Program-made: the position numbers and the translations under genes
The notes under the pieces: model-generated
What the model saw: only the letters and a program-made list of their open reading frames with translations
What the model was told of the DNA's origin: nothing
The model's database searches: none
From: Algibacter pacificus
GTDB lineage: Bacteria > Bacteroidota > Bacteroidia > Flavobacteriales > Flavobacteriaceae
Direction: 5' to 3'
Assembly: GCF_008033385.1 (NCBI RefSeq)
Contig: NZ_VOGY01000008.1
Location: 1 to 64,000 of the forward strand
DNA: 64,000 bases
Part shown: positions 1 through 64,000 of the stretch, piece after piece
Numbering within the stretch: the stretch's first letter is position 1
How the letters are laid out: every line of letters starts with the position of its first letter

Positions 1-163
1 ACCTCTGAAGTAAACTTCTTAATATCCCCCTTTATCGTTACAAAGACACAAAACACCTGTTATACAAAGCATTACTTCTTCCAAAACCAAACGCAGTGTA
101 TTATTTTTTTTACAAAATATTACCTAAACGAATATTAAATTAATGTTTATTTTTATATACTTT
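1..163. other. left flank, no gene seen
   Basis: This AT-rich stretch lies downstream of the valS stop codon. Neither strand holds an open reading frame of useful length, and I see no hairpin with a T-run that would serve as a valS terminator. Confidence 0.6.
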
Positions 164-2803
164 TTACGCTCCTAAACTTGCTAAACTGGCTTTTAACGTT
201 TCAATTTTAGCTAAAGCATCGGCTTCTTTTTTCTTTTCAGAAGCTACGACTTGCTCTGGTGCTCCGGCAACAAAACGTTCGTTAGAAAGCTTTTTCTGTA
301 CAGATTTCAGGAACCCTTCGGTATAATTTAATTCTTCGGTTAACTTTTTAATTTCAGCTTCCACATCGATAGCTCCCGCCATTGGTATAAAATACTCGTT
401 AGATTTTACTCTAAAAGTTAAAGCACCTTCAACCGGCTGTTCAACATATTTTAAAGTTTCTAAATTCCCTAATTTTGCTATAACCTCATCGAATGTTTTA
501 TCTGAATTTTCATTATTAATTACTGAAAAACCAATAGCATCTTTAAACGCAATATTCTTTTCTTTTCTAATGGTTCTAATACCCGAAATAACTTCCGAAG
601 CAAATTCAAACTGCGTAATTAATGTGGTATTAATAGGTTTAGCTTCTGGCCATTTTGCCACTATTAAGGCCTCTTCTGGGGTTCTTTCAGCCATATATTG
701 CCAGATATCTTCCGTTAAAAATGGCATATACGGATGTAAAATTTTTAAATTATCTTCAAAACAAGCAATCACTTTATTATAAGTTATCGCATCAATCGGT
801 TGTTGATAAGCCGGTTTTACAATCTCTAATAACCAACCACAGAAATCATCGTAAATTAATTTGTAAATCGCCATTAAAGCGTCACTTAACCGGTATTTAC
901 TAAAGTGATCTTCAATTTCTACTAATGCGTTTTGAAATTTAGCTTCGTACCATGCTAATGCAATTTTACTCGAATTTGGTTGCGCAATACTATCACTCAC
1001 TTCCCAAAGATTGGTTAAATTGAAAGCATTCCAAATTTTATTTCCAAAACCTTTTCCTTGTTGACAAAGGGCTTCATCGAACATTAAATCGTTTCCGGCC
1101 GCCGAACTTAATAACAGTCCCACACGAACCCCATCGGCACTATATTGTTCAATCAGTTTTAAAGCATCGGGTGAATTCCCTAAACTTTTGCTCATTTTTC
1201 GACGTTGCTTATCACGAACCAATCCCGTTAAATAAACGTTATTAAACGGTTTTTCATCTTTATATTCGTACCCCGCAATTATCATTCTAGCCACCCAAAA
1301 GAATAAAATATCGGGCCCTGTAACCAAATCGTTGGTTGGGTAATAATATTTAATTTCTTCGTTTTCTGGATTCCGAATACCATCGAAAACCGACATAGGC
1401 CATAACCAAGATGAAAACCAAGTATCTAGCGCATCGGTATCTTGACGTAAATCAGTAGTGGTTAGTTGCTGGTTATTGGTTTTTATTTTTGCTTTTTCTA
1501 AAGCCGCTTCAATATTTTCGGCTACTACAAAATCTTCTTTTCCATCGCCATAGAAATAGGCTGGAATTTGTTGTCCCCATAATAACTGACGAGAAATATT
1601 CCAATCACGAATATTTTCCAACCAATGGCGGTAGGTATTTTCAAATTTCTTTGGAAATAACTTTATTTCGGCATCTTCACCTAAAACCGCTTCCATAGCA
1701 GGTTTTACAAGTTCTTCCATTTTAAGAAACCACTGGTCGCTTAATCGTGGTTCGATAACGGCTTTTGTTCTTTCGGAAGTTCCTACTTTATTTATGTGTA
1801 CTTCGGTTTTCACTAAAACACCTAAAGCTTCAAGTTCTTTTGCAACCGATTTTCTGGCTACAAAACGGTCTTGACCTTCAAATTGTAAACCAAAACTGTT
1901 TAACGAGGCATCTTCATTAAAAATATCGATAACTTCTAAGTTATGTTTATCTCCTAAAACCTTATCGTTTTCATCGTGTGCCGGTGTTACTTTTAAACAG
2001 CCGGTACCAAATTCTAGATCGACATATTCATCTTCGATAATAGGAATAACACGACCGCAAATTGGCACAATGGCTTTTTTTCCACGTAAGTGCACAAAAC
2101 GCTCATCGTTAGGATTAATACAAATTGCAGAATCCCCAAAAATAGTTTCTGGTCTGGTGGTGGCAATAGTTAACACATCGTCACTACCTTCAATTTTATA
2201 ATTGATATAATATAAACTTCCTTGACGTTCTTCGTGAATAACTTCCTCGTCAGAAAGTGTTGTTTTAGCTTCCGGATCCCAGTTTACCATACGGTAACCA
2301 CGGTAAATAAGCCCTTTTTCATGTAAATCGATAAACACCTTTATCACGGCTTGAGACATATCGTCATCCAAGGTAAATTTAGTTCGATCCCAATCGCAAG
2401 AGCACCCCAATTTTTTTAACTGCTCTAAAATTACGCCACCATATTCGTTTGTCCATTCCCAAGCGTGTTTTAAAAACTCCTCGCGTGTTAAATCGTTTTT
2501 ATCAATCCCTTGCTCCTTTAATTTAGCAACAACTTTTGCTTCTGTAGCAATAGAGGCGTGATCGGTTCCAGGAACCCAGCAAGCATTCTTACCTAACAAA
2601 CGCGCACGACGAATTAAAACATCTTGAATAGTATTGTTTAGCATATGCCCCATGTGCAAGACGCCAGTAACGTTTGGCGGCGGAATGACAATGGTGTAAG
2701 GTTCTCTGTTATCGGGTGTTGAATGAAAATAATTGTTTTTCATCCAGTAACTGTACCACTTACTTTCTACCTGACTTGCATCATATTTTGATGGAATTTG
2801 CAT
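164..2803 (-). CDS. valS: valyl-tRNA synthetase
   Basis: This class I aminoacyl-tRNA synthetase charges tRNA-Val in the cytoplasm and edits mischarged threonine. The 879-residue product has the HIGH-type motif HMGH near residue 50, the KMSKS motif near residue 536, the connective-peptide editing domain between them, and a C-terminal coiled coil rich in Lys and Glu that is typical of ValRS. The frame is open to a TTG at 2836. I place the start at the ATG at 2803, because a perfect -7 promoter element lies at 2834-2841, which puts the TTG inside the promoter, and because family members begin MQIPSKYD. The gene stands alone, divergent from the DUF1573 gene. The family assignment is certain. Confidence 0.98.
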   Translation of the reverse strand: MQIPSKYDASQVESKWYSYWMKNNYFHSTPDNREPYTIVIPPPNVTGVLHMGHMLNNTIQDVLIRRARLLGKNACWVPGTDHASIATEAKVVAKLKEQGIDKNDLTREEFLKHAWEWTNEYGGVILEQLKKLGCSCDWDRTKFTLDDDMSQAVIKVFIDLHEKGLIYRGYRMVNWDPEAKTTLSDEEVIHEERQGSLYYINYKIEGSDDVLTIATTRPETIFGDSAICINPNDERFVHLRGKKAIVPICGRVIPIIEDEYVDLEFGTGCLKVTPAHDENDKVLGDKHNLEVIDIFNEDASLNSFGLQFEGQDRFVARKSVAKELEALGVLVKTEVHINKVGTSERTKAVIEPRLSDQWFLKMEELVKPAMEAVLGEDAEIKLFPKKFENTYRHWLENIRDWNISRQLLWGQQIPAYFYGDGKEDFVVAENIEAALEKAKIKTNNQQLTTTDLRQDTDALDTWFSSWLWPMSVFDGIRNPENEEIKYYYPTNDLVTGPDILFFWVARMIIAGYEYKDEKPFNNVYLTGLVRDKQRRKMSKSLGNSPDALKLIEQYSADGVRVGLLLSSAAGNDLMFDEALCQQGKGFGNKIWNAFNLTNLWEVSDSIAQPNSSKIALAWYEAKFQNALVEIEDHFSKYRLSDALMAIYKLIYDDFCGWLLEIVKPAYQQPIDAITYNKVIACFEDNLKILHPYMPFLTEDIWQYMAERTPEEALIVAKWPEAKPINTTLITQFEFASEVISGIRTIRKEKNIAFKDAIGFSVINNENSDKTFDEVIAKLGNLETLKYVEQPVEGALTFRVKSNEYFIPMAGAIDVEAEIKKLTEELNYTEGFLKSVQKKLSNERFVAGAPEQVVASEKKKEADALAKIETLKASLASLGA

Positions 2804-2833
2804 ACTTTGGAATAATTTTTGAATATTAGTTTG

Positions 2834-2841
2834 CAAAAGTA
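2834..2841 (-). promoter_or_regulatory. valS promoter, -7 element TACTTTTG
   Basis: On the minus strand the bases read TACTTTTG, an exact match to the Bacteroidota -7 consensus TAnnTTTG. It lies 30 bases before the valS ATG. A TTG at 2868-2866 is a loose candidate for the -33 element. Confidence 0.6.
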
Positions 2842-3103
2842 CTTATATTTCTGTTTCTGTGAAAGCAATAAACAGGATTCAAAACATTTAAAACATGCCC
2901 TTTAGACTTTTTAAATTATTCGTTAAAAAATAATAGCCATATATCCAAGTGGAATGCATCAATAAACGAACAATACAGCCATTATTTTTGCAGATGATAG
3001 AAAAAGTAAGTATGTTTGACTTAGTTTTGAAAGGATAATATTCATTTAAACCATAAATTATGGTATGATACTTGTATCATTAACAATATTAAAACAAAAA
3101 ATC
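2842..3103. other. valS / DUF1573 divergent intergenic region
   Basis: Together with the valS promoter this is a gap of about 300 bases without a gene. It holds the forward promoter at 2987-3018 and two adjacent short palindromes at 3051-3063 and 3065-3080. I see no RNA gene or small ORF with coding character. Confidence 0.6.
2987..3018 (+). promoter_or_regulatory. promoter of the DUF1573 gene
   Basis: TTTG at 2987-2990 is followed after 20 bases by TATGTTTG at 3011-3018, which matches the Bacteroidota -33/-7 arrangement. Two other -7-like octamers (2983-2990 TATTTTTG, 3022-3029 TAGTTTTG) lie close by, so the exact start site is uncertain. A leader of about 80 bases would result. Confidence 0.5.
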
Positions 3104-3520
3104 ATGAAACAAATTATTACAATTTTATTTATCGGACTGATTAGTTTTGCAGTAGATGCACAAGCTAAAATTGAATTTAAATCGGATACTGTAGATTACG
3201 GAACTATTGAAAAAGGTGCTAATGGCGTTCGCGAATTTAAATTTACCAACACAGGTAACGAACCTTTAATTATATCTAAAGTATCTTCTAGCTGTGGTTG
3301 TACTATTCCTAAAAAACCAGATGCTCCAATTATGCCTGGAAAAACAGGAGTGATAGAAGTAAAATACGACACCAACCGTGTAAACCCTATTAGAAAAACA
3401 ATAACTGTAATTTCTAATGCTGAAACTCCTACGGTTGCTTTAAAAATTAAAGGTTTAGTTGTAGATCCGTCGACACAAAGTGTACTAGACAAAAAGAAAA
3501 AGAGTATTGTACAACAATAA
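3104..3520 (+). CDS. secreted DUF1573 domain protein
   Basis: This is a 138-residue exported protein with a hydrophobic signal peptide (about residues 1-20, ending in a DAQA-like cleavage site) followed by one DUF1573 domain. That domain is an Ig-like/ASPM-SPD-2-Hydin-type beta sandwich common in Bacteroidota. The diagnostic sequence SSCGCTIP with its CGC pair is at about residues 63-70. The domain is usually extracytoplasmic and its biochemical role is not established. An ATG at 3065 in frame would add 13 residues before the signal peptide. I prefer 3104 because the signal peptide begins there and the earlier ATG sits inside a palindrome. The gene is monocistronic and ends at a strong bidirectional terminator. 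Confidence 0.85.
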   Translation: MKQIITILFIGLISFAVDAQAKIEFKSDTVDYGTIEKGANGVREFKFTNTGNEPLIISKVSSSCGCTIPKKPDAPIMPGKTGVIEVKYDTNRVNPIRKTITVISNAETPTVALKIKGLVVDPSTQSVLDKKKKSIVQQ

Positions 3521-3537
3521 ACTTTAAAATAATTATT

Positions 3538-3573
3538 AAAAAGGCTTAAAATCTTACGGTTTTAAGCCTTTTT
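3538..3573. terminator. bidirectional terminator
   Basis: A perfect 14-base inverted repeat (3538-3551 and 3560-3573, 8-base loop) has an A-run on the left and a T-run on the right, so it can stop transcription from both sides. The right arm lies inside the last codons of the convergent protease gene. Confidence 0.85.
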
Positions 3574-4912
3574 TATTATTTAAAACATCTTCTAAATTAA
3601 AATTGCAAACAAAAATAGAGCCATCTCGCTCAATTTTTAATTTAATCCGTGTGCCGTGATCACCATAAAAAAACTCCGTTAATTTTTGTAACGTAAAACG
3701 ATAAGCCCGCTTATTATTTATACTCAAAATACGATCTCCTATTTGCAGTCCTGCTTTATCTGCAGGCGAATTGGCACGCAACTCCACAATGCTATAAACT
3801 GGTTTTAAAGTGAGCTTATAACTAGAATTAAACTCTGTTTGTGTACTGTTTTCTAATTTTTGATTAACTTTTGGAGCCGTGTGCGAAACAAAATAACCAG
3901 CCTCTTTTACAAACTGAACACCATCGTGTGCTAATTCAATTCCACTTTTATTATACCCAAATGGGGCTTTAAAAAACGAATTCTTTTTTAAAATAACCGT
4001 TGCCTTTCGGTAATTAAAAATAAGATTAAATCTTTTTAGTACACCAGCAGCAATACTACCATGGCGTTCTTTATGACTTAAAACATGGCCAATTGAAGTA
4101 GAATCTGGAAAAGCCACATTAGGGTTTTTAATTGCAAAATTTTTTAAGTAAAAAGCTTTAATTTTAGAACGTTTTCCATAAACACTTCCACTTAAACCAT
4201 GACCTAAAAAATCATTAAAATAATAATCACTCACTACAATGCCTTCCTTTTTATTTTCAAACAACCAAAGCGCATCACTCCCTCCAGAATCCATAAGCAT
4301 TTTAACAGGAATTCGTTTTTTATCAATTTCTACTTCACCCATTATATAAGGTTTATTATTATAAAATTCTAAAACAAACTCCTCACAGGTTCTACATGGC
4401 TTATTAACTTCTTTCCCTGGATTAGTTAGTTTTAAAAATTGACGTTTATAGTTAATCTCTACCACTAAATCTTTAAACAAATCGAAGCCAATAATACCAT
4501 GTATAGGCATACCTAATTTTGAACTAAAATTTATATCAGAATCATGAATAGCATATAAGTCCTGATTATTATTAACCACAGCTCCTATTCTAAATACATT
4601 ATTTCTAGACCTAAAGGCATTTATAGGCTCTCCTTCCCCCAACCCTCGAAGCAATATACTTTGAGGGTTTTTAATTTTTAGAGAATCTGAAATATTTAAA
4701 AAATTAAAAACTATTGGTTTACTAACTCCGGTATCCACCAAAAAAGAGAGGGTAACACCGTTAATCTCAAGAGGAATAACAATAAGATTATTAATTAGTT
4801 TAAATTCAATTTTATCCGTCCCTTTTTTATTTTTTACAATAAATTGCTCCTGTGAGTACCCCAAACTAGATACCAACAACCAGAAAACTATACTATAAAA
4901 AAGATGTCTCAT
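3554..4912 (-). CDS. aspartyl protease family protein with PDZ domain
   Basis: This 452-residue protein has an N-terminal signal peptide (about 1-20), two retropepsin-like half domains and a C-terminal PDZ domain. The first half carries the motif VDTG (about residue 60) and the second carries MDSGGSDALW (about residue 206). Two DT/SG motifs in one chain suggest a single-chain aspartic protease fold of the type often found in Bacteroidota. The PDZ domain (about 375-445) contains the PADKAGLQIGDRI signature. It is probably periplasmic. The substrate is unknown. Its final codons form part of the shared terminator with the DUF1573 gene. It is divergent from the aminotransferase. The fold assignment is good; actual proteolytic activity is inferred. 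Confidence 0.85.
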   Translation of the reverse strand: MRHLFYSIVFWLLVSSLGYSQEQFIVKNKKGTDKIEFKLINNLIVIPLEINGVTLSFLVDTGVSKPIVFNFLNISDSLKIKNPQSILLRGLGEGEPINAFRSRNNVFRIGAVVNNNQDLYAIHDSDINFSSKLGMPIHGIIGFDLFKDLVVEINYKRQFLKLTNPGKEVNKPCRTCEEFVLEFYNNKPYIMGEVEIDKKRIPVKMLMDSGGSDALWLFENKKEGIVVSDYYFNDFLGHGLSGSVYGKRSKIKAFYLKNFAIKNPNVAFPDSTSIGHVLSHKERHGSIAAGVLKRFNLIFNYRKATVILKKNSFFKAPFGYNKSGIELAHDGVQFVKEAGYFVSHTAPKVNQKLENSTQTEFNSSYKLTLKPVYSIVELRANSPADKAGLQIGDRILSINNKRAYRFTLQKLTEFFYGDHGTRIKLKIERDGSIFVCNFNLEDVLNNKKGLKP

Positions 4913-5002
4913 ACAAAACTAAATTGTTATGAATTTAACAAACATTATAAGAACTTTACTATTTAAAATGCTATTTTAAAAAATATTTAGGATAATTTTT
5001 GC

Positions 5003-5020
5003 AACTTTGCACACAAAGTT
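5003..5020 (+). promoter_or_regulatory. inverted repeat before the aminotransferase start
   Basis: AACTTTG and CAAAGTT flank a 4-base CACA loop and end 11 bases before the ATG at 5032. It could be an operator or a leader hairpin. No clean -7 element was found, though CAACTTTG (5002-5009) is one base away from consensus. Confidence 0.35.
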
Positions 5021-5031
5021 ACAATATATTT

Positions 5032-6222
5032 ATGCCAACAATTTCTAAGAAAGGGTTATTAATGCCCCAATCTCCAATTCGTAAACTTGTTCCTTATGCA
5101 GAAGATGCCATTAAAAAAGGAAAAACAATTTACCATCTAAACATTGGGCAACCAGATATTAAAACTCCAGAAATAGCCCTAGAAGCGGTTAAAAACAACA
5201 CATTAGAAATTCTTGAATATTCAAGATCTCAAGGCTCTGATACTTACAGAGAAAAGCTTGCCGCTTATTATGCCAAGCATCAAATTAATGTAACATTAGA
5301 AGACATTGTTGTCACTACTGGTGCTAGCGAAGCGTTGCAATTTCTATTCAGTAGCGTTATGGATCCGGGTGATGAAGTGATAATCTCCGAACCTTTTTAC
5401 GCCAATTACATCGCCTTTTCTATTGCAACAGGAATTAAAGTTGTTCCAGCCGTTTGTAATATTGACGATAATTTTGCTTTACCAACATTAGCCGCTTTTG
5501 AAAAATTAATTACTCCAAAAACAAAGGCTATTTTAATATGTAACCCTGGAAATCCCACGGGATACTTATATTCCAAAGAAGAAATTAACCAACTCGCTAA
5601 AATTGTTATTGAACACGATTTATATTTAGTAGCCGACGAAGTTTACCGAGAATTTGTATACGATGGCTATCAACACTATTCCATTTTACAGGAAGAAGGT
5701 ATAGACGAAAATGCTATAATAATAGATTCTGTTTCTAAAAGATACAGCATGTGCGGTGCACGTGTAGGCTGTTTAGTTTCAAGAAACAAAGCAGTTATGG
5801 AAACCGTTTTAAAATTTGCTCAAGCAAGATTAAGTCCGCCAACTTACGCACAAATAGCTAGTGAAGCGGCACTAGAAACGCCACAAAGTTATTTTGATGA
5901 TGTTATTGAAGAATATGTTGAAAGACGAAACACCTTAATAACAGAACTACAAAAAATTGAAGGCCTAAAAGTTGCAAAACCAAAAGGAGCATTTTACTGT
6001 ATTGTTGAGTTACCAATAAAAGACTCCGATCACTTTGCAAAATGGCTTTTAGAATCTTTTGATGTCGATGGAGAAACCGTAATGGTAGCTCCCGCTGCAG
6101 GTTTTTATTCCACCTCTGGTGTTGGTGTAAACCAAATTCGCATTGCTTACGTACTTAAAAAAGAAAGCTTAATAAAAGCGGTTCATATTTTAAAACAAGC
6201 TTTAAAAGTTTACAAAGACTAG
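5032..6222 (+). CDS. PLP-dependent aminotransferase, class I/II
   Basis: This is a 396-residue fold-type I aminotransferase related to aspartate/aromatic aminotransferases. The PLP-binding lysine is in SVSKRYSMCGARVG, Lys236 from the chosen start. Other family marks are the HLNIGQPDIKTP substrate loop near the N-terminus, NPGNPTG near residue 170, the DEVYREF motif, and the C-terminal RIAYVL Arg that binds the substrate carboxylate. The frame extends upstream to a TTG at 4999, but the ATG at 5032 is the normal family start. MurB follows after 5 bases, so the two are probably cotranscribed. The amino acid substrate cannot be read from the sequence; annotation as aspartate aminotransferase would be a guess. 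Confidence 0.93.
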   Translation: MPTISKKGLLMPQSPIRKLVPYAEDAIKKGKTIYHLNIGQPDIKTPEIALEAVKNNTLEILEYSRSQGSDTYREKLAAYYAKHQINVTLEDIVVTTGASEALQFLFSSVMDPGDEVIISEPFYANYIAFSIATGIKVVPAVCNIDDNFALPTLAAFEKLITPKTKAILICNPGNPTGYLYSKEEINQLAKIVIEHDLYLVADEVYREFVYDGYQHYSILQEEGIDENAIIIDSVSKRYSMCGARVGCLVSRNKAVMETVLKFAQARLSPPTYAQIASEAALETPQSYFDDVIEEYVERRNTLITELQKIEGLKVAKPKGAFYCIVELPIKDSDHFAKWLLESFDVDGETVMVAPAAGFYSTSGVGVNQIRIAYVLKKESLIKAVHILKQALKVYKD

Positions 6223-6227
6223 CACCG

Positions 6228-7241
6228 GTGCACATACTTAATAATATATCTCTAAAACCTTATAACACCTTTGGTATAGATGCAGTAGCCAAACATTTTA
6301 CTTCCGTATCTACTATTCAAGATTTACAAAAGGTTTTAAAACTAGAGACCTACCCAAACAAACTCATACTTGGCGGAGGAAGCAATATGCTACTCACTAA
6401 AGATTTTAACGGTTTGGCGCTTCATATTAATTTAAAAGGAATTAAAATAATTTCTGAAGATAAAAACCATGCCATTGTAAAGGCTCAAGCTGGTGAAAAC
6501 TGGCATGAGTTTGTACAATGGTGTTTAAAACATGATTTTGGTGGTCTTGAAAATTTATCTTTAATTCCCGGAAATGTAGGCACAACACCTATCCAAAACA
6601 TAGGCGCTTATGGGGTTGAAATAAAAGATACTTTTGAATCTTGCGAAGCCATAAACTTAAAAACGCTTCAATTTGAAAATTTCTCAAAAGAAGATTGTCA
6701 TTTTGGATATCGTAATTCCACCTTCAAACAAGAGAATAAAGGCAAATACATAATCACCAGTGTTTGTTTTAAACTTACAAAAAAGAACCACAACCTTCAT
6801 ATAAACTACGGTACTATAGCTACCCAACTTGAAGAAAACGGCATCAAAACGCCAACCATTCAAGACATTTCTAAAGCAGTTATTACCATTCGAAAAAGTA
6901 AATTACCAAACCCAAAAAACATTGGGAATAGTGGTAGTTTTTTTAAAAACCCTGTGATTTCAAAATCGGAATTCGAGACCTTAACAAAAAACTTCCCCGA
7001 TATACCGAACTATCCCGTTTCGGAACAAGAAATAAAAATTCCTGCGGGCTGGTTAATTGAAAAATCGGGTTTTAAAGGAAAACAATTTGGTAATTATGGC
7101 GTTCATAAAAAACAAGCTTTGGTATTAGTAAATTACGGAGGCGCTCAGGGTTTGGATATTTTAAAACTTTCACAACTCATTCAAAAAACAGTGAAACGTC
7201 TTTTTAATATTTCAATAGAAGCCGAAGTTAACATCATATAA
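6228..7241 (+). CDS. murB: UDP-N-acetylmuramate dehydrogenase
   Basis: MurB is the FAD enzyme that reduces UDP-GlcNAc-enolpyruvate to UDP-MurNAc in the cytoplasm. The 337-residue length and the YR pair at 161-162 indicate the type I (E. coli-like) enzyme. The FAD domain shows LGGGSNMLL (48-56) and IPGNVGTTPIQNIGAYG. The catalytic Ser237 lies in GNSGSFFKNP, and the conserved C-terminal Glu is probably Glu333 in EAEVNII. The start codon is GTG, 5 bases after the aminotransferase stop. No ATG upstream is compatible. The start codon lies within the palindrome GCACCGGTGC at 6222-6231. MurB is separate here from the dcw cluster. Confidence 0.97.
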   Translation: MHILNNISLKPYNTFGIDAVAKHFTSVSTIQDLQKVLKLETYPNKLILGGGSNMLLTKDFNGLALHINLKGIKIISEDKNHAIVKAQAGENWHEFVQWCLKHDFGGLENLSLIPGNVGTTPIQNIGAYGVEIKDTFESCEAINLKTLQFENFSKEDCHFGYRNSTFKQENKGKYIITSVCFKLTKKNHNLHINYGTIATQLEENGIKTPTIQDISKAVITIRKSKLPNPKNIGNSGSFFKNPVISKSEFETLTKNFPDIPNYPVSEQEIKIPAGWLIEKSGFKGKQFGNYGVHKKQALVLVNYGGAQGLDILKLSQLIQKTVKRLFNISIEAEVNII

Positions 7242-7262
7242 TCAAAACACGCTTAACTTTGG

Positions 7263-7270
7263 TATATTTG
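7263..7270 (+). promoter_or_regulatory. promoter -7 element TATATTTG (ECF sigma gene)
   Basis: An exact TAnnTTTG match lies 23 bases before the TTG start at 7294. The short distance supports that start codon. No clear -33 TTTG is visible at standard spacing. Confidence 0.6.
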
Positions 7271-7293
7271 CATACCATAAAACTAATTTTATA

Positions 7294-7824
7294 TTGATTT
7301 CAGCTATAGAAAAAGACATTGTTTATTTACTAGAACGTGGTGACAAAAAGGGGATTACGCTATTGTATGAAAATTACGCGGACGCCTTGTATGGCGTAAT
7401 TCAAAAAATAATTAGTGACGAAGATATCGCGCAAGACGTGTTACAAGAAACTTTTGTTAAAATTTGGCGCTATTCTAAAAAGTACGATCCTAGTAAAGCC
7501 AAGCTTTTTACATGGCTATACCGCATTGCATATAACACCGCAATAGATAAAGTACGGGCTTTAAAAAATAAAAACAACAAAGAAGTCCAGATAGAAACTT
7601 CAAGCGTATATAAAATAACAGCCAACCAATTAAACGATGACGTTTTAGATATCCAAAAACATCTAAATACGTTGGAGAAAAAATATCAAATTGTAATTAA
7701 CGCCCTCTTTTTTGAAGGGATGACCCAACAAGAAGCTAGCGATGAACTAGATATTCCACTTGGTACCATAAAATCGAGATTAAAAATTGGATTACGTGAA
7801 TTGAAAAAAATTTATAATCCATAA
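7294..7824 (+). CDS. ECF-type RNA polymerase sigma factor
   Basis: This 176-residue sigma-70 family protein has region 2 (about 25-95, with EDIAQDVLQETFVKIW and FTWLYRIAYNTAIDKVR) and region 4 (about 115-172, with the helix-turn-helix MTQQEASDELDIPLGTIKSR). It should direct RNA polymerase to a regulon held silent by the membrane protein encoded 12 bases downstream, an RskA-like anti-sigma factor. The start is TTG at 7294; there is no in-frame ATG near the N-terminus of the domain, and the promoter lies just upstream. The pair resembles SigK/RskA systems, but the signal and regulon are unknown. Confidence 0.92.
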   Translation: MISAIEKDIVYLLERGDKKGITLLYENYADALYGVIQKIISDEDIAQDVLQETFVKIWRYSKKYDPSKAKLFTWLYRIAYNTAIDKVRALKNKNNKEVQIETSSVYKITANQLNDDVLDIQKHLNTLEKKYQIVINALFFEGMTQQEASDELDIPLGTIKSRLKIGLRELKKIYNP

Positions 7825-7836
7825 ACCATAAACGTC

Positions 7837-8625
7837 ATGAATGAAGAAATAACTACTTTTTTAAATTCTGGCCTATTAGAAAAATATCTAATTGGTGACA
7901 CAACTTCTGCAGAAACAGAACAAGTGGAATCTTTTATTTCAAAATACCCAGAAGTACAAAACCGATACAATAGCCTACAACTTAATTTAGAAATTGTAAT
8001 CCAAACCAAAGGCAAAGAAGCACCAACATTTGTTTTAAACAATATTCTAGACGAACTAAACGAAAAACCGGTTGCAAATTTAGTTCCAAAAAAGAAATAT
8101 AAAGCCTGGTACAAATACAGCATTGCGGCTAGTATTGCTGCTTTAATTTTTGCTGGGACTTCCTATTTTTACTACCACCAAAACCAAAAGTTAGCTAAAG
8201 AAAACCAAGTAGTTGTCGATGAAATTTTTGATTTAAGAGGGGATATTGAAAAAAACAATAAAATGCTGGATAATGTTATGAGGCAACTTTTAAAACTCAA
8301 CAACCCAGAAACCGAAAAATATATTATTTCGGGCAATGAACGCGCAAAAAATTTAAAAACCGTAGCCTATATAAATCCGAAAGAAAAAACATCTATGATT
8401 GATGTCGTTTCCTTACCCAAATTACCCGAAGAGCAATGCTACCAAATTTGGGCAGAATTACAAGGTCGGATGATAAGTTTAGGAATTTTAAACGAAACTG
8501 ACCGTAGATTAATTAATATTCCCTATGCTGAAAATGCTTTAGCTTTAAATATTACCATTGAACCAAAAGGTGGAAATACCGTGGCATCTGTAGAAAACTC
8601 GGTTGCCGAAATTAGTTTACATTAA
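7837..8625 (+). CDS. RskA-like anti-sigma factor
   Basis: This 262-residue single-pass membrane protein has a cytoplasmic N-terminal segment of about 92 residues, one transmembrane helix (about 93-113), a short coiled coil (about 114-150) and a periplasmic RskA C-terminal domain. That domain contains the family pattern LPKLPEEQCYQIWAEL followed by MISLGIL. The N-terminal part includes the anti-sigma-like segment LLEKYLIGDTTSAE. No zinc-binding HxxxCxxC motif is present, so it is not a ZAS-type factor. It follows the ECF gene by 12 bases and should bind that sigma factor. The release signal is unknown. Confidence 0.88.
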   Translation: MNEEITTFLNSGLLEKYLIGDTTSAETEQVESFISKYPEVQNRYNSLQLNLEIVIQTKGKEAPTFVLNNILDELNEKPVANLVPKKKYKAWYKYSIAASIAALIFAGTSYFYYHQNQKLAKENQVVVDEIFDLRGDIEKNNKMLDNVMRQLLKLNNPETEKYIISGNERAKNLKTVAYINPKEKTSMIDVVSLPKLPEEQCYQIWAELQGRMISLGILNETDRRLINIPYAENALALNITIEPKGGNTVASVENSVAEISLH

Positions 8626-8649
8626 AATTCTTTTTAGCCAAAAAATTTA

Positions 8650-8680
8650 GAAAGCCCCATTTTTTTTAAATGAGGCTTTC
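8650..8680 (-). terminator. hairpin between the anti-sigma gene and aqpZ
   Basis: A 13-base stem (8650-8662 with 8668-8680, 5-base loop) has one non-Watson-Crick position, which becomes a G-U pair in the minus-strand RNA. A T-run follows after a few bases on the minus strand, so it best fits aqpZ termination. It may also slow forward transcription. Confidence 0.6.
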
Positions 8681-8743
8681 CTGCTATTAATAAACGTCTA
8701 TCCTATACAATTCTACACGAACTGCTAGCTGGGTTTATTCTTT

Positions 8744-9430
8744 TTATTTCTTGTCAAATAAAGCTTTATGTATTAGCCCTGCCACAATAGCACCCGCTAT
8801 TGGGGCCATCCAAAACAACCATAATTGCCCTATAAACTCTCCGCCAGCAAATATAGCTTGACTTGTAGATCGTGCCGGATTAACCGATGTATTTGTTATT
8901 GGAATACTTATTAAGTGAATTAAGGTTAAACCTAAACCAATAGCTATTGGCGCAAAACCCTTTGGAGCTCTAGCATTGGTACTTCCTAAAATAATTAAAA
9001 GAAAAAACATGGTTAATAAAAACTCTGCTATTAAAGCAGCCATCATAGAATAACCACCGGGAGATAACTCCCCATAACCATTTGCAGCAAAACCTCCAAT
9101 AGTTTCAAAATCGGCTTTGTTACTCACTATTAAATACAAGGCTCCAGCTGCAGCCACCGCTCCTATCAATTGTGCGATAATATAGCCCGCCAAATCTTTA
9201 GCCTCAAACTTTCCTCCAGCCCATAAACCAATTGAAACTGCTGGATTAAAATGCCCTCCAGAAATATGTCCCACAGCAAAAGCCATCGTTAAAACTGTTA
9301 GACCAAAGGCCAGTGCTACACCTGCAAATCCAATTCCTAATTCCGGATAAGCAGCAGCAAAAACAGCACTACCACAACCGCCAAAAACAAGCCAAAATGT
9401 TCCAAAAAACTCTGCAAATAATTTATTCAT
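8744..9430 (-). CDS. aqpZ: aquaporin Z, water channel
   Basis: This 228-residue MIP family protein has six predicted membrane helices and both NPA boxes, NPA at 62-64 and NPA at 184-186. The aromatic/arginine filter residues line up with E. coli AqpZ: Phe42, His172, Thr181 and Arg187. This is the water-selective arrangement, not the glycerol one. It acts in the inner membrane. The gene is monocistronic, convergent with the anti-sigma gene, and divergent from the small Cys-rich protein gene. I found no good promoter element for it. Confidence 0.96.
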
Positions 9431-9550
9431 AATGATTAATTTAATGGTTATTTATTGTTTAACATGCCCTAAACACAATAAATTAGACACTATAATTATT
9501 AACAGGTCACAATTCATTAAATATCCGTTCCTTTTTTAAAGGTTAAATTA

Positions 9551-9558
9551 TATCTTTG
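9551..9558 (+). promoter_or_regulatory. promoter -7 element TATCTTTG
   Basis: This exact TAnnTTTG match would serve the small membrane protein gene at 9652 and the glycosyltransferase behind it, with a leader of roughly 85 bases. Confidence 0.5.
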
Positions 9559-9651
9559 CATCCTATTTAATTTTCGGTTGAAAGCACTTTGTTTTTTGAA
9601 ATTTTATAAAACATCTTTCGACTAATTTAAGAATCAAAATCAAATTTTATC

Positions 9652-9855
9652 ATGAAATTATTATTGATAACTATTGCGTTATTAGGATTAGGCATCGCTG
9701 GAATAGCCATTAAATTATGGGCTAAAAAAGATGGTAAATTCGCAGGAACTTGCGCCAGCCAAAACCCTATGCTTAATAAAAACGGAGAAGCTTGTGGCTT
9801 TTGTGGAAAAACACCAGATCAATATGCCGATTGTAATGAACCTCAACATTCTTAA
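9652..9855 (+). CDS. small Cys-rich membrane-anchored protein
   Basis: This 67-residue protein has one N-terminal hydrophobic helix (about 3-22) followed by a basic stretch and a short domain with four cysteines: Cys34, Cys48, Cys51 and Cys61. The pattern is GTC, then CGFC, then a last single Cys. Orthologues in flavobacteria are usually called 'membrane or secreted protein'. The layout of one helix, a G-S/T-C motif, and then closely spaced cysteines resembles NqrM (DUF539), which helps metallate Na+-translocating NADH:quinone reductase. That link is my inference from layout only. The glycosyltransferase begins 6 bases after its stop. Confidence 0.75.
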   Translation: MKLLLITIALLGLGIAGIAIKLWAKKDGKFAGTCASQNPMLNKNGEACGFCGKTPDQYADCNEPQHS

Positions 9856-9861
9856 AATTTA

Positions 9862-10974
9862 ATGATTATACTTGATGCTGTATGCTATGCATTTATTGCC
9901 GTAGTCTTTATTCAAGTGGTTTATTTTCTTTTTATTTTTGGAAACTTTGCTTTTCTAAAACTAAAAAAACCTACTTCAAAAAACATTGCAGTTTCGGTAA
10001 TTATTTGTGCTAAAAATGAAGCTGAAAACTTAAAAACGTTTATCCCTTCTATAATAAACCAAGATTACCCCGACTTTGAAATTGTTTTAATTAACGATAG
10101 CTCTCACGACGACACCTTAGACATTATTGAAGCCTTCGCAAAAAACCATCACAACATAAAAATTGTCGATGTAAAAAGTATTGAAGCCTTTTGGGGAAAC
10201 AAAAAATACGCGCTAACTTTAGGCATAAAAGCCTCAAAAAACGATTATCTTTTATTTACCGATGCCGATTGCAAACCCGCTTCTAAACATTGGATAAAAG
10301 AAATGACGGCACACTTTAGCAATAAAAAATCTATTGTTTTAGGCTACGGTGGCTACTCTAAAATTAAATATTCGTTTTTAAACAAACTGATTCGTTTTGA
10401 AACCGTAATGACCGCCGTTCAATACTTTTCTTTCGCTAAAATAGGGGTACCTTATATGGGCGTTGGACGAAATTTAGCCTATACAAAAAACGAATTCTTT
10501 AATGCCAACGGCTTTATTAAACATATAAAAGTACGTTCTGGCGACGACGATTTATTTATAAACCAAGTGGCCAACTCTAAAAATACAGCCATTAGTTTTT
10601 CTAACAACAGTTTTACATACTCTGTTCCAAAAACACGTTTCACTGATTGGTTTAAACAAAAAAGACGTCATGTTTCTACTGCAAACCTTTACAAATCAAA
10701 ACACAAAATAGTATTGGGATTATTTTATTTAACCAATATTTTGTTTTGGGTTTTAGCTACCATACTATTCAGTTTTCATTTTAATTGGATTATTGTATTA
10801 AGTTTATTTTTACTTCGACTAAGTATTCAATACCTAATTATAGGGATGTCATCAAAAAAACTAAAAGAATTAGATATTTTATTTCTACTTCCAATATTAG
10901 AAATTACGCTTATTATATCGCAATTCGTCATTTTTATTAATAACTTAGTCTCAAAACCAAATTTTTGGAAATAA
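9862..10974 (+). CDS. glycosyltransferase family 2, membrane bound
   Basis: This 370-residue protein has an N-terminal membrane helix (about 5-30), a GT2 (GT-A fold) catalytic domain starting at VSVIICAKNEAENL, and two or three C-terminal helices (about 285-360). Acidic motifs are LINDSSHDD near residue 76 and the DxD-like TDADC near residue 135. KQKRRHVST near residue 270 corresponds to the Q/RxxRW region of processive enzymes, but without the Trp. It probably transfers a sugar from a nucleotide donor to a lipid or envelope acceptor. Neither substrate can be inferred. Its last 10 bases overlap the start of the next sigma factor gene, suggesting translational coupling. Confidence 0.88.
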   Translation: MIILDAVCYAFIAVVFIQVVYFLFIFGNFAFLKLKKPTSKNIAVSVIICAKNEAENLKTFIPSIINQDYPDFEIVLINDSSHDDTLDIIEAFAKNHHNIKIVDVKSIEAFWGNKKYALTLGIKASKNDYLLFTDADCKPASKHWIKEMTAHFSNKKSIVLGYGGYSKIKYSFLNKLIRFETVMTAVQYFSFAKIGVPYMGVGRNLAYTKNEFFNANGFIKHIKVRSGDDDLFINQVANSKNTAISFSNNSFTYSVPKTRFTDWFKQKRRHVSTANLYKSKHKIVLGLFYLTNILFWVLATILFSFHFNWIIVLSLFLLRLSIQYLIIGMSSKKLKELDILFLLPILEITLIISQFVIFINNLVSKPNFWK

Positions 10975-11510
10975 ACGAAGCCATAAAACGCGCAAAATCT
11001 AACGACCAAAAGGCCTTTAATTTTTTACTACACTTCTATTGGGACGATGTCTATGGTTTTCAACTCAAACGCATTCAAAATGAAAATGACGCGGAAGATA
11101 TTACCATCCAGACTTTTTCAAAAGCTTTTGATAGAATTGAAACTTTCGACGAAAAATACACCTTTAAAACCTGGCTGATAACTATATCAAAAAATCTTCA
11201 TATTGATTTACTTCGGAAAGAAAAAAACTCGATAACCCAAGTTATTTCAAATACCGATAAAAAAGCATTTCAAGTTTTAGACGAATCGCCTTCTCCGGAA
11301 GATATTCTAATCACCGAACAACATTTAGCTAAGTTGCTACGTGACATTAAAAAACTTAAACCTCACTACCAAGAAATTATAAACTTGCGCTATTTTCAAG
11401 AGCTGAGTTATAAAGAAATTTCGAAACAATTAAATGAACCCATGAATAACGTAAAAGTTAAACTTTTGCGTGCAAAAAAACTACTCGCAGAGATTATTCA
11501 AGATAAGTAA
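10965..11510 (+). CDS. ECF-type RNA polymerase sigma factor (second)
   Basis: This 181-residue sigma-70 family protein has region 2 (about 20-90, including NENDAEDITIQTFSKAFDRI and FKTWLITISKNLHIDLLR) and region 4 (about 120-175, with LSYKEISKQLNEPMNNVKVKLLRAK). The start is a TTG at 10965 inside the end of the glycosyltransferase gene. No ATG is available near the domain start, and the sequence from MEINEAIKRAK on is family-like. No anti-sigma gene lies next to it, so its control is unknown, possibly through expression together with the glycosyltransferase. LipA follows with its own promoter. Confidence 0.9.
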   Translation: MEINEAIKRAKSNDQKAFNFLLHFYWDDVYGFQLKRIQNENDAEDITIQTFSKAFDRIETFDEKYTFKTWLITISKNLHIDLLRKEKNSITQVISNTDKKAFQVLDESPSPEDILITEQHLAKLLRDIKKLKPHYQEIINLRYFQELSYKEISKQLNEPMNNVKVKLLRAKKLLAEIIQDK

Positions 11511-11538
11511 ACAGGACGACTTTTAATAGAATACTTCG

Positions 11539-11546
11539 TATCTTTG
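11539..11546 (+). promoter_or_regulatory. lipA promoter, -7 element TATCTTTG
   Basis: This exact TAnnTTTG octamer lies 18 bases before the lipA ATG at 11565. It covers the alternative TTG start at 11544 and so argues against that start. Confidence 0.65.
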
Positions 11547-11564
11547 CTTATACACTTTATAAAT

Positions 11565-12443
11565 ATGAATACCGAAACAACTTCAAATATATTACCAGAA
11601 CGCCAGGCCAAACCTAAATGGCTTCGTGTTAAGTTACCAACCGGAAAAAAATACACCGAATTACGTGGTTTGGTTGATAAATATAGCTTAAATACCATTT
11701 GCACCTCTGGAAGCTGCCCAAATATGGGAGAATGCTGGGGAGAAGGCACAGCAACCTTTATGATATTAGGAAACGTGTGCACACGTTCTTGTGGGTTTTG
11801 TGGTGTAAAAACAGGCCGACCAGAAACCGTAGATTGGGATGAACCTGAAAAAGTAGCACGTTCTATTAAATTAATGAAAATTAAACATGCCGTTTTAACC
11901 AGTGTGGATCGTGATGATTTAAAAGATATGGGAAGCATTATGTGGAGTGAAACTGTTAAAGCGGTTCGCCGAATGAATCCTGAAACCACTTTAGAAACTT
12001 TAATCCCAGATTTTCAAGGTGTTGAACAACATATCGATAGAATTATTGATGTGGCACCAGAAGTAGTATCTCATAACATAGAAACCGTAAGACGTTTAAC
12101 ACGAGATGTACGTATTCAAGCCAAATACGATCGTAGCTTAGGCGTTTTAAAATACTTAAAACAACAAGGGCAACGCCGCACAAAATCGGGTATTATGCTT
12201 GGTTTAGGTGAAAAACGCGAAGAAGTTATTGAAACGCTTCACGACTTAAAAGCCAATGATGTCGATGTTGTTACTATTGGTCAATACTTACAACCCAGTA
12301 AAAAACACTTACCAGTACAACAATTTATAAATCCAGACCAGTTTAAAGAATACGAAAACATTGGATTAGAATTAGGTTTCCGCCATGTTGAAAGTAGTGC
12401 GCTTGTAAGATCATCTTACAGAGCTCAAAAACATATTAACTAA
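11565..12443 (+). CDS. lipA: lipoyl synthase
   Basis: LipA is a radical SAM enzyme that inserts two sulfurs into octanoyl groups on lipoyl domains. The 292-residue product has both iron-sulfur sites: the auxiliary cluster Cys46, Cys51 and Cys57 ([12 protein letters not shown]), and the SAM cluster Cys72, Cys76 and Cys79 (CTRSCGFC). The C-terminal RSSY motif that ligates the auxiliary cluster is also present. Its likely substrates include the two lipoyl domains of the PdhC encoded in this window at 56603-58219. LipB is not in the window. Gap follows after 2 bases, so the two may be cotranscribed. Confidence 0.98.
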
Positions 12444-12445
12444 GT

Positions 12446-13462
12446 ATGATTCACGTTGCAATAAATGGTTTTGGCAGAATAGGACGCCGTGTTTTTAGAT
12501 TACTTCAAAACCACAACAACATCAAAGTTGTTGCTATAAACGATTTGGCCGACACAAAAACATTGAGCCATTTACTAAAATACGATAGTGTTCATGGCCT
12601 TTTTAACGGCACTGTGTCTTTCGATGAAAATCACATTATTATTAATAATGAAAAAGTGACACTCTTAAACGAAAACCACCCAAAACATATTGATTGGACA
12701 CCATATAATGTTGATTTTGTTATTGAAGCTACAGGCAAATTTAAAACGGTTCCAGAGTTACAATGGCACTTAAAAAATGGAGCCAAACGCGTTATTTTAA
12801 GTGTTCCTCCTATTGAAGATGATATAAAAACTATTGTTCTTGGTGTAAACGGCGACATTATTGATGGCACAGAAACCATACTATCAAACGCATCATGTAC
12901 CACAAACAATGCGGCACCAATGATTGATATTATTAACAATCTCTGCGGTATTAATCAAGCTTATATTACTACAGTACACTCCTATACTACCGACCAAAGT
13001 CTGCACGACCAACCACATCGAGATTTACGCAGATCACGAGCTGCTGGCCAATCTATAGTACCAACAACTACGGGAGCAGCCAAAGCTTTAACCAAAATAT
13101 TTCCAGAATTAGCCAATGTTATTGGTGGTTGTGGTATACGGGTTCCTGTAATTAATGGATCTTTAACCGATATTACTTTTAATGTAAAACGTACCGTTTC
13201 TATTGAAGAAATTAATATGGCATTTGAAAACGCCTCAAAAACAAATTACAAGGGCGTTTTAGAATACACAGAAGACCCTATTGTATCTATAGATATTGTT
13301 GGCAACCCCCACTCTTGCATTTTCGACTCTCAAATGACCTCGGTTATTGGAAATATGGTAAAAATAATAGGTTGGTACGATAACGAAACGGGATATTCCT
13401 CTAGAATAATAGACTTAATATTTAATGTAACCCAAAAAAGTGATACTTTACAAATCAAATAG
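12446..13462 (+). CDS. gap: glyceraldehyde-3-phosphate dehydrogenase
   Basis: This 338-residue class I phosphorylating GAPDH acts in glycolysis or gluconeogenesis. The Rossmann motif is NGFGRIGRRVFRLL at residues 7-20. Asp33 in INDLAD favours NAD over NADP. The catalytic Cys151 lies in SNASCTTNNAAP and the partner His178 in TTVHSYTTDQ. The C-terminal WYDNETGYS signature is intact. Flavobacteria often carry more than one gap gene, so which isoform this is, glycolytic or biosynthetic, cannot be told from one window. The start lies 2 bases after lipA. Confidence 0.97.
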   Translation: MIHVAINGFGRIGRRVFRLLQNHNNIKVVAINDLADTKTLSHLLKYDSVHGLFNGTVSFDENHIIINNEKVTLLNENHPKHIDWTPYNVDFVIEATGKFKTVPELQWHLKNGAKRVILSVPPIEDDIKTIVLGVNGDIIDGTETILSNASCTTNNAAPMIDIINNLCGINQAYITTVHSYTTDQSLHDQPHRDLRRSRAAGQSIVPTTTGAAKALTKIFPELANVIGGCGIRVPVINGSLTDITFNVKRTVSIEEINMAFENASKTNYKGVLEYTEDPIVSIDIVGNPHSCIFDSQMTSVIGNMVKIIGWYDNETGYSSRIIDLIFNVTQKSDTLQIK

Positions 13463-13463
13463 T

Positions 13464-13471
13464 TATATTTG
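13464..13471 (+). promoter_or_regulatory. promoter -7 element TATATTTG (hybrid kinase)
   Basis: This exact TAnnTTTG match starts just after the gap stop codon and lies 21 bases before the ATG at 13493. It covers the alternative TTG at 13469 and so fixes the downstream start. Confidence 0.6.
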
Positions 13472-13492
13472 TTTGTAACAACCCTAGCTTTT

Positions 13493-15721
13493 ATGCCTGC
13501 TTTTAAACCTTTTATATTAATTCTTACAACATTTTTAAGTATCGTAGGATTGGCTCAAAATACGCCTAATACAAATCGAGAACTTATACAAAACAACATC
13601 AATTACCATTTAAAACAAGCGCAACATAACCTAAATAATAATACGTACTATGAAGCTTTAAAAAATCTTGACGCCGCACTAGCTCAGGCACAAAAAGCTA
13701 ATTTACAAAAAGACATTGCGCTTATTTATGCTTTTAAAGGCAAATTAGAACTTAACCTAAACGAACCAAACAACGCCATAACATCGCTTAATAAAGCGAT
13801 TAAAATTCAAGACAGCATAGACGACCCTGTTAATTTAGCAAAATCGTTTCAAACTTTAGGACTCGTTAACTTAAAAAATAAATCGTTTCAAAAAGCCTTA
13901 AACTATTTTACGACATCGAAAACGCTATTTAAAAACGTAGATTTAGAAGATCATGTAGCCGAAGCCTTACTACTAGAAGGGAGAACTTTTATCCTTTTAG
14001 AAGAATACAAAAAGGCCAAAATAGCCTTAAAGGAAGCTATTATTCTCGCTACAGAAAACAATGAATTAACAATAAAAACAGAAGCATTAATAAATATGGC
14101 CATTACTTGCCATAATTTAGGATACTTAAGAAAAGGTTTAGAATATGCAAAAGAAGGACTCCATATAGCCACAATCAATAATTTTACAAGCAAACGTAAC
14201 GAAGCCTATTTAACCCTTAGTAATATTACAAATACCTTAAGAAAATACAAAGATTCTAGAGCGTATTTAAAAGCGTATTTAGATTTATCCGACTCCATTA
14301 GAAATTTAAAAAAAGAAAAAAGAATAAATACAGATCAAGAACTAAACACGTCTTTTTTAGAAGTAAAAGAAGAACTCAGTAAAACAAACGAAAAATTAAA
14401 AATGCAAGAAATAGAAAATAACCGAAAGACCCTAATTTCTTTTTTGTCTTTCGCGCTTATTACAATTCTATCATTACTAACTTTTTTATTATATAAAAAC
14501 AATAATATTCGGTTAAAAACAAATGTTATGCTCCACAAAAAAAATGGAGAACTATTACTAGCTAAAGAAAAAGCCGAACTCGCCTCAAAAACAAAAGCAA
14601 ACTTCCTATCCACCGTTACCCATGAACTCCGAACACCACTTTATGCCGTAACCGGATTAAGCACTATGCTGCTGGAAGAAAACCCCAAACCAGAGCAAAT
14701 ACAACACTTAAAATCTCTTAAATTTTCCGGAGATCACCTACTAACTTTTATAAACGACATCCTTCAAATTAATAAAATTGAAGCAAATAAATTAGATTTA
14801 GATCCAACCCCCTTTAATCTCTACAAAAAAATAAATAATATTATCCTAGCCCTAGAAAATTCTGCTCAAGATAATAATAACAAGATTTCCTTAGAATATG
14901 ATAAAGAATTACCTGAAAACTTTATTGCCGATCAACTAAAACTTTCACAAATACTTATAAATTTAATAGGCAATTCTATAAAATTCACAAAAGATGGAAA
15001 CATCTGGATTAAGGCATACAAAATCAATAAAATTGATAAAATATACACCGTTGGTTTTGAAGTTAAAGATAATGGTATTGGTATTTCCAAGGAAAAACAA
15101 GCCGCGATGTTTGAGAGTTTCTCACAAGGCTCAATACAAATTAACAGAAAATACGGTGGCACAGGACTAGGCCTATACATTGTTAAAGGTTTAATAAGTA
15201 TTCTAAAAGGCACAACCTTTATCAAAAGTGAATTAGGTAAAGGCACGTCATTTTTCTTCGAAATCCCAATGGAGTATAATGATGGCGAAATTATAAACGA
15301 AAAAGAAGTGAATTATTTTAACACTAATAAAGAAGACATCGATTTGGAAAAAATAAAAATATTGGTTGTTGAAGACAACAAAATCAACCAAATGATTACG
15401 AAAAAAATATTAGCCAAAATGGGCTTAAATTGTGATGTTGTAGACAACGGGGAAGATGCCGTAGAAATGGTAAAAGAACGCGAATATCATATTGTTTTAA
15501 TGGATATTCATATGCCAGGAATTAGCGGTATTGAAGCCACTAAACGTATTAGGAAATTCGATAAAACTTTAACCATATTTGCACTTACCGCCGTGACCAT
15601 AGAAGATAAAATGCAAGAATTTCAGGATGCCGAATTTACCGACATTATTCCTAAACCTTTCAAACAAGAAGAGTTTCAAAAAAAATTATATCTCGCTTTA
15701 TCTGAAAAAAAAGAACTCTAA
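13493..15721 (+). CDS. TPR-containing hybrid histidine kinase / response regulator
   Basis: This 742-residue two-component hybrid has a signal peptide (about 1-25), about six TPR-like repeats in the periplasm (about 35-280), a coiled coil, one membrane helix (about 309-330), HisKA with His377 in THELRTP, and HATPase_c with the N-box LINLIGNSIKFTKDG and the G-boxes DNGIGIS and GGTGLGLYIVK. A C-terminal receiver follows, with acidic pocket VVEDN, phospho-acceptor Asp671 in LMDIHMPG and Lys in PKPF. It is likely an inner-membrane sensor. There is no DNA-binding output domain or linked regulator gene, so the output partner is unknown. The gene converges on lpxK, with stop codons only 5 bases apart. 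Confidence 0.93.
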   Translation: MPAFKPFILILTTFLSIVGLAQNTPNTNRELIQNNINYHLKQAQHNLNNNTYYEALKNLDAALAQAQKANLQKDIALIYAFKGKLELNLNEPNNAITSLNKAIKIQDSIDDPVNLAKSFQTLGLVNLKNKSFQKALNYFTTSKTLFKNVDLEDHVAEALLLEGRTFILLEEYKKAKIALKEAIILATENNELTIKTEALINMAITCHNLGYLRKGLEYAKEGLHIATINNFTSKRNEAYLTLSNITNTLRKYKDSRAYLKAYLDLSDSIRNLKKEKRINTDQELNTSFLEVKEELSKTNEKLKMQEIENNRKTLISFLSFALITILSLLTFLLYKNNNIRLKTNVMLHKKNGELLLAKEKAELASKTKANFLSTVTHELRTPLYAVTGLSTMLLEENPKPEQIQHLKSLKFSGDHLLTFINDILQINKIEANKLDLDPTPFNLYKKINNIILALENSAQDNNNKISLEYDKELPENFIADQLKLSQILINLIGNSIKFTKDGNIWIKAYKINKIDKIYTVGFEVKDNGIGISKEKQAAMFESFSQGSIQINRKYGGTGLGLYIVKGLISILKGTTFIKSELGKGTSFFFEIPMEYNDGEIINEKEVNYFNTNKEDIDLEKIKILVVEDNKINQMITKKILAKMGLNCDVVDNGEDAVEMVKEREYHIVLMDIHMPGISGIEATKRIRKFDKTLTIFALTAVTIEDKMQEFQDAEFTDIIPKPFKQEEFQKKLYLALSEKKEL

Positions 15722-15725
15722 TCCT

Positions 15726-16739
15726 TCATTTTTCATAACTATTTACCATGGCTTTAACAATAGCACATAACCGTGGTTCATCATCAAACGCCACCGTAAT
15801 TGGCAAATAAAACAACTTATTTTTTAATCCCGGATAACATTTTAAACGAGCAAAATCTTTCTCGGTAGTAACAATAACCTCCTTAGTACTAAACACATTA
15901 ATATCTTCCTGAGAAAACTCATGATGATCTTTAAAATTTAAATGCTCGAACTTTAAATTTTTATCATTAAAAAAACAAACTAACGGCTTAGGATTTGCAA
16001 TTCCTGTTACTAACGTAAAACTTCTTAACATATTCACAGCCATTGTTTTTTCAGCAGAAATGAGCATATTTGAATATACTATACGACTAAAAAACACGTC
16101 CTGATTTTCTTTTGAATTTATCCGTTTTAAAACCTTTTTTTTATCAATATCCGATAAGTTTTCAGGACATTTTGTAACCACAATAATATCAGCTCGATTT
16201 ACACCGCGCCGAGGTTCTCGTAAATTTCCGGTTGGCAAAACCCAATCACTAAAATAAGGGGTTTGGTAAGTGGTAAGCAAAATATTAAATCCAGCTTTAA
16301 CCTTTCGGTGTTGGTAAGCATCATCGAGTAAAATAACTTCAGGTGCGTTGGGTAAATTTTGCAACTGCTGAATACCATTTTGCCTATCGGCATCTACTGC
16401 CACTAAAACCTCATCTTTAAATTTATTATAAAATTGAAATGGTTCATCTCCAATAATTTCAGCCGAAGCCTGGTCATCGCCTAATTGAAACCCTTTAGTT
16501 TTTCGTTTATAACCGCGACTTAAGGTGGCCACTTTAAAATCATCTTTTAACACCCCAATTAAATACTCAATCATGGGGGTTTTTCCTGTTCCGCCAACAC
16601 TTAAATTCCCGACGCAAATAACAGGAAATGGGTACGATTTGGATTTTTTAATCCCCAAATCATATAATAAATTTCTCAGCCAAGTTATCAAATAATAAAA
16701 AGGCATCACCGGAAACAATATGTATCTTAAAATTTTCAT
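15726..16739 (-). CDS. lpxK: tetraacyldisaccharide 4'-kinase
   Basis: LpxK phosphorylates the 4' position of the lipid A precursor at the inner membrane. The 337-residue protein has an N-terminal hydrophobic segment (about 5-25) for membrane association and the P-loop GNLSVGGTGKTP at residues 44-55. LLDDAYQHR, the conserved DDxxQHR motif, follows near residue 140. The frame extends to a GTG at 16745. I chose the ATG at 16739, where related proteins begin MK-L. The gene is single, divergent from the NIF3 gene. Confidence 0.96.
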   Translation of the reverse strand: MKILRYILFPVMPFYYLITWLRNLLYDLGIKKSKSYPFPVICVGNLSVGGTGKTPMIEYLIGVLKDDFKVATLSRGYKRKTKGFQLGDDQASAEIIGDEPFQFYNKFKDEVLVAVDADRQNGIQQLQNLPNAPEVILLDDAYQHRKVKAGFNILLTTYQTPYFSDWVLPTGNLREPRRGVNRADIIVVTKCPENLSDIDKKKVLKRINSKENQDVFFSRIVYSNMLISAEKTMAVNMLRSFTLVTGIANPKPLVCFFNDKNLKFEHLNFKDHHEFSQEDINVFSTKEVIVTTEKDFARLKCYPGLKNKLFYLPITVAFDDEPRLCAIVKAMVNSYEK

Positions 16740-16759
16740 TACCACGAAAGTAATTATTT

Positions 16760-16767
16760 TATCTTTG
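16760..16767 (+). promoter_or_regulatory. promoter -7 element TATCTTTG (NIF3 gene)
   Basis: This exact TAnnTTTG match lies 19 bases before the ATG at 16787 and gives a very short leader. It should drive the NIF3 gene and the coiled-coil gene after it. Confidence 0.6.
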
Positions 16768-16786
16768 ATGTAAAATTTATTTCAAT

Positions 16787-17881
16787 ATGATCATTCAAGA
16801 CGTTATAAATCATTTAGAACAATTAGCGCCTTTAGCTTACGCTGAAGATTTTGATAATGTAGGCCTACTAGTAGGCAACAAAAACAACAAACTTACCGGT
16901 GTACTGGTAACCTTAGACACTTTGGAAACCGTTGTTGATGAAGCTATAGAAAACAACTGCAATCTTATTGTAAGCTTTCATCCCATTATTTTTAAAGGTT
17001 TAAAAAAAATAACAGGCAAAAATTATGTGGAGCGCGTGGTTTTAAAAGCCATAAAAAACGATATTGCCATTTATAGCATGCATACAGCTTTGGATAATGC
17101 ACAGCAAGGTGTAAACCACATGATATGCGAACAACTGCAACTTAAAAACCAACGCATTTTAACCCCCAAAAGCGGGACCATAAAAAAACTAAGCACCTAC
17201 GTACCTAAAAACAAAGCAGAACAGCTGCGTAACGCCTTATTTTCGGCTGGAGCTGGTAATATTGGCAATTACAGCAACTGTAGTTTAAACATCGCAGGTA
17301 CAGGAACTTTTAACCCGAATGCCATTGCCAATCCCGTTATTGGTAAAAAAGGAGAAACACACCTTGAAGAAGAAACCAACATTACGGTAACTTACGCCAA
17401 ACATTTGGAGTCTCAAATTATTGAAACACTTTTTAAAACACATTCTTACGAAGAAGTAGCCTACGAAATAACCACATTAGAAAACAAAAATCAAAATATA
17501 GGGATGGGCATGATTGGTGAATTCCATAAAGCTATGGATGAAACGACCTTTTTATCGCATGTAAAAACAAAAATGAATACGGGTTTTATTCGCCATTCTC
17601 AATTTATAAATAAAACCATAAAAAAAGTAGCCGTTTTAGGAGGATCCGGAAGTTTTGCTATTCAAGCGGCAAAAGCCGCCGGTGCAGATGCTTTTGTAAC
17701 CGCAGATTTAAAATATCACGACTTTTTTATGGCAGAAAACCATATTCTTTTGGCCGATATTGGACATTATGAAAGTGAACAGTACACAAAAAATCTTTTA
17801 GTAGCGTATCTTACAAAAAAAATCACTAATTTTGCCATCATTTTATCAAAGACAAATACCAATCCTGTTAAGTATTTTTAA
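16787..17881 (+). CDS. Nif3-like dinuclear metal center protein
   Basis: This 364-residue member of the NIF3/DUF34 family (YqfO type) has the two NIF3 lobes separated by an inserted CutA-like domain (about 125-230). Metal-binding motifs are SFHPIIFKG near residue 66, MHTALDNA near residue 97, KYHDFF near residue 307, and GHYESE near residue 326. The family forms a toroidal hexamer with two metal ions per subunit. It is often labelled GTP cyclohydrolase 1 type 2, but its cellular function is not settled. It is followed after 3 bases by the coiled-coil zinc-ribbon-like gene, a pairing that is common in bacteria. Confidence 0.93.
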   Translation: MIIQDVINHLEQLAPLAYAEDFDNVGLLVGNKNNKLTGVLVTLDTLETVVDEAIENNCNLIVSFHPIIFKGLKKITGKNYVERVVLKAIKNDIAIYSMHTALDNAQQGVNHMICEQLQLKNQRILTPKSGTIKKLSTYVPKNKAEQLRNALFSAGAGNIGNYSNCSLNIAGTGTFNPNAIANPVIGKKGETHLEEETNITVTYAKHLESQIIETLFKTHSYEEVAYEITTLENKNQNIGMGMIGEFHKAMDETTFLSHVKTKMNTGFIRHSQFINKTIKKVAVLGGSGSFAIQAAKAAGADAFVTADLKYHDFFMAENHILLADIGHYESEQYTKNLLVAYLTKKITNFAIILSKTNTNPVKYF

Positions 17882-17884
17882 AGT

Positions 17885-18664
17885 ATGGCTAAAAAGAAAG
17901 AAGTAACTATTGAAGAGCGCTTAAGAGCTTTATACGATTTACAACTCATCGATTCTCGTATAGATGAAATTAGAAATGTTCGTGGAGAACTTCCTTTAGA
18001 AGTTCGTGATTTAGAAGATGAAGTTGCCGGATTAAATATAAGATTAGAAAAACTTATTACAAGTTTAGAAGCTATAGACACAGATATTGCCGACAAGAAA
18101 AATCTAATTGAAGAATCAAAAAATTTAATAAAAAAGTATAGCGAACAACAAAAAAACGTTCGTAACAACCGTGAGTTTAACTCTTTAACCAAAGAGGTTG
18201 AATTTCAAGAGTTAGAAATTGAATTGGCTGAAAAACACATTAGAGAGTTTAAGGTACAAATTGAACAGAAAAAAGAAGTTATCTCTGAAACAAAAGATCG
18301 ATTAAAACAACGCCAAGACCATTTAAAGCATAAAAAAGATGAGTTGGATGCCATTTTAAGCGAAACTGAAAAAGAAGAGCAAGCTTTAATTACAAAATCT
18401 GAAGACTACAAAAAAGATATAGAGCCACGATTGGTAGCTGCTTATATAAGAATACGTAAAAATGTAAAAAACGGCTTAGCCGTTGTTCCTATTGAGCGTG
18501 GTGCTGCTGGAGGATCTTTCTTTACTATTCCCCCACAAGTACAAGTAGAAATTGCTGCTCGTAAAAAAATAATTACAGATGAGCACAGTGGACGTATCTT
18601 AGTAGATCCTGTTTTAGCCGAAGAACAAAAAACAAAAATGGAAAAAATATTTTCTAAATTGTAA
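17885..18664 (+). CDS. coiled-coil protein of the C4-type zinc ribbon family, cysteines lost
   Basis: This 259-residue protein consists of a long antiparallel coiled coil (about 5-185) and a short C-terminal domain in the position of the zf-RING_7 zinc ribbon. In that domain the usual cysteine pairs are absent: the sequence reads GAAGGSFFTIPPQ and IITDEHSGRILVD where relatives have CGGC and CxxCGRIL. The fold can be recognised but zinc binding is not expected. Function is unknown; distant relatives resemble flagellar FlgZ or HP0958-like hub proteins. It sits in an operon with the NIF3 gene and ends at two hairpins. Confidence 0.88.
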   Translation: MAKKKEVTIEERLRALYDLQLIDSRIDEIRNVRGELPLEVRDLEDEVAGLNIRLEKLITSLEAIDTDIADKKNLIEESKNLIKKYSEQQKNVRNNREFNSLTKEVEFQELEIELAEKHIREFKVQIEQKKEVISETKDRLKQRQDHLKHKKDELDAILSETEKEEQALITKSEDYKKDIEPRLVAAYIRIRKNVKNGLAVVPIERGAAGGSFFTIPPQVQVEIAARKKIITDEHSGRILVDPVLAEEQKTKMEKIFSKL

Positions 18665-18680
18665 GCACAATTACATATAA

Positions 18681-18713
18681 AAAAAACCATCAAAATATTC
18701 CTAATGGTTTTTT
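18681..18713 (+). terminator. terminator after the coiled-coil gene
   Basis: AAAAAACCAT at 18681-18690 pairs with ATGGTTTTTT at 18704-18713, and the right arm ends in a T-run. It lies 17 bases after the stop codon. Confidence 0.65.
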
Positions 18714-18738
18714 ATGTAAAAATGCTTCAAAAAAACAC

Positions 18739-18776
18739 AAAAAAGCCCGAAACTTATAAAGTTTCGGGCTTTTTTT
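18739..18776. terminator. strong bidirectional terminator, end of the dcw cluster
   Basis: A perfect 17-base stem with a GC-rich core (GCCCGAAACTT and its complement) and a 3-base loop is flanked by A- and T-runs. It ends the dcw transcript 13 bases after the ftsZ stop, and it also backs up the forward terminator at 18681-18713. Confidence 0.92.
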
Positions 18777-18788
18777 ATGAGTAAACTA

Positions 18789-20810
18789 TTAATCTACATT
18801 ATCATGTAAGAATGAATTATTACGTCTAACCTGTAAATCATCATTATCATCCAAACCAACACTTGTTCTAGAAAAATCATTATCCGATGAATGCCTAGAA
18901 TCTTCTAAGTTTACACCTTGACGTTTGTATGCTGGGGTTTTTTCTATATCATCAATTTTTCCATTATTGAATTTATAGTTAAAATCCTTCATTTTACGAC
19001 GACGTTCTGCAGCACGTTCTTTTAATAATTCTGAAATAGGCGTATTCATTGGATCGATATCTTCTTCCTCAACAACCTCTTGCTTCGTTACTTCTTCTTT
19101 TTGAACCACTTTGCGTTCAAAAACAATATCGTCTTCAACATCTTCAACAACGTCTTCTATTGTTGTTTGTTTTTTATTGAAAGAATCTTCAACTTCTGAA
19201 TAATCATCTAAAGTATATCTAACATCTCCGTTTTCATTCGCTTTTACTTCCGCAGTAACCTCAACATGATCGTTAACCGCCATATCTTTAACATCGTCTT
19301 CAAGACTAAAGGTTACTTTATTCTCTACAACTGGTTCCTTTTTCACCTCTTTTTTAGGCTCATTGCTAATGGGTAAATCGAAAGTTAATGTAATTTGCTT
19401 TTCTTCTTCAAAGTCATCTGTAATCGCATCAAATTGCGTTTTATTTTCTTTTACGTTAACTTCTTTTTTTATAGGACTAATAATAAAATCGTCTTCATCT
19501 TCAACATTCACACGAACTTCGTCGTAAACGACATTCATGTTTTTTAAAATTTCAGAGGTTGGGATTAAATTAATATTTTGTGGCTGCGAAGATAATTTAT
19601 CCTTTCTTATCTCGCTTTTTTCCAAAAAAGAGAATTCCTCCTCGTCATCTAAATCCAATGTATGTTTTACAACTTTAGGTTCTTCCTTTTTTTCAACTGC
19701 CGCTACTGGTGGTGTTTGAACTTCTGGTTTTACTTCTGGCTTAGCTTCTTTAGCTTCAATCTCTTTTTCTTCACTTAAAGAATGAATAACTTTTTTAGTT
19801 TCGGTATTCGAAATTTCATCTTGTTGTTCAATATTAAAACCTGTTGCTATAATAGTTACTGCAATAGATTCTTCTAAGGATTCATCTTCACCTACACCCA
19901 TAATAATGTTAGCGCCATGACCGGCTTCATTTTGAATATGATCATTAATTTCACCTATTTCATCGATGGTAATTTCTTGAGCACCGGAAACAATTAAAAG
20001 CAGTACATTTTTAGCACCAGTAATTTTATTATCGTTTAATAATGGTGAATCTAAAGCTTTACGGATAGCATCTTGTGCACGGTTTTGCCCCGATGCTAAT
20101 GCAGACCCCATAATAGCGGTCCCACTATTACTTAATACGGTTTTAGCATCACGTAAATCGATGTTTTGTGTGTAGTGGTGTGTAATAACTTCTGCTATAC
20201 CACGAGCAGCGGTAGACAGCACTTCATCGGCTTTGGAGAATCCTGCTTTAAAACCAAGGTTTCCATAAACTTCACGAAGCTTATTATTATTTATTACAAT
20301 TAATGAATCTACTACACCTCTAAGTTTCTCGATCCCTTTTTGCGATTGTTCTATACGCATTTTACCTTCAAACTGAAATGGCATAGTAACAATACCTACT
20401 GTTAAAATATCCATATCTTTAGCCATCTTTGCGATAATAGGTGCAGCTCCAGTACCTGTACCACCACCCATTCCGGCTGTAATAAATACCATTTTGGTAT
20501 TAGTATCTAACATTTGAGAAATATCCTCGTAACTTTCTACCGCCGATTGTTCTCCAATATCTGGATTTGCACCGGCTCCGAGTCCTTCGGTTAAATTTAA
20601 ACCTAATTGTATTTTGTTTGGCACCCCACTATTTTGTAAGGCTTGGGCATCTGTATTGCAGACATAAAAGTCGACGCCTTTTATACCTTGTTCAAACATG
20701 TGATTAATGGCGTTGCTACCACCGCCTCCAACGCCGATAACTTTAATGACATTTGATTGATTTTTTGGGAGATCAAACGCGATGCTTTCGATTTCTTTAT
20801 TGCTGCTCAT
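18789..20810 (-). CDS. ftsZ: cell division protein FtsZ
   Basis: FtsZ is the tubulin-like GTPase that forms the division ring. The N-terminal core (about 10-330) has GGGGSNAINHM and the tubulin signature GGGTGTGAAP near residue 115. At 673 residues it is much longer than the usual 380-400. The extra length is an acidic, Lys/Glu/Val-rich disordered linker (about 335-620), a short basic segment with KERAAERRRKMK, and a C-terminal tail ending NNSFLHDNVD. The tail does not look like the proteobacterial DIPAFLR peptide. It is the last gene of the dcw cluster, 57 bases after ftsA. Confidence 0.98.
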   Translation of the reverse strand: MSSNKEIESIAFDLPKNQSNVIKVIGVGGGGSNAINHMFEQGIKGVDFYVCNTDAQALQNSGVPNKIQLGLNLTEGLGAGANPDIGEQSAVESYEDISQMLDTNTKMVFITAGMGGGTGTGAAPIIAKMAKDMDILTVGIVTMPFQFEGKMRIEQSQKGIEKLRGVVDSLIVINNNKLREVYGNLGFKAGFSKADEVLSTAARGIAEVITHHYTQNIDLRDAKTVLSNSGTAIMGSALASGQNRAQDAIRKALDSPLLNDNKITGAKNVLLLIVSGAQEITIDEIGEINDHIQNEAGHGANIIMGVGEDESLEESIAVTIIATGFNIEQQDEISNTETKKVIHSLSEEKEIEAKEAKPEVKPEVQTPPVAAVEKKEEPKVVKHTLDLDDEEEFSFLEKSEIRKDKLSSQPQNINLIPTSEILKNMNVVYDEVRVNVEDEDDFIISPIKKEVNVKENKTQFDAITDDFEEEKQITLTFDLPISNEPKKEVKKEPVVENKVTFSLEDDVKDMAVNDHVEVTAEVKANENGDVRYTLDDYSEVEDSFNKKQTTIEDVVEDVEDDIVFERKVVQKEEVTKQEVVEEEDIDPMNTPISELLKERAAERRRKMKDFNYKFNNGKIDDIEKTPAYKRQGVNLEDSRHSSDNDFSRTSVGLDDNDDLQVRRNNSFLHDNVD

Positions 20811-20867
20811 AACTCTATTTTACTGGGTTTTGTACTAAATATTTTTATTCAATGGGTTTCTTAATCT

Positions 20868-22196
20868 CTACTCTGCGTTATCTAAAAAATCTTTAACGCG
20901 ATCGGTAAGTTTGTCTAGAAAGGAACGTCTTTCTTTAACGGGCTCTACTTTAATTTCTTCCTCTGCTGGTTGCTCTTGGGCTTCTGTAGTGTCTTCAACT
21001 TGCTCTTCTTCAACTTGCTCTTCTATTTTCTTGCGTTCTTGACGTTTTAACCCGTCTAACACTAAACCAACAGCGGTTGCAAAAAGCGGACTAGTAACAT
21101 CTTCATGACTATCTCCTGCTAAATGCTCGTTTGGATAACCTATTCTGGTATCCATTCCGGTAATATATTCTACCAACTGCTTTAAATGTTTTAACTGGCT
21201 TCCGCCACCGGTTAAAACAATTCCTGCAATTAAATTTTTCTTTTGTTCTTCGTGACCATAGTTTTTAATTTCAACATAAACCTGCTCTACAATTTCCACA
21301 ACCCGTGCGTGAATAATTTTCGACAAGTTCTTTAATGTAATTTCCTTTGGTTCGCGACCACGTAAACCAGGAATGGATACAATTTCGTTATCTTTATTTT
21401 CACCCGGCCATGCAGAACCAAACTTTATTTTTAATAATTCGGCTTGTTTTTCAATAATAGAACAACCTTCTTTAATATCTTCTGTAATTACATTGCCTCC
21501 GAAAGGAATCACTGCGGTATGACGGATAATGCCATCTTTAAAAATAGCTAAATCGGTGGTTCCGCCTCCTATATCAATTAATGCTACACCGGCTTCCTTT
21601 TCCTCTTGACTTAAAACAGCATTTGCTGAAGCTAAAGGTTCTAAGGTAATACCCTCTAAATTTAAATCGGCACTTTGTATACAACGTCCAACATTTCGAA
21701 TCGACGATACTTGACCAACCACTACATGAAAATTAGCTTCCAAACGGCCACCATACATCCCGATAGGTTCCTTTATTTCTGCTTGACCATCAACTTTATA
21801 TTCTTGTGGTAATACATGAATAATCTCTTCACCTGGAAGCATCACTAATTTATGCACTTGATTAATTAAACGATCAATATCATCTTCATCAATAACAAGT
21901 TCTGAATTTGGACGTGTAATATAATCGCTATGCTGTAAACTTCTGATATGCTGTCCTGCAATACCAACCGTAACACCATCTATTTTCATTCCGGCTGCCG
22001 CCTCTGCTTCTTGAACGGCTTGTTGAATGGACTGAATGGTTTGTGTAATATTATTTACTACACCGCGGTGCACACCTAAACTTTTAGACTTTCCAATGCC
22101 TAAAATTTCAAGTTTACCGTAATCATTTTTACGCCCAATCATGGCCACAATTTTTGTGGTTCCTATATCTAATCCTACTGATATGTTATGCTCCAT
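20868..22196 (-). CDS. ftsA: cell division protein FtsA
   Basis: This is the actin-like membrane tether for FtsZ, 442 residues long. N-terminal SVGLDIGTTKIVAMIG is the phosphate-1 motif, ALIDIGGGTTDLAIF near residue 204 is phosphate-2, and GIVLTGGGSQLKHL near 325 is the adenosine motif. The C-terminus has an acidic repeat region (about 390-418), followed by the amphipathic membrane-targeting helix SFLDKLTDRVKDFLDN. A perfect 15-base tandem duplication in the acidic region (20993-21022) encodes a repeated EEQVE-type pentapeptide. The start lies 3 bases after the ftsQ stop. Confidence 0.98.
   Translation of the reverse strand: MEHNISVGLDIGTTKIVAMIGRKNDYGKLEILGIGKSKSLGVHRGVVNNITQTIQSIQQAVQEAEAAAGMKIDGVTVGIAGQHIRSLQHSDYITRPNSELVIDEDDIDRLINQVHKLVMLPGEEIIHVLPQEYKVDGQAEIKEPIGMYGGRLEANFHVVVGQVSSIRNVGRCIQSADLNLEGITLEPLASANAVLSQEEKEAGVALIDIGGGTTDLAIFKDGIIRHTAVIPFGGNVITEDIKEGCSIIEKQAELLKIKFGSAWPGENKDNEIVSIPGLRGREPKEITLKNLSKIIHARVVEIVEQVYVEIKNYGHEEQKKNLIAGIVLTGGGSQLKHLKQLVEYITGMDTRIGYPNEHLAGDSHEDVTSPLFATAVGLVLDGLKRQERKKIEEQVEEEQVEDTTEAQEQPAEEEIKVEPVKERRSFLDKLTDRVKDFLDNAE
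20993..21022. repeat. 15-bp tandem repeat x2 inside ftsA
   Basis: Two perfect copies of CTTCAACTTGCTCTT lie end to end and keep the reading frame. They encode the acidic spacer before the membrane-targeting helix of FtsA. Confidence 0.85.
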
Positions 22197-22199
22197 GGC

Positions 22200-22919
22200 T
22201 TATATTTTGGTACATACTACTTGGTTATCGAATTGCAAATTTACCTTGCTATAATTATCTAACGTCTTTTCTTTGATGCTTTTTTGATAAAATGCTTTCA
22301 AATTATTAATTTTTTTGTTTAATAATTTCAAATCACCCAATTGCACTAAAAACTTACATTGTCTCATTTTTAGAAACAATTCCTTAGTTTCATTTTGATG
22401 AATTTCTATCACATTTGTTTTTAAAAAAGGATCCTCTTTAATTTTAGTCGCTATTTTAAAAATATTTTTCAAATCATTTTTATCCACAAATCCAGTAACA
22501 AGAGGCACTCTTGCCGAATAATTACTTGATAAAGGCATAGATAAACCTTCATCATCAATATAATAGGATACGTCTGTATTAACTCTCGCTAATGGCGTTT
22601 TTTGCTCTATTTCAGCATTAAGTGTGCCATTTACTGTAACATAAACTTCAGCACGCTTAATCATGGGGTTAGATTTAAGGGTATGCTCTAACTTATTCAA
22701 ATCTAAAGTTTCTTTAGTAACATTTTTAGCCCCGCCATAATTTTGTATTAACAATTTACTAACAGTCTCATTAGTAATAAATAAGTTGTTTTCTCCAACA
22801 AATGTTATGGCTGGACTAGAAACCAATCTAGCGTTATTTCTGTCCGATGCAAAAGCAAATAGGAACACCACCAAACCGAATAAACCGATCATCTTTATGT
22901 AATTCCAATTAATTTTCAC
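22200..22919 (-). CDS. ftsQ: cell division protein FtsQ/DivIB
   Basis: This 239-residue single-pass inner membrane divisome protein has a short cytoplasmic N-terminus, one helix (about 9-25), a POTRA-like segment (about 35-105) and the FtsQ/beta domain. Sequence divergence is high, as is normal for FtsQ, so the call rests partly on position between murC and ftsA. The start is GTG at 22919, which overlaps murC by 11 bases. The next Met (residue 10) would cut into the membrane helix and is less likely. It is part of the dcw operon. Confidence 0.93.
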   Translation of the reverse strand: MKINWNYIKMIGLFGLVVFLFAFASDRNNARLVSSPAITFVGENNLFITNETVSKLLIQNYGGAKNVTKETLDLNKLEHTLKSNPMIKRAEVYVTVNGTLNAEIEQKTPLARVNTDVSYYIDDEGLSMPLSSNYSARVPLVTGFVDKNDLKNIFKIATKIKEDPFLKTNVIEIHQNETKELFLKMRQCKFLVQLGDLKLLNKKINNLKAFYQKSIKEKTLDNYSKVNLQFDNQVVCTKI

Positions 22920-24261
22920 GACACAACACTTTTTTTATAGGTTTTACTTGCTCTCCAATATCTCCTGCTCCAATGGTTATTATAATATTGGCTTTACTTT
23001 TTTTAACTTCAAATAGCATGTCGTCCTTACTAACCAGTTTTTTATTATTACAGGTTAATAGCCCCAATAGCCAATGAGATGTCACGCCTTCAATTGGCAA
23101 TTCTCGTGCTGGATAAATATCCAATAACATCACTTCATCGAACTGCGATAAACTTTTCGCAAAATCATGAATAAAATCTTTTGTTCTACTGAATAAATGC
23201 GGCTGAAAAATAGCCAATACTTTTTTATTTGGATACATTTCCCGCACCGCTTGATACACAGCATTTATTTCTTCGGGATGATGTGCATAATCATCGATAT
23301 ACACCAAATCGTCCGTTTTAATTTGATAAGTAAACCGACGTTTCACACCTTTATAAGACGCCAACCCTTGACGTAAACTTTCAATAGAACAACCATATTC
23401 CAAAGCCATAGCTAAAGCCAATAATGCATTGGATAAATTATGTCTTCCGGGCAGGTTAAATTCCAAATTTTCTAACAGAGCATTTGGAGTTTTCACATCA
23501 AACACATAGCTGCCATTTTCTATTTTTATATTCTGAATGGTATAATCAGAATCATCCTCAATACCGTAAGTAATTCCTTTTAAAGGCAATCCGTTTTTAA
23601 TAAATAACTTCCCGTTGGGTTTGATACGTTTTGAAAAATCTTCAAAAGTCTTTTTTAATTCTAAAGCATCGCCATAAATATCCAAATGATCGGCATCCAT
23701 AGAGGTTATTCCCGCTAAATCTGGGGATAACGTTAAAAACGAACGATCAAACTCATCGGCTTCAACAACTGAAACTTCCGTCCCTTTTAAAATTAGGTTT
23801 GAATTATAGTTTTCACTTATTCCTCCTAAAAAAGCCGTAAGCGGCACTTCGCATTCATGCATTAAATGCCCAAGAATACTAGTTGTTGTTGTTTTTCCAT
23901 GCGTTCCTGCCACAGCCAAACACACCGTGTTTTCAGTAATTAATCCTAAAATTTCAGAACGCTTTAAAACCTTAAAACCGTTGTCTTTAAAATAATTTAA
24001 TTCCAAATGTCCTTTAGGCACCGCTGGGGTATAAACCACCAAAGTATTTTCAGTGTTTAAAAACGTTGAATTAATATGTTTTATAGCATCCTCAAAATGA
24101 ACTGGCACACCTAAATCCACCAAACTATCTGTGATAGGAGTTTGGGTTTTATCATAACCGGCAACCTGCTTATTATTCGCAACAAAATAACGCGCCAAAG
24201 CACTCATGCCAATGCCGCCAATGCCAATAAAATAGATGTTATGTACGTTGTCTAAATTCAT
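22909..24261 (-). CDS. murC: UDP-N-acetylmuramate--L-alanine ligase
   Basis: MurC adds L-Ala to UDP-MurNAc in the cytoplasm using ATP. The 450-residue protein opens with the Rossmann-like motif IYFIGIGGIGMSALA and has the ATP loop AGTHGKTTTTS near residue 118. DDYAHHPEEI near residue 310 is the conserved histidine motif of MurC/Mpl, and HLFSRTKDF follows. It overlaps ftsQ at its 3' end and abuts murG at its 5' end without a gap. The order murG-murC-ftsQ matches other dcw clusters. Confidence 0.98.
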   Translation of the reverse strand: MNLDNVHNIYFIGIGGIGMSALARYFVANNKQVAGYDKTQTPITDSLVDLGVPVHFEDAIKHINSTFLNTENTLVVYTPAVPKGHLELNYFKDNGFKVLKRSEILGLITENTVCLAVAGTHGKTTTTSILGHLMHECEVPLTAFLGGISENYNSNLILKGTEVSVVEADEFDRSFLTLSPDLAGITSMDADHLDIYGDALELKKTFEDFSKRIKPNGKLFIKNGLPLKGITYGIEDDSDYTIQNIKIENGSYVFDVKTPNALLENLEFNLPGRHNLSNALLALAMALEYGCSIESLRQGLASYKGVKRRFTYQIKTDDLVYIDDYAHHPEEINAVYQAVREMYPNKKVLAIFQPHLFSRTKDFIHDFAKSLSQFDEVMLLDIYPARELPIEGVTSHWLLGLLTCNNKKLVSKDDMLFEVKKSKANIIITIGAGDIGEQVKPIKKVLCREN

Positions 24262-25356
24262 TTATTTGTTTAGAAGCTTTTCAACTTCATTTACGATATC
24301 TTTTGTTGCATTTACTAATGCTAATTTTTTAATATTTTGCCCTAATTCGTTTCTTCGCTGGGGTGTAGCAATAAGTTGCGAAAACTTATTCTCAAAGTCT
24401 GCTTGTAAATCCTCTTCCTTAATAATCAAAGCCGCATCTTTATCTACGACCGCCATAGCATTTTTGGTTTGATGATCTTCTGCTACATTTGGAGACGGTA
24501 TAAAAATAACTGGTTTTCCCACAATACAAAGCTCGGAAACAGAACTTGCTCCCGCTCTTGAAATCACCACATCTGCAGCTGCATACGCTAAATCCATATT
24601 ATTTAAAAACTCATGAACCTGTACGTTTTTAGTATGTCCATAAATTTTGTATTGTTTATAATACAACTTTCCACATTGCCAAATAACTTGAACATTTTGG
24701 GTATCTAGAAAATCTAATTTTTTTTCAATTAACTGGTTAATTCGTCGAGCACCTAAACTTCCACCTATAACCAACAGCGTTGTTTTGCTTGGTTTTAAAT
24801 CGAAATGCTTTATAGCTTCATCTCGTTTTGTATCAATATCCAACAAACCTTGACGTACAGGGTTTCCTGTTTTTATTATTTTTTCTTGAGGAAAAAACCG
24901 TTCCAAATTATCGTAAGCCACACATATTTTTTTAGCCTTTTTAGCTAAAAATTTATTGGTAATTCCTGGAAATGAATTTTGCTCCTGAATTAAAGTCGGA
25001 ATTCCTTTCGCATTTGCTATTTGCAACAGCGGTCCACTAGCAAATCCGCCCGTACCAATAGCCACGTCAGGTTTAAACGATCTTACAATGTTATTAGCTT
25101 TCCACAAACTACTTATCAACTTAAACGGAAATAACAAATTCTTTAAAGTTAGCTTACGCTGAATACCCGAAATCCACAATCCTTTTATGTTATACCCAGC
25201 TTGAGGTACCATATCCATTTCCATACGATCGCTCGCACCAACAAATAAAAATTCAGCATCAGGAAAACGCAACTTTAGTTCGTTCGCAATAGCAATAGCC
25301 GGATAAATATGTCCGCCTGTGCCACCTCCTGATAATATAATTTTATATGGTTTCAT
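24262..25356 (-). CDS. murG: UDP-GlcNAc transferase, lipid II synthesis
   Basis: MurG adds GlcNAc to lipid I to make lipid II on the inner face of the membrane. The 364-residue GT28 protein has the glycine loop [16 protein letters not shown] near the N-terminus, a second loop [10 protein letters not shown] near residue 195, and the C-terminal donor-binding segment [17 protein letters not shown] near 265. Its stop is directly next to the murC start. A 50-base gap separates it from ftsW. Confidence 0.98.
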
Positions 25357-25406
25357 ACCTTTTCAACCTCCCCCTTAGAGAGAATTCATTATTTTTAATT
25401 CAATAT

Positions 25407-26600
25407 TTATAAAGCTTCCGAAAGGATTTCTAACGGATTATCCTCGTCTATTTCTTTTTCTTTAATTTCTTCTCGTCTTGCACTTACACTTAAAATAATA
25501 CCGATAGCTAAACATGTCATCCAAATAGATGTTCCTCCGCTACTAATTAGCGGTAACGTTTGTCCTGTAACAGGAAACAGCTCGACAGCTACGGCCATAT
25601 TTATTAATGCCTGAAAAACAATAGGCAAGCCTACGCCCAACACTAATAATTTTCCAAAAACAGTATCCGATTTTTGAGAGACAATAACAACCCTAAACAA
25701 CAACCACATGTATAAAACCATGATAGAAACCCCGCCTATTAAACCGTATTCTTCAATAATTATGGCAAAAATAAAATCGGAAGATGATTGTGGTAACGCG
25801 TGTTTCTGGATACTTTTTCCCGGACCAACACCGGTTACCCCACCAGAGGCAATCGCTATTTTAGCCTTTTCAATTTGATAATCCGCATCGGAATCCTCAT
25901 CATTCGAGTAGTTTTTTATTCTATTTTCCCAAGTGGTTACTTTCACATTTAATGGTCCCGTGGTTAACTTTGCTGCCATAATAAAAAGCACTAAAGCGAC
26001 TAAACCCGAACCTAAAATTATAGCAATATAACGAATAGGATACCCGCCTAAAAACACTAAAATAATTACCATTAAAAACATAATGGCAGCGGTAGAAAAA
26101 TTAGACGGCAAAATTAAACCTAATATAACAAATACGGGCACCCAAAGCGGTAAAATTGACGATTTAAAAGAAATCACCTCATCTTTTATTTTCGACATAT
26201 ACCGAGCCACATACACCATTAAAACAACAAATGCCAAAGTTGATGTTTGAAACGACAACCCCACTACAGGAATTTTAATCCAGCGACTCGCACTAGCGCC
26301 ACCCATTACAGTACCCTGCATCATAGTAATAACTAGGAGCACAAAGACCACCGGAAGCATAAATATCGATAGCCCCCTAAAATAACGGTAGGGTATTTTA
26401 TGCACGCCATACATAATAACAAAACCTAAAAACAAGTGCATAAAGTGTTTTACGAAAGAGATAAATGTATTTCCATCGTATTTACTATACGCCAAATCGC
26501 TCGCTGCACTATACACAGGCAAGAAAGACAAAATAGCAAGCAGCGCTACTATTGCCCAAATTAACCGATCTCCTTTTATGTTTTTAAATAATGCTTGCAT
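25407..26600 (-). CDS. ftsW: SEDS glycosyltransferase FtsW
   Basis: This is a 397-residue polytopic membrane protein of the SEDS family, which polymerises lipid II at the septum with its cognate penicillin-binding protein. About ten membrane helices can be seen. Family signatures include GGVTGVGPGKSIQKHALPQSSSDF with the following FAIIIEEYG (about 253-285), and the late motif PLISSGGTS (near 350). The catalytic Asp region of SEDS enzymes lies in the large loop. The position between murD and murG distinguishes it from RodA. Confidence 0.97.
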   Translation of the reverse strand: MQALFKNIKGDRLIWAIVALLAILSFLPVYSAASDLAYSKYDGNTFISFVKHFMHLFLGFVIMYGVHKIPYRYFRGLSIFMLPVVFVLLVITMMQGTVMGGASASRWIKIPVVGLSFQTSTLAFVVLMVYVARYMSKIKDEVISFKSSILPLWVPVFVILGLILPSNFSTAAIMFLMVIILVFLGGYPIRYIAIILGSGLVALVLFIMAAKLTTGPLNVKVTTWENRIKNYSNDEDSDADYQIEKAKIAIASGGVTGVGPGKSIQKHALPQSSSDFIFAIIIEEYGLIGGVSIMVLYMWLLFRVVIVSQKSDTVFGKLLVLGVGLPIVFQALINMAVAVELFPVTGQTLPLISSGGTSIWMTCLAIGIILSVSARREEIKEKEIDEDNPLEILSEAL

Positions 26601-26654
26601 TAATTTTTAACTAATTACTTTTAACTTCTTACCAATAGATAAAGTAAGCCTATA

Positions 26655-27992
26655 TTATAAATTTCTAACCGCGTTTTTAAACTGACGACCTCTATCTTCG
26701 TAATTTTCAAATAAATCGAAACTTGCACATGCTGGCGATAACAACACAGTATCTCCAGACTCAGCAATTTTATAAGCTATTTTTACAGCTTCGCTCATAA
26801 ATTGCGTTTCCACAATAGTATCTACCATATTCCCGAAAGTGCTCATTAACTTTTCGTTTTCGGCACCTAAACAAATAATAGCTTTTACTTTTTCGTTTAC
26901 AAACTGAAATAATTCTTGATAATCATTTCCTTTATCTACACCACCAACAATCCAAACCGTTGGCGCGCTCATACTTTCTAAAGCAAAATAAGTTGCATTC
27001 ACGTTAGTCGCCTTAGAATCGTTTATATATTGGACTTTATTAATTTTTACAACCTCCTCCAATCTATGCTCCACGCCTTGAAAATTCTCTAAACTTTCAC
27101 GAATAGTTTGTTTTCTAATTTTTAATAAATGCGCAACAGTAGAAGCCGCCATTGCGTTCTTAACGTTGTGTTTACCTTCTAATGCTATATTTTTAGTTGA
27201 CATAATAATTTGGTTGTTATCTATTGTTATTTTAATATTCTCTTTGTCTAAATAGGCGCCATTTTCTATTTTTTTCACTAATGAAAACGGCAATAATGTG
27301 GATTGAACCGGATTGTTTTTTAAATGATTTACAATCACAGGATCATCGGCATCATAAATTAAATAATCGTCTCGCGACTGATTCATTGCTATCCTAAATT
27401 TTGATGCGATATAATTCTCAAATTCATAATCATATCGATCTAAATGATCGGGTGTAATGTTTGTGATAACAGCAATTTTCGGTTTAAAATCAATGATATC
27501 ATCCAACTGAAAACTGCTAATTTCAAGTACATAATTTTCAAAATCATCTTCTAAAATCTGCTTCGCAAAACTATCGCCAATATTACCCGCTAAACCCACA
27601 TTTAATGCCTCTTTTAAAATGTGATGCGTCAATGTTGCCGTGGTTGTTTTACCATTACTTCCAGTAATACCAATGAGTGTTGCATTGGTATATTTGGATG
27701 CAAACTCAATTTCTGAAACCACCGTAATCCCCTTTTCACGAATTTGTTTTACCAAAGCCACTTTATCAGGAATCCCAGGACTTTTCATAACGATGTCGGC
27801 ATTCAGAATTTTTTCTTCCGAATGGCTTTCATCTTCCCATGCAATATTATTATCTACAAGAACTTTTTTGTAATCCTCTTTTATTTTTCCCTTATCGGAA
27901 ACAAAAACGTCAAAGCCTTTAGCTTTAGCCAAAAGCGCGGTACCTACACCACTTTCTCCTCCTCCTAATATGACTAATCGTTGTTTTGACAT
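26655..27992 (-). CDS. murD: UDP-N-acetylmuramoylalanine--D-glutamate ligase
   Basis: MurD adds D-Glu to UDP-MurNAc-Ala. The 445-residue Mur ligase has LVILGGGESGVGTALLA at the N-terminus, the P-loop TGSNGKTTTATL near residue 112, the carbamylated-lysine region, and NDSKATNVNAT near residue 315 in the C-terminal domain. It lies between mraY and ftsW in the dcw operon with gaps of about 50 bases. Confidence 0.98.
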   Translation of the reverse strand: MSKQRLVILGGGESGVGTALLAKAKGFDVFVSDKGKIKEDYKKVLVDNNIAWEDESHSEEKILNADIVMKSPGIPDKVALVKQIREKGITVVSEIEFASKYTNATLIGITGSNGKTTTATLTHHILKEALNVGLAGNIGDSFAKQILEDDFENYVLEISSFQLDDIIDFKPKIAVITNITPDHLDRYDYEFENYIASKFRIAMNQSRDDYLIYDADDPVIVNHLKNNPVQSTLLPFSLVKKIENGAYLDKENIKITIDNNQIIMSTKNIALEGKHNVKNAMAASTVAHLLKIRKQTIRESLENFQGVEHRLEEVVKINKVQYINDSKATNVNATYFALESMSAPTVWIVGGVDKGNDYQELFQFVNEKVKAIICLGAENEKLMSTFGNMVDTIVETQFMSEAVKIAYKIAESGDTVLLSPACASFDLFENYEDRGRQFKNAVRNL

Positions 27993-28038
27993 TTCTTTTT
28001 AATTTCACACTTCGCTTTCGTGGAAATAATACCTTTTG

Positions 28039-29280
28039 TTATCTTATTTTTAATGTTACAATCGACAGAATAGCCAGCAAAATACCAACAATCCAAAATC
28101 GTGTTACAATTTTACTTTCGTGATATCCCGATTTTTGATAATGATGATGCAACGGCGACATTTTGAAAATGCGACGGCCTTCACCATATTTCTTCTTCGT
28201 ATATTTAAACCAACTTACCTGCATGACTACCGATAAATTTTCGGCTAAAAAGATGCCACAAAGCACAGGAATTAACCATTCTTTACGCACTGCAATTGCA
28301 ATTACCGCTATAATACCACCAATAGTTAAACTGCCCGTATCGCCCATAAAAACTTGAGCCGGATAGGTGTTATACCAAAGAAAACCAACTAAAGCTCCAA
28401 CAAACGCAGCGATATAAATAGTAATTTCTTCGATACGCGGGATATACATAATATTCAAGAAATCCGAAAACACGATATGTCCAGATACATAAGCAAATAT
28501 CCCCAGAGTGAATACAATAATAGCCGAGGTTCCTGCCGCCAGACCATCAATACCATCGGTAAGATTTGCGCCATTAGACACGGCAGTTATAATAAAAATA
28601 ACGGCGATTATAAAAATAATCCATGAATATTTTGCTAACGACGGACTTATCCAAGTGACTAAATCGGCATAATCAAACTCATTGCCTTTAACAAACGGAA
28701 TTGTTGTTGTGGTCGATTTTATTTCTTTCTGAAACAACTTCGTTGGCGCTATATTAGGGTTTTCGGCTAAAAGCACACGTTGCTGTTCTACAGGTAATTT
28801 CTCCTTAATAGTAACACCTTGATGAAAATACAAGGTACTTCCAACAATAATCCCTAACCCTACTTGACCTAATATTTTAAAACGCCCTTTTAAGCCATCT
28901 TTATCGTTTTTAAACTTCTTTAAATAATCGTCTATAAATCCGATAATACCCATCCAAACCGTGGTAACAATCAATAAAATGATATAGATATTATCCAATC
29001 TCGCTAACAACAACACAGGAAGTAACGTTGCTAAAATGATAATAATACCACCCATCGTCGGTGTTCCTGCTTTTTCTTTTTGGCCTTCTAAACCTAAATC
29101 ACGAATGGTTTCACCCATTTGTTTTTTAGCCAAAAAGCTAATTATTTTTTTACCATAAATTGTAGAGAATAGCAAAGCAAATATCATTGCCAATGCAGCT
29201 CTAAAGGTTAAAAACCCAAAGAGTGATGCCCCAGGAAGCTGGAACTGCTTTTCTAAATATTCAAATAAGTAATACAGCAT
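28039..29280 (-). CDS. mraY: phospho-MurNAc-pentapeptide transferase
   Basis: MraY makes lipid I from UDP-MurNAc-pentapeptide and undecaprenyl phosphate in the inner membrane. The 413-residue protein has about ten helices and the family motifs FIDDYLK near residue 115, [12 protein letters not shown] near 240, MGDTGSL near 315 and SPLHHHYQK near 375. It is about 50 residues longer than E. coli MraY. The extra length is an insert (about 155-205, including [16 protein letters not shown]) between two helices. The gene is in the dcw operon between murE and murD. Confidence 0.98.
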
Positions 29281-29363
29281 TCGGTTATTTCTTTCTTGTT
29301 ATTAATTTATGGTTATCTCTATTTTCTATATGCTTTTCTCTGTTTTCTCTTTCTTTCAAAAAC

Positions 29364-30827
29364 TCACTTCTGTAATTGCTTTAATAATTCTTGAACGGTT
29401 TCGTAATCATCGAAATGAAAACGCTCGCCTTTAATTTCCTGATAATCCTCGTGCCCTTTTCCTGCAATTAAAATAATATCGTTAGGTTGCGCCATTTGGC
29501 AAGCCGCTTTAATCGCTTGTTTTCTATCTGAAATGGTTAAGGCCTTTTTAAAATTTTGAGGCTCTACCCCTTTTTCAATGGCGTCTAAAATAGCTTGTGG
29601 CTCTTCACTTCGCGGGTTATCACTCGTAAAAATTACTTTGGTACTTAAGGCCGTAGCAATATGCCCCATTTTAGGTCGCTTGGTTTTATCGCGATCTCCA
29701 CCACAACCTACAATCGTAATGAGTTCTTCATTTTTAGTACGGATACTATTTATGGTTTCTAATACATTTTTCAATGCATCGGGTGTGTGTGCATAATCGA
29801 CAATAGCCGTTATTTTTTCATCTGAAATAAAATACTGAAAACGTCCGCTAACGCTTTTCAAATCGCTAATTAACCGAAGAATTTCTACTTTTTCTAGCCC
29901 TAACAATTCCGCTGTAGCGTAAATAGCTAACACATTATAAGCATTGAAAGCCCCAATTAATCGTGTCCAAACTTCGTTGTCATTAACCTTAAGCAATAAA
30001 CCACTTAATCTGTTTTCTAGAATTTGCGCTTTATAATCGGCATACCCTTTTAAAGCATACGTGTATTTTTTAGCTTTTGTATTCTGAAGCATAATCGCTC
30101 CATTTTTATCATCGGTATTCACCAAAGCAAACGCGGTTAACGGTAAGCCATCGAAAAAACGTTTTTTAACATCGCGATACTCCGCAAATGTGTTGTGATA
30201 ATCTAAATGATCGTGCGATAAGTTGGTAAAAATACCACCTTCAAAATGCAACCCTTCCGTTCTAAATTGATGAATACCATGAGAGCTTACTTCCATAAAA
30301 CAAAACTCAACACCAGCAGCATTCATTTCACTTAAATACTTATTGATGGTTAAAGAATCTGGCGTGGTATGCGTAGCTTTATACTCCACAGTATCTACCA
30401 ATATTTTCACAGTTGAAAGCAAACCTACCTTATACCCTGCGTTTTTAAATAACTGAAATAACAAACTAGCAACCGTGGTTTTCCCATTAGTTCCAGTTAC
30501 ACCAACAAGCTTTAAATTCTCGGACGGCACACCATAAAAATTCGATGCCATAATTGCCATGGCTTTACTCGAATTATCAACTTCAACATAAGTAATCCCA
30601 GCCACTATATTTTCAGGAGTGGCCTCACAAACAATAGCCATGGCACCATTTTTAATAGCAACATCTATATAATCATGTCCATCCACAACACTGCCACGGA
30701 TAGCCACAAAAACATCACCTTTAACAATGCTACGAGAATCGAAATGAATGTTATTCACATCCATACTCGTATTTCCCACAACAGCATTTAAGGTTACCTT
30801 ATATAATATGTCTTTTAATGCACTCAT
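29364..30827 (-). CDS. murE: UDP-MurNAc-tripeptide synthetase (meso-DAP type)
   Basis: MurE adds the third amino acid to the peptide stem. The 487-residue protein has the P-loop VTGTNGKTTVASL near residue 110 and, near residue 400, the specificity loop SDNPRSEEP. DNPR is the meso-diaminopimelate signature, unlike the loop of lysine-adding enzymes, so this organism should have DAP-type peptidoglycan. Its start codon overlaps the ftsI stop in an ATGA arrangement, which points to translational coupling. Confidence 0.98.
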   Translation of the reverse strand: MSALKDILYKVTLNAVVGNTSMDVNNIHFDSRSIVKGDVFVAIRGSVVDGHDYIDVAIKNGAMAIVCEATPENIVAGITYVEVDNSSKAMAIMASNFYGVPSENLKLVGVTGTNGKTTVASLLFQLFKNAGYKVGLLSTVKILVDTVEYKATHTTPDSLTINKYLSEMNAAGVEFCFMEVSSHGIHQFRTEGLHFEGGIFTNLSHDHLDYHNTFAEYRDVKKRFFDGLPLTAFALVNTDDKNGAIMLQNTKAKKYTYALKGYADYKAQILENRLSGLLLKVNDNEVWTRLIGAFNAYNVLAIYATAELLGLEKVEILRLISDLKSVSGRFQYFISDEKITAIVDYAHTPDALKNVLETINSIRTKNEELITIVGCGGDRDKTKRPKMGHIATALSTKVIFTSDNPRSEEPQAILDAIEKGVEPQNFKKALTISDRKQAIKAACQMAQPNDIILIAGKGHEDYQEIKGERFHFDDYETVQELLKQLQK

Positions 30828-32833
30828 GATGCTTTTAATGTCACGATTTGATTATCTTTTAACTTGGTACTTTTATTAACCGATTGCGCTTTTACAATAC
30901 CATTCCCATTAAGTTTCACCTTAATTTTTACATCCATATTTTCCAAAAGCGCTAAAGCATCCATAGCAGGTAAGCCCACAACATTTGGCATAATGGTTTT
31001 ATAGGTTTTTGTGGTTTCATAAAAGTTATTATACTCCTCTTGCACCGAAGCCACTTTTACATCTAATGAATTGACTTCATCAATTAAAGGGGTATCGGTA
31101 AATATTTTTTGAGCAATACGTTTAAAAACGGGCCCCGTAACATCGGCACCATAAAACCCTTTTTTGGTACTTGGTTTATGAATAACAACGATGCAAGAAT
31201 ACTTTGGATTTTCAGCTGGAAAGTAACCAGCAAAAGAAGAAATATACTTTCTATCTTTCCGCCATTCTTCATAATTACCATATTCTGTTCTTGCCGTTCC
31301 TGTTTTTCCTGCCATAGAAAAATTTGGCGAATAGAGTTTTCTACCCGTACCACGAACCACAATATTTTTCATGATTTCCTGAATTTCTCCAAGGGTTTTA
31401 TCCGAACAAATCTTTTTATTAATCACTTCCTTTTCAAAAACCTCAATCTCTTTATCAAACTCTTTAACCGCTTTAATGAAACGCGGTTTTACCATTTCAC
31501 CATTATTTGCAATGGCATTATAAAACGTTAAGGTTTGTAGCGGTGTAATTCGTAAATTATATCCGTAAGCCATAGAAGGCAAAGCATTTCTACTCCAAAT
31601 TTTATCGCCAGGCTCAGGAATTACAGGATTACCTTCCCCCATAATAGACACCCCTAACGGCTTATTTAAACCCCAACTTTTTAATCTATCTATAAACTTC
31701 TCTGGGTTTTTAGAATAATTTTCATCAATGATGGTAGCTAAACCAATATTAGAAGACACTTCCAAAGCACGAGCTGCCGAAATTTCCCCATGACCATGAG
31801 AATCACTTATGGTTCTACCGTAAAAACGCTTACTTCCACGTTTGGTATCAATAACCGTAGACGTATCAATCACTCGATCTTCCAAAGCCGCCATTAACGC
31901 CATAACTTTAAATGTGGAGCCTGGCTCGTGCGATTCCCAAACCGCGTAATTTCTTTTCTCGTAATATTCGCCACTTTTAGTTTTTCCTAAATTGGAAATA
32001 GCCTTAATCTCCCCTGTTTTAACATCCATAACCACAACACAACCATGTTCAGCTTCGTAATACTCCAACTGCCCCAATAATGAATGATGAGCGATATCTT
32101 GAATATTTACATCTATAGTGGTATAAACATCATAACCATCTTTTGGCTCCACTTGGTTATAATCTGTAAGTGGTTTCCATTTATTTTTTCCAATTTTTTG
32201 CTTTAAACGCTTCCCATCGGTACCACGTAAATACTTTACCCCAAAAGCACCGTCGATTCCGGCACGCGTTACATTGCCATCTTCATCAAAACGCTCATAA
32301 CCAATAGAACGCTGCGCAATAGCCCCCATTGGGAATTCCCTTTTCGTGTTCTGACTTACAATTAATCCACCAGGAATTGCCCCTAATTTTAATAGCGGAA
32401 ACCCTCTAAAACGCACATAATCGGTATAATTAATATTTTTTGCCAACAGCAAATATTGATTTTTATTAGCACGCGCTTTTCGAATCGCTTTTTCATAATA
32501 CGACGCCGATTTACCTGAATATTTTGAAAGTGAATCAGCTAAAGGCCCTACAAATTCTTCAAACTTTTTTGTTGGCGACACCACCGCATCTATAGCAATA
32601 TTATATTTTGGAATTGAAGTTGCCAACAACCCACCTTTATCGGAATACACATTACCACGATTAGCAGGAATAGTAATATTTTGAACGTCGCGTTTCTCAA
32701 CAAGCGCTCGATACTTATCACCTTGCAAATACTGAATACTAAACAATTTAAACAGCACAGCAAAGCCGAACACAAACATGCATCCCGCTATAAAATATAA
32801 CCTGTTTAATATGCCTTTCTCGTTTACTGCCAA
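30824..32833 (-). CDS. ftsI: septal penicillin-binding protein (FtsI/PBP3) with PASTA domain
   Basis: This 669-residue class B transpeptidase crosslinks septal peptidoglycan. It has an N-terminal membrane helix (about 9-28), a PBP dimerisation domain (about 50-215), the transpeptidase domain with Ser306 in GSTFK, an SSN motif near residue 365 and KTGTAR near residue 515, and one C-terminal PASTA domain (about 605-669, starting MPNVVGLPAMDAL). A PASTA domain is absent from E. coli FtsI but common in this phylum. It lies between ftsL and murE and should partner FtsW. Confidence 0.97.
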   Translation of the reverse strand: MAVNEKGILNRLYFIAGCMFVFGFAVLFKLFSIQYLQGDKYRALVEKRDVQNITIPANRGNVYSDKGGLLATSIPKYNIAIDAVVSPTKKFEEFVGPLADSLSKYSGKSASYYEKAIRKARANKNQYLLLAKNINYTDYVRFRGFPLLKLGAIPGGLIVSQNTKREFPMGAIAQRSIGYERFDEDGNVTRAGIDGAFGVKYLRGTDGKRLKQKIGKNKWKPLTDYNQVEPKDGYDVYTTIDVNIQDIAHHSLLGQLEYYEAEHGCVVVMDVKTGEIKAISNLGKTKSGEYYEKRNYAVWESHEPGSTFKVMALMAALEDRVIDTSTVIDTKRGSKRFYGRTISDSHGHGEISAARALEVSSNIGLATIIDENYSKNPEKFIDRLKSWGLNKPLGVSIMGEGNPVIPEPGDKIWSRNALPSMAYGYNLRITPLQTLTFYNAIANNGEMVKPRFIKAVKEFDKEIEVFEKEVINKKICSDKTLGEIQEIMKNIVVRGTGRKLYSPNFSMAGKTGTARTEYGNYEEWRKDRKYISSFAGYFPAENPKYSCIVVIHKPSTKKGFYGADVTGPVFKRIAQKIFTDTPLIDEVNSLDVKVASVQEEYNNFYETTKTYKTIMPNVVGLPAMDALALLENMDVKIKVKLNGNGIVKAQSVNKSTKLKDNQIVTLKAS

Positions 32834-32840
32834 TGTATTA

Positions 32841-33161
32841 TTAGTCTTTTTGAGATTTTACTTTTATTTTTTTCGCTGGCGTTGTTGATGTTGCCAGCCC
32901 TTTTTCCTTCATTTTTTCTAACACGGTCGATTCCATTTTTAACCGTTGTAATTTAGAACGTCCGTCCACAAATGCCGAACGCATTTCTTTTACTTCATTA
33001 TTAAGTCTCGATATTTCATACACCTTTTTATCAGCACTATGCGAACTCGCAATCATGATAATCGCTAAAGCGGAAATAAACAAAATCATGCGCCAATTTT
33101 TAAATGAATCGTCGCTTACCAAAAACGTTCCTTTTAATATGTCGTATATACTATTTTTCAT
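32841..33161 (-). CDS. ftsL: FtsL-like divisome protein
   Basis: This is a 106-residue small bitopic membrane protein with a cytoplasmic N-terminus of about 25 residues, one helix (about 27-43, MILFISALAIIMIASS) and a periplasmic leucine-zipper-like coiled coil (about 50-90). Sequence similarity to E. coli FtsL is low, but the size, topology and position between rsmH and ftsI are diagnostic. The frame runs up to a GTG at 33182 with further ATGs at 33176 and 33167. I chose 33161 (MKNSIYDIL) as the conserved start. Confidence 0.88.
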   Translation of the reverse strand: MKNSIYDILKGTFLVSDDSFKNWRMILFISALAIIMIASSHSADKKVYEISRLNNEVKEMRSAFVDGRSKLQRLKMESTVLEKMKEKGLATSTTPAKKIKVKSQKD

Positions 33162-33290
33162 CCCCATTTTAAACATAAACACAACTCTCTAAAAACCAGA
33201 AAACCGCTCCTATTTTAACTAAGACACGGATTCTTCATCTAAACAAACGCTGTATCTTATATACTAATTCCTATTTTCTATTCCTTTAAA

Positions 33291-34187
33291 TTAAGCCTTC
33301 GTTGCAATTCTTAACTTTGCACTTCGCGCCCTATTATTTAACTTAATCTCCTCAGCAGAAGGAACAATTAACCTTCCAACCTTTTTAAGCGGGACTTCAA
33401 AATTCCCAAACATATCACGCTCTGGCTCACCTTCAAACAAACCGTTTCTAATAAAACGTTTTACTAATCTATCCTCTAAAGAATGGTACGATATAAAACT
33501 CAACCGTCCATTTTCATTTAAAATCTCTGGTGTTTGAGACAAAAATTCTTTTAAAGCCTCAATTTCTTGATTCACCTCAATTCTAATAGCTTGATATATT
33601 TGCGCCAAAACTTTATTCTCGTGTCTTGGTGGTAAAAATTTCCGCAAAACCATTTTTAATTGCTCACTTGTAACAATTTGCTCATTTTCCCTATGTTCAA
33701 CAATTAACCTTGCCATAGCTGGCGCTGCACGCAACTCTCCATACTGCAAAAACACATCTTTAAGTTGCTCTTCCTCATACTCATTAACCACATGAAATGC
33801 AGACAATGCTTTTTCCTGATTCATACGCATATCTAAATCGGCCTCAAAACGGGTAGAGAAACCACGTTCAGCTACATCAAATTGATGGGACGATACACCA
33901 AAATCTGCCAAAATACCGTCTACTTTTTTCACACCGTGAAATCGTAAAAACCGTTTTATAAATCTAAAATTCTCATTTATTAATGTAAATCGAGCATCGT
34001 CAATAGTATTTTCAAGAGCGTCCAAATCTTGATCGAAAGCGAATAATTTTCCGTTTTCACCAAGTCGTTTTAAAATTTCTTTACTGTGTCCGCCACCACC
34101 AAAAGTAACATCCACGTAAACGCCGTCTGGTTTTATATTTAAACCATCTACCGTTTCTTTTAACAGTACCGGATTATGATATTCCAT
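33291..34187 (-). CDS. rsmH: 16S rRNA (cytosine-1402-N4)-methyltransferase
   Basis: RsmH (MraW) methylates C1402 of 16S rRNA using S-adenosylmethionine. The 298-residue product starts MEYHNPVLLKETVDGL and has the SAM loop VDVTFGGGGHSKEIL near residue 25, followed by ADFGVSSHQFD near residue 100 and FISYHSLEDRLVKRFI near 235. Earlier in-frame ATGs at 34196 and 34199 would deepen the overlap with mraZ from 14 to 26 bases. It is the second gene of the dcw cluster. Confidence 0.97.
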   Translation of the reverse strand: MEYHNPVLLKETVDGLNIKPDGVYVDVTFGGGGHSKEILKRLGENGKLFAFDQDLDALENTIDDARFTLINENFRFIKRFLRFHGVKKVDGILADFGVSSHQFDVAERGFSTRFEADLDMRMNQEKALSAFHVVNEYEEEQLKDVFLQYGELRAAPAMARLIVEHRENEQIVTSEQLKMVLRKFLPPRHENKVLAQIYQAIRIEVNQEIEALKEFLSQTPEILNENGRLSFISYHSLEDRLVKRFIRNGLFEGEPERDMFGNFEVPLKKVGRLIVPSAEEIKLNNRARSAKLRIATKA

Positions 34188-34644
34188 AGTCTTCATCATC
34201 TTGCCCCATAACTTCCTCGGCTAAATCTGCAAAATCTAACGCCGCATCGTCAATGGCTTGTTCATATAAATCTTTATCCCAAATTTCAATTATATTGATA
34301 GCCGAAGCCACTACAATATTTTTGGAAATATTAGCAAAAACCGTTAAATCTTTCGGCACTAATAGTCTCCCATTAACATCAATTTCAATAATTTTTGCTC
34401 CCGCAGTAAACCTTCGAATAAAATCGTTGTTCTTTTTTTTAAACTTATTAAGTTTATTCATTTTCTGCATTAACGCTTGCCATTCTGCCATAGGATATAA
34501 CTCCAAACACTTTTGAAAAACCGATCTTCGCAGCACAAAACCATCGTCCAACACCGTTGATAACTGCTTTTTTATAGCAGCCGGCATCATAAGTCTGCCT
34601 TTGGCATCAACCTTACAATCGTATGTTCCTGTAATTAAGCTCAC
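34174..34644 (-). CDS. mraZ: transcriptional regulator MraZ
   Basis: This 156-residue AbrB-fold DNA-binding protein has two tandem MraZ domains. Each carries the DxxGRL motif: CKVDAKGRLMMP near residue 10 and IDVNGRLLVPKDL near residue 90. In other bacteria MraZ assembles into rings and represses or activates the dcw operon by binding short direct repeats before its own gene. Here three such repeats lie at 34698-34724, next to the promoter. It is the first gene of the cluster. Confidence 0.97.
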   Translation of the reverse strand: MSLITGTYDCKVDAKGRLMMPAAIKKQLSTVLDDGFVLRRSVFQKCLELYPMAEWQALMQKMNKLNKFKKKNNDFIRRFTAGAKIIEIDVNGRLLVPKDLTVFANISKNIVVASAINIIEIWDKDLYEQAIDDAALDFADLAEEVMGQDDEDYGIS

Positions 34645-34677
34645 TAGTATTTAGCTATGGTTTAAACGTTTAAGATT

Positions 34678-34685
34678 CAAAGATA
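34678..34685 (-). promoter_or_regulatory. mraZ/dcw promoter, -7 element TATCTTTG
   Basis: The minus strand reads TATCTTTG, an exact TAnnTTTG match, 33 bases before the mraZ ATG at 34644. The -33 region falls inside the direct repeats at 34698-34724. Confidence 0.7.
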
Positions 34686-34697
34686 TTGAAAATATTA

Positions 34698-34724
34698 CCA
34701 CATTTTACCACTTTATACCACTTT
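34698..34724 (-). promoter_or_regulatory. putative MraZ operator, three 10-bp-spaced repeats
   Basis: On the minus strand the sequence holds AAAGTGG, AAAGTGG and AATGTGG, each separated by three bases, so the repeat period is exactly 10 bp, about one helical turn. The period matches known MraZ boxes (TGGGN repeats with 5-base spacers in E. coli; AAAGTG[T/G]N3 repeats in Mollicutes). The boxes cover the expected -33 region of the mraZ promoter. Confidence 0.75.
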
Positions 34725-34885
34725 GTTAACAAGTTTTTGTTCAAACGCATTCATCTATCGATTTAACAAGCAAAAACACGTAGGTAATTCCCCTTTTTTG
34801 ATGTTATTATCCTCTTTTAAATTCTTAATTTTGCAACTAGAACAAAATTGTAAAACAATATTATAATTGAGCAGAGTGTAAACCC

Positions 34886-34915
34886 TTTGATATTTCAACG
34901 AAATAACTATATTTG
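34886..34915 (+). promoter_or_regulatory. hydrolase/engB promoter, TTTG-N18-TATATTTG
   Basis: TTTG at 34886-34889 and TATATTTG at 34908-34915 are separated by 18 bases, an exact match to the Bacteroidota consensus. The ATG lies 26 bases further on. Confidence 0.75.
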
Positions 34916-34941
34916 TTTTCAATGCAATGATAAATTGATTA

Positions 34942-35706
34942 ATGACGCATCGTTTAAAAAAGGAAGGAAACTTCAACTATATTGAAGTCGGAGAAGGCAC
35001 ACCTATTATTGTGCTACATGGATTAATGGGAGGACTGAGTAATTTTGACGCTGTTACTAATTTTTTTAGTAAAAAAGGGTACAAAATACTTATTCCAGAA
35101 TTACCTATTTACACCATGTCCCTACTAAAAACAAATGTAAAAAGCTTCGCAAAATACCTAAATGATTTTATAATTTATAAAGGTTTTAATGAAGTTATAC
35201 TTTTAGGGAATTCACTTGGTGGCCATATTGGCTTATACCATACCAAAATGTACCCAGAAACTATAAAAGCTTTAATAATCACAGGGAGTTCTGGACTTTA
35301 TGAAAACGCTATGGGAGGCAGCTACCCTAAACGTAGTGATTATGAAGTAATTAAAAAGAAAGCACAAGATGTTTTTTACGATCCTGAAATAGCTACAAAA
35401 GAGATTGTAGACGAGGTTTACGAAACCGTAAACAACCGAAACAAACTAATAAAAACCTTAGCGATAGCAAAAAGCGCTATTCGACATAATATGGCGAAAG
35501 ATTTACCTACCATAAATACACCTACCTGTATTATTTGGGGTAAAAATGACACCGTAACACCTCCAGAAGTTGCTGAAGAATTTAATGAACTTTTACCAGA
35601 TTCAGAGCTACACTGGATTGACAAATGTGGACACGCTGCCATGATGGAACACCCAGATGAATTCAACAAAATCTTAGATTCTTGGCTAGAAAAAAGACAA
35701 TTCTAG
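34942..35706 (+). CDS. alpha/beta fold hydrolase
   Basis: This 254-residue cytoplasmic hydrolase has the oxyanion-hole segment VLHGLMGGLSNFD near residue 24, the nucleophile elbow GNSLGGHIG (Ser near residue 95), an acid in WGKNDTVTPPE (near 202) and the catalytic His in DKCGHAAMMEHP (near 232). It belongs to the broad esterase/lipase group and no substrate can be assigned. There is no signal peptide. It is followed after 47 bases by engB, probably in the same transcript. Confidence 0.9.
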   Translation: MTHRLKKEGNFNYIEVGEGTPIIVLHGLMGGLSNFDAVTNFFSKKGYKILIPELPIYTMSLLKTNVKSFAKYLNDFIIYKGFNEVILLGNSLGGHIGLYHTKMYPETIKALIITGSSGLYENAMGGSYPKRSDYEVIKKKAQDVFYDPEIATKEIVDEVYETVNNRNKLIKTLAIAKSAIRHNMAKDLPTINTPTCIIWGKNDTVTPPEVAEEFNELLPDSELHWIDKCGHAAMMEHPDEFNKILDSWLEKRQF

Positions 35707-35753
35707 CAATCATTCTATTATAAAAACGCTCAACTTTAAACACCTTAGAACAG

Positions 35754-36365
35754 ATGCATATTAAATCGGCCGAATTTGTAATGAGCAATTCCGAAGTTGA
35801 AAAATGTCCAAAAAGCAGATTGCCAGAATACGCTTTTATAGGGAGAAGTAACGTTGGAAAATCGTCTTTAATTAATATGCTCACCAGCCGAAAAAGCTTA
35901 GCTAAAACCTCTGGACGACCAGGGAAAACACAGCTTATTAATCATTTTTTAATTAATAAAAACTGGCATTTAGTCGATTTACCTGGCTACGGCTATGCAC
36001 GCGTTTCAAAAAGCTCTAAAAAAGTATTTCAAAAATTTATCACCAATTACTTCCAACAGCGCGAACAACTTGTTACCGCCTTTGTTTTAGTTGATATTCG
36101 ACATACGCCCCAACCAGTAGATTCGGATTTTATGGTATGGCTAGGCGAAAACGGCATTCCTTTTTCTATTATTTTTACTAAAGCCGACAAGCTTAGACCC
36201 AAAGCGATTGAAAATCACGTGGAAGCCTATAAAAACATTCTACTTGAAACTTGGGAAGAAATGCCAAATTATTTCATCACCTCTTCATCTAAAGACATTG
36301 GTAAAGACGACGTTTTAGAATATATTAATGAGTTGAATGAAAATATGCAATTGGACACGCATTAG
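35754..36365 (+). CDS. engB: ribosome biogenesis GTP-binding protein EngB/YsxC
   Basis: This 203-residue TRAFAC GTPase is needed for assembly of the large ribosomal subunit. G1 is GRSNVGKSSLIN near residue 30, the G2 Thr lies in the segment GRPGKTQLIN, G3 is DLPGYGYAR near 75, G4 is TKADK near 142, and G5 is SSSK near 173. All motifs are intact. It stands between the hydrolase and the VOC gene on the plus strand. Confidence 0.97.
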   Translation: MHIKSAEFVMSNSEVEKCPKSRLPEYAFIGRSNVGKSSLINMLTSRKSLAKTSGRPGKTQLINHFLINKNWHLVDLPGYGYARVSKSSKKVFQKFITNYFQQREQLVTAFVLVDIRHTPQPVDSDFMVWLGENGIPFSIIFTKADKLRPKAIENHVEAYKNILLETWEEMPNYFITSSSKDIGKDDVLEYINELNENMQLDTH

Positions 36366-36390
36366 TAATTTTCTAACAAAATAGTTAAAT

Positions 36391-36777
36391 ATGAAAATTA
36401 GCAAACTCCATCATATTGCTATAATCTGCTCAGACTATGAAAAATCTAAAAAATTTTACACTGAGATTCTGGGTTTCACTATTAAACAAGAAATTTACAG
36501 AGCAGCGAGACAATCGTACAAGCTAGATCTCTCGCTTAATGAAGACTATTTAATCGAGTTATTTTCCTTTCCTAAACCACCAAATAGAGTTACCAAACCT
36601 GAAGCTACTGGTTTACGACACATAGCTTTTGGTGTTGATAATATTAACGATTGGGTTATATTTTTAAAAGCAAATAAGATTAACCCAGAACCGATTAGAG
36701 TTGACGAATTCACAAACAAAAGATTCACCTTTTTTACAGACCCGGACAATTTACCTATAGAGTTGTACGAATTATGA
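36391..36777 (+). CDS. VOC family protein (glyoxalase-like)
   Basis: This 128-residue protein has two beta-alpha-beta-beta-beta modules. Metal-ligand positions are His7 or His8 in LHHIAIICSD, Glu in LIELFSFP, His in GLRHIAFGVD and Glu in LPIELYEL, the glyoxalase I-type set. It belongs to the YaeR/GloA2-like branch of lactoylglutathione-lyase relatives. The substrate is unknown. It is 25 bases after engB and 23 bases before the lipoprotein gene. Confidence 0.88.
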   Translation: MKISKLHHIAIICSDYEKSKKFYTEILGFTIKQEIYRAARQSYKLDLSLNEDYLIELFSFPKPPNRVTKPEATGLRHIAFGVDNINDWVIFLKANKINPEPIRVDEFTNKRFTFFTDPDNLPIELYEL

Positions 36778-36800
36778 AAGCACAGTAAAACTATGTGAAA

Positions 36801-37985
36801 ATGAAAACTTCCTTTACAAAAAACATCTTTAAAATCATCATAATTAGCTTTACTCTAATTGCTTGTGAGACGCCTTCGGACATCTCAGGAAAATTAGAAA
36901 ATGTAAAAAATAAAAACCTAAAAATTTATTTAATTCAACCTGAAAAACTTCGAGATGTATCGGCTTCCTATTTAGGAAAAGTAATAGATTCAGCAACAGT
37001 ACAGCCTGATGGAGGCTTTGAATTTAATAATCTTCCAAAAGCAAAAACACCTGTCTTATTTGAATTAGCCCTACAGCAACCCGACAAGCATGCTAATTAT
37101 TTACAAACGGACAATCCTGCTAAATCCAACTTTATGCCGATTGTTTGGGAACCAGGCAAGCCTATAAAAATTACATCAACTTTAAGTGATTTTCAAAATC
37201 ATTTTTCTATTGAAAATCCTTCCGAAATTAATAGAGCATTACTAGATTTAAAAACTATTAGCCAAAAAGCCTACCAAACCCATCTTTCGGGAAAACATTG
37301 GGACTTAAAAGATGGCGACCAATTATTGGACAAAGAACATTCTATGTTACAATACCAAACAGCGCTAATACATTTTGCCAACAACACACCACATCTTCTA
37401 CCGGCCTTAGTTGCTACAAGATGGGTAAGCCCTGTAAATGATTACGAACGTGTACCCGAATTTTTAGTAAACCAATGCAATACATGGACTAAAAAAACAC
37501 CAAACCACCCGTGGGTACAACAACTATGTAAACTAAGCAAACCAGAAAATTTACCAGTTTTAATAGGCGACGAATTCCCTAACATTACGTTACCAACTAT
37601 AAATAACGACAGTATTTCCATTAAAAACCAGCTTGGCAGCAAACTCACCATTATAGACTTATGGGCTTCTTGGTGTGCACCGTGCAGAAAAGAAAATAGG
37701 GACGTTTTAGTTCCGCTTTGGGATACATACCACAACAAAGGATTACAAGTTATTGCTTATGCCTTAGAAAGCAATAGAGCAACATGGTTGGCTGCCGCAG
37801 AACACGATGGAGCCAATCGTTGGATTCAAATATCGGACTTACAAGGTGATGATGCCCCGTTTTTAAAAAGCATACGTGTACAAACCATTCCTGCAAACTT
37901 TATCCTTAACGATAAAGGAGTCGTTATTGCTAAAAATATACATAGAGAAGATTTAATAAATTGGGTAAAAAACTACATAAAATAA
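36801..37985 (+). CDS. TlpA-like thioredoxin-fold lipoprotein
   Basis: This 394-residue exported lipoprotein has a signal peptide ending in the lipobox LIAC, Cys22, an N-terminal DUF4369-like beta domain (about 28-130), a helical middle, and a C-terminal TlpA/AhpC-type thioredoxin domain with Cys292 and Cys295 in WASWCAPCRKEN and the cis-Pro in QTIPANF. It probably acts as a periplasmic disulfide reductase. A GTG at 36795 is in frame but the ATG at 36801 gives a normal signal peptide. The gene ends a plus-strand run and is convergent with the ABC permease. Confidence 0.9.
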   Translation: MKTSFTKNIFKIIIISFTLIACETPSDISGKLENVKNKNLKIYLIQPEKLRDVSASYLGKVIDSATVQPDGGFEFNNLPKAKTPVLFELALQQPDKHANYLQTDNPAKSNFMPIVWEPGKPIKITSTLSDFQNHFSIENPSEINRALLDLKTISQKAYQTHLSGKHWDLKDGDQLLDKEHSMLQYQTALIHFANNTPHLLPALVATRWVSPVNDYERVPEFLVNQCNTWTKKTPNHPWVQQLCKLSKPENLPVLIGDEFPNITLPTINNDSISIKNQLGSKLTIIDLWASWCAPCRKENRDVLVPLWDTYHNKGLQVIAYALESNRATWLAAAEHDGANRWIQISDLQGDDAPFLKSIRVQTIPANFILNDKGVVIAKNIHREDLINWVKNYIK

Positions 37986-38020
37986 CAGACGATTAAAAAG
38001 AAATTAACCCAATAAAACAA

Positions 38021-39115
38021 TTAGCCTTTAACATCCAAAGCATCACGTAAGGCATTACCAACAAGCATAAAAGCCATTACCAAGCTCATAATACAAAGCC
38101 CTGGAATTAAAGCCAAATAAGGCTTCCCTAAAATAATATAATTATAATGATCTTTAATCATGGCTCCCCAACTCGCCATTGGAGGTTGCGCTCCAATACC
38201 TAAAAAACTCAATCCGCTTTCTATTAAAATAGCGGCTGCAAAATTGGCCGCAGAAATCACGATTACAGGCGCCATAATATTTGGTAATATATGTTTTGTT
38301 ATTATTCTATAATCACTAAAACCTAAAGCTCTGGCAGCAGTAACATATTGCATTTCTTTGGTGCTAATTATTTGTCCGCGCACCACACGCGCCACCTCAA
38401 CCCACATGGTTAAGCCTACCGCAATAAACACTTGCCAAAACCCTTTACCTAAGGCTAAAGTAATCGCTATCACTAATAATAAAGTAGGAATAGACCAAGT
38501 AACATTTATAATCCACATGATAACAGCATCTACTTTTCCGCCAAAATAACCTGCAATACTTCCCATAAAAACACCAATAACCAATGAAATAAAAACGGCT
38601 ACAAACCCAATAAAAAAAGAAATTCGCGCACCAACAAGCACCCGACTTAATAAATCACGTCCATATTTATCGGTACCAAAAAGAAAGGTTTTTTCTTTTA
38701 TAAATTGAGAAGCATCACCATTTGGAAACCGACTTAAAGGGATTGTTTTTTTAACGCCTTCTAACCCATCGGAAGCATATTCTGTATAAGTCAAAGTTTC
38801 TTTATCTATATAATATTCTGAAATAGGAATCTCGGTATCCGTATTTTTTCTTCCAAACAACAATTTATCAAACAGATTTTGATTTGTTTCCAGTGCAGAC
38901 GGTAGTGTTAACATATTTACAGAATACCCTGGCCGTTTAGAATGAATAGCCAAATGCATTTGATTAGCATATTGTGAATTATCGGGAGCAAACACATAAG
39001 CAAAAACAGAAACTAAACCCACAAAACCAATAAAACACAAACTAAAAACACCCCAAAAATTCTTTTTAAACTTTTGGAGTGCTAGTTGTTTTAGTGAGCT
39101 AGATTTTAAACTCAT
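38021..39115 (-). CDS. ABC transporter permease, OppC/DppC type, orphan
   Basis: This 364-residue permease has six helices. Helix 1 (about 25-45) is followed by a periplasmic insert of about 110 residues, then helices 2-6 (about 165-360). The EAA loop that meets the ATPase reads TAARALGFSDYRIITKHILPN. The family imports oligopeptides or nickel. No partner permease (OppB), ATPase or binding protein is nearby. It lies 8 bases after the tail-specific protease gene and should be cotranscribed with it. Partners are presumably encoded elsewhere. Confidence 0.9.
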   Translation of the reverse strand: MSLKSSSLKQLALQKFKKNFWGVFSLCFIGFVGLVSVFAYVFAPDNSQYANQMHLAIHSKRPGYSVNMLTLPSALETNQNLFDKLLFGRKNTDTEIPISEYYIDKETLTYTEYASDGLEGVKKTIPLSRFPNGDASQFIKEKTFLFGTDKYGRDLLSRVLVGARISFFIGFVAVFISLVIGVFMGSIAGYFGGKVDAVIMWIINVTWSIPTLLLVIAITLALGKGFWQVFIAVGLTMWVEVARVVRGQIISTKEMQYVTAARALGFSDYRIITKHILPNIMAPVIVISAANFAAAILIESGLSFLGIGAQPPMASWGAMIKDHYNYIILGKPYLALIPGLCIMSLVMAFMLVGNALRDALDVKG

Positions 39116-39123
39116 ATTATTGT

Positions 39124-41280
39124 CTATTCTTTTGCTTGCTGTTGTGTAGCAGCCACCTTATCTAAAGAAACCCCATTTAAATCTTCTAACACATTTAAAG
39201 CTTCTTCTACATATACATCCTGACTTAAACTTTCGTGCCAACGAATACGTTTTTCTTTTAAATCGGTGGTATCATTTTCAAAAAGTGATTTTTCATAACT
39301 TGTTGAATCGAAGGTTAGATTTGTTTTATAATCTGAAATGGCATCAAATCGTTTAGCCTCTTCTTCATTCTTATCAAGTTCTGCTTTATATTTTTCAAAA
39401 TTCAACGAAAACTTGGTATTATCCATCTTAGTTTTCACCCATTTAGCATTCTCATCAATAAGTTTTAATTGTTCATTATTTGCCATTCGAGCTTTACTTT
39501 TAGCAACAATAGCATTATAGTCATAATAACTTGTCCATGGCGTGTAATTGGCCGCATCTATTTCATCGTAAGGTAAAGGATTGTCTTTATCCTTTTCGCC
39601 AACCTCAATATAACTAAATCTACCTGGAACTTCCACATCACTTTTAACCCCTTCTAATTGAACAGAACCGCCGTTTATTCTATAATACTTTTTGGTAGTA
39701 AGTGCTATAGCACCTAAATCGCCTCCAGAATTATTACGCAAAACATTATTAAGATCTATAACATTTTGTACTGTACCTTTTCCGTAAGTTTGTTTACCTC
39801 CAATAATAATTGCGCGTTTATAATCTTGCATTGCAGCTGCCATTATCTCTGATGCCGATGCCGAAATTTCGTTAACCAAAACAACCATAGGACCATCCCA
39901 AGAAATAGATTTATCAGTATCTCTTAAAACTTCTTTTTCTTGTCCCGTTCCACGGACTTGTACTACAGGTCCTTCTTTTACAAACAACCCAGCCATATCT
40001 ACAACGGTTGGCAACGATCCGCCACCATTATTACGTAAATCTAGAACTAAACCATCGATACCATCTTTTTTAAGACGAATAATTTCGTTTTTAACATCTT
40101 TAGCGGCATTTATATTTTTATAATCTTTAAAATCTACATAAAACGAAGGAAGATCTATAACTCCAAAACGCAAACCATCTTTTTCAACAATGGACGATTT
40201 AGCATAAGTTTCCATTAACTCAACAACATCTCTAGTAATGGTAACATCTTTAATGGTACCATCCATACGTTTAATGGTTAAAGTTACTTTAGTTCCTTTA
40301 GGGCCTTTTATATATTTAATAGCATCGCCAATGCGCATACCAACAATATCTACCGCAACATCTTCATCCTCTTGTTTTACTTTTAAAATAACATCTTCAA
40401 CTTCCAAAAGTTTACTTTTCCAAGCTGGGCCTCCAGAAATTAACTCCACTATTTTAATGTAATCCATTCGTTTTTGAAGTCTCGCTCCAATACCTTCGAG
40501 TTTTCCCGACATACGCTGATCGAAATCTTCTTTTCCTCTAGGAGCCAAATAATAGGTGTGTGGATCAAATTCTTCAACTATTGTATTAAGATAAACAGCA
40601 AACCAATCGTCACGATTTAAATCATCAACACTATCATTAAAATAAATATCTAAAGATTTTAAAGTCGCCTCACGAGCTTCTTTTTCAATAACCTCATCGG
40701 TTTTCATAACGTACTCAGGATCTTTTTCTTTAGCACGTTTTTCTTCTTCATAAATATCGTCATAATTAGAAAGCGTCGAAAATTTTAATTGTTTTCTCCA
40801 ACGATCCTTCATTTCTCGTTTATTTTTTACAAATTCGGTATACTCGTAATTGGTATCTAAATCTTCATCTATGGTATAATCGAAAGGCTTTGCCAATATA
40901 TCGCGATATATCTCTTTCACTTCCTCAATACGTTCTAAAACGCGTTGGTGCACTAAATTAAAAAATGAAATATCTACATTTTTTAATTGGTCATCTAAAC
41001 TCGTTTTATACTTTGAAAACTCTTTATAATCCGAAGCATAAAAGTACCGCTTCACGGGATCTACAATTTCTAAATAATCGGAAAATAATTCTTCCGAAAA
41101 GGCGTCATCAAAATCAATAGGGTCAAAATGACCGTTTTCAATAACGAAAGTAATTAACTCAATTAATTTTTTATCCTTATCAGGATTACTGAACTTCTTA
41201 GAAGTAAAACTACACGATGCAAAAGCCAAAACCATTAGCAACGATAGTACTTTGAAATTCTTTTTCATAATATTCTTCAT
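39124..41280 (-). CDS. prc: carboxy-terminal (tail-specific) protease
   Basis: This 718-residue S41A protease has a signal peptide with a lipobox-like FASC (Cys near residue 23), an N-terminal helical domain (about 35-235), a PDZ domain (about 250-335) and the S41 core. The catalytic Ser is in NEISASASEI and the Lys in QTYGKGT. A C-terminal DUF3340-type domain follows. In other bacteria Prc trims or degrades periplasmic proteins, including FtsI and peptidoglycan hydrolases. The frame has ATGs at 41280 and 41268; the second gives a tighter signal peptide. The permease follows after 8 bases. Confidence 0.95.
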   Translation of the reverse strand: MKNIMKKNFKVLSLLMVLAFASCSFTSKKFSNPDKDKKLIELITFVIENGHFDPIDFDDAFSEELFSDYLEIVDPVKRYFYASDYKEFSKYKTSLDDQLKNVDISFFNLVHQRVLERIEEVKEIYRDILAKPFDYTIDEDLDTNYEYTEFVKNKREMKDRWRKQLKFSTLSNYDDIYEEEKRAKEKDPEYVMKTDEVIEKEAREATLKSLDIYFNDSVDDLNRDDWFAVYLNTIVEEFDPHTYYLAPRGKEDFDQRMSGKLEGIGARLQKRMDYIKIVELISGGPAWKSKLLEVEDVILKVKQEDEDVAVDIVGMRIGDAIKYIKGPKGTKVTLTIKRMDGTIKDVTITRDVVELMETYAKSSIVEKDGLRFGVIDLPSFYVDFKDYKNINAAKDVKNEIIRLKKDGIDGLVLDLRNNGGGSLPTVVDMAGLFVKEGPVVQVRGTGQEKEVLRDTDKSISWDGPMVVLVNEISASASEIMAAAMQDYKRAIIIGGKQTYGKGTVQNVIDLNNVLRNNSGGDLGAIALTTKKYYRINGGSVQLEGVKSDVEVPGRFSYIEVGEKDKDNPLPYDEIDAANYTPWTSYYDYNAIVAKSKARMANNEQLKLIDENAKWVKTKMDNTKFSLNFEKYKAELDKNEEEAKRFDAISDYKTNLTFDSTSYEKSLFENDTTDLKEKRIRWHESLSQDVYVEEALNVLEDLNGVSLDKVAATQQQAKE

Positions 41281-41415
41281 CTTCTATTTTTAAAAACTCT
41301 TTAAGGAATTTTATATCATTTTACTAAAATAGATAAAAAACTATGCCAACAATCTGTTTTCGCTGATAATTTTTTGTTAAACAGAAGAAATAACAAGTAT
41401 CCTGCGTAATTTATG

Positions 41416-41423
41416 TATTTTTG
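41416..41423 (+). promoter_or_regulatory. surE promoter, -7 element TATTTTTG
   Basis: This exact TAnnTTTG match lies 21 bases before the ATG at 41445. It overlaps the alternative TTG start at 41421, which excludes it. It should drive surE through the NlpC/P60 gene. Confidence 0.65.
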
Positions 41424-41444
41424 TATGATGATTTAATAATAAAT

Positions 41445-42218
41445 ATGACAAAGAAACCGCTTATTTTAATTACAAATGACGACGGAATTACCGCTCCAGG
41501 AATTCGGGCACTAATTGAAGTTATGACAAGCTTAGGCGATGTTTTTGTTGTTGCCCCAGATAGCCCACAAAGTGGTATGGGGCACGCTATAACTTTAGAT
41601 GCCATGCTTTTTGCCCAAAACGTAACCATAGATAACGGGCCTCAAAAAGAATTTAGTTGCTCTGGTACGCCTGCCGATTGTGTAAAAATTGCCATTCGAG
41701 AATTACTGCCAAGAACACCAGATTTATGTGTTTCTGGAATAAATCATGGCTCAAATTCTGCCATTAATGTGATCTATTCGGGAACCATGAGCGCCGCTAT
41801 TGAAGCTGGTATTGAAGGCATTCCGTCTATTGGTTTTTCATTACTCGATTATAATTGGAGTGCCAATTTTGAAGCCGCTAAGCCTTATATAAAAACGATT
41901 GCAAAAAACGTGTTAAAATCGGGCTTACCACAAGGCGTTGTTTTAAATGTCAATATTCCAAATGTAAAAAGCGATAACATAAAAGGTATTAAAATTTGCC
42001 GACAAGCAAAATCTAATTGGGTAGAATCTTTCGATAAACGACAAAATCCACAGGGCAAAGATTATTACTGGCTTTCGGGTAAATTTGTAAACCTAGATAA
42101 GGGTGAAGACACCGATGAATGGGCCTTAGAAAACCATTACATTTCGGTAGTTCCGGTGCAATTCGATTTAACCGCGCACCACTTTATACAAGAACTTAAT
42201 ATTTGGAATTTAAAATAA
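41445..42218 (+). CDS. surE: 5'/3'-nucleotidase SurE
   Basis: This 257-residue metal-dependent phosphatase acts on nucleoside monophosphates. The metal-binding motif is LITNDDGITAPGI near the N-terminus, with later SGTPADCVK and SGINHGSNSA motifs near residues 80 and 100. The start at 41445 is favoured by the promoter position. The next gene begins at the base after its stop codon, so it heads a surE-membrane protein-lpxB-NlpC operon. Confidence 0.97.
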   Translation: MTKKPLILITNDDGITAPGIRALIEVMTSLGDVFVVAPDSPQSGMGHAITLDAMLFAQNVTIDNGPQKEFSCSGTPADCVKIAIRELLPRTPDLCVSGINHGSNSAINVIYSGTMSAAIEAGIEGIPSIGFSLLDYNWSANFEAAKPYIKTIAKNVLKSGLPQGVVLNVNIPNVKSDNIKGIKICRQAKSNWVESFDKRQNPQGKDYYWLSGKFVNLDKGEDTDEWALENHYISVVPVQFDLTAHHFIQELNIWNLK

Positions 42219-42500
42219 ATGAAAAAAGATATTTTTATAGGCATACTCGTTGGAATTATTGCAAATGCCATTGGCTTAATTTTAATTGCAACTTTACTTG
42301 GTAACGGCGACGATTTTACAACGGTTATTAAGGCTGCCGCCGAAGAAGGCTTTTTAGGAAAATTAATTAGTTTAGGTGCTATTTTAAACCTAATTAGCTT
42401 TTTTGTTTTTATTAAAAGAAAAGAAGATTATCGTGCTAGAGGGGTATTATTAATCACCGTTTTAATTGCCGTATCCACTTTTCTTTTTAAATTGTTTTAA
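42219..42500 (+). CDS. small membrane protein of unknown function
   Basis: This 93-residue hydrophobic protein has three predicted membrane helices (about 5-27, 48-66 and 75-92) joined by a short acidic loop and a basic KRKEDYRARG loop. I do not recognise the family. It begins directly after the surE stop codon and is followed by lpxB after 43 bases, so it is very likely translated. The position suggests an envelope role, but this is only context. Confidence 0.75.
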   Translation: MKKDIFIGILVGIIANAIGLILIATLLGNGDDFTTVIKAAAEEGFLGKLISLGAILNLISFFVFIKRKEDYRARGVLLITVLIAVSTFLFKLF

Positions 42501-42543
42501 GTTTTTATCAATTAGAATAAACCACCGCTAAACAACAGAAAAC

Positions 42544-43656
42544 ATGAAATATTATATAATAGCAGGCGAAGCATCGGGTGATTTACACGGTTCGAACCTT
42601 ATGAAAGCGCTGTTAAAAGAAGACGCCCAAGCCGATATTAGATTTTGGGGTGGCGATCTTATGCAAGCTGTTGGTGGCACCTTGGTTACACACTATAAAG
42701 AACGTGCTTTTATGGGCTTTATTGAAGTTATTATGAATCTTCGGAAGATATCCAAATTCATAAACTTTTGTAAAGAAGATATTGCAGATTTTAAACCCGA
42801 TGTTGTAATTTTTATTGATAATTCTGGCTTTAATTTACGCATTGCAAAATGGGCAAAAGCAGCCAATTTTAAAACCCATTATTATATTTCACCACAGGTT
42901 TGGGCATCACGGGCAAGTCGAGTTAAAAAGATAAAACACGACATAGATGCCATGTATGTTATTCTTCCTTTTGTTGAAGATTTTTACAAAAAACACGATT
43001 ATAAAGTCCATTTTGTTGGGCATCCACTTATTGATGCCATTGCTAACCGTGAGCAAGTAAGCGAAAAAACATTTAGAGCAACACATCAACTGGGCGATAA
43101 ACCTATTATTGCTTTGCTACCCGGAAGCCGAAAGCAGGAAATTACCAAAATGCTATCGGTAATGCTTAGTTTGGTTGACGATTTTAAAGCGTATCAATTT
43201 GTAATTGCAGGTGCGCCAAGTCAGGATTATAGCTTTTACCAAAGTTTTATAAAATCTACCAACGCAAAATTTATCGATAATAAAACTTACGATTTATTGA
43301 GTATGGCCACGGCTGCGTTGGTTACTTCGGGAACAGCCACTCTAGAAACTGCTTTATTCAAAGTACCACAAGTGGTGTGCTATAAAGGCAGTAATATTTC
43401 ATATCAAATAGCAAAACGTATTATTACTTTAAAATATATTTCGTTAGTTAATTTAGTCATGGATCGCGAAGTGGTTACCGAACTTATTCAAAGTGATTTT
43501 AACAAAAAACGCCTTAAAAAAGAATTAGAACATATTTTAGATGGAGATGCTCGTAAAAAACTCTTTTTAGAATACTACGAATTGGAGAAAAAATTAGGCG
43601 GAAAAGGTGCCAGTGAAAAAACAGCACAACTAATTTACAGCGCCCTAAAAGATTAA
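42544..43656 (+). CDS. lpxB: lipid-A-disaccharide synthase
   Basis: LpxB joins UDP-diacyl-GlcN and lipid X to form the lipid A disaccharide at the inner membrane. The 370-residue GT19 protein has YYIIAGEASGDLHGSNL at the N-terminus, a central YISPQVWASR segment near residue 115, LLPGSRKQEI near 195, and the donor-site region TSGTATLETALFKVPQVV near 260. With lpxK at 15726-16739 it is one of two lipid A genes in the window. The NlpC/P60 gene follows after 1 base. Confidence 0.97.
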   Translation: MKYYIIAGEASGDLHGSNLMKALLKEDAQADIRFWGGDLMQAVGGTLVTHYKERAFMGFIEVIMNLRKISKFINFCKEDIADFKPDVVIFIDNSGFNLRIAKWAKAANFKTHYYISPQVWASRASRVKKIKHDIDAMYVILPFVEDFYKKHDYKVHFVGHPLIDAIANREQVSEKTFRATHQLGDKPIIALLPGSRKQEITKMLSVMLSLVDDFKAYQFVIAGAPSQDYSFYQSFIKSTNAKFIDNKTYDLLSMATAALVTSGTATLETALFKVPQVVCYKGSNISYQIAKRIITLKYISLVNLVMDREVVTELIQSDFNKKRLKKELEHILDGDARKKLFLEYYELEKKLGGKGASEKTAQLIYSALKD

Positions 43657-43657
43657 G

Positions 43658-44245
43658 ATGAAAAAAATTATTTTTATACTTGTTATCCTCATCAGTTTTA
43701 GTAGCTGTAAATCATCAAAACGAGCAAAACGAAATACGAAAACATCTTATAAAATTATTACTAAAAAATCGGATATTGAAAAAAAGGAACAAGTTGCTAT
43801 TTCTTCCGAAGAAAAAAAATGGACACCTAATACGGCTATAAAAAAAACCTCGGCTCCTAAATCTAAAGCCGAACATATTATTGATTATGCTGAAGATTTT
43901 ATTGGCGTGCGCTACAAGTGGGGAGGCACCACAAAATCGGGTATGGATTGTTCTGGTTTAATTTACGAATCGTTTAGAGCTTATGATATTAATCTACCAA
44001 GAATTTCAAGAGATATGGCTAAACATGGCGATAAAATTCCACTAAAAGAAGTACATAAAGGCGATTTATTATTTTTTAAAACTGGAAACCGCAGAAATTC
44101 AATTAATCATGTTGGACTCATTGTTTCTATTAAAAATAACGATATCGAATTTATACATGCCACGAGTAGTAAAGGCGTAACAACCTCCTGGATTAACGAA
44201 AGCTACTGGAATAAAGCTTTTTATGAAGCACGCCGGATTCTGTAA
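43658..44245 (+). CDS. NlpC/P60 family lipoprotein (C40 peptidase)
   Basis: This 195-residue lipoprotein has a signal peptide ending in the lipobox FSSC, Cys17, then a basic linker (about 18-70), then an NlpC/P60 domain. The catalytic triad is Cys98 in MDCSGLI, His151 in NHVGLIVS and His167 in IHATS. Such enzymes cut peptidoglycan stem peptides, typically D-Glu to DAP bonds, and this one is probably in the periplasm. It ends the surE-lpxB operon, 1 base after lpxB. Confidence 0.93.
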   Translation: MKKIIFILVILISFSSCKSSKRAKRNTKTSYKIITKKSDIEKKEQVAISSEEKKWTPNTAIKKTSAPKSKAEHIIDYAEDFIGVRYKWGGTTKSGMDCSGLIYESFRAYDINLPRISRDMAKHGDKIPLKEVHKGDLLFFKTGNRRNSINHVGLIVSIKNNDIEFIHATSSKGVTTSWINESYWNKAFYEARRIL

Positions 44246-44400
44246 TATTAACGCTATTAAAATATTAGTTTTTGAATAATAGATATCTCGTTTTATGTAA
44301 TTTCTCTCTTCGTTCAAAATGACAACATATCTATTCTAAAAAAAAACAAATTAACGAAACACGCTCAAATAAAGCATTTTACAAAACACATCGAATTTTG

Positions 44401-44419
44401 TAAGATATTTTATATCTTA
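44401..44419 (+). promoter_or_regulatory. palindrome before comEC
   Basis: TAAGATAT (44401-44408) and ATATCTTA (44412-44419) form a perfect 8-base inverted repeat with a 3-base spacer, ending 8 bases before the ATG. It could be a repressor site or a translation-blocking hairpin. Confidence 0.4.
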
Positions 44420-44427
44420 GTTTAATT

Positions 44428-46467
44428 ATGAAATTGCTCAATTTTACCATAATTAAACTAACCGTTTGCCTTGTTCTAGGGATTCTAATTGGGTATTTCT
44501 TTTCTATTCCATTACTTACAACTTTATATTTTTCTGGAGCTCTATTCCTTTTACTAGGCATTGCTTATTTTATTGCCAGAAAACAAATACTAAAAACGAT
44601 TTGGTTTGGTGCTTTGGCCTTTTTACTCATGATATTTATTGGTATTTTAACAGTAAACTCTCATAATGAAAAGCATTTTTCCTCGCACTTTACACAATAC
44701 ATTTCAAATAAGGAAGACGCCATAAACACCATTACTTTTAGAATTCGTGATGTTTTAAAATCGAGTAATTATTATGATAAATATGTCATTGATGTTTTAC
44801 ACATTAACGAAACGCAAACTGTTGGAAAATCTATTTTAAACATTAAAAAAGACAGTTTACAATTACCTTTAAAAGTTGATGCCGTTTTTATAACAAAAAC
44901 TGGTTTTGAAAACTTAGGATATCCTTTAAACCCACACCAGTTTAATTATAAAGCCTATTTAGAAAAGAAATACATTTATCATCAAATACACTTAAACCAT
45001 TCGGAATTATTTCCAATTAATAACAACACCCACACGGTATTTGGATATGCCAACGCTATTCGAGTATTTATCAATTCGAAATTAAAAACTTATCATTTTG
45101 AACCCGATGAACTAGCTGTAATTAACGCCCTATTTCTTGGTCAGAGACAAAACCTTAGCGAAGATGTTTATAATGATTACAAAAACGCTGGTGCTTTACA
45201 TATTTTAGCGATTTCGGGACTTCATATTGGTGTTATTTTTATTTTACTAGGTCACATTCTAAAACCAATAGAACGATTGAAATATGGCAAAACTCTAAAA
45301 ACTATTTTGATATTAACGATTCTGTGGAGTTTTGCTATAATCGCTGGACTTTCAGCATCGGTAACTCGTGCGGTAATTATGTTTAGTATTGTGGCTTTTG
45401 CGCTTAATTTAAAACGACCAAGCAATACTTACAATACTTTAGCGATTTCTATTTTCCTTATTCTATTATTTAAACCGCTATACCTTTTTGATGTTGGTTT
45501 TCAGTTAAGTTATTTGGCTGTTTTTGCTATTGTTGGTATCGACCCGAAACTTTACAAATTATGGCAACCCAAAAATAAGCTAATAAATATTGGCTGGCAC
45601 ACCATAACGATTAGCGTTGCGGCACAAGTAGGCATAACACCTCTTCTGCTCTATTACTTTCATCAATTTTCAGGATTATTTTTATTATCCAATTTAATTA
45701 TTGTTCCTTTTCTTGGAATTATTTTAGGTTTCGGAATAGCCTTTATTTTAACAACTTCAGCACATATATTACCGCAATTTTTAGCCGATATTTTCGGAGG
45801 TATCATTAGTGGAATGAATGATATTATGAATTTTATTTCAAAACAGGACTACTTAATTTTTAATGATATCCCTTTCAGTATTTGGCATGTTTTTGCAGCC
45901 TATTTATTCATTTTATCATTAATAAAAATCTTTAAACACTGGAACTACAAAAATTTAAAATGGGTGCTTTTTGCTATTATTAGTTTTCAATGCGCCATAA
46001 TTTATAATAAATACAGTAAACCTTCCAACTCATTTATTGTGTTTCATAAAAGTCGATATAGTATCATTGGATTTTCAACTAAAAACACCTTAAAAGTAGC
46101 GCATGATTTAGATAGTCTTTCCTTCTTAAAAACTTCAATTATAAAAAATTATACTGTTGGAAATTTTATTAATACCGTTGAAAAAACCAATTTACAATCA
46201 GTATATATGTTGAAAAACCAAACACTTTTGATAGTAGATAGCTTGAATACTTACAACATCAAATCTTTTAAGCCCGATTATGTATTGCTCCGTCAATCCC
46301 CAAAAATAAATTTGAATAGATTAATAGATTCCATTCACCCAAAACACATTATTGCCGATGGTAGTAATTACAAATCGTATGCTGAACAATGGAAGCGTAT
46401 TTGTAAAAAACGAAAACTCCCTTTTCATAATACGAATGAAAAGGGAGCTTTTGTAATTGAATATTAA
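44428..46467 (+). CDS. comEC: ComEC/Rec2 family competence protein
   Basis: This 679-residue polytopic membrane protein belongs to the DNA-uptake channel family. It has an N-terminal pair of helices (about 10-75), a DUF4131 domain (about 40-200) and the Competence domain (about 230-500) with HILAISGLHIGVIF and FQLSYLAVFAIV. The C-terminal region (about 520-679) is where many relatives carry a metallo-beta-lactamase domain. Here it is short and shows no HxHxDH motif. It may therefore transport without a nuclease/hydrolase domain. The 3' end contains a hairpin that appears to terminate the opposite-strand thioredoxin gene. Confidence 0.9.
   Translation: MKLLNFTIIKLTVCLVLGILIGYFFSIPLLTTLYFSGALFLLLGIAYFIARKQILKTIWFGALAFLLMIFIGILTVNSHNEKHFSSHFTQYISNKEDAINTITFRIRDVLKSSNYYDKYVIDVLHINETQTVGKSILNIKKDSLQLPLKVDAVFITKTGFENLGYPLNPHQFNYKAYLEKKYIYHQIHLNHSELFPINNNTHTVFGYANAIRVFINSKLKTYHFEPDELAVINALFLGQRQNLSEDVYNDYKNAGALHILAISGLHIGVIFILLGHILKPIERLKYGKTLKTILILTILWSFAIIAGLSASVTRAVIMFSIVAFALNLKRPSNTYNTLAISIFLILLFKPLYLFDVGFQLSYLAVFAIVGIDPKLYKLWQPKNKLINIGWHTITISVAAQVGITPLLLYYFHQFSGLFLLSNLIIVPFLGIILGFGIAFILTTSAHILPQFLADIFGGIISGMNDIMNFISKQDYLIFNDIPFSIWHVFAAYLFILSLIKIFKHWNYKNLKWVLFAIISFQCAIIYNKYSKPSNSFIVFHKSRYSIIGFSTKNTLKVAHDLDSLSFLKTSIIKNYTVGNFINTVEKTNLQSVYMLKNQTLLIVDSLNTYNIKSFKPDYVLLRQSPKINLNRLIDSIHPKHIIADGSNYKSYAEQWKRICKKRKLPFHNTNEKGAFVIEY
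46404..46447 (-). terminator. terminator of the thioredoxin gene inside comEC
   Basis: CTCCCTTTTCAT (46417-46428) and ATGAAAAGGGAG (46436-46447) form a perfect 12-base stem. On the minus strand it is followed by TTTTCGTTTTTT. It lies about 40 bases after the thioredoxin stop codon and wholly within the last codons of comEC. Confidence 0.75.
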
Positions 46468-46485
46468 AAAACCGAAGAAGATTTT

Positions 46486-47034
46486 CTATCCTTGAAACTC
46501 AGGTTTAAAAGCTTCATAATACGCATTGAATTCATCTTGCGTTTTAATATTTTTATGATCGTCGTTTTTAAACATTTTTAAATACAATTCCAATTGGGTT
46601 GGTGTTTGATAACCTCTTAGAGGCGTAATTACTTCTGCTTCTTCATCAAAAAACATCACGGTTGGGTAAGCATTTATTTGAAAATAACGCGCTAATTCGT
46701 GTGGTGAATTTCTGCTGTTCGCTTTAGAAGGATCGTAATTAGGATTCCCGTACGATTTATCTTTATATTTTACAACATCATTCCCTTCGCCGTTTAATTT
46801 TACGGCATAATAATTTTCGTTAACGTAGGCCGCAACTTCTTTATTTTGAAAGGTGTTTTTATCCAACATTTTACATGGGCCACACCAGTTGGTATAAATA
46901 TCCATCATAATTTTTTTAGGTGTTTCTTTTTGAAGCGCTATCGCCTCTTCAAGTGTTAACCATTTAATTTCTTGCGCGCTTGCGTAAGCCGTTGTTATAA
47001 GCGTTAACAAAAACGCCATTGTCATTTTTTTCAT
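46486..47034 (-). CDS. secreted thioredoxin-like protein
   Basis: This 182-residue exported protein has a signal peptide (about 1-20, ending ASA-Q) and one thioredoxin-fold domain with Cys-Gly-Pro-Cys in IYTNWCGPCKML (Cys near residues 50 and 53) and the cis-Pro in NAYPTVMFF. It is likely a periplasmic thiol reductase or chaperone. It lies 141 bases after the POT transporter on the same strand. A near-consensus -7 element, TACTTTTA at 47100-47093, suggests it can be transcribed separately. Confidence 0.92.
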   Translation of the reverse strand: MKKMTMAFLLTLITTAYASAQEIKWLTLEEAIALQKETPKKIMMDIYTNWCGPCKMLDKNTFQNKEVAAYVNENYYAVKLNGEGNDVVKYKDKSYGNPNYDPSKANSRNSPHELARYFQINAYPTVMFFDEEAEVITPLRGYQTPTQLELYLKMFKNDDHKNIKTQDEFNAYYEAFKPEFQG

Positions 47035-47175
47035 TGCAATTATTTTAATTTATTAAGCTTCCCTTCTCGGATTTGAAACTTTTAATTTGACATAAAAGTA
47101 GCAAAAGCCGTACCGAACTTACAAAAAACGTTTATAAAAAAGGAACGTTCATATATATTTTAACATTTTATTTTG

Positions 47176-48951
47176 TTATCGTACACCGTGCATAAGTCTT
47201 TTAAGTAGCGGGTTAAGCCCTAAAATAACTAACCCAGCAACAACAGGTACAATAGTAAATATTAGGAAAAAAACAGATAAACTATATTCCTTTGTAATAT
47301 TTTCAATTTGGCCGCCAATAACCGCTGCTAATTTATTACCTATAGCGATTGCTAAATACCACATTCCAAACATAAGCGCAATCATTCTTGCTGGCACTAA
47401 TTTACTAACATAAGAAAGTCCTACTGGGGATAAACATAATTCTCCTAAAGTATGGAATAAATAAGCCAAAATTAGCCAAACCATACTAACCTTTACTCCA
47501 GCTTCAATTCCAAAAGCTCCAAATGCTAACAACCCAAAACCAATAGCCATAATGATTAAACCTAAAGCATATTTTGCAGCAGCCGATGGATTGTAGTTGC
47601 TCTCCCACCATTTAGAAAACAAGGACGCAAATACTATAATAAAAAACGAATTTAAAACACTAAACCATGATACTGTAATTTCTGAAACCTCTGAAGAAAA
47701 CTCTCTTATAAGCATCCAGCCAACAATAGACCACATCAATAAAAAACAGATTACCAATACAATATTAGAATAAGGGATTTTATTATATGTTTTCCTCCAT
47801 AAATCGAATAGCACATAAGAAATAATACATAAGGGCACTACCGTTAATAAAGCATTAATTATATTAAACACCATCGCTGAATTTCCAACCAAAACTCGGT
47901 CTACATTATCACGAGCAAACAATACTAATGATGATGCTCCTTGTTCGAAAGACAACCAAAAAAACACTGTAAAAAACGCAAAAATAATGAAGGCGAGCAT
48001 ACGGTCTCTTACCACTGCTGTATACCTTAAAACACGTCCTATAACTAAAAACAAAAACAGTCCTAGTGCGATTAAAATAGCGACATATTGTCCATCGAAA
48101 GTTCCTATTTTAAAAGCAGAAAACATATCTATAGATCCTATTTTAGACAAAGGATCATTAATAGCGTATCCCAACCCTATAACAGAACATATAACAATTA
48201 AAATTTTGTCAAGAAGTGTAAACGGATTTGGTTTTTCAACAATCTCTCTCTCTTTTATTTCTGCAATATGATCATCACCATCAGGAACATCTTCAACTTC
48301 ATAAACCTCCGCAGGCTTCTCGCCTATTTTCCCAAAAAGATTTCCTGAAAAAGTAAACTGCAATGTACCCAGTAGCATAAAAATTCCGGCCAATCCAAAC
48401 CCATAAGCCCAACCAACTTTTTCAGCGAGATAACCACAAAGCATCATACCAAAAAAAGCGCCTGCATTAACCCCCATATAAAAAATAGTGTAGGCGCCAT
48501 CTTTTTTTTCTGGATTTTCTTTATACATTTCAGAAATTATAGAGGTAATATTTGGCTTAAAAAAACCGGTACCAACAACTAATAGACCAAGACCTAAGTA
48601 TAAAGAAAACTCTGTTTCTATAGCCATTGAAGCATGACCTAATGCCATAATAATAGACCCAATAATAACAGCTAATCTGTAGCCTGTTAATTTATCTGCA
48701 ACAATCCCTCCTATAATAGGAGTTATGTATAATAACATAGCGTAAGTACCAAATAGAGCGCCTGCATTTTCAGCAGACCATCCCCACCCTGGGTTACTAC
48801 CTATAACAGAAAAAGTTAAAAAATTAACAAGCAAAACGCGCATACCATAAAAGGAAAAACGCTCCCACATCTCAGTAAAAAACAAGACAAATAAACCTGT
48901 TGGATGCCCTAAAACCTTGTCTTTAAATAGGTTTTCAATATCTGTATTCAT
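47176..48951 (-). CDS. POT family proton-coupled peptide transporter
   Basis: This 591-residue MFS transporter of the PTR2/POT family imports di- and tripeptides with protons. It has about 14 helices. The N-terminal motif LFFTEMWERFSFYGMR contains the ExxER proton-coupling signature, and the PTR2 motif region is near FYMGVNAGAFFG (about 155). The late helix motif LFHTLGELCLSPVGLS is also typical. It carries a soluble acidic insert (about 215-240). It is 63 bases downstream of a second POT gene and of DPP-IV, forming a peptide-use locus. Confidence 0.95.
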   Translation of the reverse strand: MNTDIENLFKDKVLGHPTGLFVLFFTEMWERFSFYGMRVLLVNFLTFSVIGSNPGWGWSAENAGALFGTYAMLLYITPIIGGIVADKLTGYRLAVIIGSIIMALGHASMAIETEFSLYLGLGLLVVGTGFFKPNITSIISEMYKENPEKKDGAYTIFYMGVNAGAFFGMMLCGYLAEKVGWAYGFGLAGIFMLLGTLQFTFSGNLFGKIGEKPAEVYEVEDVPDGDDHIAEIKEREIVEKPNPFTLLDKILIVICSVIGLGYAINDPLSKIGSIDMFSAFKIGTFDGQYVAILIALGLFLFLVIGRVLRYTAVVRDRMLAFIIFAFFTVFFWLSFEQGASSLVLFARDNVDRVLVGNSAMVFNIINALLTVVPLCIISYVLFDLWRKTYNKIPYSNIVLVICFLLMWSIVGWMLIREFSSEVSEITVSWFSVLNSFFIIVFASLFSKWWESNYNPSAAAKYALGLIIMAIGFGLLAFGAFGIEAGVKVSMVWLILAYLFHTLGELCLSPVGLSYVSKLVPARMIALMFGMWYLAIAIGNKLAAVIGGQIENITKEYSLSVFFLIFTIVPVVAGLVILGLNPLLKRLMHGVR

Positions 48952-48984
48952 AAAAGAATAATTAATTAATGATTATAATGAAGA

Positions 48985-49008
48985 AAACCCTCGGTTAAGG
49001 AGGGTTTC
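48985..49008. other. hairpin between the two POT genes
   Basis: AAACCCTC (48985-48992) pairs with GAGGGTTT (49000-49007), 7-base loop. The T-run lies on the plus-strand side, while the minus-strand side is only weakly T-rich. It may therefore act as a partial terminator or RNA-stability element between two cotranscribed genes. Confidence 0.45.
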
Positions 49009-49014
49009 ATTTTT

Positions 49015-50571
49015 TTAATTATCGGCTAATTCAAAACCTTCGGTCTCATCGGTATGCATTTCAACTTCATTATCCTCTGCGCCATGAGTTAATCGCTTTA
49101 ATGGCTTTAAAATCATTACAAATAATATACCGATGATTACTGTAAAAATGACTATTCCGGAGAAAATATATAATTCACCGAACTCACTAGCAGATTCTCC
49201 AATAACACCTGCTACTTTGTTTCCTAATCCAGTAGCAGCAAAGTAAACCCCCATCATTAAAGAAGCATATTTCATAGGTGCTAATTTTGTAATAAACGAC
49301 AATGCTACAGGAGAAATACATAACTCTCCAATAGTATGAAACAAATAAGCTAAAACTAACCAAATCATACTCGAGGTTCCAGATCTTTCAAACTCTAAGG
49401 CAGCAAAAACCATAAACAAGAAGCCTAAGCCCATAATAATAATTCCCGTTGCCATTTTAAATATAGACGAAGCTTCCTTGCCTTTCAGTTTACGTTTAGC
49501 CCAAATACCAGCAATAAAAGTTGCAAAAAGAATTATAAAGCCAGCATTTAAGCTTTGAAACATTACGGTTGGAATTTCCCACCCAAACAATACACGATTA
49601 GTTTTAGTATCGGTATATAAATTTATTAATCCTCCGGCCTGCTCGAAAGCACCCCAAAAGATTATAACCATAATAAATGATAAGAGTAGCACCACAAAAC
49701 GATCTTTGTAAACTTGGGTATCTAGCCCTTTGTAGATCATCATCAATAATGCCGAAATTGCCGTTAAAAACATAAAAAGTAGGCCATAAGCCCACCCCAT
49801 AAAATACCAACCTATTAAAGAAGCTGCAAATAAAATACCTGTAAACAATAGTTGCGTTGGAGAACTAATTAGTTTGCCATATAATTTAGCATAAGAAACT
49901 TCATTTTCATCTTTAGCAGACTCTACAAAATTTCCTACTTGAACTAAATACTTTTGGCCTCCAATATAATTTACTAAACCAAGAACCATAACTACACCAG
50001 CCAAACCAAAACCAGCGTGCCAGCCCCATTTTGCAACTACCCCTCCAACAATCATAGTGGCTAAAAGCGATCCTAAGTTAATACCTATGTAGAAAATACT
50101 AAACCCTTTATCTCGCCTAATATCACCAGTTTTATACAAACCACCAACCATAGTAGAGATATTAGGTTTTAGGAGTCCAACACCTAAAATTACTAAGCCT
50201 AAACCTGTATAAAATGCCCAAATATCGGTAAGCACCAAAACAGCGTGACCTAAGCACAGAATGATAGCACCATACAAAACGGCTTTTTTCTGTCCTATTA
50301 ATTTATCAGCAATCATACCACCAGGTATAGACATCACGTAAACCAGCATCGTGTACCACCCATAAAGCGCTAAAGCCTCTTTACTTGTCCAGCCCAATCC
50401 TATTCCTCTAGGATCATCTCCTAAAGTTGAAGCTGTCATGTATAAAACCAATAAGGCACGCATGCCATAGTATGAAAAACGTTCCCACATTTCTGTTAAA
50501 AACAGAATATATAAACCAATGGGTTGTCCAAATAATTCTTTTTGATGTGCTTGCAATGCCTTAGCTGCCAT
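49015..50571 (-). CDS. POT family proton-coupled peptide transporter
   Basis: This second PTR2/POT transporter, 518 residues, has the signatures LFLTEMWERFSYYGMR with ExxER near residue 30, FYIGINLGSLLA near 155 and LFHTIGELCISPVALS near 420. About 14 helices are visible. It is related to the neighbouring POT gene but clearly diverged, so the pair is an old duplication and probably differs in substrate range. It lies 31 bases after the DPP-IV gene and is likely cotranscribed with it. Confidence 0.95.
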   Translation of the reverse strand: MAAKALQAHQKELFGQPIGLYILFLTEMWERFSYYGMRALLVLYMTASTLGDDPRGIGLGWTSKEALALYGWYTMLVYVMSIPGGMIADKLIGQKKAVLYGAIILCLGHAVLVLTDIWAFYTGLGLVILGVGLLKPNISTMVGGLYKTGDIRRDKGFSIFYIGINLGSLLATMIVGGVVAKWGWHAGFGLAGVVMVLGLVNYIGGQKYLVQVGNFVESAKDENEVSYAKLYGKLISSPTQLLFTGILFAASLIGWYFMGWAYGLLFMFLTAISALLMMIYKGLDTQVYKDRFVVLLLSFIMVIIFWGAFEQAGGLINLYTDTKTNRVLFGWEIPTVMFQSLNAGFIILFATFIAGIWAKRKLKGKEASSIFKMATGIIIMGLGFLFMVFAALEFERSGTSSMIWLVLAYLFHTIGELCISPVALSFITKLAPMKYASLMMGVYFAATGLGNKVAGVIGESASEFGELYIFSGIVIFTVIIGILFVMILKPLKRLTHGAEDNEVEMHTDETEGFELADN

Positions 50572-50602
50572 AAATTTGTTGTTAATTAGTAATACTTTTT
50601 TA

Positions 50603-52789
50603 TTATTTTATTTTATCTCCTAGATTTTCATCTAAAAAGTTAGTCATTTTAGTATATAAATGTAATCTTGTATTTCCGCCGTAAATACCGTGGTTTTTAT
50701 CAGGGTAAATACCCCAATCAAATTGTTTGTTTGCTTGCACTAAGGCCTCAATTAAACGCATGGTATTTTGCACATGCACATTATCATCTGCGGAACCATG
50801 AATTAAAAGAAAATCTCCTTTTAATTTATCCACATGATTTATTGGCGAATTCTCATCGTAACCACTAGCATTTTCTTGTGGTGTCGTCATATAACGTTCG
50901 GTATAAATAGAATCGTAAAAACGCCAGCTAGTTACTGGAGCTACAGCAATAGCCATTTTAAAAACATCGCTTCCTTTAAATAGGCAATTACTACTCATAA
51001 AACCACCAAAACTCCAGCCCCAAATACCAATACGTTCTGCATCAATATATGGCAAATCGCCTAATTGTTTTGCTGCAGCAATTTGATCTTCAACCTCATA
51101 CTTACCTAATTCATTTTGAGTCAGCTTTTTAAATGCAGCTCCTTTAAACCCTGTACCTCGCCCATCTACACAAACTACAATATACCCTTTTTGTGCTAAT
51201 AATTGATGCCAATAGTCGTTAGAACTTATCCAATTATTTGCAACTTGTTGAGAGCCCGGACCCGAATACTGAAACATTAGTAACGGATATACTTTTGAAG
51301 CATCAAAATCTGTAGGCTTCACCATCCACATATTTAAATCGTTCCCATTTATAGCAATAGTTCCAAATTCTTTTTTAGAAATATTATATTCTGAAAGTTG
51401 ATTTTCTAACGCCTTATTATCCTTAATTAATTTGATAACCTTTCCAGAAGACGCACTGTTTAACGTATATGTTGGAGCGGTAGTAGCACTAGAAAAGGTG
51501 TTTATAAAATATGAAAAATCGGCACTAAAGTCTGCACTATTTGTGCCTTCCTCTCTGGTTAATCTTGTTTTATTTCTACCATTCAATTTTATGGAATATA
51601 CATCACGATTTATAGAACCATTCTCAACCGATTGATAAAAAATAGTTTTCGTTTTTTCATTGAAACCGTAATAATTTGTAACCTCCCAATTCCCTTTAGT
51701 GATTTGATTAATCAGTTTGCCTTCTTTACTATAATGATAAATATGATTATAACCATCTTTTTCGCTGGTCCAAATAAAGCTATTATCTTTTAAAAATGTT
51801 AAGTTATCGGTAACATCAACATAAGCTTTATCCTCTTCTTTTAAAAGCACAGTCGTTTTATTTGTAGCTGAATTATAAGCTATTAATTCCAAATCATTTT
51901 GATGGCGATTTAAAATCTGGGCACTTAAAATATTGGCATCCTTGGTCCAAGCTAATCTTGCAATATATTCAAAATCGGCACTAAGATTTATCGGTGTGGT
52001 TTTTGCAGTTTTTAAATTATAAACATGTAGAGATACTTTAGAATTAGCTTCGCCTGCTTTTGGGTATTTAAACACCTCCTGTGTTTGGTAAAGCGCTGTA
52101 CCATAAACATCCATCGAGAATTCTGGCACATGAGTTTCATCAAATCTTATATAGGCTATTTGCGTTCCATCGGCATTCCAATCAAAAGCGCGAACAAAAG
52201 CAAATTCTTCTTCGTAAACCCAATCGGTTATCCCGTTAATAATTTTATTATTTTCACCGTCGAAAGTAATTTGAGAAGTTTCACCAGAAATTAAATCCTT
52301 CACATATAGATTATTTTCCTTCGCAAAAGCAACTTTATTTCCGTTAGGTGAAAAGGTAGGTTCTTGTATTTTTTCTTCAGAAATTAAACTTAGTGTGCCG
52401 TCGTTTACATTATAAACGTAATAATTTCCTAAAACGGAATGTCTAAAAACCGACTCTTCGTTAGTAGCTAAAATCACCTGACTTTCATCGGCACTAAAGG
52501 TGTAATCTGTAAAATAATCAACACCATCTAAATTACTAGAATTAACCACAGTACGCACCTTTTCAAGGGTTTTATAATCATAAACATCAACCGACGTACT
52601 TCTTTCTTCTCTATTAAAATTTAAAACAGCATATTCCTGTCCGTTTTTCAAAGAATGTAAAACATCTAGCCTTTCTGTTCTAAAGGTTCCGTTCCAAATA
52701 TCTTCGAGAGTTATTTTTTTGGTTTGCGCCGATAAAAAAAAAGTGGTAAAAAAAAGATAAATTTGAAAGCTGAATTTTAGGTATTTCAT
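50603..52789 (-). CDS. dipeptidyl peptidase IV (S9B)
   Basis: This 728-residue exported serine peptidase removes X-Pro (or X-Ala) dipeptides from N-termini. It has a signal peptide (about 1-21), an eight-bladed beta-propeller (about 45-470) and the alpha/beta hydrolase domain. The catalytic Ser593 is in WGWSFGGFMS, the Asp in HGSADDNVH (near 670), and the His in PDKNHGIYGG (near 702). The propeller contains DWVYEEEF, the double-Glu motif that binds the substrate amino terminus in DPP-IV. Dipeptides released would suit the two POT transporters encoded just downstream. Confidence 0.95.
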   Translation of the reverse strand: MKYLKFSFQIYLFFTTFFLSAQTKKITLEDIWNGTFRTERLDVLHSLKNGQEYAVLNFNREERSTSVDVYDYKTLEKVRTVVNSSNLDGVDYFTDYTFSADESQVILATNEESVFRHSVLGNYYVYNVNDGTLSLISEEKIQEPTFSPNGNKVAFAKENNLYVKDLISGETSQITFDGENNKIINGITDWVYEEEFAFVRAFDWNADGTQIAYIRFDETHVPEFSMDVYGTALYQTQEVFKYPKAGEANSKVSLHVYNLKTAKTTPINLSADFEYIARLAWTKDANILSAQILNRHQNDLELIAYNSATNKTTVLLKEEDKAYVDVTDNLTFLKDNSFIWTSEKDGYNHIYHYSKEGKLINQITKGNWEVTNYYGFNEKTKTIFYQSVENGSINRDVYSIKLNGRNKTRLTREEGTNSADFSADFSYFINTFSSATTAPTYTLNSASSGKVIKLIKDNKALENQLSEYNISKKEFGTIAINGNDLNMWMVKPTDFDASKVYPLLMFQYSGPGSQQVANNWISSNDYWHQLLAQKGYIVVCVDGRGTGFKGAAFKKLTQNELGKYEVEDQIAAAKQLGDLPYIDAERIGIWGWSFGGFMSSNCLFKGSDVFKMAIAVAPVTSWRFYDSIYTERYMTTPQENASGYDENSPINHVDKLKGDFLLIHGSADDNVHVQNTMRLIEALVQANKQFDWGIYPDKNHGIYGGNTRLHLYTKMTNFLDENLGDKIK

Positions 52790-52940
52790 TAAAATTGATA
52801 TTTATTTCTCATGAGAACGACAAGTTTAGTAAAAATACTTCAAAAAAGCCATAATATTAACACATAAATAACTCACAAAAGTCAACTTCACAATTTATTC
52901 TAAGAAGAGTATTATCTTTACCGCGATAAATGCATACATT

Positions 52941-54263
52941 ATGAGTAAAACTATTGCTGGATTTTCCAAATTGTCTAAATCTAAAAAAATTGACTGGATT
53001 GCAAACACCTATTTTGCTAATGCAGAAAACACAAAAAAAGTTTTAAAACAATATTGGAACGATAACGAAAAACTACAGCAATTACACGATGAATTTATAG
53101 AAAACACCATTAGCAACTACTATTTACCACTTGGTGTTGCTCCTAATTTTTTAATAAATAACACCCTTTACGCCATCCCAATGGCTATTGAAGAAAGTTC
53201 GGTAGTTGCAGCTGCTAGTAAAGCTGCTAAATTCTGGCTAGATCGTGGCGGATTTAAAACCACTGTAATTTCTACTACAAAAATTGGACAAGTTCATTTT
53301 ATGTTTCATGGTAATTTTGAAAAACTAAAATCATTTTTTGAAAGCGTTAAACCTAAACTTATTGCCGACGCTAAACCACTAACCAAAAACATGGAAACTC
53401 GTGGTGGAGGCATTTTAGATATTGAATTACGTGATAAAACAACCGATATTGATGGCTATTATCAACTGCATGCATCTTTTGAAACCTTGGACGCTATGGG
53501 CGCAAATTTCATCAATTCCTGTTTAGAGCAGTTTGCTAAAACTTTTAAAACTGAAGCCATAGAGTTTTCTGGTTTTTCTGAAGAAGAAAAGCAAATCGAA
53601 ATTGTAATGAGTATTCTTTCTAATTATGTTCCGGACTGTTTGGTTCGTGCTGAAGTAAGTTGTAAAGTTGAAGATTTAAGCGAGAATAAAAATATTTCGG
53701 GTGAAGCTTTCGCTGAAAAATTTGTACGAGCCGTTAACATTGCTGAAACCGAACCTTACAGAGCCGTAACACACAATAAAGGCATTATGAATGGTATTGA
53801 TGCCGTTGTACTTGCGACTGGAAACGATTTTAGAGCCGTGGAAGCTGGTGTACACGCTTATGCAGCAAGACACGGTAAATACAGTAGTTTATCCCACGCT
53901 AAAATTGAAGATGGCGTATTTACATTTTGGATGGAAATCCCATTAGCTCTAGGAACCGTTGGCGGTTTAACAGGTTTACACCCTTTGGTGAAATTAGCTT
54001 TAGAATTACTACACAAACCATCGGCAAAAGAATTGATGCAAATTGTAGCTGTTGCTGGACTGGCCCAAAACTTTGCAGCATTAAGATCACTAACAACAAC
54101 AGGAATACAACAAGGACACATGAAAATGCACTTGATGAATATTTTAAATCAGTTTGAAGCTACCGATGCCGAAAAAGTAATTTTGATTGAACATTTTGCT
54201 AATACTCCCGTAAGCCATAGCGCTGTTGTAAAAGCTATTGAAAACTTAAGAAATCCAGAATAA
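52941..54263 (+). CDS. hydroxymethylglutaryl-CoA reductase, class II
   Basis: This 440-residue enzyme interconverts HMG-CoA and mevalonate. Catalytic residues of the class can be placed: Glu84/Glu85 in MAIEESSVVAA, Lys280 in HNKGIMNGIDAV, Asp296 in TGNDFRA and His393 in GHMKMH. The class II form is known from Pseudomonas mevalonii as a degradative enzyme. In bacteria with the mevalonate route it works in isoprenoid synthesis, and I infer this role here. A near-consensus -7 element TATCTTTA is at 52913-52920. The gene ends at a perfect terminator shared with the HAD gene. Confidence 0.95.
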   Translation: MSKTIAGFSKLSKSKKIDWIANTYFANAENTKKVLKQYWNDNEKLQQLHDEFIENTISNYYLPLGVAPNFLINNTLYAIPMAIEESSVVAAASKAAKFWLDRGGFKTTVISTTKIGQVHFMFHGNFEKLKSFFESVKPKLIADAKPLTKNMETRGGGILDIELRDKTTDIDGYYQLHASFETLDAMGANFINSCLEQFAKTFKTEAIEFSGFSEEEKQIEIVMSILSNYVPDCLVRAEVSCKVEDLSENKNISGEAFAEKFVRAVNIAETEPYRAVTHNKGIMNGIDAVVLATGNDFRAVEAGVHAYAARHGKYSSLSHAKIEDGVFTFWMEIPLALGTVGGLTGLHPLVKLALELLHKPSAKELMQIVAVAGLAQNFAALRSLTTTGIQQGHMKMHLMNILNQFEATDAEKVILIEHFANTPVSHSAVVKAIENLRNPE

Positions 54264-54296
54264 ACTCTTAAAAATTAAATCATTTTTAAGAGTTTA
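54261..54296. terminator. bidirectional terminator overlapping both stop codons
   Basis: TAAACTCTTAAAAAT (54261-54275) is the exact complement of 54282-54296, with a 6-base loop. The left arm begins with the HMG-CoA reductase stop codon and the right arm encodes the last residues of the HAD protein. Confidence 0.75.
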
Positions 54297-54910
54297 CTCA
54301 TACTATCAAAAGTATCGGTGGCAATGCCTTTTAATTCATTATTATAATCGTGAGCCACATAACCAAAAACATCGAACCCACCAGCTTTTGCTGCCCGTAC
54401 GCCAGATAAGCTATCTTCTATAACCACACAGTCTTCGGGTTTAAACCCCATAGTTTCTGCAGCCCAAAGAAATACAGCTGGGTCTGGTTTCCATTTTTGA
54501 ATTTTATAACAACTGAATATTTTATTTTCAAAAAAAGGAAGTAATCCCGTGAGTCCTAAATTAAGAGCTATTTTATCTTCTGGTCCGCTTGAAGCCACAC
54601 AAAAAGGACGGTCTAAATTTTGAAGCACGTCTTTAACTCCCTCAACCGGTTTCATATCTTTTTTAAACGCTTCAAAACTGCGTTCTCGATATTCATCTTC
54701 TATTAAATCTGGAAGTTCCTTTCCGGCAAGCTCCGAAATCATACGCTTACAGGCTGTAAAAAAACTACCTTTAAAATGTTTCATACCATAGTTAAAATCG
54801 ATATTAGCGCCATATTCGTTGGATAAATCAACTAACACTTGAATACTTATGGGTTCGCTATCGACCAAAACACCGTCGCAATCGAAAATAATGCATTTAT
54901 ATCTTTTCAT
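54275..54910 (-). CDS. HAD family phosphatase (beta-phosphoglucomutase-like)
   Basis: This 211-residue HAD subfamily IA enzyme has motif I FDCDGVLVDSEP (nucleophile Asp9), motif II CVASSG near residue 108, and motif III-IV KWKPDPAVFLWAAE with VIEDSLSGVRAAKAGG. The helical cap lies at about 18-85. Such enzymes hydrolyse or isomerise small phosphorylated sugars. The substrate is unknown. It is followed on the strand by nothing but the terminator and preceded by the SDR gene after 3 bases, so the M28-SDR-HAD genes look like one operon. Confidence 0.92.
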   Translation of the reverse strand: MKRYKCIIFDCDGVLVDSEPISIQVLVDLSNEYGANIDFNYGMKHFKGSFFTACKRMISELAGKELPDLIEDEYRERSFEAFKKDMKPVEGVKDVLQNLDRPFCVASSGPEDKIALNLGLTGLLPFFENKIFSCYKIQKWKPDPAVFLWAAETMGFKPEDCVVIEDSLSGVRAAKAGGFDVFGYVAHDYNNELKGIATDTFDSMSKLLKMI

Positions 54911-54913
54911 TAA

Positions 54914-55597
54914 TTAAGGTGTAGAATTAGAAACTTGTAACAACTTCCCGTTATAATATTTATTTGCAGTTAGCGAAAAATTAAAAATATATTCCGCCAT
55001 TTCCAAAGCCGTTGTTGGTGCTTGATAGCCAGGAAAAGCTTCCTCAAGCATTTCAGTTTGTACGGCTCCCAAAGCTAAAACATTAAATGCGATCCCCGAT
55101 TCTTTATATTCTTCGGCTAACAACTCCGTAAGGGTTATTACAGCAGCTTTACTCGAACTGTACGCCGCCAAGCCTGGAAACTTCATACTCCCTTGAACCC
55201 CACCCATAGAACTTATGGTTACTACATGGCTATTTGCTTTCATAAAAGGAAGTGTTGTTCTTGTTAATTCAGCAACTCCAAAAACATTGGTTTTATACAC
55301 ATATTCAAATTCATCCATCGTTATTTCCGAAAATGGTTTATTCAATAGCGCTCCAGCATTATTTACTAAAACATCCACTTGCTTCCAATTTTCAGAAATA
55401 AATGCTTCTACTTTTTTATAGGCATCTTTATCATTTAAATCGAAAGAAAAACAAGTGACATTATCTAAGTTTAAATGCTGAATAGGCTTTTCATTCCGCG
55501 AAAGCGCTAATACCTTATGCCCTGCTTTTGCAAATAATTGCACCAACTCGAAACCAATTCCTCGACTTGTGCCTGTTATAATTATATTTTTACTCAT
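54914..55597 (-). CDS. short-chain dehydrogenase/reductase (SDR)
   Basis: This 227-residue NAD(P)-dependent oxidoreductase has the cofactor loop TGTSRGIGFE near residue 8, NNAGAL near residue 80, catalytic Ser in VTISSMGGVQG and the YxxxK pair in AAYSSSKAAV near residue 144. An Arg right after the glycine loop's Ser suggests NADPH, although this is a weak indicator. The substrate is unknown. Its first 8 bases overlap the end of the M28 peptidase gene, which indicates translational coupling. Confidence 0.92.
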   Translation of the reverse strand: MSKNIIITGTSRGIGFELVQLFAKAGHKVLALSRNEKPIQHLNLDNVTCFSFDLNDKDAYKKVEAFISENWKQVDVLVNNAGALLNKPFSEITMDEFEYVYKTNVFGVAELTRTTLPFMKANSHVVTISSMGGVQGSMKFPGLAAYSSSKAAVITLTELLAEEYKESGIAFNVLALGAVQTEMLEEAFPGYQAPTTALEMAEYIFNFSLTANKYYNGKLLQVSNSTP

Positions 55598-56519
55598 GGT
55601 TTAATTTTATGTCTTTAGTTGAAGCATTTATCATCCCTTCCAAAGCAGGAATCATTTTATTAATAAAAGTCGTCATGTGTTTAAAATCCATTTTATCAGC
55701 TTCGTCATCCACATGATGATAATAATCAAAATTAGTAAAATCGAAAGTTGAAATGGCTTGTGCCGGAATTTTAAAAGCTTCGTAAAACGGGTAATTATCC
55801 GATCGTTTAAATAAGTTAAACTCTTTAGCTTTAGGTAAAAAACCAATCATTTCAAAACCGGCATATTCATTTAACTTTTCGGCCATATTCGATTCCTTAT
55901 AACCTGTAAGGTAAGCCATCGTTTCATGTTCTGCACGCGGTACACCAATCATTTCAAAATTAATCATGGCATAAACATTTAAGTTTTCGGTTTTTAAACG
56001 CTCCGCTAAATGTCCAGATCCTTTTAAGCCCATCTCTTCGGCAGCATAAAGCGTAAACAAAATGCTGCGTTTATTATTTTTAGATTCCGAAAAATATTTG
56101 GCCCATTCTAATACCGCAACAGTTCCCGAAGCATCATCGTTAGCCCCATTAGCAATACTATCGCCATTGACTTCTTTTGCTGTACCAATATGATCATAAT
56201 GCGCGCCTAGAATAACAAATTCATTTTTTAATTCAGGATCATTGCCTTCAATATAACCAACCACATTATATCCCGTTATATCTTTTATTTTAAACGTGTC
56301 TCGGTAAGTTTCAAAAAAAGGTTTTATATGGTTTTTCCTGAAGACATTCTCAATAAACACAGCGGCTTTTTCAATACCTTGACTTCCCGTGCTGCGACCT
56401 TCAAGTTCATCGGAGGCCAGATACTCTAAACTTATCTTAATAGATGTTTCTTCTATTATATTTTGAGCCAAGCAACTACACGTTAATAAAACAAGACTAA
56501 TACTTAATATTTTTTTCAT
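55590..56519 (-). CDS. M28 family zinc metallopeptidase
   Basis: This 309-residue exported aminopeptidase has a signal peptide with SCLAQ near residue 19. Zinc ligands appear in the expected order: His in GAHYDHIG, Asp in GANDDASG, the catalytic Glu pair in YAAEEMGLKGS, Asp or Glu in NFEMIG, and His in YYHHVDDEADK. It probably trims peptides in the periplasm. The pdhC terminator lies just upstream, so it needs its own promoter, which I could not place. It may complement DPP-IV in peptide breakdown. Confidence 0.93.
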   Translation of the reverse strand: MKKILSISLVLLTCSCLAQNIIEETSIKISLEYLASDELEGRSTGSQGIEKAAVFIENVFRKNHIKPFFETYRDTFKIKDITGYNVVGYIEGNDPELKNEFVILGAHYDHIGTAKEVNGDSIANGANDDASGTVAVLEWAKYFSESKNNKRSILFTLYAAEEMGLKGSGHLAERLKTENLNVYAMINFEMIGVPRAEHETMAYLTGYKESNMAEKLNEYAGFEMIGFLPKAKEFNLFKRSDNYPFYEAFKIPAQAISTFDFTNFDYYHHVDDEADKMDFKHMTTFINKMIPALEGMINASTKDIKLNHE

Positions 56520-56542
56520 ATTTCAATTTAAAAATTAAAGAT

Positions 56543-56574
56543 AAAAAAAACCTGCTTCAATGAAATGAAACAGG
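56543..56574 (-). terminator. terminator after pdhC
   Basis: CCTGCTTCA (56551-56559) pairs with TGAAACAGG (56566-56574) with one wobble. On the minus strand a run of eight T follows directly. It lies about 28 bases after the pdhC stop. Confidence 0.85.
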
Positions 56575-56602
56575 CTTTTATATTTAGAATTTGAAAATCT
56601 AT

Positions 56603-58219
56603 TTACAATAACATAGATATTGGATTTTCAATATATCCTTTTAATGTTTGAAGGAATTGAGCACCGGTAGCACCATCAATTGTTCTGTGATCGGCAGCTA
56701 AACAAAGTTTCATTGTATTTCCAACAACAATAGCTCCTTCTTTTACCACTGGTTTTTGAACAATGGCTCCCACAGAAAGAATAGCTGAATTAGGCTGATT
56801 GATAATAGATGTAAAGCTATCTATACCAAACATACCTAAGTTAGAGATAGTAAACGTACTACCTTCCATTTCTTCAAGTGATAATTTTTTATTTTTCGCT
56901 TTAATCGCGTATTCTTTAACAGCTGCTCCAATTTGAGTCAACTTACGTTGATCTGCAAATTTAACAACTGGCACAAGAAGTCCGTCTTCAACAGCAACCG
57001 CAACACCAATGTGTACATGGTTATTTAATCTCATTTTATCATCAAACCATTGCGAGTTAACTTGCGGATGTTCTTTTAAAGCCATAGCACAAGCTTTAAC
57101 CACAATATCATTAAATGAAACTTTAGTATCAGGAACAGCATTTACCTCCTTACGGAAGGCAATAGCCTTATCCATATCAAACTCAACATTTAAGTAATAG
57201 TGAGGTGCAGTAAACTTAGATTTTGCTAAGTTTTTAGCAATAGCCTTACGCATGTTGGAGTTTTTAACTTCTTCAAAACTCTCTTCATTAGCAACGGCAG
57301 GTCCGGCAGCAGCAGCAACAGGTGCCGCAGCTTGAGGAGTAAAGTTTTCAACGTCTCGTTTAATAATACGTCCACCTTCACCAGAGCCTGATATATCGGA
57401 AATATTAAATCCTTTTTCTTCTGCTATTTTCTTAGCTAAAGGCGACACAAATAAACGTCCGCCATCGTTAGATTTTTTAGGTGCTACAGGTGCAGCAGGT
57501 TTAGCAGTCTCTACTTTTGGAGCTTCCTCTTTTTTAGGTGCAGCAGCTTTTTTTGGAGCTTCAACTTTTGGAGCTGGCGCAGCTGAACTAAAACCAGCAG
57601 CAACTCCAGAAACGTCTGTTCCTGCAGGGCCAATAATAGCTAATAACTCATCTACTTTTGCAGAATCCCCTTCTTGCAAACCAACAAATAATAAAGTCCC
57701 AGACTGGAATGATTCAAATTCCATTGTCGCTTTATCAGTTTCAATTTCTGCTAAAATATCACCTTCTTCTACGTTGTCTCCAACTTTTTTCAACCAAGTA
57801 GCAACAGTTCCTTCTTCCATGGTATCACTTAAACGTGGCATGGTAACAACTATTACACCTTCTGGTAATTCTGCTGTAGCTTCAGGAGCTGCTTCCTCTA
57901 CAGGAGCCGCTTCTTCTTCTACCACTTCTGCCGTAGCGGTTGCGTTTCCTCCTCCACTTAAAAGTGCAGAAATATCTTCACCTTCATCACCAATAATAGC
58001 TAAAAGTTCATCCACCTTCGTCGTTTCCCCTTCCTGTACACCAATGTGAAGTAAAGTCCCTTCGTTAAAAGACTCAAATTCCATAGTGGCTTTATCGGTT
58101 TCAATTTCGGCTAAAATATCGCCTTCTTCTATTTTATCTCCTACTTTTTTTAACCAAGTTGCAACGGTACCTTCTTCCATGGTATCGCTTAAACGAGGCA
58201 TATTTACTACTATTGCCAT
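56603..58219 (-). CDS. pdhC: pyruvate dehydrogenase E2, dihydrolipoamide acetyltransferase
   Basis: E2 core of the pyruvate dehydrogenase complex, 538 residues. Two lipoyl domains (about 1-80 and 122-200) are nearly identical, with lipoylated Lys43 and Lys163 in ETDKATMEFES. Ala/Pro/Glu-rich linkers separate the domains. A peripheral E1/E3-binding domain (about 255-295, FVSPLAKKIAEEKG) precedes the catalytic domain (about 315-538), with the active-site His in DHRTIDGATGAQF. It is 3 bases after pdhA. LipA from this window would lipoylate it. Confidence 0.97.
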   Translation of the reverse strand: MAIVVNMPRLSDTMEEGTVATWLKKVGDKIEEGDILAEIETDKATMEFESFNEGTLLHIGVQEGETTKVDELLAIIGDEGEDISALLSGGGNATATAEVVEEEAAPVEEAAPEATAELPEGVIVVTMPRLSDTMEEGTVATWLKKVGDNVEEGDILAEIETDKATMEFESFQSGTLLFVGLQEGDSAKVDELLAIIGPAGTDVSGVAAGFSSAAPAPKVEAPKKAAAPKKEEAPKVETAKPAAPVAPKKSNDGGRLFVSPLAKKIAEEKGFNISDISGSGEGGRIIKRDVENFTPQAAAPVAAAAGPAVANEESFEEVKNSNMRKAIAKNLAKSKFTAPHYYLNVEFDMDKAIAFRKEVNAVPDTKVSFNDIVVKACAMALKEHPQVNSQWFDDKMRLNNHVHIGVAVAVEDGLLVPVVKFADQRKLTQIGAAVKEYAIKAKNKKLSLEEMEGSTFTISNLGMFGIDSFTSIINQPNSAILSVGAIVQKPVVKEGAIVVGNTMKLCLAADHRTIDGATGAQFLQTLKGYIENPISMLL

Positions 58220-58222
58220 AGC

Positions 58223-59221
58223 TTATATTTTGTGTTGTATGAATGGATAATCTTCTTGTTCGTAAACCATATCGTAAAGCTGTTGCTTTTCTGGGAATGG
58301 TGATTCCTCAGCGAATTTCTCACATTCAGCAACACGATCTTTTACGCGTTTGTCTATGATTTTAATATCATCTTCTGAAGCATATTTCTTTTCAAGAATA
58401 ATATCTTTCACCTGTGTTATTGGGTCAATTTTTTTGTATTCTTGAACTTCGTCTTTCGTTCTATAATGTTGAGCATCACTCATAGAATGACCTCTATAAC
58501 GATACGTTTTCAACTCTAAGAATGTTGGTCCTTCACCACGACGTCCTCTTTGAATAGCTTCATCAAAAGCTTCTGCTACTTTTATTGGGTTCATCCCATC
58601 TACTGGTCCACATGGCATATCATACCCTAAACCTAATTTCCAAATATCGGTATGGTTTGCTGTTCTTTCTACAGAGGTTCCCATAGCGTAACCATTATTT
58701 TCACAAACAAATACTACAGGTAATTTCCAAAGCATAGCTAAGTTGAATGCTTCGTGAAGTGATCCTTGTCGTGCTGCACCATCACCAAAACAGCATAAAG
58801 TAACAGCATCGCTACCGTGATATTTATCTCCAAATGCGATACCTGCCCCTAAAGGAATTTGACCACCAACGATTCCGTGACCTCCATAGAAACGAAATTC
58901 TTTAGAAAAAATATGCATCGAACCTCCCATACCATGAGATGTCCCTGTTACTTTTCCGTACAATTCTGCCATAACACGTTTTGGATCTACACCCATCCCG
59001 ATTGGTTGCACATGATTTCTATAAGCAGTGATCATTTTATCTTTAGTCAAATCCATAGCATGCAAAGCACCTGCTAAAACAGCTTCTTGACCATTGTATA
59101 AATGAAGAAATCCTCTTACTTTTTGTTGAATGTAAACGGCAGCCAGTTTGTCTTCAAACTTTCTCCAGAATAACATGTCTTCATACCATTTGAGGTAAAC
59201 CTCTTTTGTGATTTTTTGCAT
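58223..59221 (-). CDS. pdhA: pyruvate dehydrogenase E1 alpha subunit
   Basis: This 332-residue subunit of the thiamine diphosphate-dependent E1 component decarboxylates pyruvate. The TPP motif starts FGDGAARQGSLHEA (near residue 165) and ends ENNGYAM. The phosphorylation-loop-like region YRYRGHSMSDAQHYRTKDE is present near residue 260. The E1 beta gene is not adjacent and must lie elsewhere. A perfect -33/-7 promoter precedes the gene, and pdhC follows after 3 bases. Confidence 0.97.
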   Translation of the reverse strand: MQKITKEVYLKWYEDMLFWRKFEDKLAAVYIQQKVRGFLHLYNGQEAVLAGALHAMDLTKDKMITAYRNHVQPIGMGVDPKRVMAELYGKVTGTSHGMGGSMHIFSKEFRFYGGHGIVGGQIPLGAGIAFGDKYHGSDAVTLCCFGDGAARQGSLHEAFNLAMLWKLPVVFVCENNGYAMGTSVERTANHTDIWKLGLGYDMPCGPVDGMNPIKVAEAFDEAIQRGRRGEGPTFLELKTYRYRGHSMSDAQHYRTKDEVQEYKKIDPITQVKDIILEKKYASEDDIKIIDKRVKDRVAECEKFAEESPFPEKQQLYDMVYEQEDYPFIQHKI

Positions 59222-59252
59222 CGACTAGTATTTAATTTATTTTCGCTAAATA

Positions 59253-59282
59253 CAAAAGTAACACATTGAGAGTAATTGCAAA
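59253..59282 (-). promoter_or_regulatory. pdhA promoter, TTTG-N18-TACTTTTG
   Basis: On the minus strand TTTG (59282-59279) and TACTTTTG (59260-59253) are 18 bases apart, an exact consensus. The ATG at 59221 is 31 bases from the -7 element. Confidence 0.75.
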
Positions 59283-59385
59283 AACGCAATGCCCTTAAAG
59301 TGAAAAAAAATATTAAAAAACTTTATTATAATAGAGTTTCATTAAAAAACTCCTTTTTTAAGCAGTGTGCTCTTAATTTAAAAGT

Positions 59386-59868
59386 TTATAGTGATGATTT
59401 ATCAAAAACCAACGGCAACAAATTTGCCAAAGAATTTGATTTTCCAATTTTACCAGTTTCTCCCATAAAATAAATTTCTATAGGGGTGTTTTGTTTTATT
59501 TCGTACTCGGCAATGGCTTGACGACAAGCACCACATGGAGGAATAGGCTCTGAAGTTGTTTTTAGTTTTGAACCTGCGGTAATAGCCATACGAACTATTT
59601 TTGCGTTGGGATATTTTGCTCCCGCATAATAAATAGCGGTACGCTCGGCACATAAACCCGATGGGTAGGATGCATTTTCTTGATTACTTCCAGTAATAAC
59701 CTCGTTATTATCCAAAAGCAACGCTGTTCCAACATGAAATTGAGAATAAGGCGCATAGGCCTTTTCACGAGCTTCAATAGCTTGCTCCATTAACAAGACG
59801 ACATCTTTAGGAAGCTCTTTTAAATTATCGTAAACGTATAATGTGGTTTCTATGTTTACCTTTTTCAT
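59386..59868 (-). CDS. cdd: cytidine deaminase
   Basis: This 160-residue homotetrameric-type zinc deaminase converts cytidine to uridine. The zinc and catalytic residues are in GLCAERTAIYYAG (Cys and Glu, near residue 75) and PPCGACRQAIAEYE (two Cys, near 110). The substrate loop ENASYPSG is intact. The frame extends to 59889, but the ATG at 59868 gives the common length. It is 37 bases after gldC on the same strand and may share its transcript. Confidence 0.95.
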   Translation of the reverse strand: MKKVNIETTLYVYDNLKELPKDVVLLMEQAIEAREKAYAPYSQFHVGTALLLDNNEVITGSNQENASYPSGLCAERTAIYYAGAKYPNAKIVRMAITAGSKLKTTSEPIPPCGACRQAIAEYEIKQNTPIEIYFMGETGKIGKSNSLANLLPLVFDKSSL

Positions 59869-59905
59869 ATATTTCCTTTTAAATGCCAAATTTTCTCATC
59901 TTTAA

Positions 59906-60238
59906 TCACTTTTTTATTTCTAGCTTTTCTGCAAAATAATCACAAAAATCTTTCATAGTAGCCGTCATCTTTTCATCTTGTGTGGCACGATTAAAAGTAT
60001 TACTCATGGCTACCAATGTTTGATGAAAAAACACTTTCATTTCATCTACCGGCATATCTTTGGTCCATAAATCGACACGTAAACTTTCTTGGGCTTTGGA
60101 ATCCCAAACCGATAACATCATCGCTTTTGCTTCTGCATTTGTTATACCCCCATCATCGGCTGTCCAATTTAATTTTTCTGGTACTCGGTTTTCATCTAAC
60201 TCTACGGTAAGTTCAATTTTAGATTTTATATTAGCCAT
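59906..60238 (-). CDS. gldC: gliding motility protein GldC
   Basis: This 110-residue soluble protein matches GldC of flavobacteria in length, in sequence (starting MANIKSKIELTVELDEN) and in its place directly after gldB. GldC supports gliding in Flavobacterium johnsoniae, although its biochemical role is not clear. An upstream in-frame start at 60286 would add 16 residues inside gldB; I chose the ATG at 60238, which overlaps gldB by 8 bases. There is no signal peptide, so it is probably cytoplasmic. Confidence 0.93.
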   Translation of the reverse strand: MANIKSKIELTVELDENRVPEKLNWTADDGGITNAEAKAMMLSVWDSKAQESLRVDLWTKDMPVDEMKVFFHQTLVAMSNTFNRATQDEKMTATMKDFCDYFAEKLEIKK

Positions 60239-61202
60239 TATTTTTTCTTGGTTTAAATTTTGATTTATTAAATATATCTTCGGCATTCATAATTAACATC
60301 GCTTTAAAAGATGTGTCGTTATGTTTAATATAAGCTTTCACTATTTGCCAGCCTATATATTGTCCTATTTTACCTGGAGACTCTCTATCAATGCCTTCTA
60401 AATAAAATTTAGAAAAAGGCGCTGGGTTTATAAAGCGACTTGGCAATTTATTATCTGTACTAAACAATAATTCACGTTCTACAAAATACTGCCAAACAGA
60501 ACTTTCATTGTTTTTTGCCCAATTTAGTTGTGTTTCGGTATAACCTATACGTTCGTTTTCGAGAACAAAAGGAATAACTCTATCTTGAAAATATAAAACC
60601 TTTCCAAAATAAATCATTTCATCAAGCAATGTTTTTCTACTCGATTGAAAGGTGTATTTTTCGGCGTAAGCACGAGCTAAATCGACTACAATTTGATCTT
60701 TTTTTAAATAATTTGCTATATAACGCGGAATGGAAGCATAGAATCTATGACTGCTTCCTAAATACGTGTCGAGCGCAATTAAAGCAATGGTATCGGTAAC
60801 AATAACACGGTTTCGGTAATCCACATTACTCGTCGTTGTTATCACTCGTGGCGGAGTAAATTCAGAAAAATAATATTGAATATGATTAAATAAGTTTTCA
60901 ATATCTTTTTCCGTCTCATCAAACTTTGGAAACGCAATTTCAACCTCACTAAACAACTCTTGTTGCAAAGTATCTTTTGTTTTTTCTATCCAAACGCTAT
61001 CGTTTACATTTTTTGGAAACATAAACGGAAACGTATTTTTTAGACTAGGCAAATTCTGCTTATTTGTTTTTGCAAATAACCTATCGAAACGTTCCACAGA
61101 TATATTTACATCTTGCTGAGCAATAGCTGCTTCTATTTTATCTTCATGTTTACAAGAAAAAAAAGAAAAAAGAATAATTATGAATAAAGTTAATGGTTTC
61201 AT
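60231..61202 (-). CDS. gldB: gliding motility lipoprotein GldB
   Basis: This 323-residue lipoprotein has a signal peptide ending in FFSC with Cys17 as the lipid-bearing residue. Sequence features such as VERFDRLFAK, the conserved LDTYLG segment and the C-terminal GRESPGKIGQYIGWQIV match GldB. GldB is essential for gliding in F. johnsoniae; its biochemical function is not settled. It overlaps gldC by 8 bases and is divergent from nadE with interlocking promoters. On its own it does not show that the strain glides. Confidence 0.95.
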   Translation of the reverse strand: MKPLTLFIIILFSFFSCKHEDKIEAAIAQQDVNISVERFDRLFAKTNKQNLPSLKNTFPFMFPKNVNDSVWIEKTKDTLQQELFSEVEIAFPKFDETEKDIENLFNHIQYYFSEFTPPRVITTTSNVDYRNRVIVTDTIALIALDTYLGSSHRFYASIPRYIANYLKKDQIVVDLARAYAEKYTFQSSRKTLLDEMIYFGKVLYFQDRVIPFVLENERIGYTETQLNWAKNNESSVWQYFVERELLFSTDNKLPSRFINPAPFSKFYLEGIDRESPGKIGQYIGWQIVKAYIKHNDTSFKAMLIMNAEDIFNKSKFKPRKNNG

Positions 61203-61247
61203 ACTAAAGTTAAACGCTATAAATTTTTATTAATTGAGGGTTTGCTT

Positions 61248-61255
61248 TATTTTTG
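61248..61255 (+). promoter_or_regulatory. nadE promoter, -7 element TATTTTTG
   Basis: This exact TAnnTTTG match lies 40 bases before the nadE ATG. It lies only 4 bases from the opposing gldB -7 element. Confidence 0.6.
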
Positions 61256-61259
61256 TTGA

Positions 61260-61267
61260 CAAAGGTA
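61260..61267 (-). promoter_or_regulatory. gldB promoter, -7 element TACCTTTG
   Basis: The minus strand reads TACCTTTG, an exact TAnnTTTG match, 57 bases before the gldB ATG at 61202. It faces the nadE element at 61248-61255. Confidence 0.6.
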
Positions 61268-61295
61268 CTATTCTTATTAATAAATTTCATTTAAA

Positions 61296-62084
61296 ATGCA
61301 AACAGAAAAAGTAGTAGATTATATAGTAAATTGGTTAAAAGATTATGCAATTAAAGCTGGTGTAAACGGATTTGTTATTGGTGTTTCTGGCGGAATAGAT
61401 TCTGCCGTAACTTCAACATTATGTGCAAAAACAGGCTTAAAAGTTTTATGTATTGAAATGCCTATCCATCAAGCAGCAAGCCATGTGTCTCGTGCGAACG
61501 AACATATAAATCAATTATCTACACGTTTTAGTAATGTTGAAAAAACTCGAACAGACTTAACCCCTGTTTTTGAAGCATTTAAAGGTGAAGTTAATTTAGA
61601 AGGAGAGAAAGCGATTGTGGATATGGCTTTAGCAAATACTAGAGCCCGTTTACGAATGACAACCCTTTACTATTATGCTGGTTTGTACAAACTTTTAGTT
61701 GCAGGCACCGGTAATAAAGTAGAAGATTTTGGTGTTGGTTTTTACACAAAATACGGTGATGGTGGAGTAGATTTAAGTCCAATAGCCGATTTATTAAAAT
61801 CTGAAGTTTATAAATTAGGTGAGTTTTTAGAAGTGCCAGAATCTATTATGAAAGCAGCACCAAGCGATGGTTTATTTGGAGATTCCCGTAGTGATGAAGA
61901 TCAAATAGGAGCATCGTATCCCGAGTTAGAATGGGCTATGCAAATGGATGAATCTGGAAAAACAGCAACCGATTTTTCTGGTCGTGAGCTTGAAGTTTTT
62001 AAAATTTATAAAAGATACAACTCCAGCAATAAACATAAAATGAACCCCATTCCTGTATGTGATATTCCTAGTAGTTTAATGTAA
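61296..62084 (+). CDS. nadE: NAD(+) synthase, ammonia-dependent type
   Basis: This 262-residue N-type ATP pyrophosphatase converts deamido-NAD to NAD. The PP-loop is GVSGGIDSAVTS near residue 28. Other conserved blocks are NTRARLRM near residue 107, GTGNKVEDFGVGFYTKYGDGG near residue 138 and the substrate loop SDGLFGDSRSDEDQIGASYPE near 190. There is no glutaminase domain, so free ammonia is the expected nitrogen donor. Confidence 0.96.
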   Translation: MQTEKVVDYIVNWLKDYAIKAGVNGFVIGVSGGIDSAVTSTLCAKTGLKVLCIEMPIHQAASHVSRANEHINQLSTRFSNVEKTRTDLTPVFEAFKGEVNLEGEKAIVDMALANTRARLRMTTLYYYAGLYKLLVAGTGNKVEDFGVGFYTKYGDGGVDLSPIADLLKSEVYKLGEFLEVPESIMKAAPSDGLFGDSRSDEDQIGASYPELEWAMQMDESGKTATDFSGRELEVFKIYKRYNSSNKHKMNPIPVCDIPSSLM

Positions 62085-62086
62085 TT

Positions 62087-62118
62087 TTTGCGAATTAACT
62101 CAAAAAACCCTACTTTTG
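62087..62118 (+). promoter_or_regulatory. response regulator promoter, TTTG-N20-TACTTTTG
   Basis: TTTG at 62087-62090 and the exact -7 match TACTTTTG at 62111-62118 are 20 bases apart. The promoter starts 3 bases after the nadE stop and gives a leader of about 57 bases. Confidence 0.65.
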
Positions 62119-62122
62119 TAAT

Positions 62123-62173
62123 GAGCTTTTTTAATACTCTTTTTTTTTCTCTCAATCCCTAAGGAAAAAGCTC
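62123..62173 (+). promoter_or_regulatory. leader hairpin of the response regulator gene
   Basis: GAGCTTTTT (62123-62131) is the perfect complement of AAAAAGCTC (62165-62173). The loop is about 33 bases and contains a run of T. The right arm ends 8 bases before the ATG, so pairing could limit ribosome access. Confidence 0.45.
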
Positions 62174-62181
62174 AAAATATT

Positions 62182-62814
62182 ATGATAAAATTATTAATAG
62201 CAGACAATCATCCTATAACAAGGAAAGGTTTGGAAATGCTTTTTTCAGCATCTCCAAACATTGAAATTATCGGAAGTCTTCAAGATGGCAATGACATCTT
62301 AGATTTTGTCCGAAAAAATGAAGTAGACATTATCCTAACCGAAGCTAATTTCCCTAAGCTTAATGGATTAACACTTTTGAGGTATTTAAAAAATGAATTC
62401 CCTCATATTAAAACCGTTATTTTTAGCAGTGAACCTGAAGAAGTTTACGCCATAAACGCTATAAAAGCTGGGGCTTCTGGATTTATTCACAAATCTGTAA
62501 ATGTAATCACCATTAATGAAGCTTTAGTAAAAGTGCATGAAGGCGAAATTTATTTAAGTGACGAGTTATCTAAACAACTTGCATTAGGAAAACGTGCGAA
62601 CAAAGACACAGGTAATTTCTACAAAAAACTATCCACTAGAGAAGCTGAAGTTTTAAAACTTCTAACTATAGGCAGAAAAAACAAAGAAATATCTAAAGAA
62701 TTAGATATTAACGAAAAAACAGTAAGTACGTACAAAGCGCGATTAATGCGTAAATTAAAAGTAACAAACTTAATTGATTTAGTGAATCAAGCAAAATTAG
62801 CCGAACACTTATAG
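62182..62814 (+). CDS. NarL/LuxR-type response regulator with degenerate receiver
   Basis: This 210-residue protein has a receiver domain (about 1-120) and a LuxR-type helix-turn-helix (about 145-205, LSTREAEVLKLL then NKEISKELDINEKTVSTYK). The receiver keeps the switch Ser in VIFSS and Lys in FIHKS, but the phospho-acceptor Asp is Glu54 in IILTEANFP and the acidic pair is Asp8-Asn9 in IADNHP. A Glu in place of Asp cannot be phosphorylated normally and often mimics the active state. No kinase gene is adjacent. The stop codon overlaps that of dnaG by 6 bases. Confidence 0.93.
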   Translation: MIKLLIADNHPITRKGLEMLFSASPNIEIIGSLQDGNDILDFVRKNEVDIILTEANFPKLNGLTLLRYLKNEFPHIKTVIFSSEPEEVYAINAIKAGASGFIHKSVNVITINEALVKVHEGEIYLSDELSKQLALGKRANKDTGNFYKKLSTREAEVLKLLTIGRKNKEISKELDINEKTVSTYKARLMRKLKVTNLIDLVNQAKLAEHL

Positions 62815-64000
62815 TACACGGTTTAATTTTCTTGACAACAACATTTTAAGACCCGAATAGTCTCTTACTTCTTCAAGTATGTTTCTATTCGAGTCTTTTT
62901 TATTTTGCATGGTTTCTTGCTGAAATTCCTTTACTTTTTGATCTATTAAAAAACAACGCAAACTCAAAATGGTTTCACTTACCAATTGTGCAATGGTTGT
63001 TTTTTTCTCCTTCGGAAAAATATTCATTCTATTCCAATTATCTAAAGCATAACGCTCATCGTCCATTAAAATAGTGGTAATTTCACTAGACATATCTGTA
63101 CTTACTGAATTAATAAACGTTTTTAATTCAAAATTCGGATCCTGATTTAATCGTTCAATGATAGCATAATACAAATCTTTGAATTGCGTATTAGTAAACT
63201 GCATTTCATCATCTTGTAAATCCAAAAATATTTTCTCGTAAACTTTAGCTTGATGCACTACGGGTTCTAAACCTAAATCCCCTTTATCATTTTCCTTTAA
63301 AACTAAATCCTCAAACTCTTCCACCTCGTTACCATAAAGCAATAAAATTTCAATAATTTTTCGTTCTAAAAGATATTGAACATCTACTTTTTTTACTGGC
63401 TCATCTTTTTTCTTAACAACCTCAAAAGGATAATTATCTGGTGGCCCTTCACGCGGGTCTTGATTCGGATCCATATTAGGATCTTGATTATAACTCTTTT
63501 TAATAGCAGCTTGCTTCGAGTTATCACTAGCCGTTTTACTATCAATTTGTGCCAGTGTACTAAATAACACCGATTCGCTAATATCCATAATACGCGCACA
63601 CTCCTGAATATAAATTTCTTTCTTTATATGATCGGGAATTTTAGAAATACTATTTACAATATCTCTAACCGTATCGGCCTTTTTTATCGGATCATTTTTA
63701 GACTCTTCAAATAAAATAGAGGCTTTAAACTGAATAAAATCTTTAGCGTTTTCAGATAAATAAGTGGTTACCTCTTCCAACGAATTTTGTTTTGCAAAAC
63801 TATCTGGATCTTCACCTTCTGGAAAGGTACACACCTTAACATTCATACCTTGTTCCAGAATTAAATCGATACCACGCAAAGAAGCTCGCATACCCGCTGC
63901 ATCACCATCAAAAAGCACGGTGATATTTTTGGTTAGCCTATTTATTAACCGAATTTGATCGGGTGTTAACGCCGTACCAGATGATGCCACAACATTGGTA
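62809..64000 (-). CDS. dnaG: DNA primase, C-terminal part (cut by window end)
   Basis: This is the 3' portion of dnaG; the start lies beyond position 64000. The visible part, about 397 residues, begins within the TOPRIM domain, with SSGTALTPDQIRLI and the metal-binding acidic motif VLFDGDAAGMRAS. It is followed by the KVCTFPEGEDPDSF segment, a charged linker, and the C-terminal helicase-binding domain (last 150 residues or so, mostly helical). DnaG makes RNA primers at the replication fork. The gene is convergent with the response regulator gene. Confidence 0.95.
   Translation of the reverse strand, partial: TNVVASSGTALTPDQIRLINRLTKNITVLFDGDAAGMRASLRGIDLILEQGMNVKVCTFPEGEDPDSFAKQNSLEEVTTYLSENAKDFIQFKASILFEESKNDPIKKADTVRDIVNSISKIPDHIKKEIYIQECARIMDISESVLFSTLAQIDSKTASDNSKQAAIKKSYNQDPNMDPNQDPREGPPDNYPFEVVKKKDEPVKKVDVQYLLERKIIEILLLYGNEVEEFEDLVLKENDKGDLGLEPVVHQAKVYEKIFLDLQDDEMQFTNTQFKDLYYAIIERLNQDPNFELKTFINSVSTDMSSEITTILMDDERYALDNWNRMNIFPKEKKTTIAQLVSETILSLRCFLIDQKVKEFQQETMQNKKDSNRNILEEVRDYSGLKMLLSRKLNRVL

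Follow-up and report, generated by a model that had tools for sequence, protein, structure and literature searches.

A putative MraZ-box operator joined to a DnaA-box-like element at the mraZ promoter of Flavobacteriaceae

The window (the whole 64-kb stretch of Algibacter DNA that was analysed) carries mraZ as the first gene of a cluster on one strand. The cluster runs as far as ftsZ (18789), measures 15.9 kb and may form a single transcript (Table 1). The two DxxGR motifs of the window MraZ, DAKGR and DVNGR, correspond to DSKGR and DGAGR of E. coli MraZ. The other members of the cluster are rsmH/mraW, an ftsL-like gene, a penicillin-binding protein gene, a Mur ligase gene at the murE position, mraY, murD, ftsW, murG, a Mur ligase gene at the murC position, a gene at the ftsQ position, ftsA and ftsZ. 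A Pfam match was obtained for nine of the ten dcw open reading frames scanned, the one without being that at 22200-22919; ftsA and ftsZ were assigned by NCBIfam. An earlier sequence-only reading had placed a repeat array before mraZ at the head of a dcw cluster of about 16 kb, which agrees with the length found here and with the identification of MraZ by both Pfam and TIGR00242. Divergently from mraZ lies an alpha/beta-hydrolase-like gene (34942-35706, plus strand), followed by engB; the intergenic region of 297 bp is common to mraZ and the hydrolase-like gene, so that an operator within it could act on the latter too.

Table 1. Positions of the mraZ promoter features and of the dcw cluster in the window, with the basis of each assignment
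Feature	Position	Strand	Basis
mraZ, GTG start (34644-34642)	34174..34644	-	PF02381 twice; TIGR00242 above cut-off; two DxxGR motifs
Rest of dcw cluster	18789..34199	-	Same-strand ORFs, Pfam, NCBIfam
Putative -7 element of the mraZ promoter, Bacteroidota type (TAnnTTTG), TATCTTTG	34678..34685	-	Sequence; TAnnTTTG in 58/58 genera
Putative MraZ box 3, AATGTGG	34698..34704	-	Sequence reading; GTGG core kept in 55-genus logo
Putative MraZ box 2, AAAGTGG	34708..34714	-	Sequence reading; GTGG core kept in 55-genus logo
Putative MraZ box 1, AAAGTGG	34718..34724	-	Sequence reading; GTGG core kept in 55-genus logo
DnaA-box-like 9-mer, TTGTTAACA (family form TTATYAACA)	34724..34732	-	Window sequence; slot filled in 49/58 genera

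The minus-strand stretch 5′ of mraZ, TTGTTAACAAAGTGGTATAAAGTGGTAAAATGTGGTAATATTTTCAATATCTTTG, contains three GTGG cores and the putative -7 element TATCTTTG. The cores span 34721-34698 at an exact 10-bp period, and the three heptamers that the sequence-only reading had reported before mraZ are thus recovered on the minus-strand letters. GTGG-N6-GTGG-N6-GTGG occurs once in the window, with both strands scanned, whilst 100 dinucleotide shuffles of the window gave a mean of 0.00 and a largest count of 0. The same reading had set the array 13 bases before a perfect TAnnTTTG element; the element is there and is perfect, and 13 is the distance from 34698 to 34685, the gap itself being 12 bases. Two of the three boxes fit the AAAGTG[T/G] form known from Mollicutes, the third reading AATGTGG. 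In the window's own genome the triple pattern has three matches, namely the one at mraZ and two overlapping ones within a GTGGTGCTTG repeat, and its reversed control has four; the two-box pattern has five matches (one at mraZ) versus five for its reversed control, which is background. The signal therefore depends on the third box, on position and on conservation.

Conservation was assessed in 60 Flavobacteriaceae genomes, one per genus, 58 of which gave an mraZ match. The remaining two (G027 and G061) gave none; one of them is a 2.6-Mb single-contig genome, and mraZ may therefore be lost there. Conservation among close relatives, on which the sequence-only reading had staked its proposal, is found: the perfect triple of GTGG at period 10 stands upstream of mraZ in 49 of the 58 genera (nine are without it), at least two cores at this period are present in 57, and periods of 5-9 and 11-15 gave no array at all. 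The antisense strand of the same 58 genera yielded one two-box case and letter shuffles 0.00. TAnnTTTG follows box 3 by 10-12 bp in every genus. The sequence logo was built from 55 of the 58 genera, three falling below the anchor score, and the counts given on 58 were made after all had been re-anchored.

In a wider set of family genomes, and among the matches listed, the triple array is present in 172 of 199 genomes versus 18 for the reversed control, with more than one match in ten of the 172, the window's own genome included. The array hence looks like a nearly dedicated mraZ site, and no wider MraZ regulon of triple boxes is seen among those matches. Direct repeats at 10 bp with a core of GTGG/TGGG type, a position before mraZ and dcw, and a conserved occurrence largely confined to mraZ together mark it as a probable MraZ operator. 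Among more distant upstream regions, at least two boxes are present in both of the two at order level, in 10 of 15 at class level and in 42 of 53 at phylum level. These counts derive from 80 of 108 mraZ matches outside the own genome (81 were fetched, of which L225 gave no tblastn match); of the 27 left out, 22 were low-identity matches of a single family (f15).

The position of the array relative to the core promoter differs within the phylum. Within 45 nt upstream of the array, TTGAC was found in 30 of 42 arrays from other classes and in none of 57 from Flavobacteriaceae; TAnnTTTG within 40 nt downstream was found in 0 of 42 and in 57 of 57, respectively. As a control, TTGAC lies within 40 nt downstream in 4 of the 57 family arrays, and order- and class-level relatives taken together have TTGAC upstream in 0 of 12 and TAnnTTTG downstream in 7 of 12. 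In E. coli K-12, GTGG was read at -43, -33 and -23 from the mraZ start codon, behind a TTGACA stretch, and this triple at a 10-bp period upholds the earlier comparison with MraZ boxes of other phyla. Judged from these motifs, the Flavobacteriaceae array would lie upstream of the core promoter, over the -33 region, whereas most arrays of other classes would lie downstream of TTGAC in the manner of E. coli. Core and period are the same and the array is on the other side of the promoter, so the operator kept both whilst its place changed.

Directly upstream of box 1, and with one base in common with it, lies the 9-mer TTGTTAACA, whose end is 38 bp from TAnnTTTG; neither this element nor the changed side of the promoter figures in the sequence-only reading. 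The logo reads TTATYAACAA immediately 5′ of box 1, and one position of the 9-mer is C in 44 of 55 genera (1.8 bits) against an AT-rich background. Counted from the first TGG, TT[AG]TYMACA stands at -12 in 42 genera and at -13 in seven, 49 of 58 in all; nine have no 9-mer there. Since both the window form TTGTTAACA and the family form TTATYAACA differ from the canonical DnaA box (TTATCCACA or TTATNCACA), the element is classed as DnaA-box-like; among the mraZ loci listed, exact TTATCCACA fills the slot at L046 only. In some genera (L152, L153, L160, L161 and others) box 1 is preceded at 21 bp, a distance of about two helix turns, by a further GTGG, with the 9-mer sitting between it and box 1.

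The 9-mer also occurs in pairs elsewhere in the family. Across the 60 genomes, direct TTATYMACA pairs with 1-30 bp between their members number 125, and the reversed control gives 43; a period of exactly 20 bp accounts for 64 of the direct pairs and one of 21 bp for 12. Inverted pairs, searched in one of their two arrangements, occur in 8 of the 60 genomes. Pairs 19-21 bp apart amounted to 79 listed, of which 77 were located (two were not fetched), and duplicate sites (L307/L336 and L311/L340) were removed from the counts. Of those located, 49 stand 84-119 bp before the gene for HU (hup), each in a different genome, 21 stand 67-80 bp before dnaB, and seven lie elsewhere; the assignments of HU and DnaB come from Pfam matches in the window's own genome. 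The hup pair at L307 (G000:C2:116624-116652) is TTATTAACA-N11-TTATCAACA, 20 bp apart, and by exact pattern a direct pair precedes the HU gene in 49 of 60 Flavobacteriaceae genomes. The dnaB pair at L335 (4620-4648, G000:C6:136619-136647) is TTATTCACA-N11-TTATTAACA; a pair at dnaB is also present in G166 and G116, and none was seen in G037, G108, G158 or G104. More GTTAAC repeats lie downstream of the pair at L335. Pairs 12 bp apart were found, as single examples, about 70 bp upstream of the class I ribonucleotide reductase small-chain gene nrdB (L356), about 345 bp upstream of the anaerobic reductase gene nrdD (L315) and upstream of a tyrosine recombinase gene read as Xer-like (L337). Three tight TTATYAACA repeats in L338 were dropped, as they lie within a coding repeat.

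On balance we lean towards reading the 9-mer, from its sequence and its company of genes, as a DnaA box that would give the dcw cluster a replication-linked input. Besides L046, exact TTATCCACA, the E. coli DnaA consensus, fills the slot at dnaB in L375, L425 and L426, and at nrdB it occurs twice in L356; the sites stand at replication and nucleotide-supply genes (dnaB, hup, nrdB and nrdD), as is expected of a DnaA regulon. Searches for the origin were negative within their scope: no 9-mer cluster lies beside dnaA in 20 genomes, no TTATCCACA cluster marks oriC in three complete genomes, and GC skew from 20 samples of 15 kb in one genome was too noisy to place the origin. In several genomes TTATYAACA does occur some 500 bp before dnaA, but inside a coding frame, and was set aside as chance. 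For Elizabethkingia, PMC8994065 gives a predicted oriC that is distant from dnaA and whose boxes differ from TTATCCACA by at most one mismatch. In an order-level relative, five TTATCCACA boxes occur within 170 bp of intergenic DNA (L357 1501-1668; G158:C1, about 1941001-1941168), a candidate oriC or other DnaA-titrating site; despite this cluster, the 9-mer near mraZ in the same genome is TTATTAACA, and 22 bp separate it from the first GTGG.

DnaA residues 399, 423 and 432-435 read bases, according to PMC5043019, and the recognition-helix position equivalent to E. coli 435 is Ala in 16 of 17 Flavobacteriaceae DnaA proteins and Ser in G116. Co-variation of a helix residue with A or C at position 6 of the box looked suggestive at L046 and then failed: it is ruled out by G166 (Ala), with TTATCCACA at dnaB, by G108 (Ala), with TTTTCCACA at mraZ, and by G158 (Ser), with TTATTAACA near mraZ.

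The strongest competitor to DnaA, to which we give somewhat less than even odds, leaves the MraZ boxes genuine and has TTATYMACA read by another factor, be it a regulator of replication and nucleoid genes or the RNA polymerase alpha subunit on an AT-rich upstream element. It would account for the prevalence of A at position 6, which is C in the E. coli consensus, for the main pairs at hup and dnaB lying 20-21 bp apart and not at the period of 11-12 preferred by E. coli DnaA (direct boxes 2-3 bp apart; PMC11317965), and for the null results beside dnaA and in the complete genomes. It is set against the occupation of the slot by TTATCCACA and TTATTCACA in several genomes, the replication and nucleotide-supply functions of the marked genes, and the 3-bp-gap pairs near nrdB and nrdD, given that nrdA and nrdD are E. 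coli DnaA targets (same source); a loose AT-rich element, in particular, fits poorly with the fixed C at position 8 and the strong single-position bias. That the 9-mer is a further contact of MraZ itself might be suggested by its fixed place at -12 or -13 from the first TGG, but we consider this very unlikely, as it also occurs at hup and dnaB without MraZ boxes: GTGG-N6-GTGG is found in 2 of 83 pair loci, and the 9-mer is therefore not part of the MraZ array.

For the three boxes, the reading as an MraZ operator with autorepression is the one we adopt, at a probability of about 0.8, with binding and repression deduced from position and from what is reported for E. coli and M. genitalium. MraZ might instead activate or fine-tune the promoter from upstream, as could be thought from an array placed before the -7 element and not downstream as in E. 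coli, and from the increase of FtsZ on MraZ overexpression in Mycoplasma gallisepticum, as quoted in PMC8475190. We regard this as improbable, given that the array sits where the -33 element would be and that repression is what PMC8475190 reports for E. coli and, by mutant RNA-seq, for Mycoplasma genitalium. Chance repeats, or repeats purely intrinsic to the promoter, would suit the background level of the two-box pattern in the own genome, and yet deserve hardly any credence beside the conservation, the specificity for one period and the likeness to the E. coli array.

Under the favoured reading of the boxes as an autorepressive operator, an MraZ oligomer would touch all three GTGG cores from the same side of the DNA helix, as their 10-bp period would allow. 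With TAnnTTTG taken as centred on -7, the oligomer would cover the mraZ promoter from about -50 to about -24. With the array over the -33 region, blocking of sigma is the simplest inference, and mraZ and the dcw genes would be repressed together. The 9-mer, set edge to edge with box 1, would be a second input to the promoter, most likely from DnaA, which would bind beside the first MraZ protomer or compete with it, and which could aid or hamper RNA polymerase or dislodge MraZ. Taken as a whole, the scheme is an even bet in our estimate: Flavobacteriaceae DnaA, via the altered box TTATYMACA, would mark the promoters of mraZ, hup, dnaB, the ribonucleotide reductases and an Xer-like recombinase, and at mraZ, where the box is fused to the MraZ operator, DnaA and MraZ would meet and tie the supply of division proteins to replication initiation.

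To our knowledge, the link between replication and division has hardly been studied in Bacteroidota, and such a link becomes testable through the conserved MraZ array of the dcw promoter, to which a DnaA-box-like element is fused that recurs at hup, at dnaB and near nrd genes. That an operator has moved, inside a single phylum, from the downstream to the upstream side of the core promoter is also a natural experiment in the rebuilding of a repressor site under a changed promoter type. MraZ boxes as such are already known. The titles and abstract openings covered by a literature search mention neither MraZ boxes in Bacteroidota nor a DnaA regulon in Flavobacteriaceae; the occurrence of the boxes in Bacteroidota would be new subject to the phylum surveys within the two founding MraZ papers, which lay outside the scope of that search. 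What is new, in our view, is the combination of an upstream array with the DnaA-like element, and the recurrence of this element at hup and dnaB, for which titles and abstract openings likewise gave no report.

Among known systems, the E. coli PmraZ, whose MraZ boxes are those of Eraso et al. 2014 as described in PMC8475190 and PMC4446571, is like the window promoter in its three GTGG cores at a 10-bp period, in standing before mraZ and then dcw, and in an MraZ with two DxxGR motifs. Its array is, however, downstream of a TTGACA promoter (-43 to -23 from the start codon), whereas that of the window is upstream of TAnnTTTG; GTGG is followed by G in E. coli, and by T in 47 of 55 Flavobacteriaceae genera; and the E. 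coli array has no nearby DnaA-like box, there being one antisense TTTTCCACA at -244. The Mollicutes site, AAAGTG[T/G] direct repeats according to Fisunov et al. 2016 as quoted in PMC8475190, resembles that of the window in AAAGTGG at two of three boxes and in being a single chromosomal operator before mraZ, but the window differs in its third box, in its Bacteroidota promoter type and in the adjacent DnaA-like box.

The E. coli DnaA regulon (PMC11317965) includes nrdA and nrdD, with a linker AAG at nrdA, and the 3-bp-gap direct pairs near nrdB (L356, also with linker AAG) and nrdD (L315) are alike in this respect; unlike in E. coli, hup, dnaB, mraZ and an Xer-like gene are marked as well, the pairs at hup and dnaB have their boxes 20-21 bp apart, and position 6 is mostly A. 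A precedent for the two elements on one promoter is E. coli mioC, where MraZ is reported to bind a site overlapping a DnaA box (PMC4446571, citing Eraso et al.), a comparability that we infer. mioC lies near oriC, whereas here it is the dcw promoter itself that carries the arrangement, conserved across the family.
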